A stretch of 20,114 bases of DNA from a virus: positions 1 to 20,114 of IMG/VR virus record IMGVR_UViG_3300037153_000181; one strand, given 5' to 3'. The position numbers and the translations under genes are program-made. The notes below the pieces were generated by a model. The model was not told where the DNA came from, searched no databases, and saw nothing but the letters and a program-made list of their open reading frames with translations. Shown in pieces: positions 1 to 20,114 of the stretch. Every line of letters starts with the position of its first letter. Within the stretch, counting starts at the first letter, position 1.

Positions 1-617
1 ATAGCCCGCTATCGAAGCGGGGCTCCGAGTACGCCAGTCTTCTGGCCGCCCAGGGCCTGCTCGACGGCTTCCCCACCGACACCACCAAGCTCACCGCGCT
101 GGTCGAGATGGTGCAGGAGATCCTGGCTGAGGACCCTGCCCACAAGGTGGTCATCTTCTCCTACTTCAAGCCCATGCTGGCGATGATCAAGAGCGCTCTG
201 TGGAGGGCCACCAGCGCCCGCTCTGTCCTGCTGACGGGGGACGTCACCGGATTGGCTCGGGATAGGGCGATCACGGCCTTCAACACCGATTCGGAGGTCA
301 AGATCTTCCTATCTTCGGACGCCGGGGCCTACGGCGTGGACCTCAACCAGGGCTCCCACCTGATCAACTACGACCTGCCCTGGTCGGGCGGTGCCCTGGC
401 CCAACGGGTGGCTCGCATCGACCGCACCAACAGCGCCTTCCAGAGCATCCGCATCATGGACCTGTACGGGCAGGGCACCATCGAGGAGCGCATGCACCGC
501 ATGCTCCAGCAGAAGGCCAAGGTCGCTGCGGCATTCCTGGATGGGGAGTTCGACGCCAAGTCTGGTGGCCTGCGTCTGGACCTGGAGTCATTGCGCGAGT
601 TCCTGGACAACGCTTAG
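1..617 (+). CDS. SNF2/DEAD-like helicase, C-terminal part (5' truncated)
   Basis: The frame is open from the window edge, with 204 residues visible. It matches the second RecA-like lobe (helicase C-terminal domain) of SNF2-family superfamily 2 ATPases, which move along or remodel duplex DNA with ATP. Visible signatures are a strand KVVIFSYFK like the family's 'vliFsqf' segment, then GAYGVDLNQGSHLINYDLPW (motif V region), then QRVARIDRTN, which carries the motif VI arginines in place of the usual HRIGQ. The Walker A and DExx motifs would lie upstream of the window. In phages such helicases sit with replication genes, as here. A role in replication or recombination is inference. The C-terminal 50 residues are helical and unremarkable. 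The next gene starts 34 nt downstream behind its own promoter. Confidence 0.88.
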   Translation, partial: SPLSKRGSEYASLLAAQGLLDGFPTDTTKLTALVEMVQEILAEDPAHKVVIFSYFKPMLAMIKSALWRATSARSVLLTGDVTGLARDRAITAFNTDSEVKIFLSSDAGAYGVDLNQGSHLINYDLPWSGGALAQRVARIDRTNSAFQSIRIMDLYGQGTIEERMHRMLQQKAKVAAAFLDGEFDAKSGGLRLDLESLREFLDNA

Positions 618-645
618 TTGCAAATGCCTCCGAGTGGGGTAGAGT
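618..645 (+). promoter_or_regulatory. Promoter, TTGCAA-N16-TAGAGT, leaderless geometry
   Basis: TTGCAA (618-623) and TAGAGT (640-645) are separated by 16 bp, like a sigma-70 type -35/-10 pair. The -10-like box ends 6 nt before the ATG at 652, so a normal transcription start would fall on or next to the start codon. No Shine-Dalgarno is present between the box and the ATG. Confidence 0.6.
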
Positions 646-651
646 GCACGC

Positions 652-1053
652 ATGGCAACCAAGCGAGGGCCGAAGGCCCCACCCACCCCCGAGCACCTGG
701 CGGCTCTCGCACAGGGGCGGACCGAGGGCCGTGCGGTACGTGAGTACCTGCATGCTCTCGGGTCACAGACCAAGCGGTCACGCGGCCGTGCCCCCAAGGA
801 CGCTGCGGCGATCCAGGCGCAGATCGACGCCACCAACGATCCCGTCGAGCGGTTGAAGTTGCGCCCCCTCCTGCGTGCAGCCCAGGAGCGAGAGAACACC
901 ACGTCCGACCAGGACATGGAGACGCTGGAGGAGGCGTTCGTCAAGGTCGCCGGCTCCTACAGCCAGCGCCACGGCCTGACCTACGCCGACTGGCGGACCG
1001 AGGGCGTCAGCGCCTCCGTGTTGAAGCGAGCCGGCATCGGACGGGGGCAGTAG
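652..1053 (+). CDS. Conserved actinobacterial/phage protein, function unknown
   Basis: 133 residues. The N-terminus is basic and proline-rich (KRGPKAPPTPEHLAALAQGR), then comes a segment of the form EGRAVREYLHAL, a helical middle part and a C-terminal element (YADWRTEGVSASVLKRAGI). I recognise this arrangement from unannotated proteins of actinobacteria and their phages, but I know no assigned function. The basic N-terminus and the short C-terminal helical element could contact DNA; that is inference only. The ATG is set by a TAGAGT box 6 nt upstream, and there is no Shine-Dalgarno, so translation is probably from a leaderless transcript. The gene is followed at once by a GC hairpin that includes its stop codon. 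Confidence 0.8.
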   Translation: MATKRGPKAPPTPEHLAALAQGRTEGRAVREYLHALGSQTKRSRGRAPKDAAAIQAQIDATNDPVERLKLRPLLRAAQERENTTSDQDMETLEEAFVKVAGSYSQRHGLTYADWRTEGVSASVLKRAGIGRGQ

Positions 1054-1058
1054 CCCCC
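1043..1058 (+). terminator. GC hairpin around the stop codon, possible terminator
   Basis: GGGGGC (1043-1048), loop AGTA, GCCCCC (1053-1058): a perfect 6-bp stem whose loop and right arm contain the TAG stop. No T-tract follows. It lies just upstream of the TACACT box, so it could separate two transcription units. A short hairpin is only moderate evidence. Confidence 0.4.
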
Positions 1059-1065
1059 ACTCCGC

Positions 1066-1081
1066 TACACTGATCCCCATG
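1066..1081 (+). promoter_or_regulatory. TACACT -10-like box 7 nt before ATG (leaderless promoter)
   Basis: TACACT (1066-1071) is followed by 7 nt and then the ATG at 1079. The spacer TGATCCCC-like sequence has no Shine-Dalgarno. No clear -35 is visible, because the expected site overlaps the hairpin at 1043-1058. Confidence 0.5.
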
Positions 1082-1576
1082 GCTGACACTCCCACACCGA
1101 CCCGGCGCCGCCGCAAGCGCTCGCCTGCGCCCGACATCGCTGGGCCGGTGACGGAGTACCTGGCGAACCGCTCCATGCGTGAGCGGTCCTCCTACCATGA
1201 GAACGACATCAAGGCTCGTCTCATGGAGATCCTGGCGACTGTCGGCGTGCCCGATGGCGACGAGGGTCAGCACCGCAAGCTGCTGCTGGACACCCCGCTG
1301 GAGTTCACCACCTACAAGGCCGGCAAGGCCAAGGTGACCACCATCGCGGGGATCCAGCGACAGACCCGTTCGGGCAGCATGACGCTGAATGAGGAGCGCA
1401 CGATGGCGTACCTCACCAAGCGCAAGCTGCTCCCAACCTGCACCACCACCGTCACGGTGATCAACGAGGACGCTGTCCTAGCGGCGAACTTCGAAGGCGT
1501 GATCCCCGACGACGACCTGAAAGCCCTGTACGACGAGGGTGACCCGACGTACGCCTTCCATCTCATCGAGGAATGA
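1079..1576 (+). CDS. Phage protein of unknown function
   Basis: 165 residues that I do not recognise. The first 16 residues are strongly basic (TRRRRKRSPAP). Residues about 25-110 form a mixed helix/strand region, and the C-terminal part is acidic (IPDDDLKALYDEGDPTYAF). No catalytic motif, cysteine pair or membrane segment is visible. It sits between a hairpin/promoter and the ribbon-helix-helix gene, whose start overlaps its stop. The location in a run of small genes before the SSB and polymerase genes suggests an early or replication-phase product. The coding call rests on the uninterrupted frame, codon bias and the leaderless promoter right before the ATG. Confidence 0.72.
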   Translation: MADTPTPTRRRRKRSPAPDIAGPVTEYLANRSMRERSSYHENDIKARLMEILATVGVPDGDEGQHRKLLLDTPLEFTTYKAGKAKVTTIAGIQRQTRSGSMTLNEERTMAYLTKRKLLPTCTTTVTVINEDAVLAANFEGVIPDDDLKALYDEGDPTYAFHLIEE

Positions 1577-1578
1577 AC

Positions 1579-1839
1579 ATGCCCACGGCAACCACCACCA
1601 AGGACAAGACCCCCCGCAAGCGAGCCGCCAAGCGCGTCGCCCCGGCCCCGCCGCCCCCGGCCCCCAAGGCCAATGGCGCCGACCGAGGGCAGATCCAGGT
1701 CCGCCTCCCGCAGGATCTGATCAGCCGGCTCGACCACGAGGCCGACCGCCGTCGCGTCAGCAAGACCTTCTTGGTCGAGCAGATGATCGCGACGGCCCTG
1801 CCGAACTGGGAGGCACAGGACATCGCCGTTCCGGCGTGA
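1579..1839 (+). CDS. Ribbon-helix-helix DNA-binding protein
   Basis: 86 residues from ATG 1579. The N-terminal 30 residues are basic and proline/alanine-rich (APPPPAPKANG), a flexible tail. Residues about 38-75 fit a ribbon-helix-helix fold: strand QIQVRLPQDLI, helix SRLDHEADRRR, turn VSKTF, helix LVEQMIATAL. Proteins of this fold bind DNA as dimers and commonly act as autorepressors or antitoxin-like regulators; no toxin partner is visible nearby. An ATG at 1573 overlaps the previous stop as ATGA, but ATG 1579 has a GAGGA Shine-Dalgarno (1568-1572) at 6-nt spacing and is preferred. The gene is followed by an intergenic gap that holds a candidate operator. Confidence 0.75.
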   Translation: MPTATTTKDKTPRKRAAKRVAPAPPPPAPKANGADRGQIQVRLPQDLISRLDHEADRRRVSKTFLVEQMIATALPNWEAQDIAVPA

Positions 1840-1854
1840 CTTACTAGCAACTCG
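1840..1854 (-). promoter_or_regulatory. Candidate operator box, CGAGTTGCTAGTAAG (minus strand)
   Basis: Read on the minus strand this 15-mer matches CGAGTTGCTAGTGAG at 6720-6734 (plus strand) at 14 of 15 positions. Both copies lie in non-coding gaps immediately upstream of, or overlapping, promoter-like elements. The AT-rich content and CTAG core are unusual for this GC-rich sequence. Operator function is inference. Confidence 0.35.
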
Positions 1855-1860
1855 CTGGTG

Positions 1861-1876
1861 TAGTCTCACTGCCGTG
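1861..1876 (+). promoter_or_regulatory. TAGTCT -10-like box 7 nt before GTG (leaderless promoter)
   Basis: TAGTCT (1861-1866) is followed by CACTGCC and then the GTG at 1874, with no Shine-Dalgarno. A weak -35-like TGACTT lies 18 bp upstream (1837-1842). Confidence 0.5.
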
Positions 1877-2188
1877 TCAGATCTGACCACGGCGGAGTAC
1901 GACCGATCCCAGTTCATCCGGTGCAACACCATCGGCCACGCGTGGTTCGACTACGACAACTCCGACTGGCGTCCCCTGTTCGGTGACCCCCTCGTGCTGC
2001 GGTGCGAGCGGTGCGGCACCGAGCGGCGGGACGTCATCGGCGCGTCGGGGCAGATCATCGCCCGCAACTACGCCCACCCCGAGGGCTACAAGTACGCCCG
2101 GGGGACCAAGCCCACCCGTGCCGAGTTCCGGCGAATGATGCTGGAGCAGCGCATCCGTGAGGCCAGAGCGGCAAGGCGCAAGAAGTGA
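1874..2188 (+). CDS. Small zinc-ribbon-like phage protein
   Basis: 104 residues starting at GTG. The visible pattern is C-N-T-I-G-H-A-W in the N-terminal third and C-E-R-C-G-T-E-R-R in the middle, so one Cys/His pair and one CxxC pair that together could bind one zinc. A segment ARNYAHPEGYKY follows, then a very basic C-terminus (IREARAARRKK). The order 'CxxxGHxW ... CxxCG ... R' is one I associate with unannotated actinophage proteins. Nucleic-acid binding is a reasonable inference; no enzymatic motif is visible. The start is supported by the TAGTCT box. The last four bases overlap the next start (GTGA), implying coupled translation. Confidence 0.75.
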   Translation: MSDLTTAEYDRSQFIRCNTIGHAWFDYDNSDWRPLFGDPLVLRCERCGTERRDVIGASGQIIARNYAHPEGYKYARGTKPTRAEFRRMMLEQRIREARAARRKK

Positions 2189-2565
2189 GCGACGAACCAC
2201 CCCGTGACGCCACGATCGCTGAGATCGTGGACGCCTCTGACGGTAAGGAGCCCTGCCCCGAGTGCGGCGAGCGCTTCGTCCCTGGCCCTGGCATGGGGGT
2301 CCACCGGGCGTCCAAGCACGGAGCGCTGCCCAAGCGCAAGCGGGGCCGGCCCCGGCGGGAGGAGCATCGGGCGCCTCGGCCCCCCAAGATGGGGGACCTG
2401 GAGGCCGACGAGATCTTCGACACCGTGGTGGGACTGCTGTTCCCACGTGGCACAGTTCCTATCAACGCCTTGACGCCTCTCCTACGCTGGCGTCACGCCA
2501 CGGACGAGATGTTGATCGAGGTACGCCGCCATGCCAACGGGAGCCAAGGACCCAGCGCTCAGTAA
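2185..2565 (+). CDS. C2H2-like zinc finger / AT-hook-like protein
   Basis: 126 residues from GTG 2185, overlapping the previous stop by GTGA. CPECGERFVPGPGMGVHRASKHG gives C-x2-C followed by H-x4-H, a C2H2-type finger pattern. Next is KRKRGRPRREE, whose core GRP flanked by basic residues resembles an AT-hook that inserts into the DNA minor groove. The C-terminal half (EIFDTVVGLLF and on) is probably helical. A DNA-binding role is likely, but its target is unknown. Its 3' end overlaps the following MerR-like gene by 35 nt in another frame. Confidence 0.72.
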   Translation: MSDEPPRDATIAEIVDASDGKEPCPECGERFVPGPGMGVHRASKHGALPKRKRGRPRREEHRAPRPPKMGDLEADEIFDTVVGLLFPRGTVPINALTPLLRWRHATDEMLIEVRRHANGSQGPSAQ

Positions 2566-2998
2566 GTTCGAGGACTTGGAGCAGCCCTACCCCGGCCGGC
2601 GCAAGCCGGTCAACCGGGATCCGGCACCGACTCCGGGCGATACCCCGGTATGGGACGCCACCCCTGCTACCTACGTCGTGGGCGGCGAGAAGCGGGAGTT
2701 CTTCTACATCGGCGCCCTCGCCAAGGCCATCGGCTACAGCGTCCAGGCCATCCGGCTGTGGGAGAGCCAGGGCCTGATGCCCAACACTCCGTTCCGGTCA
2801 CCGCGCACGAAGGCGCCCGTGGCTGGGGGGAGGAGCACGAAGGGCAAGCGCCTCTGGACACGGGAGCAGATCGAGGGCATACTGCGCCTTGCGAAGAAGC
2901 ATCGGGTGATCCTGCCCGATCGCTCAGGGGTGAGGCACCCGCCGACCCCCGCCTTCGCGAGAGAAGTAGCCCGTCTGTTCAACGAACTGGCCGGGTGA
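2531..2998 (+). CDS. MerR-like helix-turn-helix protein
   Basis: 155 residues. Residues about 57-84 (FFYIGALAKAIGYSVQAIRLWESQGLMP) fit the winged helix-turn-helix of MerR-type proteins: helix ALAKAIG, turn, recognition helix VQAIRLWESQ, then GLMP as the start of the wing. Residues RLWTREQIEGILRLAKKH continue the usual 'r.Yt.edi..l..i' part. There is no obvious effector-binding domain, only a 30-residue helical C-terminus, so it may be a phage regulator, a replication-site binder or an excisionase-like protein. ATG 2531 has GAGG (2518-2521) at 9-nt spacing. It overlaps the preceding gene by 35 nt. Its TGA overlaps a possible GTG start of the SSB-like gene. Confidence 0.78.
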   Translation: MPTGAKDPALSKFEDLEQPYPGRRKPVNRDPAPTPGDTPVWDATPATYVVGGEKREFFYIGALAKAIGYSVQAIRLWESQGLMPNTPFRSPRTKAPVAGGRSTKGKRLWTREQIEGILRLAKKHRVILPDRSGVRHPPTPAFAREVARLFNELAG

Positions 2999-3042
2999 CC
3001 ACGCCGCACGCCTACACGCCTACACGCCGAGGTCAACACAAC

Positions 3043-3831
3043 ATGCCGCCCACCAAGCGGCTGGCCCGCAAGCGGCCAGCCTCCGACTCGTCGTCCCCCA
3101 CCACCAAGCGCGTCTCCAAGCGGGTCGCATCACCGCCGGGTGGACTCCAGGGCCCCGATCCACGGGAAGACCCGGAGGAAGAGGACGACGAGCGCCCTGC
3201 GCCCTCGATGAAGTCCGCCAACGGTGCCGGGGGCCGGCTCCGTGGAGGTTGGACCGAGGGTCAACGACAGAACGAGGCCACGTCGAGCTTCGCCAAGTCG
3301 TTCCGCCCCGAGGAGAAGATGCAGGCCATCAAGTTCCTGCAAGACTCCCCATACGTCAGCTATCGCCGGCACTGGATCGACTCGATGAACGAGCAGGGCC
3401 AGCGAACCACCCGGGCCTACACCTGCCCGCTCTCCCTGGACCCGCCCGAGCCCTGCCCGCTGTGCGAGGTCGGTGATCGAGCACAGGCGGTGAACAGCTT
3501 CAACATCGCCCTGATCGGTGACGACGGGCAGGTGCTGCTGCGCTCGTGGGACGTCGGCGTGCGGCTCTTCAACGTGTTGAAGGGCTACAGCAACGACCCC
3601 AAGGTGGCGCCGCTGTCCAAGCTCTACTACCTCGTCAGCAAGACGGGCCAGAAGACGAGCACCCAGTACAACGTGGTGCCCGTGCGTGCCGCTTCGCTGG
3701 AGGAGGACTACGACATCCCGGTGCCCGACGACGACGAGTTCGCTCGCCTGGAGCGCTACGACGCCGACGTGGTGCAGATCGAACCCCCCAAGAAGCTGCG
3801 CGAACTGGCTGCCGAACTCGCAGACGGGTAG
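3043..3831 (+). CDS. Single-stranded DNA-binding protein, gp32-like zinc motif
   Basis: 262 residues from ATG 3043, which has GAGG 10 nt upstream. Residues 1-60 are low-complexity, basic then acidic. The core from about residue 70 contains H110-x17-C128-x9-C138-x2-C141 (CPLSLDPPEPCPLC). Phage T4 gp32 binds zinc with H-x12-C-x9-C-x2-C, so the cysteine spacing is the same. The following segments NSFNIALIGDDGQVLLRSWD and KLYYLVSKTGQKTSTQYNVVP fit an OB-fold. The C-terminus is acidic (PVPDDDEFARLE). It would coat ssDNA during replication and recombination, beside the polymerase encoded next. An in-frame GTG at 2995 (GTGA overlap with the previous stop) would add 16 residues; this is possible but has no Shine-Dalgarno. 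Confidence 0.72.
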   Translation: MPPTKRLARKRPASDSSSPTTKRVSKRVASPPGGLQGPDPREDPEEEDDERPAPSMKSANGAGGRLRGGWTEGQRQNEATSSFAKSFRPEEKMQAIKFLQDSPYVSYRRHWIDSMNEQGQRTTRAYTCPLSLDPPEPCPLCEVGDRAQAVNSFNIALIGDDGQVLLRSWDVGVRLFNVLKGYSNDPKVAPLSKLYYLVSKTGQKTSTQYNVVPVRAASLEEDYDIPVPDDDEFARLERYDADVVQIEPPKKLRELAAELADG

Positions 3832-3833
3832 CA

Positions 3834-6008
3834 GTGGAACAACTGATGGGGGGAGGCGAGGGGGCCCCGGGCAAGCACCGGGGCCCCCTCCGAATCCCAC
3901 GTGTCATCACGGACATCCGGGATGTTCACACCGCCGTGCGGAATCTACTGCGTGGTCAGATGTTCTGCTTCGACGTCGAGACGATCGAGACGGACATCGC
4001 CCAGGCCAACGAGGCGCCCAACCCCCGCACCAACCGCCTCTCGTGGATCGGCCTCGGCGGCGCCGGCCAGGTGTACCTGATCCCGGTGGAGATCGACAAG
4101 GGCGTGACCATCAGCCGGGCGCACAAGGAGAAGCGGCCTGCCGTCGAGGTCTACGGGCTCGCTGATCCGCGCAGCTACACACCGGGCACGAGGGACCTGC
4201 CGCCGCTGGAGCGCAAGATCTCCAACCGCAACGTCGAGGTCAACGTCGAGGCCGTCTACGCCCCGCCTCCCAAGACTCTGTCGCCCCGGGAGGTCATGGA
4301 CGCACTGCGCCCGCTGATGTTCAGCGACCTGGGCAAGCTCGGGCACAACGTGAAGTTCGATCTCCAGACGATCGCCAAGTACTACGGCGGCGAGCTTCCC
4401 CCTGGCCCCTATCACGACACGATCATCCTCCGGCACATCCTCAACGAGGAGTTGACGAGCTATGCCTTGAAGCCGCTCGTGTGGGCCAAGCCGATCGAGG
4501 GTGGCTTCGGTATCCCGAAGACGCAGTACCCCGAGCTTGGGAAGCGAGGTGTCCACCACTTCGGTCTGGATGATGCCGCTCGATATCTATGTAAGGACGT
4601 GCGCTATGCGTGGCTGATGTGGCACCACCACTACCGGCGCTTGAAGCGGCTCGGTCTGCTACCCGTGTACGAGTTCGAGATGGGCTTCTACGCCGTGGTG
4701 ATGGCCGTCGAGCAGGCTGGCTTCCCCGTCGAGCGCTCCAACCTCCGCAAGGTGCGTGAGCGCCTGGAGGCAGAGATCCACGGGCTGGAGCAGCAGGTGT
4801 GGCGGGAGGCCGGCGGGCAGTTCCCGATGTCCAACACCAACGCTCGGCGCTGGGTGATGTTCGGGGAGGGCAAGCCGGCCTACCCCACCGACCCCGTCAC
4901 CGGCAACGTCACCAGCAAGCGGCCCCTCCGCAGCCAGGGCGTGCGGGTGCTGACCAAGACGGAGAAGACGGGCACGCCGCAGATCACCGCCGCCACCCTG
5001 GAGTACTACGCCAACCGGGGCAACCGCATGGCGAACTGGTTCCTGGAGTGGAGCAACGCCGAGAAGCTGCGCGGCACCTTCATCGAGGGCATCGACGCCC
5101 TGATGACACCGCCCGAGCCCGGCTGGCTACCCCACGTTCACACCGGGTTCAATCAGCACGGCACGGTGACGGGCCGGCTCTCCAGCAGCAAGCCCAACCT
5201 CCAGAACCTGCCTCGGGGCAGCACCATCCGGGACCTGTTCGTGGCCGACGTCGGCTACCTCCTGATCGTGGCCGACTACGACCAGATCGAGCTTCGAGTC
5301 CTGGCTCACGAGGCCCAGGAGGAGAACATGATCCGGATCTTCCAGGAGGGTCGGGACATTCACCGTGAGGCTGCGGCGGCAGCGATGAACATCGACGCCG
5401 AGGATGTTACGGATGAGCAACGCCAGGTCGGCAAGACGCTCAACTTCGCCACGTCCTATGGCGCCGGTCCGGGGCGCATCGCGATGGTGGCTGGGACCAC
5501 CATGGCCGAGGGCCAGCGCTTCCTCGATCGCTACTACGCGCAGTTCCCAGGGATCCAGAAGTGGAAGGCGAAAGTCCTGCGTGAGGCACGTCAGCGGGGT
5601 GACCGGGCTGACGCTGCCCGGCCCCCTTCGGTGATCATCCCACCCTTCGGACGGGTGCGCCGGCTCCCCGACCTGTACGAGGTCAGGCCGGACGAGGAGT
5701 GGCGTCGCTTCCGGGCTGAACGCCAGGCGATCAACGCCGTCATCCAAGGCTTCGCCGGCTACATCACCAAGATGGCGATGTGGGACCTGCACTACGGCTT
5801 GCCCCCCGACGACGCCCACATGGTGGTCCAGGTGCATGACGAGATCGTGTTGAGGGTACGTAAGTCACGAGTGCAGAACGTCATGCGCCAAGTCACCTCT
5901 ACGATGAGTGGCATCCGTGGTACCGATGGTCAGCCGATCCTTGGAGACATCCCGCTGGTCGTTTCAGCGAAGACTGGGTACACATGGGCCGAAGCGAAGG
6001 GGAAGTGA
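3834..6008 (+). CDS. Family A DNA polymerase with 3'-5' exonuclease
   Basis: 724 residues from GTG 3834 (alternative ATG 3846). The N-terminal proofreading domain shows Exo I FDVETIETD (D47, E49), Exo II LGHNVKFDLQT and Exo III YLCKDVRYAW. The polymerase domain shows motif A VADYDQIELRVLAHE (D481), motif B RQVGKTLNFATSYG and motif C VQVHDEIVLRV (D669). There is no 5'-3' exonuclease domain, as in T7-type replicative phage polymerases. All catalytic residues are present, so it should be active and copy the phage genome. No later in-frame start fits well: GTG 3936 would cut off the residues (RVITDIRDVHTAV) that normally precede Exo I. The first 20 codons coincide with the 13-bp hairpin. A thymine-dependent Shine-Dalgarno is absent for GTG 3834; GGA precedes ATG 3846. 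Confidence 0.96.
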   Translation: MEQLMGGGEGAPGKHRGPLRIPRVITDIRDVHTAVRNLLRGQMFCFDVETIETDIAQANEAPNPRTNRLSWIGLGGAGQVYLIPVEIDKGVTISRAHKEKRPAVEVYGLADPRSYTPGTRDLPPLERKISNRNVEVNVEAVYAPPPKTLSPREVMDALRPLMFSDLGKLGHNVKFDLQTIAKYYGGELPPGPYHDTIILRHILNEELTSYALKPLVWAKPIEGGFGIPKTQYPELGKRGVHHFGLDDAARYLCKDVRYAWLMWHHHYRRLKRLGLLPVYEFEMGFYAVVMAVEQAGFPVERSNLRKVRERLEAEIHGLEQQVWREAGGQFPMSNTNARRWVMFGEGKPAYPTDPVTGNVTSKRPLRSQGVRVLTKTEKTGTPQITAATLEYYANRGNRMANWFLEWSNAEKLRGTFIEGIDALMTPPEPGWLPHVHTGFNQHGTVTGRLSSSKPNLQNLPRGSTIRDLFVADVGYLLIVADYDQIELRVLAHEAQEENMIRIFQEGRDIHREAAAAAMNIDAEDVTDEQRQVGKTLNFATSYGAGPGRIAMVAGTTMAEGQRFLDRYYAQFPGIQKWKAKVLREARQRGDRADAARPPSVIIPPFGRVRRLPDLYEVRPDEEWRRFRAERQAINAVIQGFAGYITKMAMWDLHYGLPPDDAHMVVQVHDEIVLRVRKSRVQNVMRQVTSTMSGIRGTDGQPILGDIPLVVSAKTGYTWAEAKGK
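3858..3890 (+). terminator. 13-bp GC hairpin at the start of the polymerase gene
   Basis: Left arm 3858-3870 (GAGGGGGCCCCGG), loop GCAAGCA, right arm 3878-3890: a perfect 13-bp stem. No T-tract follows. It lies 27 nt after the SSB-like stop, and inside the polymerase frame if that gene starts at 3834 or 3846. It may be a terminator or attenuator after the SSB-like gene, or a structure that limits polymerase translation. Confidence 0.55.
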
Positions 6009-6292
6009 GGGTTACCACCTTCTGTCCCCACTCTGAACAAGCTGGGGATATCTGTCAGCAATGTGTTACGTTGCTAGGCATGGCGCTGGGCACGCTTGAT
6101 CACTCGGTGGTGCTGGACATCGCTGAGTTGGCCGACGACTACGCCCTCCGCGTCCTCGATGACCTTCCCAACGTCACCGACGACAACGAGGCCCGGGACG
6201 GGTTGGCGGGAGCCTTCCTGTCCTTCCTGGCCGAGGCCATCCTGACTGCACACAACGAGAAGGCTGAGCATTCGCATACGCTTCGCACGTGA
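6005..6292 (+). CDS. Small phage protein of unknown function
   Basis: 95 residues from GTG 6005, which overlaps the polymerase stop by GTGA and has AGGGGA just upstream. The N-terminus carries CPHSEQAGDICQQC, a C-P-H and a CxxC that could form a metal site. The remainder is acidic and helical (DIAELADDYALRVLDDL), followed by FLSFLAEAILTAHNEKAEH. I do not recognise the family. Close coupling to the polymerase suggests production with it. An upstream in-frame ATG at 5984 would add 7 residues within the polymerase gene and is less likely. Confidence 0.65.
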   Translation: MRVTTFCPHSEQAGDICQQCVTLLGMALGTLDHSVVLDIAELADDYALRVLDDLPNVTDDNEARDGLAGAFLSFLAEAILTAHNEKAEHSHTLRT

Positions 6293-6702
6293 GCGACAGT
6301 TGGTATGCCCGTGCCCTCGCCCGAGCGGGCGGTCAGCAGCAGTCCGCCCCGCCCCCGGTCCAGTACCACCAGACACCGGGGCAGCGGGGTTGGCCTGCCG
6401 ATAGGGCGATATCACAGCCCGTCCAGCAGCAGGCCCCACCTCAGATCCCGATGGAGATGCTGCCGCCCGAGATGCAGTGGGCGAACAAGCTCGTGGGCGC
6501 GGCACGCAACGCCCTCAGTCGGGGCAAGGCGCACACCACCGACACCGAGCCCTGCCCGCAGTGCGGGAGCAACCAGTTCTACTCCCGGGCCACCACGAGC
6601 AAGCGCATGCCGCCGCCGGCACCGCATTGCTACAACTGCGGATACAACGACGGGATGTTCGAGCAGGGGCTGGAATCTTCGTGGGTGGCAGCCCAGCCCT
6701 GA
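6289..6702 (+). CDS. Zinc-ribbon phage protein with Pro/Gln-rich N-terminus
   Basis: 137 residues from GTG 6289, a GTGA overlap with the previous stop. Residues 1-60 are rich in Q, P and A and look disordered. Residues 61-85 form a helix (EMQWANKLVGAARNAL). The C-terminal part has CPQCGSNQFYSR and, 25 residues on, HCYNCGYNDG, so two CxxC pairs that make a four-cysteine zinc ribbon. Proteins of this layout ('MS..WY.. ... CPQCGS ... CYNCGY') occur in actinobacteriophages without a known role. It is the last gene of the cistron before a 159-nt intergenic region. Confidence 0.75.
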   Translation: MSDSWYARALARAGGQQQSAPPPVQYHQTPGQRGWPADRAISQPVQQQAPPQIPMEMLPPEMQWANKLVGAARNALSRGKAHTTDTEPCPQCGSNQFYSRATTSKRMPPPAPHCYNCGYNDGMFEQGLESSWVAAQP

Positions 6703-6719
6703 CCTAGATATCAAGTTCC

Positions 6720-6734
6720 CGAGTTGCTAGTGAG
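6720..6734 (+). promoter_or_regulatory. Candidate operator box, CGAGTTGCTAGTGAG (plus strand)
   Basis: It matches 14 of 15 positions of the minus-strand box at 1840-1854. It overlaps the -35-like TTGCTA of the promoter below, where bound protein would block polymerase. The identity of the binder is unknown; the ribbon-helix-helix and MerR-like proteins of this window are candidates by position only. Confidence 0.35.
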
Positions 6735-6752
6735 CAAACGGTCCGGTATGGT
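6724..6752 (+). promoter_or_regulatory. Promoter, TTGCTA-N17-TATGGT
   Basis: TTGCTA (6724-6729) and TATGGT (6747-6752) have the ideal 17-bp spacing, in the longest gene-free stretch of the left half. No start codon lies within the next 10 nt in a plausible frame, so a transcript from here would begin with a leader of about 100 nt that includes the hairpin at 6804-6834 before the recA-like GTG at 6862. Confidence 0.6.
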
Positions 6753-6803
6753 TTGCACCGGCGGGACGACCTCCGGGCGGGAGGGAGTCCTGGCGGGCGA
6801 GCG

Positions 6804-6834
6804 TCCCGGGCCGGTACACCACCCCGGCCCGGGA
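6804..6834 (+). terminator. 11-bp GC hairpin upstream of the recA-like gene
   Basis: TCCCGGGCCGG (6804-6814), loop TACACCACC, CCGGCCCGGGA (6824-6834): a perfect 11-bp stem. No T-tract follows. It may end transcripts from upstream or from the 6724-6752 promoter, or act as an attenuator before the separate TAGGCT box at 6850. Confidence 0.5.
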
Positions 6835-6849
6835 CACTTCGCGTTGGCC

Positions 6850-6864
6850 TAGGCTCGTCGGGTG
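6850..6864 (+). promoter_or_regulatory. TAGGCT -10-like box 6 nt before GTG (leaderless promoter)
   Basis: TAGGCT (6850-6855) is followed by CGTCGG and then GTG 6862. No Shine-Dalgarno at the usual distance. The expected -35 position lies in the hairpin right arm and shows no match. Confidence 0.45.
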
Positions 6865-7932
6865 ACCGCCCACCACATCCCCGAGATCGACGCTGCCATC
6901 GAGGCCGCCAACAAGAAGCGGCCCGGCCTGCTCCGCTACGCCAGCGACCTGCCCACGTTCCGCCGGGTCAGCACCGGGAGCCTCGCCTACGACCTTGCCC
7001 TGGGCGGTGGCTGGCCGCTGAACGTGTGGAACGAGATCGTCGGCCTGGAGAGCCACGGCAAGTCCGTGATGGCCTCCAAGACCCTGGGCCGGGCGATGAT
7101 GCGCGACGACGACTACAGGGCCCTGTGGATCGCCTCAGAGGACTTCAACGCCGAGTGGGCCCGGGTGCTGGGCATGAACACCGATCGCACCGTGCTGGCC
7201 GTCACGAACGTCATGGAGGAGGCGTACGAAACCATCATCGACGGCCTCGACTCGAAGCTGTACGACGCCATCGTGCTCGACAGCTACCCGGCGCTCGTGC
7301 CCTCGGCCGAGATGGAGGCCAAGATCGAGGAGTGGCAGGTGGGGATCGGTGCACGCCTCACCAACAAGCTGATGCGGGTGAGTACCGGACGCCAGCGCCG
7401 GGAGGAGGGCGAGCGGGACTGCCTGTGCCTGATCATTAACCAGTGGCGGGACAAGGTCGGCGTGATGTTCGGGGACCCGCGCACCACGCCAGGGGGGAAG
7501 GGCAAGAACTTCTCCTACTTCACCCGGGTCGAGGTCGTCAGGGACGGGTGGATCGAGCGCAACAAGGTGAAGGTCGGCCAGGTCATGAAGATTCGGACGA
7601 TGAAGAACAAGACGGCACCGCCATCCCGGGTGGCCCAGGTCGACTTCTACTTCGACAACGCCTTCCCGTTCGTGGCCGGCGACTACGACACCGTCCAGGA
7701 GGTCTGGAACATCGCCACCACCTACGACGTGATCACCCGCCGGGGCAGTCGCTACGACTACGGCGGGCAGACCTGGGTCGGCAAGGAACCGGTGCTCCAG
7801 TCGCTGCGTGAAGACCTGGAGCTACGAGCAGCCGTCGATAGCGAGGTAAGGAAGCTCGTCCTCGCTGGCGTGCACGAGCCCCCACCTGTCCCCGCCGACC
7901 CGCCGGCCAAGCGCCGCCGGGTCAAGAAGTGA
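6862..7932 (+). CDS. recA: RecA-like recombinase
   Basis: 356 residues from GTG 6862. Walker A is GLESHGKS (61-68), at the same place as in E. coli RecA. E93 (WIASEDFN) matches the catalytic glutamate, and Walker B is AIVLDSYPAL (D140). GGKGKNFSYFTRVEVVRDGW and TMKNKTAPPSRVAQVDFYF match the RecA core segments usually written 'GG.alkFyaSvRl.irr' and 'vvKNKvapPfk..ef.i'. The C-terminus ends in a basic PAKRRRVKK tail instead of RecA's acidic one. It should form ATP-dependent filaments on ssDNA and exchange strands, working with the SSB-like protein and the nucleases downstream. Its gene is coupled to the Hjc-like gene by a GTGA overlap. Confidence 0.93.
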   Translation: MTAHHIPEIDAAIEAANKKRPGLLRYASDLPTFRRVSTGSLAYDLALGGGWPLNVWNEIVGLESHGKSVMASKTLGRAMMRDDDYRALWIASEDFNAEWARVLGMNTDRTVLAVTNVMEEAYETIIDGLDSKLYDAIVLDSYPALVPSAEMEAKIEEWQVGIGARLTNKLMRVSTGRQRREEGERDCLCLIINQWRDKVGVMFGDPRTTPGGKGKNFSYFTRVEVVRDGWIERNKVKVGQVMKIRTMKNKTAPPSRVAQVDFYFDNAFPFVAGDYDTVQEVWNIATTYDVITRRGSRYDYGGQTWVGKEPVLQSLREDLELRAAVDSEVRKLVLAGVHEPPPVPADPPAKRRRVKK

Positions 7933-8273
7933 AGCCGTGGGAGCAACAGGAGCGGGACCTGGCCCGGCGCCGTGGCGGTGCCCGCACGCCCGGGAGCGGC
8001 AGCGGCTGGCGGCAGCGCAACGACGTCCGGGAGGGCCGCTCGATCCGCTGGGAATGCAAGCAGACGAGTGGCGTCGCTATCTCTGTCAAGCGGGTGGTGT
8101 GGAGCGAGTTGCGGAAGAACGCGATGATGGCTGGGGAGATGCCAGCCCTGGCCCTACGCATCGGTGACTACGACTTGGTCGTAATCTCACAAGATGACTT
8201 CGACTCCCTCCTCCCGCCGAGTGCCAGCGAGCCTGAGCCCCGACGCCGCCGAGGCGCTGGCTCGGGAAGCTGA
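7929..8273 (+). CDS. Hjc-like PD-(D/E)XK nuclease, probable Holliday junction resolvase
   Basis: 114 residues from GTG 7929 (GTGA overlap with recA). The N-terminal basic segment RRRGGARTPGSGSGWRQRND resembles the 'R.p.SGa...k.D' start of small junction resolvases and VRR-type nucleases. The active-site pattern is D32 ... W-E42-C-K44, that is D-x9-E-x-K. A helix follows (WSELRKNAMMAGEMPALALR) and a closing strand YDLVVISQDD. This small size and layout fit phage and archaeal Hjc-like enzymes that cut branched DNA. Position behind recA fits that role. The C-terminal 20 residues are low-complexity. A general phage nuclease cannot be excluded. Confidence 0.7.
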   Translation: MKPWEQQERDLARRRGGARTPGSGSGWRQRNDVREGRSIRWECKQTSGVAISVKRVVWSELRKNAMMAGEMPALALRIGDYDLVVISQDDFDSLLPPSASEPEPRRRRGAGSGS

Positions 8274-8274
8274 C

Positions 8275-8586
8275 ATGGGCTACGACACCGACACGGGTGA
8301 CAGCATCGGCAAGCGCCTGATCAACAGCACCGACGCCCAGTTGTGGGCGCACCTGTTCGAGGAGCAGTTCGGCGGCGGCGACTGCCCCGACGAGGCCACC
8401 ATGCTGACCTGGTTCGCCAACGCCCTGGAGACGGGGCGCAACGCCGGGCGCAAGGAGACGTGCCCGCACACGTACACGAAGCTGGCCGACGACCTGTACG
8501 TCTGCCGCACGTGCGGCACGGTGATCGAGGACGAGCCCACCCTGGAGGAGCACTTCAAGGCTGGGTTCGATGAAGCCCGTGAGTGA
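8275..8586 (+). CDS. Small zinc-ribbon protein
   Basis: 103 residues from ATG 8275, directly after the preceding TGA (8271-8273) and with GGGAAG just upstream. An earlier in-frame ATG at 8194 would overlap the Hjc-like gene by 80 nt and is less likely. The middle is acidic and helical (AQLWAHLFEEQFGGGDCPDE). The C-terminal part has CPHTYTKLADDLYVCRTCGTVIED: a Cys-Pro-His, then CxxC, which is a zinc-ribbon-like pattern. Function unknown; DNA or protein binding is inference. Confidence 0.7.
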   Translation: MGYDTDTGDSIGKRLINSTDAQLWAHLFEEQFGGGDCPDEATMLTWFANALETGRNAGRKETCPHTYTKLADDLYVCRTCGTVIEDEPTLEEHFKAGFDEARE

Positions 8587-8825
8587 TGAGCGAGTGGTGC
8601 GACCACATCCTGACGACGACGTACTCGCGACCTTGGCGGCGCCTCTTCCGCAAGACCTACTGGCTGCGGTGCTGGTACTGCAACCTCCGGGTGGAAGAGC
8701 CCCACGTCTCTTGTCGGAAGGTGGGCCATCACCTCGTGCGGGTGTACGGCGACGGCCTCATCCACATGAAGGGCAACGCACGCTGCACGCAGTGCGGGAG
8801 GACAGGGGTGATCAAGAGTGAGTGA
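8586..8825 (+). CDS. Small cysteine-rich (zinc-binding) protein
   Basis: 79 residues from ATG 8586 (TGATG overlap with the previous gene); GTG 8583 is the alternative and adds one residue. Visible motifs are EWCDHIL near the N-terminus, LRCWYCNLRVEEPHVSC in the middle and RCTQCGRTGVIK at the C-terminus, so two CxxC pairs plus further Cys/His. A tryptophan- and arginine-rich stretch (RPWRRLFRKTYWLR) suggests nucleic-acid contact. I know no function. It is one of five small CxxC proteins spread through the replication region. Confidence 0.65.
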   Translation: MSEWCDHILTTTYSRPWRRLFRKTYWLRCWYCNLRVEEPHVSCRKVGHHLVRVYGDGLIHMKGNARCTQCGRTGVIKSE

Positions 8826-9081
8826 GTACGGCGATCTTTGTAGAGAGATCCGAGAGTACAAGCGGAGGAAGCGAGGTGAGCGAGAGCCGAAGATGATGCG
8901 GGACTATCAAGCTGCCCTCGAAGATCTCGGGTTCGAGGTGCTGCCAGTCGATGGGAACCGACTGGACTTCGTCTTCCGTGGGCGTCGGGTCTGGTTCTAC
9001 CCCTTCAAGCAGTGGGCTACGGGACCAAGCATCGAGGACTGCCGGGGGTGGTCCAATCTGCGGAGACAGTTGGTGACGTGA
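8818..9081 (+). CDS. Small phage protein of unknown function
   Basis: 87 residues from GTG 8818, 8-nt overlap with the previous gene, with GGAGG further upstream. The N-terminus is a charged helix (REIREYKRRKRGEREPK). The rest is mixed: YQAALEDLGFEVLPVDGNRLDFVFRG and WFYPFKQWATG, then RGWSNLRRQL. Short proteins with a final 'DGRG..nLl.qL'-like element are frequent in phages and remain unannotated. GC of the first 60 nt (8821-8880) is about 53%, lower than its neighbours. Its stop overlaps the Cas4-like start (GTGA). Confidence 0.65.
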   Translation: MSEYGDLCREIREYKRRKRGEREPKMMRDYQAALEDLGFEVLPVDGNRLDFVFRGRRVWFYPFKQWATGPSIEDCRGWSNLRRQLVT

Positions 9082-10076
9082 CCGAACGCCGTCTGGTCCG
9101 CCCGACCGCCCTCAGACGGCTCCGTGACACCTACCGGGACAAGGGCGTGGTGTTGCCAGCGATGGCACGCCACGTCATGAAGTCGGCCGGCGACGATCCG
9201 GAGCGCTCGACGGACCACATGCATCCGAGCGAGATGTCCAAGGCGGAGTGGTGCTCGCGCCACGACTTCTACCGGATGATCGGCACGCCGATCGAGAAGG
9301 CCGGCGCACGCAACCCGAGCTTCCGCATGGAGAACGTGTTCGCAGAGGGCCACGCCATCCATAGCAAGTACCAAAGATGGCTATGGGAGATGGGAGTGCT
9401 GTGGGGCGACTGGCTCTGCTTGGAGTGTGGTCACCGCTACGGCGCCCTCTCCCCGACCAAGTGCCAGTTCTGTCTCAGCGAGCGCCTGGCCTACCGAGAG
9501 GTCCCGCTGCGCCACAACAACTACCGCATCGAGGGGCACTCGGACGGCGCCGTGCACGACCTGGAGGGTTGGTCCGGCCTCATCGAGATCAAGAGCATCG
9601 GCGTCAACACGTGGCGCTTCGACGCGCCGCTGCTGTGGAACCGGTACCAGGACGGCGAGTCGGCAGAGAACATCTGGATGGGGATCAACCGACCGTTCGG
9701 CAGCCACATGCGCCAGGGTCAGTTGTACCTGTGGATGGCGTGGCCCCGGTACGAGCAGATCCTGTTCATCTACGAGAGCAAGTTCCACCAGCAGACCAAG
9801 GAGTTCCTGGTGGACTACAACAAGAGCCTGATCGAGCCGATCTTGGAAGATGCTCGTGACGTCTCGTACGCATTGAAGAAGGGCACACCACCGCCCCGGC
9901 CCGGCTGGGCCGAGGACGCCGCCGTCAGGGGGTGTCAGGGCTGTGAGTATCGGAGAACATGCTGGGAACTGGGGGCCAAAGGTGGCAAGAGTAAGACGAG
10001 TGAAGCGGCGGCCCCAATCGTCGTCATCAACGGGGTCGGTGGCCCGAAGCGGCGCCGCGCCCTTCGGAAGACCTAG
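9078..10076 (+). CDS. Cas4-like Fe-S PD-(D/E)XK exonuclease with inserted zinc ribbon
   Basis: 332 residues from GTG 9078 (GTGA overlap). The nuclease core shows H92 (AEGHAIH), D156 (IEGHSDGAV) and E170-x-K172 (GLIEIKSI), the RecB/Cas4-type active site. C59 (EWCSRHDFYR) with C286, C289 and C295 (CQGCEYRRTC) gives C-xn-C-x2-C-x5-C, the spacing that holds a 4Fe-4S cluster in Cas4 and AddB-type nucleases. An extra CLECGH ... CQFC pair (C114, C117, C129, C132) sits between H92 and the catalytic Asp and looks like an inserted zinc ribbon. Phage enzymes of this family trim DNA ends during recombination. No CRISPR array or cas1/cas2 is present, so a CRISPR role is not supported. An ORF start at 9012 would lie inside the previous gene. 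Confidence 0.88.
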   Translation: MTERRLVRPTALRRLRDTYRDKGVVLPAMARHVMKSAGDDPERSTDHMHPSEMSKAEWCSRHDFYRMIGTPIEKAGARNPSFRMENVFAEGHAIHSKYQRWLWEMGVLWGDWLCLECGHRYGALSPTKCQFCLSERLAYREVPLRHNNYRIEGHSDGAVHDLEGWSGLIEIKSIGVNTWRFDAPLLWNRYQDGESAENIWMGINRPFGSHMRQGQLYLWMAWPRYEQILFIYESKFHQQTKEFLVDYNKSLIEPILEDARDVSYALKKGTPPPRPGWAEDAAVRGCQGCEYRRTCWELGAKGGKSKTSEAAAPIVVINGVGGPKRRRALRKT

Positions 10077-10479
10077 CTTCGAGGTACCTGACATCCCGCA
10101 CGACCTGACGATGATCAACGACGAACGGTTGATGCAGTTGTTCAGCGAGTACGTGCAGTGGCAGAACTTCGCCGCCACCGAGGCCGCGCTGGCTGAGGTC
10201 GAGGAGGAGAAGGCCGAAGCTGCGGTGCGTCGGATCGAGGCCGAAGGTCTGATCCTGGCGCCGTCCAACGCCAAGGTCACTGACACCAAGGCGGCGATCA
10301 ACACCACCGTGGTGATGAAGGAGGCCCGGGACCGGGTGCTCGATGCCTACGCCCGGCGCAAGCTCACCGTGGTGATGCGGGACAACTGCGAGCGCACCGC
10401 TGCCCTCCTGAGCAGGGAGTTGACCCGGCGTGTGGGTGGCGGCGACCTGAACCGGAGGCAGATGCGATGGCAGCCCTGA
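10039..10479 (+). CDS. Conserved actinophage helical protein, function unknown
   Basis: 146 residues from GTG 10039; GTG 9982, GTG 10000 and ATG 10111 are alternatives, so the start is uncertain. The body is almost all helix and charged: MINDERLMQLFSEYVQWQNF, then AEVEEEKAEAAVRRIEAEG, then YARRKLTVVMRDNCERTAAL and LLSRELTRRVG. This looks like a coiled coil or helical hairpin. Proteins of this form lie next to recombination nucleases in actinobacteriophages, without a known function. Its 5' end overlaps the Cas4-like gene by up to 95 nt depending on the start, and its 3' end overlaps the RuvC-like gene by 13 nt. No catalytic motif is visible. Confidence 0.68.
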   Translation: MARSGAAPFGRPSFEVPDIPHDLTMINDERLMQLFSEYVQWQNFAATEAALAEVEEEKAEAAVRRIEAEGLILAPSNAKVTDTKAAINTTVVMKEARDRVLDAYARRKLTVVMRDNCERTAALLSRELTRRVGGGDLNRRQMRWQP

Positions 10480-11036
10480 GCCAGGTGCTGGCCTTCGACC
10501 CCGGCTTGAAGGGAGCGCTGTCCTGGGTCGACCAGGCCGGCAACCTGATCGATGTGGTGGACATGCCGGTGGTCAACGGCGAGGTCAACGCGCAGATCAT
10601 GCGGACCCTCATCCTGGAGCACGGCGACGTCGAGGCGGCGCTGGTCGAGAAGCAGCAGGCGTACCCGAAGCAAGGCGTGTCGTCCTCGTTCAAGACCGGC
10701 ACCGGCTACGGCATCATCATCGGCTTGCTCGCCGGGCTCCAGATCCCCACGTTCTTCTGGCCGGCCAGCCAGTGGAAGAAGTACATGAAGCTCAGCCGGG
10801 ACAAGGAACTCTCCCGCCAGCGAGCACTTGCTAGGTGGCCCTTCCAGACCGACCTGTTCAAGTTGAAGAAGCACGAGGGTCGAGCAGAGGCCGCGCTGTT
10901 CGCTGCGTCCTGGTTCATGTCGAAAGAACGCAATCAGTTGCTAGGAACTCTCCCGCCACCGATGCCTCGGCGCAAGCTGATACGTCGCTATCCAGACAAC
11001 CACCTGGCTACTGTGGATGGGCTGGAGCACACCTAG
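10467..11036 (+). CDS. RuvC-like Holliday junction resolvase
   Basis: 189 residues. ATG 10467 has GGAGG (10454-10458) at 8-nt spacing. The RNase H-like fold is seen in VLAFDPGLKGALSWVD (D11), then LVEKQQAY (E61) and HEGRAEAALFAASWF (H136, E137, E141). The order D ... E ... H/E-x3-E matches RuvC, where the last two acids are normally Asp; here both are Glu, which keeps the charge. The conserved middle KTGTGYGIIIGLLAGL and ASQWKK also fit RuvC ('G...G.....a'; 'p..vK'). It should cut four-way junctions in replication or packaging intermediates. It is the second junction-type nuclease in the window. Confidence 0.85.
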   Translation: MAALSQVLAFDPGLKGALSWVDQAGNLIDVVDMPVVNGEVNAQIMRTLILEHGDVEAALVEKQQAYPKQGVSSSFKTGTGYGIIIGLLAGLQIPTFFWPASQWKKYMKLSRDKELSRQRALARWPFQTDLFKLKKHEGRAEAALFAASWFMSKERNQLLGTLPPPMPRRKLIRRYPDNHLATVDGLEHT

Positions 11037-11045
11037 GGAGCACTG

Positions 11046-11330
11046 ATGGAGAACGAGACACCCCCATACCTCATGCGTGTGTCCGCCTCCTCTTCCCCCC
11101 AGTCGGTGGCCGGCTCGATCCGGGCCATCATCTTCGAGAACGGGCAGATGCCCGTGATCCGAGCCATCGGTGCCGGCGCAGTCGGGCAGGCGTGCAAGGG
11201 CATCGCCATCGCTCGGGGCTTCGTCGCAACGAGGGGGATGGATCTCGCCGTGACCATCGGGTTCGAGACGGTGCCCGGTGATCAGGGCCAGGAAGTGTCA
11301 GCGCAGGTCTTCCGACTCTTCGCGAGGTAG
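11046..11330 (+). CDS. spoVS: SpoVS family protein (Alba-like fold)
   Basis: 94 residues; ATG 11046 has AGGGAG 6 nt upstream. The sequence follows B. subtilis SpoVS along most of its length: LMRVSASSSPQSVAGSIRAI against 'LKVSAKSSPNSVAGALAGV', then IRAIGAGAVGQACKGIAIAR and GFVATRGMDLAV against 'IQAIGAGALNQAVKAVAIAR' and 'GFVAPSGVDLIC'. The family is small (about 86 residues), has an Alba-like fold and is involved in sporulation control in firmicutes; nucleic-acid binding is proposed from the fold. A phage copy is unexpected. Position between the resolvase and the tail-fibre genes does not reveal its task. The comparison with SpoVS is from memory, but the match is long and specific. Confidence 0.9.
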   Translation: MENETPPYLMRVSASSSPQSVAGSIRAIIFENGQMPVIRAIGAGAVGQACKGIAIARGFVATRGMDLAVTIGFETVPGDQGQEVSAQVFRLFAR

Positions 11331-11332
11331 CC

Positions 11333-13081
11333 GTGCCCACCTACCCGAGCCTCTACCGGGCCAAGGCCACCAACGTCACGGGCCTGGCCGTGATGGCCTT
11401 GATCCCCCAGGTGTTCGGGGAGGCGCCCGTCACGGTCACCCGCTTCCTCGGGTTGAAGCCGCTCAGCGGTGGCTTCGGGTGGGTGTTCTTCGAGGGTGGC
11501 AACCCTGAGTTCCCAGTGTGGGCAGCAGCAGGGACCGACATCGTCATCGGGCCCGGCGGCATCGACGGCGTGCAGACCATCGTCCCCGGCCCCGGCATCG
11601 GGGTCGACGCCACCGACCCCTTCCATCCCACGGTCAGCAACGTCGGCATCATCGACATCACGGGTGGCACCAACGTCTCGGTCGACAAGACCAACCCTCG
11701 CAACCCGATCATCAACGCAGCCGGCGGCTCGGGTGGCGGCACCGACGAAGTCTGGATCGGTGCCGACGACCCGATCATCGACCACCCCAGCATCGAGCTT
11801 TGGTACGACACCGACGACGACTACACCGCCGTCGACCGGGCGAACTTCTGGAACTCGGCGTGGGGTGTGCTCGCCACGGCCAAGGCCACCGCCTCCTCGT
11901 GGAACAACGCCACGGCCACGCTCACCACCATCACGGTGACGACGGGCTCCAACTTCATCCAGGCGCACCTCTACCCGACCCGCAAGTACCGCCTCTACTG
12001 GCAGTGCCAGGTGACGTCGACCGTGGCCGGCGACCAGATGGTCATCCAGCCGGTGGTCAACGGGGCGACGTACCCGGAGAACAACGTCGTTCGCATCGGC
12101 GCGGCGAACACGGGTGAGTTCACGTGGTTCGAGTCGTACTACTCGCCGCCCACCGAGGGCGACTACCAGATCTGGATGGCGGGCCGGCGTTCGTCGGGCA
12201 GCACCGGCACCGTCTCGGTCTTCAACATCGGCAACGCCCCGATGTGGCTGCTGATCGAGGACATGGGGCCGCTCTCCCCGGCGGCGGTCAACCCTCCCAC
12301 GGGCCAGCCGCAGATCGCCACCGCTGGCAACGCGCTGGGCATCGTGGCGGTCGGTTCGTTGAAGGCGTCGCCCGTGACTGGCGTGGTGAGCACGCCCACC
12401 GACGTCACTAACCCGATCTCGTTCACTACGGTGACCGGGAGGCGGTACCGGCTTCGCTTCAATGCTCGTGCCGTGGTTGGCTCGGCGGCGAACTCCTGCG
12501 TGCTGAACCTCTACATCGACAGCACCTTCGTTGGCGACGTCTACACGATGATCCCGGCGTCGAGCTACAACCATGTGCCGCTGGAGTGGGTCTTCAACGG
12601 CGATGGTGGGACGCACACCTACAACGTCGCCATCAGCAGCGGTGTGACCACGACGATGTACACCGATGGGGGGAGTTGCTATTTCTACATCGAGGACATC
12701 GGTCCGAACACGACCCCGGCGTTGCCGCTGCCCGCTGTTTCCGACGTGGTGTGGCTCCCGTTGTCACCGGCCACGGGCTGGGCAGCGCCTGGCGGCGCCA
12801 CCGAGTGGCCCGTCTCCGTCAGCAAGGTGGGCGACCAGGTCCGCATGCGCGGCTCGGTCCAGCGAACCACTGGTGCGATCGGCAACACGATCTTCCAACT
12901 CCCGGCGGGGTTCTACCGCACCGACGTGTTCATCCGGCTCAGCGGTGGTGGCTTCGAGGTCGGTGGCACGCCCTACGTGTGGCGGGCTGACCTCGCGACG
13001 GGCGGTGGCCTCGTCATCACTGGGTGCAGCAGCGCCTCCTCGAACTACTTCACCTTCAACGGCGTGACCTGGACGGTGTGA
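11333..13081 (+). CDS. Tail-fibre-like / minor tail protein with two beta domains
   Basis: 582 residues from GTG 11333 (GAGG 4 nt upstream). Residues 1-65 end in a FGWVFFEGGNPEFPVW segment that resembles OB-like domains of phage baseplate proteins. Residues 86-130 hold two short repeats, GPGIGVDATDPFHPTVSN and GTNVSVDKTNPRNPIIN, typical of fibre shafts. After a linker (DEVWIGADDP) come two beta-rich domains, about 170-313 and 322-457, each ending in IEDxGP. The C-terminal region (about 470-582; WPVSVSKVGDQVRMRG, LPAGF) resembles fibre tips. The domains are shared with the next gene. A role in host adsorption is inferred from domain style, as there is no match I can name. GC and codon use do not differ from neighbours. 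Confidence 0.75.
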   Translation: MPTYPSLYRAKATNVTGLAVMALIPQVFGEAPVTVTRFLGLKPLSGGFGWVFFEGGNPEFPVWAAAGTDIVIGPGGIDGVQTIVPGPGIGVDATDPFHPTVSNVGIIDITGGTNVSVDKTNPRNPIINAAGGSGGGTDEVWIGADDPIIDHPSIELWYDTDDDYTAVDRANFWNSAWGVLATAKATASSWNNATATLTTITVTTGSNFIQAHLYPTRKYRLYWQCQVTSTVAGDQMVIQPVVNGATYPENNVVRIGAANTGEFTWFESYYSPPTEGDYQIWMAGRRSSGSTGTVSVFNIGNAPMWLLIEDMGPLSPAAVNPPTGQPQIATAGNALGIVAVGSLKASPVTGVVSTPTDVTNPISFTTVTGRRYRLRFNARAVVGSAANSCVLNLYIDSTFVGDVYTMIPASSYNHVPLEWVFNGDGGTHTYNVAISSGVTTTMYTDGGSCYFYIEDIGPNTTPALPLPAVSDVVWLPLSPATGWAAPGGATEWPVSVSKVGDQVRMRGSVQRTTGAIGNTIFQLPAGFYRTDVFIRLSGGGFEVGGTPYVWRADLATGGGLVITGCSSASSNYFTFNGVTWTV

Positions 13082-13082
13082 T

Positions 13083-14357
13083 ATGGGCACGCTGAAAGTC
13101 CGCTATCCCACGGCCAACTGGTCGGCCATCCTCGGCTCCGGCCAGGATGCAGCGAACGTCGCTCGATGGAACGTGGCGTGGGGGGCAGTGGGGTGGACGT
13201 CGTACAACGGTGCGCTCGCTCTCAACGTGGACTCGGGGACCAGCCAGAACATGGGGCAGGTGACGTTCACGCCGGTCGCAGGGCGTCGGTACCGGTTCAG
13301 ACTGGTGCTCTCGGCCATCCCGAGCGCCGGCCCGCGTGGTCCGGTGAACCTCGGCGTCAACGGCGTGTCGGACTCGGCCTACGGCGGGCCATGGATGTTC
13401 TCCCCGTCGAGCCCCAACGAGTACACCACGCAGCAACTGGAGTGGAACCTGGACTTGAAGCCGTTGCCGGCTGGAGTTCCGGTCACTCTCTCGGCGTTGA
13501 TCACGTGCCGGGTGGCCGGCACGCTCTATCGAGACGTCGCCTACATCGAAGACCTCGGGCCGGTGGTGCAGGCATCGATCGCACCGCCGACCGCAGGGCC
13601 TCGTGTGGTGGCGTCGGGCAACGCCCTCGGCATCGTCGCGGTCGGATCGATGGTCGGCCAGAGCGGTGCGTCGATCGCCGCCGCCACGCTGACGCCGGTC
13701 AGCAACCCGACGTCAGCGTTCCTGGCTGTCGGTCGTCGCTATCGCATCTCGGGCTCGGTCCGAGCTACGTCAGCGGCTTCGGGTTCGGCCTACCTCCGTG
13801 TCACCGGACCGTCTTGGCTGCCGCAGCACGACACGTGGGTTGTCAACTCTGGCAGCTACGACCAGATCAACCTCGCCTTCCTGGTCGACGGCACTGGTCT
13901 GACCGAGACGTTCACGCTCAACTTCTACGGCAGCGCGGTCACCAGCATCTGGACCGAGCAGATCGTCAGCTACTTCTGGATCGAGGACGTCGGCCCCAAC
14001 AGCTACCCGGCGTTGCCGATCCCGGCCATCGACCCGCCCTTCACCCCAGCGGTGATGCAGAACGCCTGGCTCGGCAACGGTGGCTCCTGGGGCCCGGTGG
14101 GCTACCGCAAGATCGGTGACGAGGTGTCGCTGCGGGGGATGATCACCGGAGGAGTGGCCCTCACCACCGCCCTCACGCTCCCGCCTGGGTTCCGCCCCCC
14201 GTATCAGAAGGAGTACGTGTGCTCCGGCTGGTCAGCCTCCACTGGCCGACTGTTCACGATGGTGTCGATCTCTCAGGGTGGAGCGGTGACCCCGGAGAAC
14301 GGTGGTGCCTCCTTCAACGTCAACTTCGGGGAGATCAAGTTCTCCACGACACCATAG
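13083..14357 (+). CDS. Second tail-fibre-like protein, related to the preceding one
   Basis: 424 residues, starting 2 nt after the previous stop. Residues 25-160 (RWNVAWGAVGW, RRYRFR, IEDLGP) and 168-304 (NALGIVAVGSM, RRYRISGSV, IEDVGPN) align with the two beta domains of the upstream protein, including NALGIVAVGS present in both proteins and the following PALPxPA. The C-terminal part (330-424; WGPVGYRKIGDEVSLRG, LPPGFRPP) matches the upstream tip domain. The upstream protein's N-terminal 130 residues (OB-like and shaft repeats) are absent. The two genes thus arose by tandem duplication and diverged. The product probably sits on the same tail structure. Function in receptor binding is inference. 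Confidence 0.75.
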   Translation: MGTLKVRYPTANWSAILGSGQDAANVARWNVAWGAVGWTSYNGALALNVDSGTSQNMGQVTFTPVAGRRYRFRLVLSAIPSAGPRGPVNLGVNGVSDSAYGGPWMFSPSSPNEYTTQQLEWNLDLKPLPAGVPVTLSALITCRVAGTLYRDVAYIEDLGPVVQASIAPPTAGPRVVASGNALGIVAVGSMVGQSGASIAAATLTPVSNPTSAFLAVGRRYRISGSVRATSAASGSAYLRVTGPSWLPQHDTWVVNSGSYDQINLAFLVDGTGLTETFTLNFYGSAVTSIWTEQIVSYFWIEDVGPNSYPALPIPAIDPPFTPAVMQNAWLGNGGSWGPVGYRKIGDEVSLRGMITGGVALTTALTLPPGFRPPYQKEYVCSGWSASTGRLFTMVSISQGGAVTPENGGASFNVNFGEIKFSTTP

Positions 14358-14363
14358 GGAGCT

Positions 14364-14717
14364 ATGAGTTACACCAGCATCGACACCTGCGTGAACGACA
14401 AGGACTTGCAAGCTCGCGTGAAGAGCGCAGCCAGCAAGGAGGCGTGGGCCGGCGGCGACGAGTTCAAGAACAGCCCCTACGGCGAGCGCCTTCGCACCTA
14501 CCCCGACGAGGCCATCGCCACGTTCATGTACGCCACGGCCATCGACTACGAGGACGAGTACGCCTACGCACTCGACAACGGCAACGAAGAGGCGGGCAAG
14601 GATCCCGGCGTGATCAGCGACGCCAACATCCAAGCCAGCATCCAGGCTCACTGGCCGACCAGCCCTCCGCCCATCCCCACTGACATGAATGGTCCGACAC
14701 CGGGCGAGCCGGTGTGA
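14364..14717 (+). CDS. Conserved phage protein, possibly structural
   Basis: 117 residues, ATG 14364 with GGGAG 2 nt upstream. The protein is acidic and helical: an N-terminal DLQARVKSAASKEAWAGG, then IDYEDEYAYALDNGNEEAGK and the end VISDANIQASIQAHWP. Actinobacteriophage genes with the pattern 'DYE.eYayAld.GN....d..VIsDa.I.a.vqahwP' are common near head/tail genes and are unannotated. No enzymatic motif or membrane segment is visible. The stop overlaps the next start (GTGA). Confidence 0.75.
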   Translation: MSYTSIDTCVNDKDLQARVKSAASKEAWAGGDEFKNSPYGERLRTYPDEAIATFMYATAIDYEDEYAYALDNGNEEAGKDPGVISDANIQASIQAHWPTSPPPIPTDMNGPTPGEPV

Positions 14718-14977
14718 ACTTCTCGGAGGACATGCCCACCATCGAGGAGATGGGGCGCATCATCAACCGGGACCAGTTCGCCCTCAACATGATGGCGTCG
14801 AAGCTCGGTGACGCGCTGCGGGAGAACGCCGTGCTCATGTCGATCATCGATGAGTTGCAGGGCTCGCTCGCTGAGCGGGACCACCTGCTCCAAGAGCTAC
14901 AGCAATCAGCAGGAGTAGAGTCAGCCCATGGCGACGTTCACGCCATACCTCACGACCAACCAGTACCCAGCGGGTGA
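14714..14977 (+). CDS. Small coiled-coil protein, 3' end overlaps next gene
   Basis: 87 residues from GTG 14714 (GTGA overlap). Residues 18-66 form a probable coiled coil (NRDQFALNMMASKLGDAL, DELQGSLAERDHLLQEL). The last 17 residues lie over the start of the following gene in another frame, and the -10-like box of that gene lies within this coding sequence. No family is recognised. The heptad pattern and the coupled start support it as a real gene, but the overlapped tail looks non-conserved, and a shorter product cannot be excluded. Confidence 0.6.
   Translation: MNFSEDMPTIEEMGRIINRDQFALNMMASKLGDALRENAVLMSIIDELQGSLAERDHLLQELQQSAGVESAHGDVHAIPHDQPVPSG
14916..14930 (+). promoter_or_regulatory. 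TAGAGT -10-like box 6 nt before ATG (leaderless promoter)
   Basis: TAGAGT (14916-14921), then CAGCCC, then ATG 14928. It repeats the arrangement at 640-654 (same hexamer, same spacing). No -35 is visible. It is inside the coiled-coil gene and would give the downstream genes their own transcript. Confidence 0.5.
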
Positions 14978-15479
14978 CGCCCCCTTCCGTGTAGCCGAGA
15001 CGTTCGGTCCCACCCCACGTGGGCGGGACTACCTCGATGACCTGCGGATGAACTGGCGGCGAACGCCCAACGCTGAGTACCCCGACGGCTACCTCGGCAC
15101 GATCCCGTCGCGTCGTGGTGACCGGCTGCTCGACAGCTTGAAGCGCCGGATGAACAATCGCCCCTACACGAGGGGCGTGCACAAGGGCGAGCGCATCGAG
15201 CAGGAGGACTACTTCTGGCCGCCCGAGTTCAACCAGTGGTCGGGCCTCGTGGCCGAGTTCCAGGGCGTGAAGTTCGCACCGCCGGGGCTCGGCATGTTCT
15301 TGGAAGACGAGCGCTACCCGACCGACCGCCGGGTGGGTCCGCGTGGTGATCCCAGCGACATGGGCAACCCGCCCCGCCCCTTCGCCAACCCGGATCGCAT
15401 CCCCACATTGCGTGGGCAGGCCCCACCCTGGGGCGTGCGTGGAAACCCAGGTATGGCCGTTCCGTACCCTGGCAGGTAG
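14928..15479 (+). CDS. Phage protein of unknown function, probably virion-associated
   Basis: 183 residues. Rich in P, R, G and aromatic residues: FTPYLTTNQYPAGDAPFR, then DYLDDLRMNWRRTP, EDYFWPPEFNQWSG and a P/G/R-rich C-terminal third (GNPPRPFANPD, PPWGVRGNPGMAVPYPGR). No helices of note; the composition suggests an extended structural or linker protein. I do not recognise a family. The ATG is set by the TAGAGT box, with AGGAG further upstream at 14911-14915 and 12 nt from the ATG, so a weak ribosome-binding contribution is possible. Confidence 0.7.
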   Translation: MATFTPYLTTNQYPAGDAPFRVAETFGPTPRGRDYLDDLRMNWRRTPNAEYPDGYLGTIPSRRGDRLLDSLKRRMNNRPYTRGVHKGERIEQEDYFWPPEFNQWSGLVAEFQGVKFAPPGLGMFLEDERYPTDRRVGPRGDPSDMGNPPRPFANPDRIPTLRGQAPPWGVRGNPGMAVPYPGR

Positions 15480-15480
15480 C

Positions 15481-15491
15481 AGGAGTAGTCT
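15481..15491 (+). promoter_or_regulatory. Possible promoter, AGGAGTAGTCT, with 68-nt leader
   Basis: The 11-mer AGCAGGAGTAG (15478-15488) also occurs at 14908-14918, where it carries the TAGAGT leaderless box. Here the hexamer is TAGTCT (15486-15491). The next start codon is 68 nt on, so the transcript would have a leader with its own Shine-Dalgarno. Confidence 0.35.
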
Positions 15492-15559
15492 CCAAGAGAC
15501 ATCGGGCTACGCCACTGGACCACTGATCGTTCTACATCCTCTCGGCCGGAGGCATCTTC

Positions 15560-15895
15560 ATGGAACGACACGGTGCGGCGCATCGCATCAGCACGACCCT
15601 GCCTGGTGAAGTACCGAGCCCAGGCGTGCGTCAGACCCGCATCCTCCCTCGTTGGGACACGAACGGGTGGAACATCTCCTCTCCCGAGGGCCGCAAGGTG
15701 GCGGGCCGCAGCACCGAGCACTTCGATCTGTCGACGTGGTCCGGCCCCGCCGGTCACACTGCCGAGGTCGAGGAACGTCACGGTGACCGCCGCTTCGTCG
15801 CCGGCCCCTATCGCACCCAGCACCGGGCACAGACGGCAGCCAACTCGCTGACCGATCGGGTGGCCGGCGGTGGAGGTCAGAGGTATCAGCGATGA
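15560..15895 (+). CDS. Small phage protein of unknown function
   Basis: 111 residues, ATG 15560 with GGAGG (15548-15552) at 7-nt spacing, a clear Shine-Dalgarno. The sequence is polar and rich in R, H, T and G (RWDTNGWNISSPEGRKVAGR, HFDLSTWSGPAGHTAEVEER), with no long helix, cysteines or membrane segment. I recognise no family. It lies in a run of small genes between fibre and PKD genes, so a minor virion component is plausible. Its stop overlaps the next ATG (ATGA). Confidence 0.68.
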   Translation: MERHGAAHRISTTLPGEVPSPGVRQTRILPRWDTNGWNISSPEGRKVAGRSTEHFDLSTWSGPAGHTAEVEERHGDRRFVAGPYRTQHRAQTAANSLTDRVAGGGGQRYQR

Positions 15896-16206
15896 CCAAG
15901 CCCGTGCACAGCCCGATGGAGTCCAAGGACTACTCGACCGGGCGGCGAGTAGTGACGCACGACATCGAGGTCCCCGATCGCCTGCCGCACGAGCCCATGC
16001 AGGTGCGTGCACAGGCTCGGGAGCACTCCACCAACCAGTGGACGATGGACGTCACGCACGGACCCTTCGCTGAGAAGAACGAGCAGGGCTCCTACTACAC
16101 CCACATCAGCAGCACGCAGTTCGCCGGCCCCATCGGCAAGGTCCGCTCGGGATTGAAGCGTTCGGCAACCGAGTCATGGAAGGGGGTCATGGATGCCCGG
16201 TCATGA
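15892..16206 (+). CDS. Small phage protein of unknown function
   Basis: 104 residues from ATG 15892, an ATGA overlap with the previous gene; GAGGT-type sequence lies upstream. Polar and charged, with segments RRVVTHDIEVPDRLPHEPM, NQWTMDVTHGPFAEKNEQG and a basic helical end (GKVRSGLKRSATESWKG). There is no recognisable domain. Position suggests a virion or accessory role. Its end overlaps the following small gene by 14 nt. Confidence 0.65.
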   Translation: MTKPVHSPMESKDYSTGRRVVTHDIEVPDRLPHEPMQVRAQAREHSTNQWTMDVTHGPFAEKNEQGSYYTHISSTQFAGPIGKVRSGLKRSATESWKGVMDARS

Positions 16207-16384
16207 GCACGGCAAGAGCATCAAGAAGCCCGACGAGTACGAGGCGTTGAAGCGCGAGGGCTACAGCAAGTCCAAGGCGGCAGCGATCTCCAACGAGGCA
16301 GCCAAGGGGCCGGCAGCCCGGTCCCGCATGGCGAAGAAGGCAGCCAACTCACGAGAGAAGGGAACGAGTCGTGGCAAGAGGTGA
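16193..16384 (+). CDS. Small basic helical protein
   Basis: 63 residues, ATG 16193 preceded by GGGGG. The motif KSIKKPDEYEALKREGYSK followed by AAAISNEAA resembles small proteins common in actinobacteria and phages ('sIK.p..YE.Lr.eG.SK..AA.IaN'), which have no established function that I know. The C-terminus is very basic (MAKKAANSREKG, RGKR), so nucleic-acid binding is likely. It overlaps both neighbours by 14 nt. Confidence 0.7.
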   Translation: MPGHEHGKSIKKPDEYEALKREGYSKSKAAAISNEAAKGPAARSRMAKKAANSREKGTSRGKR

Positions 16385-16568
16385 GAACACCGCCAACCAT
16401 CCCAAGCGTCAGGTCGGGCGCGGCAACTTCGGCCAAGGTCCCAAGCTGTCCCGCGTCGCCGGGCAGTTGGTGTACTCCGAGAGCGTCACTCCCGAGATGG
16501 AGGAGCGCATGTCGCACTCCGAGTGGCTGAGCCACATGACGCAGAAGCACGGTCACTCCGCGCAGTGA
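16371..16568 (+). CDS. Small phage protein of unknown function
   Basis: 65 residues from GTG 16371 with AAGGGA 7-8 nt upstream. The N-terminus is basic and glycine/asparagine-rich (NHPKRQVGRGNFGQGP). The C-terminus has a short helix and several histidines (SEWLSHMTQKHGHSAQ). No family recognised. Supported by the ribosome-binding site and the GTGA overlap with the PKD gene. Confidence 0.62.
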   Translation: MARGENTANHPKRQVGRGNFGQGPKLSRVAGQLVYSESVTPEMEERMSHSEWLSHMTQKHGHSAQ

Positions 16569-17491
16569 GCTTCACGCCAGCGCCTGGTAGTGCCTTCCCC
16601 GGAGGGTTCTGGATGGATGGCCCGCCTCCGGTGGTCCCGGAGGCCGGGCAGTTCAGCATCCTCTACACGCCGGACCCCGACGACCCCAACATGACGTTGC
16701 TCTACTCGACCACCGAGTTGGACACCGGGCACACGATCCACTGGGACATGGGCGACGGCACCAAGGTCGACGCGCTGGCTGGCACCGATTGCCCGCACAC
16801 CTACGCCGAGGCTGGTGACTACGACGTCAGCGCTCGGTGTCATGGCATCACCGAGACGGTGACGGTGACGATCACGCCGCCCGATGAGCCGATCATCGTG
16901 CCCCTCACGCTCACGCTGATCACCCCGGCGTTCGCTGACTGGTGGACCAAGAACGGCCAGACGTTCGTGCTCCAGGGTGATGGCTTCCACGATGGCGTGA
17001 ACGTGCGCTTCCGGAACATGTACTCGGGCGCCGACGTGACGTTCCCGCTCGACCTGAGCGAGCCGCCGAGTGCCACGGCGGGCAGCGTCACGATCCCGCC
17101 GGGCTACCCGGCAGTCGGCAACGACATCGTCACCATGTGGCTCCAGAGCGACACCCAGGAGTCGAACTCGATGACGGTGTGCACGACGACGCAGACGATC
17201 AACAACACGGGCGCTCGCAAGATCGACCTGTTCCTCTTCAACGTGAAGTCCCAGCAGGCGTACCAGATCGACTGGGGCGACGGTTCGAAGACCAACACGT
17301 CGACCAATGCTCGTGGCGACACCAATCGCCCCCACACGTACGCAGCGCTGGGCAACTACACGATCACCATTCGAGAGGGAACGACGGGACCCGTCGTCTA
17401 CACGTTCCCCATCTCTGTAGCCACAGAGCTTGCTGATGAACCGTCCGCCTGGCCGTCCGAACTGCCCGAGGGCTGGACGCCCGATCCATAG
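16565..17491 (+). CDS. PKD-domain protein, probable tail/decoration or adhesion protein
   Basis: 308 residues from GTG 16565 (GTGA overlap). Two PKD-type beta-sandwich domains are visible: IHWDMGDGTKVD ... CPHTYAEAGDYDVSARC (about 55-95) and YQIDWGDGSKTN ... RPHTYAALGNYTITI (about 235-280), each with the family's WxxGDG and HxYxxxGxY landmarks. Between them, LTLITPAFADWW to NGQTFVLQGDGFHDG looks like an IPT/TIG-like immunoglobulin domain. Such domains are added to phage tail tube, capsid or fibre proteins and often bind sugars or proteins. No signal peptide is visible, which fits a virion protein more than a secreted one. Specific role is inference. Confidence 0.8.
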   Translation: MSFTPAPGSAFPGGFWMDGPPPVVPEAGQFSILYTPDPDDPNMTLLYSTTELDTGHTIHWDMGDGTKVDALAGTDCPHTYAEAGDYDVSARCHGITETVTVTITPPDEPIIVPLTLTLITPAFADWWTKNGQTFVLQGDGFHDGVNVRFRNMYSGADVTFPLDLSEPPSATAGSVTIPPGYPAVGNDIVTMWLQSDTQESNSMTVCTTTQTINNTGARKIDLFLFNVKSQQAYQIDWGDGSKTNTSTNARGDTNRPHTYAALGNYTITIREGTTGPVVYTFPISVATELADEPSAWPSELPEGWTPDP

Positions 17492-17504
17492 CGAGGTATC
17501 AACT

Positions 17505-17870
17505 GTGACAGCCGAAGAGTTCGGTGACTTCGACGCCGACGATGCATGGGCCGAAGAGCCTGCCGACCCGGAGCAGACGGCCAAGTACCTGCACGAGTTG
17601 CGCGAGTACCTGTCGGCGTGTGCCGGCGACGAACTGGCGGCGTGGGATGCCCTTTCACCGCAGGACCAGGAGATCGGCACGGCCTTGGCCCAGCGCTTGC
17701 TGGACACCATCGCCAACAGCCCCGACAGCGCCCCGCAGGATCTGCATGCCGCCATCTCCTTCTTCGAGGCCCAGCCCGAGTGGGATGACCTGAGCCCGGA
17801 CGCTCAGGAGGTCGGCGTCGCACTGCTGGACGACGTGCTCGCCTGGGGCACGCGGCAAGGGAGCATGTGA
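17505..17870 (+). CDS. Acidic protein with internal duplication, function unknown
   Basis: 121 residues from GTG 17505 with GAGG at 17493-17496, 8 nt upstream; an earlier in-frame ATG at 17430 lies inside the PKD gene. Strongly acidic (FGDFDADDAWAEEPADPEQ). Two related helical units are visible: AWDALSPQDQEIGTALAQRL and EWDDLSPDAQEVGVALLDDV, 49 residues apart, sharing the W-D-x-L-S-P-x-x-Q-E-x-G-x-A-L pattern. No family recognised. It directly precedes the endolysin gene (1 nt gap), so it may be a lysis regulator or the last virion gene. Confidence 0.72.
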   Translation: MTAEEFGDFDADDAWAEEPADPEQTAKYLHELREYLSACAGDELAAWDALSPQDQEIGTALAQRLLDTIANSPDSAPQDLHAAISFFEAQPEWDDLSPDAQEVGVALLDDVLAWGTRQGSM

Positions 17871-17871
17871 C

Positions 17872-19041
17872 ATGGGATCGCTGTACTACGACCTCGTCAG
17901 CATCATCCGCAACGCAGGCGGACAGGTGCAGGAGAACTCCATCACCAACGGTTGGCAGAAGCGTGCACGTTCCAGCGGCGGCTTCTCTGCTCCTCCCATC
18001 TGCGTGTTCTGGCACCACACGGCGAGCCAGACCAGCGTCGAGAACGACCTGAACTACATGATCAAGACGTGCTCGGACAAGCCGGTCGGCAACCTGCTCA
18101 TCGACCGCTCGGGCATCGCCTGGCCGATCGCTGGCGGCGCAAGCAACTGTGCCGGCAAGGGCAACCAGATGCAGTTCAGTCGTGGAGTTGGTAGTGCCAA
18201 CAACGGCAATGTGTGGGGTTTCCAGATCGAGGTTGCCAACAATGGTGTGGGTGAGGCTTGGCCTCAGGCTCAAATCGATGCCTTCTTCCTCATCTCCAAT
18301 GCACTGAATGCATTCGTAGGAAACCAGCCAAGTGACATCACGAGTCACGCTCTCGGAAAGGGAAATGGCTACACCGACAGGAAGATCGACCCCGCTCGTG
18401 CCGAGGCCGTGCAGGGCCTGTGGGTTCCTCGCTCGGTCAACTCCTCGGGCACCTGGGACCTGGACGACATGCGGAACGAGTGCATCGCTCGGGCCAGTGG
18501 TGCCGGCCCCACGCCGACGCCACCCCCCGATCCGGGTCCGACGCCTGAGCCGACCCCGCCGGCCACCAACTGGCCGGCCTCGTTGACGTCGAGCCTCCCG
18601 TCGATCGCCAAGGGTGACTCGGGCTGGATGGTCAAGCGCATGCAGCACCTGCTCGCCGCGCATGGCTACATGAACGAGGGCAACGTCAACAACTACGACG
18701 GCGCGTGGGGCAATGGAACGGACGGTGCCAAGCAGCGCTTCGATGCCGACCACGGCCTCGGTGGCGGCAGCGACACGTCGTGCGGCCCCAAGTCGTGGGC
18801 TGCCCTCTGCGGTGACATGCCCAACCAGTCGGTCGGAGCGTCGGGCTTCAACGTGAAGATCATGCAGCACTTGCTGGCGTGCTGCGGCTTCATGAACGAA
18901 GCCAACACCGCCAACTACGACGGGGCCTGGGGTAGTGGCACGGACAAGGCCAAGGTCAACTTCGACAACGCCGCCGGGCTCACCCCATCTCCCCCCACCG
19001 ACTGCGGCCAGAAGTCCTGGACCGCACTCATGACGTCGTGA
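17872..19041 (+). CDS. Endolysin: N-acetylmuramoyl-L-alanine amidase with two C-terminal repeats
   Basis: 389 residues. Residues 40-180 form an Amidase_2/PGRP-type domain: VFWHHTAS (H48/H49), ISHA-like TSHALGKG (H159) and DRKIDPA (K171, D173), which match the zinc ligands and the catalytic lysine two residues before the last ligand in T7 lysozyme. A proline-rich linker (PTPTPPPDPGPTPEP) leads to two repeats, about 244-313 and 320-388, each with KGD/GASG, xKxMQHLLA, NYDGAWG-x-GTD and CG-x-KSW, which resemble peptidoglycan-binding domains. It cuts the bond between MurNAc and the stem peptide, releasing progeny. There is no signal peptide, so export should need the holin genes just downstream. 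DNA around 18181-18360 is about 53% GC, against 65% on both sides. Confidence 0.9.
   Translation: MGSLYYDLVSIIRNAGGQVQENSITNGWQKRARSSGGFSAPPICVFWHHTASQTSVENDLNYMIKTCSDKPVGNLLIDRSGIAWPIAGGASNCAGKGNQMQFSRGVGSANNGNVWGFQIEVANNGVGEAWPQAQIDAFFLISNALNAFVGNQPSDITSHALGKGNGYTDRKIDPARAEAVQGLWVPRSVNSSGTWDLDDMRNECIARASGAGPTPTPPPDPGPTPEPTPPATNWPASLTSSLPSIAKGDSGWMVKRMQHLLAAHGYMNEGNVNNYDGAWGNGTDGAKQRFDADHGLGGGSDTSCGPKSWAALCGDMPNQSVGASGFNVKIMQHLLACCGFMNEANTANYDGAWGSGTDKAKVNFDNAAGLTPSPPTDCGQKSWTALMTS
18181..18360. other. Low-GC patch inside the amidase domain
   Basis: Counted GC is about 95 of 180 (53%), while the 60-nt blocks at 18061-18120 and 18421-18480 both count 39 of 60 (65%). Third positions here often end in T or A (GGT, AAT, CAA, GGA), unlike the flanks. 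The reading frame is intact. This suggests a recombined segment. Confidence 0.55.
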
Positions 19042-19307
19042 GCGCTGATCCCACGCCGGTCCACCCGACGCCGGTTCGCAGCCTCTGGCAACGCGAGCCG
19101 GTACGGGTGATGAACGCCGTGTTCACACTCATCGCTGCCATCAACGCCGTGTTGCTCGGTGCCGGCGTGTACTCCGGCGCCGTGGCCGGCATCATCACCG
19201 GCATCATCGCCGCCCTGGCTGCGTTCGTGAACGAGATCTTCACCCGGGCCGAGGTGGTTCCGCTCGTACCGCTCCAGGATCTGGCCGAGGCCGACAGGGC
19301 GGCCTGA
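19038..19307 (+). CDS. Holin-like membrane protein, two helices
   Basis: 89 residues from GTG 19038 (GTGA overlap with the endolysin). Two hydrophobic segments: VMNAVFTLIAAINAVLLGAG (about 24-44) and AVAGIITGIIAALAAFVNEI (about 48-68), with a short turn between. The N-terminus is short and polar, the C-terminus acidic. Size, two transmembrane helices and placement directly after the endolysin fit a class II-type holin that opens the membrane for lysis. Confidence 0.75.
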   Translation: MSADPTPVHPTPVRSLWQREPVRVMNAVFTLIAAINAVLLGAGVYSGAVAGIITGIIAALAAFVNEIFTRAEVVPLVPLQDLAEADRAA

Positions 19308-19624
19308 TGGCGAAGGGCCCCGGGTTCCCTCGCCCCCCGATCAAGACCATGACGGACTTCGTCGTGTTCAGCTTCGTGACCATCGTGGTGATCATGTTGG
19401 TGGGGGGTGTGAGCGCCTTCATCATCCTGTCCTTCAAAGATCCCGATCGGGACATGAGTCGCGGCATCGCCATCTTCTCGGACATCACCACCAGCCTGAT
19501 CAGCGCTCTGGTCGGCTTCCTGGCCGGGAAGGGGCAGGGCGCTGCCGAGGCGCAGGAGCGTGAGATCCAGCGGGCCAAGGACGCCAAGGACGAGCAGTCC
19601 AAGCCACCACCCCCGCCGCCATGA
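19307..19624 (+). CDS. Second holin-like membrane protein
   Basis: 105 residues, ATG 19307 overlapping the previous stop (TGATG). Two hydrophobic segments, [18 protein letters not shown] (about 24-42) and [17 protein letters not shown] (about 58-74), then a charged helix ([17 protein letters not shown]) and a terminal run of prolines. It is different in sequence from the first holin-like protein. Two adjacent genes of this type can be a holin pair or a holin and antiholin. It may also be an unrelated membrane protein. Confidence 0.65.
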
Positions 19625-20114
19625 CGCCTCTCCAGGGCGTAGTGGCGATCGGCTCGATGTTGGCCGTGGTCGGCATGGGCGTTGTCTCAGGATTGGCGGA
19701 TGCCAACGTGACGACGCCGACGACCACGACGGTCGTGGCGGGTCAGGGCCCCTCGGGGCCAGAAGGTCCGACGGGCCCGTCGGGGCCGGAAGGGCCAGCC
19801 GGACAACCGGGCGATACCGGGGTATCGGGCGCTATCGGCCCAGCAGGGCCGCAGGGCGAACCAGGGCCTGTTGGGCCTCAGGGCCTTCCGGGGGTAGACG
19901 GCCAAGATGGAGCACCAGGCGCAACAGGAGCGCAAGGCCCTGCGGGTCCAGCGGGTGCGGTCGGCGCGGCTGGGCCAGTTGGCCCAGCGGGCCAGACAGG
20001 CCCACCTGGAGCAACAGGCGCACAAGGCGATCCAGGCCCGCAAGGTGAACCAGGTCCACCGGGTAGTGATGGCTCGCCGGGCGCTCAGGGAGAAGTGGGG
20101 CCGCAAGGGGAAAT
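19621..20114 (+). CDS. Collagen-like protein with N-terminal hydrophobic segment (3' truncated)
   Basis: Frame open from ATG 19621 to the window end, 164 complete codons; ATGA overlap with the previous gene. Residues 5-27 are hydrophobic ([20 protein letters not shown]) and end in ADA, so a signal peptide or membrane anchor. A short Thr-rich linker (TTPTTTTVV) follows, then 40 complete uninterrupted Gly-X-Y triplets from residue 43 on, with many GPx, GAx and GEP units that favour a trimeric triple helix. Phage collagen-like proteins are usually fibre shafts without a hydrophobic N-terminus. Here the location after two holin-like genes and the anchor suggest an exported or membrane-bound product. 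What lies C-terminal is not in the window. Confidence 0.78.
19747..20114 (+). repeat. Collagen-like Gly-X-Y triplet repeat tract
   Basis: A 9-nt periodic coding repeat (GGN at every third codon), 40 complete triplets plus a partial one at the window edge, no interruption. Codon usage varies within the triplets, so the tract is old rather than a recent slippage product. Confidence 0.85.

Follow-up and report, generated by a model that had tools for sequence, protein, structure and literature searches.

A conserved collagen-like protein with a hydrophobic N-terminus, encoded in overlap with holin-like genes in an uncultured virus and its relatives

A collagen-like protein with a hydrophobic N-terminus, encoded immediately after holin-like genes at the end of an uncultured virus record, belongs to a real and conserved group of proteins that is unlike the ordinary collagens of phages, which are usually regarded as tail fibres. 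Collagen stalks, transmembrane (TM) anchors and holin-like genes are each known; what is new is their combination and the constancy with which it is found. We consider it highly probable that these proteins are exported and anchored, and we are equally confident that the anchored collagen is not a virion fibre. That it acts at lysis is somewhat favoured by the evidence laid out below.

The record in question, IMGVR_UViG_3300037153_000181, is linear and is considered here over its whole length of 20,114 bases (the window). At its right end four genes on the plus strand overlap in series. The first (17872..19041) encodes an endolysin which, judged by its PHROG and Pfam matches, is amidase-like towards the N-terminus and carries repeats for peptidoglycan binding at the C-terminus (PHROG endolysin 1493 at 4e-12; PG_binding_1 at 2e-5); Amidase_2 is matched by the endolysins of the relatives L009, L003 and L004. 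It shares four nucleotides (GTGA, 19038-19041) with the gene for holin-like protein 1 (19038..19307), which has a GTG start and whose 89-residue product contains an REPVR motif and two hydrophobic segments. This protein is kept in eight viruses at 53-80% identity, and its match to PHROG holin 9752 has an E-value of 0.006 for the window and 0.00036 for the relative in L011. Holin-like protein 2 (19307..19624; 105 residues with a charged C-terminus) follows with an overlap of a single nucleotide (TGATG, shared base 19307), and its own stop overlaps the start of the collagen-like gene by four (ATGA, 19621-19624). AlphaFold2 predicts two helices in it, at residues 13-44 and 51-97 (pLDDT 83.6); its family numbers 15 and no PHROG match was obtained. 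Both proteins are small, with two hydrophobic segments or predicted helices, and lie beside an endolysin, as is expected of holins, and the label ‘holin-like’ seems a fair one for each, if weak as a statement of homology. The gene order, and the coupling by overlaps of 1-4 nt that the preliminary description had reported from the letters of the window, are thus as described. No promoter or terminator patterns stood above background. A gene for a PKD-domain protein (16523-17491) separates the endolysin from the tail-like genes.

The collagen-like gene itself (19621..20114; Pfam Collagen at 1.5e-20) is incomplete, its frame being still open at base 20114, the last, after 164 codons. A hydrophobic anchor or signal occupies about residues 6-25 (19636..19695), with a Kyte-Doolittle mean of 2.26 over the 17 residues at its peak (6-22), and is followed by a Thr-rich linker containing TTPTTTTVV (residues 26-42; 19696..19746) and then by the collagen stalk (19747..20114), the tip of which is lost at the contig end. 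The hydrophobic N-terminus bears out an earlier proposal of a signal peptide or anchor, and the Gly-X-Y run is indeed unbroken as had been stated, although it comprises 41 triplets rather than 40, beginning at codon 43 and still running where the contig stops. With these triplets and its Pfam match the protein has the shaft of a phage collagen tail fibre; as a triple helix the part seen would measure at least 35 nm. Neither a cysteine nor a lipobox is seen in the window's part of the protein. Tandem arrays in the stalk DNA are short and weak, the largest being 63 bp at 71% match, and simple DNA duplication was therefore rejected as the source of the repeat. The contigs of both the window (20114) and L004 (6984) end within or soon after the collagen stalk, which may reflect the difficulty of assembling repeats; in L004 the final residues resemble no tip.

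Since the window ends at 20114, the sequence beyond was taken from relatives. Searches with holin-like 1, the tip and holin-like 2 gathered 15 members including the window, here called type A, and in the relatives anchor and stalk are likewise joined by a linker rich in Thr, Pro and Ser. In complete type A proteins the stalk is followed by only 27-33 residues, with two cysteines among them, and then by the stop, as in L011 (CGAGFHLEVVSVHQRQPVDGDLEITVCAAD) and L034 (ACPAGFAPGTLTLNSPGGQVTLYTCLG). Cys, Gly and Cys are invariant across 13 tips, and an AlphaFold2 monomer model of the tip is a two-strand beta hairpin (mean pLDDT 92.7). Pooled over five tips, pS is 0.75 against a pN of 0.22, and the tip appears to evolve under purifying selection. 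Tip sequences vary between groups and the architecture stays constant. A C-terminal fibre-tip domain, which the preliminary description had named as the mark of an ordinary tail fibre, is absent from every complete relative, where the short Cys-pair hairpin stands instead; nor was a C-terminal receptor-binding or chaperone domain found, the tips of the relatives being only 27-41 residues long. As the complete relatives have no fibre-tip domain, the window protein, whose own tip is cut off, probably has none either. At 0.286 nm per residue, the stalks span 27.5-56 nm in complete type A proteins and 21-54 nm in type B proteins (see below). Searches with the tip gave a chance match or none among cultured phages and, as a profile against PDB sequences, chance matches only.

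The genes upstream of type A collagens are of several kinds. In ten of the 15 members (the window, L002, L004, L005, L008, L009, L014, L015, L033 and L034) family matches support a part for the upstream gene in binding or hydrolysing the wall, the match in L015 being a weak one to VanY. The upstream gene has no family match in L026 and L035, and no lysin was recognised directly upstream in L011, L027 and L030. Since several of the type A lysins are of different types, the unit of membrane protein and collagen seems to move among lysins. L014 and L011 encode similar small proteins (AVDDG..NLN.ADIFFLI), each with two hydrophobic stretches, after the collagen in L014 (5105-5293) and before holin-like 1 in L011 (3517-3714); the gene looks like one that has been shuffled within the lysis cassette.

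The constancy of the arrangement can be seen without using collagen sequence at all. A search with an alignment of holin-like 2, a query that contains none, retrieved 12 loci on ten distinct viruses (there being two near-duplicate pairs), and directly downstream in all 12 is a protein in which a hydrophobic N-terminus is followed by a linker, the collagen and a Cys tip. The junction between the two genes is a stop-start overlap in 11 loci and a 1-nt step in the other. As a single-sequence query, holin-like 2 retrieved no relatives. For comparison, a background of viral collagen ORFs, some of them near-duplicates, was drawn from a broad scan with one query pattern. Of these ORFs, 75 begin within their contig, and eight of the 75 have a hydrophobic N-terminus, six of the eight being of the anchored type; by eye, one of the remaining two is marginal and one is signal-peptide-like. 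Scored on the simple Kyte-Doolittle scale rather than by a trained predictor, a hydrophobic N-terminus is thus present in 30/30 members of types A and B, none of which begins with the soluble, TM-free N-terminus of a virion-binding protein, against 2/69 other viral collagens. Similarly, a C-terminal Cys pair is found in all 28 complete members and in one of 62 distinct other viral collagen ORFs. Three of the viruses (L009, L011 and L034) encode additional collagen proteins elsewhere, with soluble starts and no Cys tip, one of them ending by eye in an S74-like chaperone domain, so that one virus can use two kinds of collagen. The hydrophobic N-terminus, Cys-pair tip and fixed neighbour support the suggestion, first made for the window, that its protein differs from the usual fibre-shaft collagens, and the proposed link to small membrane and lysis genes has proved to extend across many viruses.

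The charges flanking the hydrophobic segment are informative as to its orientation. In all 15 type A proteins the hydrophobic stretch is preceded by a charge of at most +1 and followed, over 12 residues, by one of -1 to -4 (0 and -1, respectively, in the window), and in type B a mostly positive charge precedes the TM segment. Under the well-established positive-inside rule, and by that charge rule only, the flanks of both types point to an N-in/C-out topology. The conserved Cys pair would fit an oxidising place outside the cytoplasm. Type A segments begin 3-9 residues from the N-terminus with hardly any charge, and some have AxA-like ends (GLADA-N in the window, QALA-D in L011). A single Cys lies within the anchors of L002, L005, L008, L009, L014, L015, L026, L027, L030 and L033, in contexts such as LSIC, LSLC, VGCG and LTAC, of which only LTAC-G in L030 resembles the usual lipobox; some type A members might be lipid-anchored rather than TM-anchored. 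Compared with those of type B, the anchors of type A also contain more Gly, Ala and Ser and are less hydrophobic, and they recall releasable SAR segments.

Type B comprises L003, a group of Arthrobacter phages and uncultured relatives. Here the N-terminus consists of 9-39 residues, usually basic, before a strong TM segment and often a coil; the collagen stretches are often interrupted by ‘YC..G.C.G’ modules and the proteins end in a Cys-pair tip (for example GTTYTCTPNPPGSTTYTCEP). Among the cultured members are Zaheer gp24, Ryan gp24, Popper gp22, Shoya gp20, Sarge gp21, MrSmee gp21, Maja gp21, Constance gp24 and PeggyLeg03 gp24. The type B collagen gene is directly preceded by one for a small TM protein, and an endolysin gene lies directly downstream in Zaheer, Popper, Sarge, MrSmee and Constance or, in Shoya and Maja, beyond a single small intervening gene. 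In the uncultured L037, L040 and L041 a Peptidase_M23 gene adjoins the collagen cassette and in L044 an alpha/beta hydrolase is encoded upstream; the neighbouring gene in L038 and L042 has no Pfam match. KellEzio gp39 and Kitkat gp40 share the TM segment, collagen, Cys-pair tip and preceding one-TM protein, all following tail genes, but differ in having no lysin adjacent to the collagen; the endolysin of KellEzio is gene 13 (PMC5513430). The pairing of a small membrane protein with an anchored collagen is therefore more constant than the endolysin neighbourhood. In L003 (6575-7573) and L018 (4557-5486) Cys-pair modules of the form ‘AAV..YC..G.C.GP’ alternate with collagen stretches, and are perhaps small disulphide knots that hold three chains in register.

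Types A and B are alike in architecture. The Arthrobacter proteins have in common with the window type a TM anchor, collagen, Cys-pair tip, upstream small membrane protein and overlapping genes; they differ in the basic N-terminal tail, the coil, the YC..G.C modules and in that the collagen gene comes before the endolysin gene, not after it. No sequence homology to the window protein was found outside the repeat. Searches of cultured phages with tblastn gave no match to the amidase, holin-like 1 or holin-like 2, and none to the type A collagen at E <= 1e-3, for which low-complexity masking may be responsible. A match to a ‘holin’ of Arthrobacter phage BarretLemon was discarded since it lies antisense to an annotated gene. 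No prophage was found, either with holin-like 1 or with the tip as query, in one genome each of 84,980 species. The viral DNA polymerase has only distant matches, the best being to Streptomyces phages at 29-30%.

These proteins have been deposited under several names. In close relatives the type B gene has been called ‘minor tail protein’, ‘hypothetical protein’ and ‘membrane protein’ by different depositors, and the RefSeq name of the KellEzio and Kitkat collagen is ‘tail fiber protein’. PHROG matches of the anchored collagens are mostly to tail fibre families and fall mostly within the collagen repeat, so that they say little about function, and they were set aside as evidence of a virion role. 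Anchored collagens named ‘minor tail’ or ‘tail fiber’ are to be found in PHROG 1806 and in MZ150784, MZ274308, MN908684, OK040780, PV089521, MK279899, NC_031231 and NC_031254. The tail names are likely to be a systematic misannotation, one that probably arose from family matches to the collagen repeat. If some phage collagens are in fact host-envelope proteins, repeat-based database names are wrong for the whole class.

Among known systems, the nearest precedent would appear, by analogy, to be LysZ of Corynebacterium phages, a 177-residue protein with one TM segment and N-in/C-out topology for which a spanin-like role has been proposed (PMC13056207). Compared by description, the anchored collagen resembles it in its single TM segment, its topology as judged by the charge rule, its place in a lysis cassette and its putative role as a lysis-stage envelope factor in a Gram-positive host; LysZ differs in its length and in the lipid-anchored glycans reported, and collagen is not mentioned (PMC13056207). 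The overlapping small membrane pair LysF1a and LysF1b of F1 mycobacteriophages is like holin-like 1 and 2, but LysF1b has one TM segment where holin-like 2 has two predicted helices, and the study of that pair does not mention a collagen gene (PMC13056207). Collagen likewise goes unmentioned in two surveys, one of Gordonia lysis cassettes, the other of Arthrobacter phages, and searches of an open-access library turned up no description of anchored collagens in lysis cassettes. C-terminal trimerisation modules (PfC) are known in phage collagens (PMC3368898), and the EPcl proteins of E. coli prophages combine a Gly-X-Y trimer with such a module, as the anchored collagen may; EPcl is, however, described as a phage tail protein, the word ‘transmembrane’ being absent from the text (PMC3368898). 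The bacterial Scl adhesins are surface-displayed collagen rods tied to the envelope, as the window type would be, and NCBIfam Scl models do match the repeat, but the scores, 59-84 bits, fall far below the cut-offs of 325-400, the complete relatives end in a Cys-pair tip, and the Scl combination of a score above cut-off with a C-terminal LPXTG anchor was not found. The transmembrane collagens of animals are analogous rods displayed on a surface. With regard to spanins, the anchor and the stalk length of the collagen rod would fit a reach from the inner membrane out across the envelope; a motif resembling the usual lipobox (LTAC) is seen only in L030.

Because one run of overlapping genes supplies the holins and endolysin as well, the anchored collagen is most simply read as a lysis-stage envelope factor. 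A gene of wall-hydrolase type adjoins the cassette in most members. Against this reading stand KellEzio and Kitkat, with no lysin adjacent, and L011, L027 and L030, with none recognised directly upstream, as does the position of the lysis cassettes amid tail genes, from which joint expression with virion genes would follow too. We judge the chain of argument up to this point, that is, an outward-facing collagen rod anchored in the membrane with a holin-like partner and an envelope role at the lysis stage, to be evenly balanced between right and wrong. The lysis role is read from gene context and the mechanical step is hypothetical: the N-terminus would remain in the host cytoplasmic membrane while three chains were exported and joined at the C-terminal hairpin tip. 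The tip may nucleate the trimer as a foldon does or act as a binding head, or do both, and would be stapled by disulphides outside the cell; the stalk would zip from there back towards the anchor, giving a rod able to cross the Gram-positive wall. At lysis this rod would couple the holin-disrupted membrane to the outer wall layers and, once the endolysin had cut the peptidoglycan, would help to break or clear those layers, in a manner spanin-like or LysZ-like with a different architecture. The walls of Gram-positive cells are of about the same thickness as the stalks are long, so that lengths of 21-56 nm fit a wall-spanning rod, which is not proof of one. A part in spanning or disrupting the wall is accordingly put forward as a tentative suggestion, and we would be more hesitant still in claiming a class of lysis protein so far unrecognised in phages, a membrane-anchored collagen trimer that spans the wall, performs a spanin-like last step with a holin-like partner, is widely mislabelled as a tail protein and belongs to phages of Gram-positive, probably actinobacterial, hosts.

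An exported rod of this length would reach the surface, and could alternatively present its tip on the infected cell and so block the adsorption of other phages, or the sticking of progeny to debris, with no involvement in wall breakage. Tips that differ between groups on an unchanging architecture are what a variable binding head would show. Nevertheless, constant coupling to a holin-like gene would be unexpected for an exclusion gene, since these are usually expressed early or from the prophage, and a scan of a defence-system library produced no match, itself weak evidence; we regard such a barrier as improbable. Rather less credit is given to the idea that the collagen partners holin-like 2 and sets the timing of lysis through an outer domain that senses the wall or the environment, in the way that T4 RI acts on holin T by its periplasmic domain. 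The greater constancy of the membrane protein and collagen pair than of the lysin, and its retention in KellEzio at a distance from the lysin, speak for such regulation, but a stalk of 28-56 nm is far beyond what a sensor needs.

The two remaining explanations fit least well. An ordinary or minor tail fibre, its hydrophobic N-terminus docked in the tail, would account for a gene that comes last in the tail region, for the predominance of tail fibre families among PHROG matches and for the name chosen by several depositors. However, the TM-type N-terminus of all members, with a basic N-side in type B, the lack of an ordinary fibre-tip domain, the separate soluble-start collagens of three phages, the position of the PHROG matches mostly in the repeat and the one depositor who writes of a membrane protein together make a virion role quite unlikely. 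Least credible to us is a trimer that leaves the cell after cleavage of the N-terminal helix as a signal peptide, for example to coat debris or bind to the surroundings. The position of type A segments near the N-terminus, their scant charge and the AxA-like ends of some are in keeping with cleavage, but several type A members have no AxA site and type B keeps 9-39 residues before a strong TM segment, as is typical of an uncleaved anchor.

Should some phage collagens prove to be host-envelope proteins, the extra membrane genes often seen in the lysis cassettes of phages of Gram-positive hosts would gain a concrete partner, and whether a phage needs a separate step of wall crossing for its release from a thick-walled host becomes a testable question, one that Arthrobacter phages of matching architecture make feasible to address in the laboratory. 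Elsewhere in the window, two adjacent genes for putative minor tail proteins (11333-13081 and 13083-14357) are paralogues, with 37% identity over 222 residues, and a domain is apparently repeated inside each of them.
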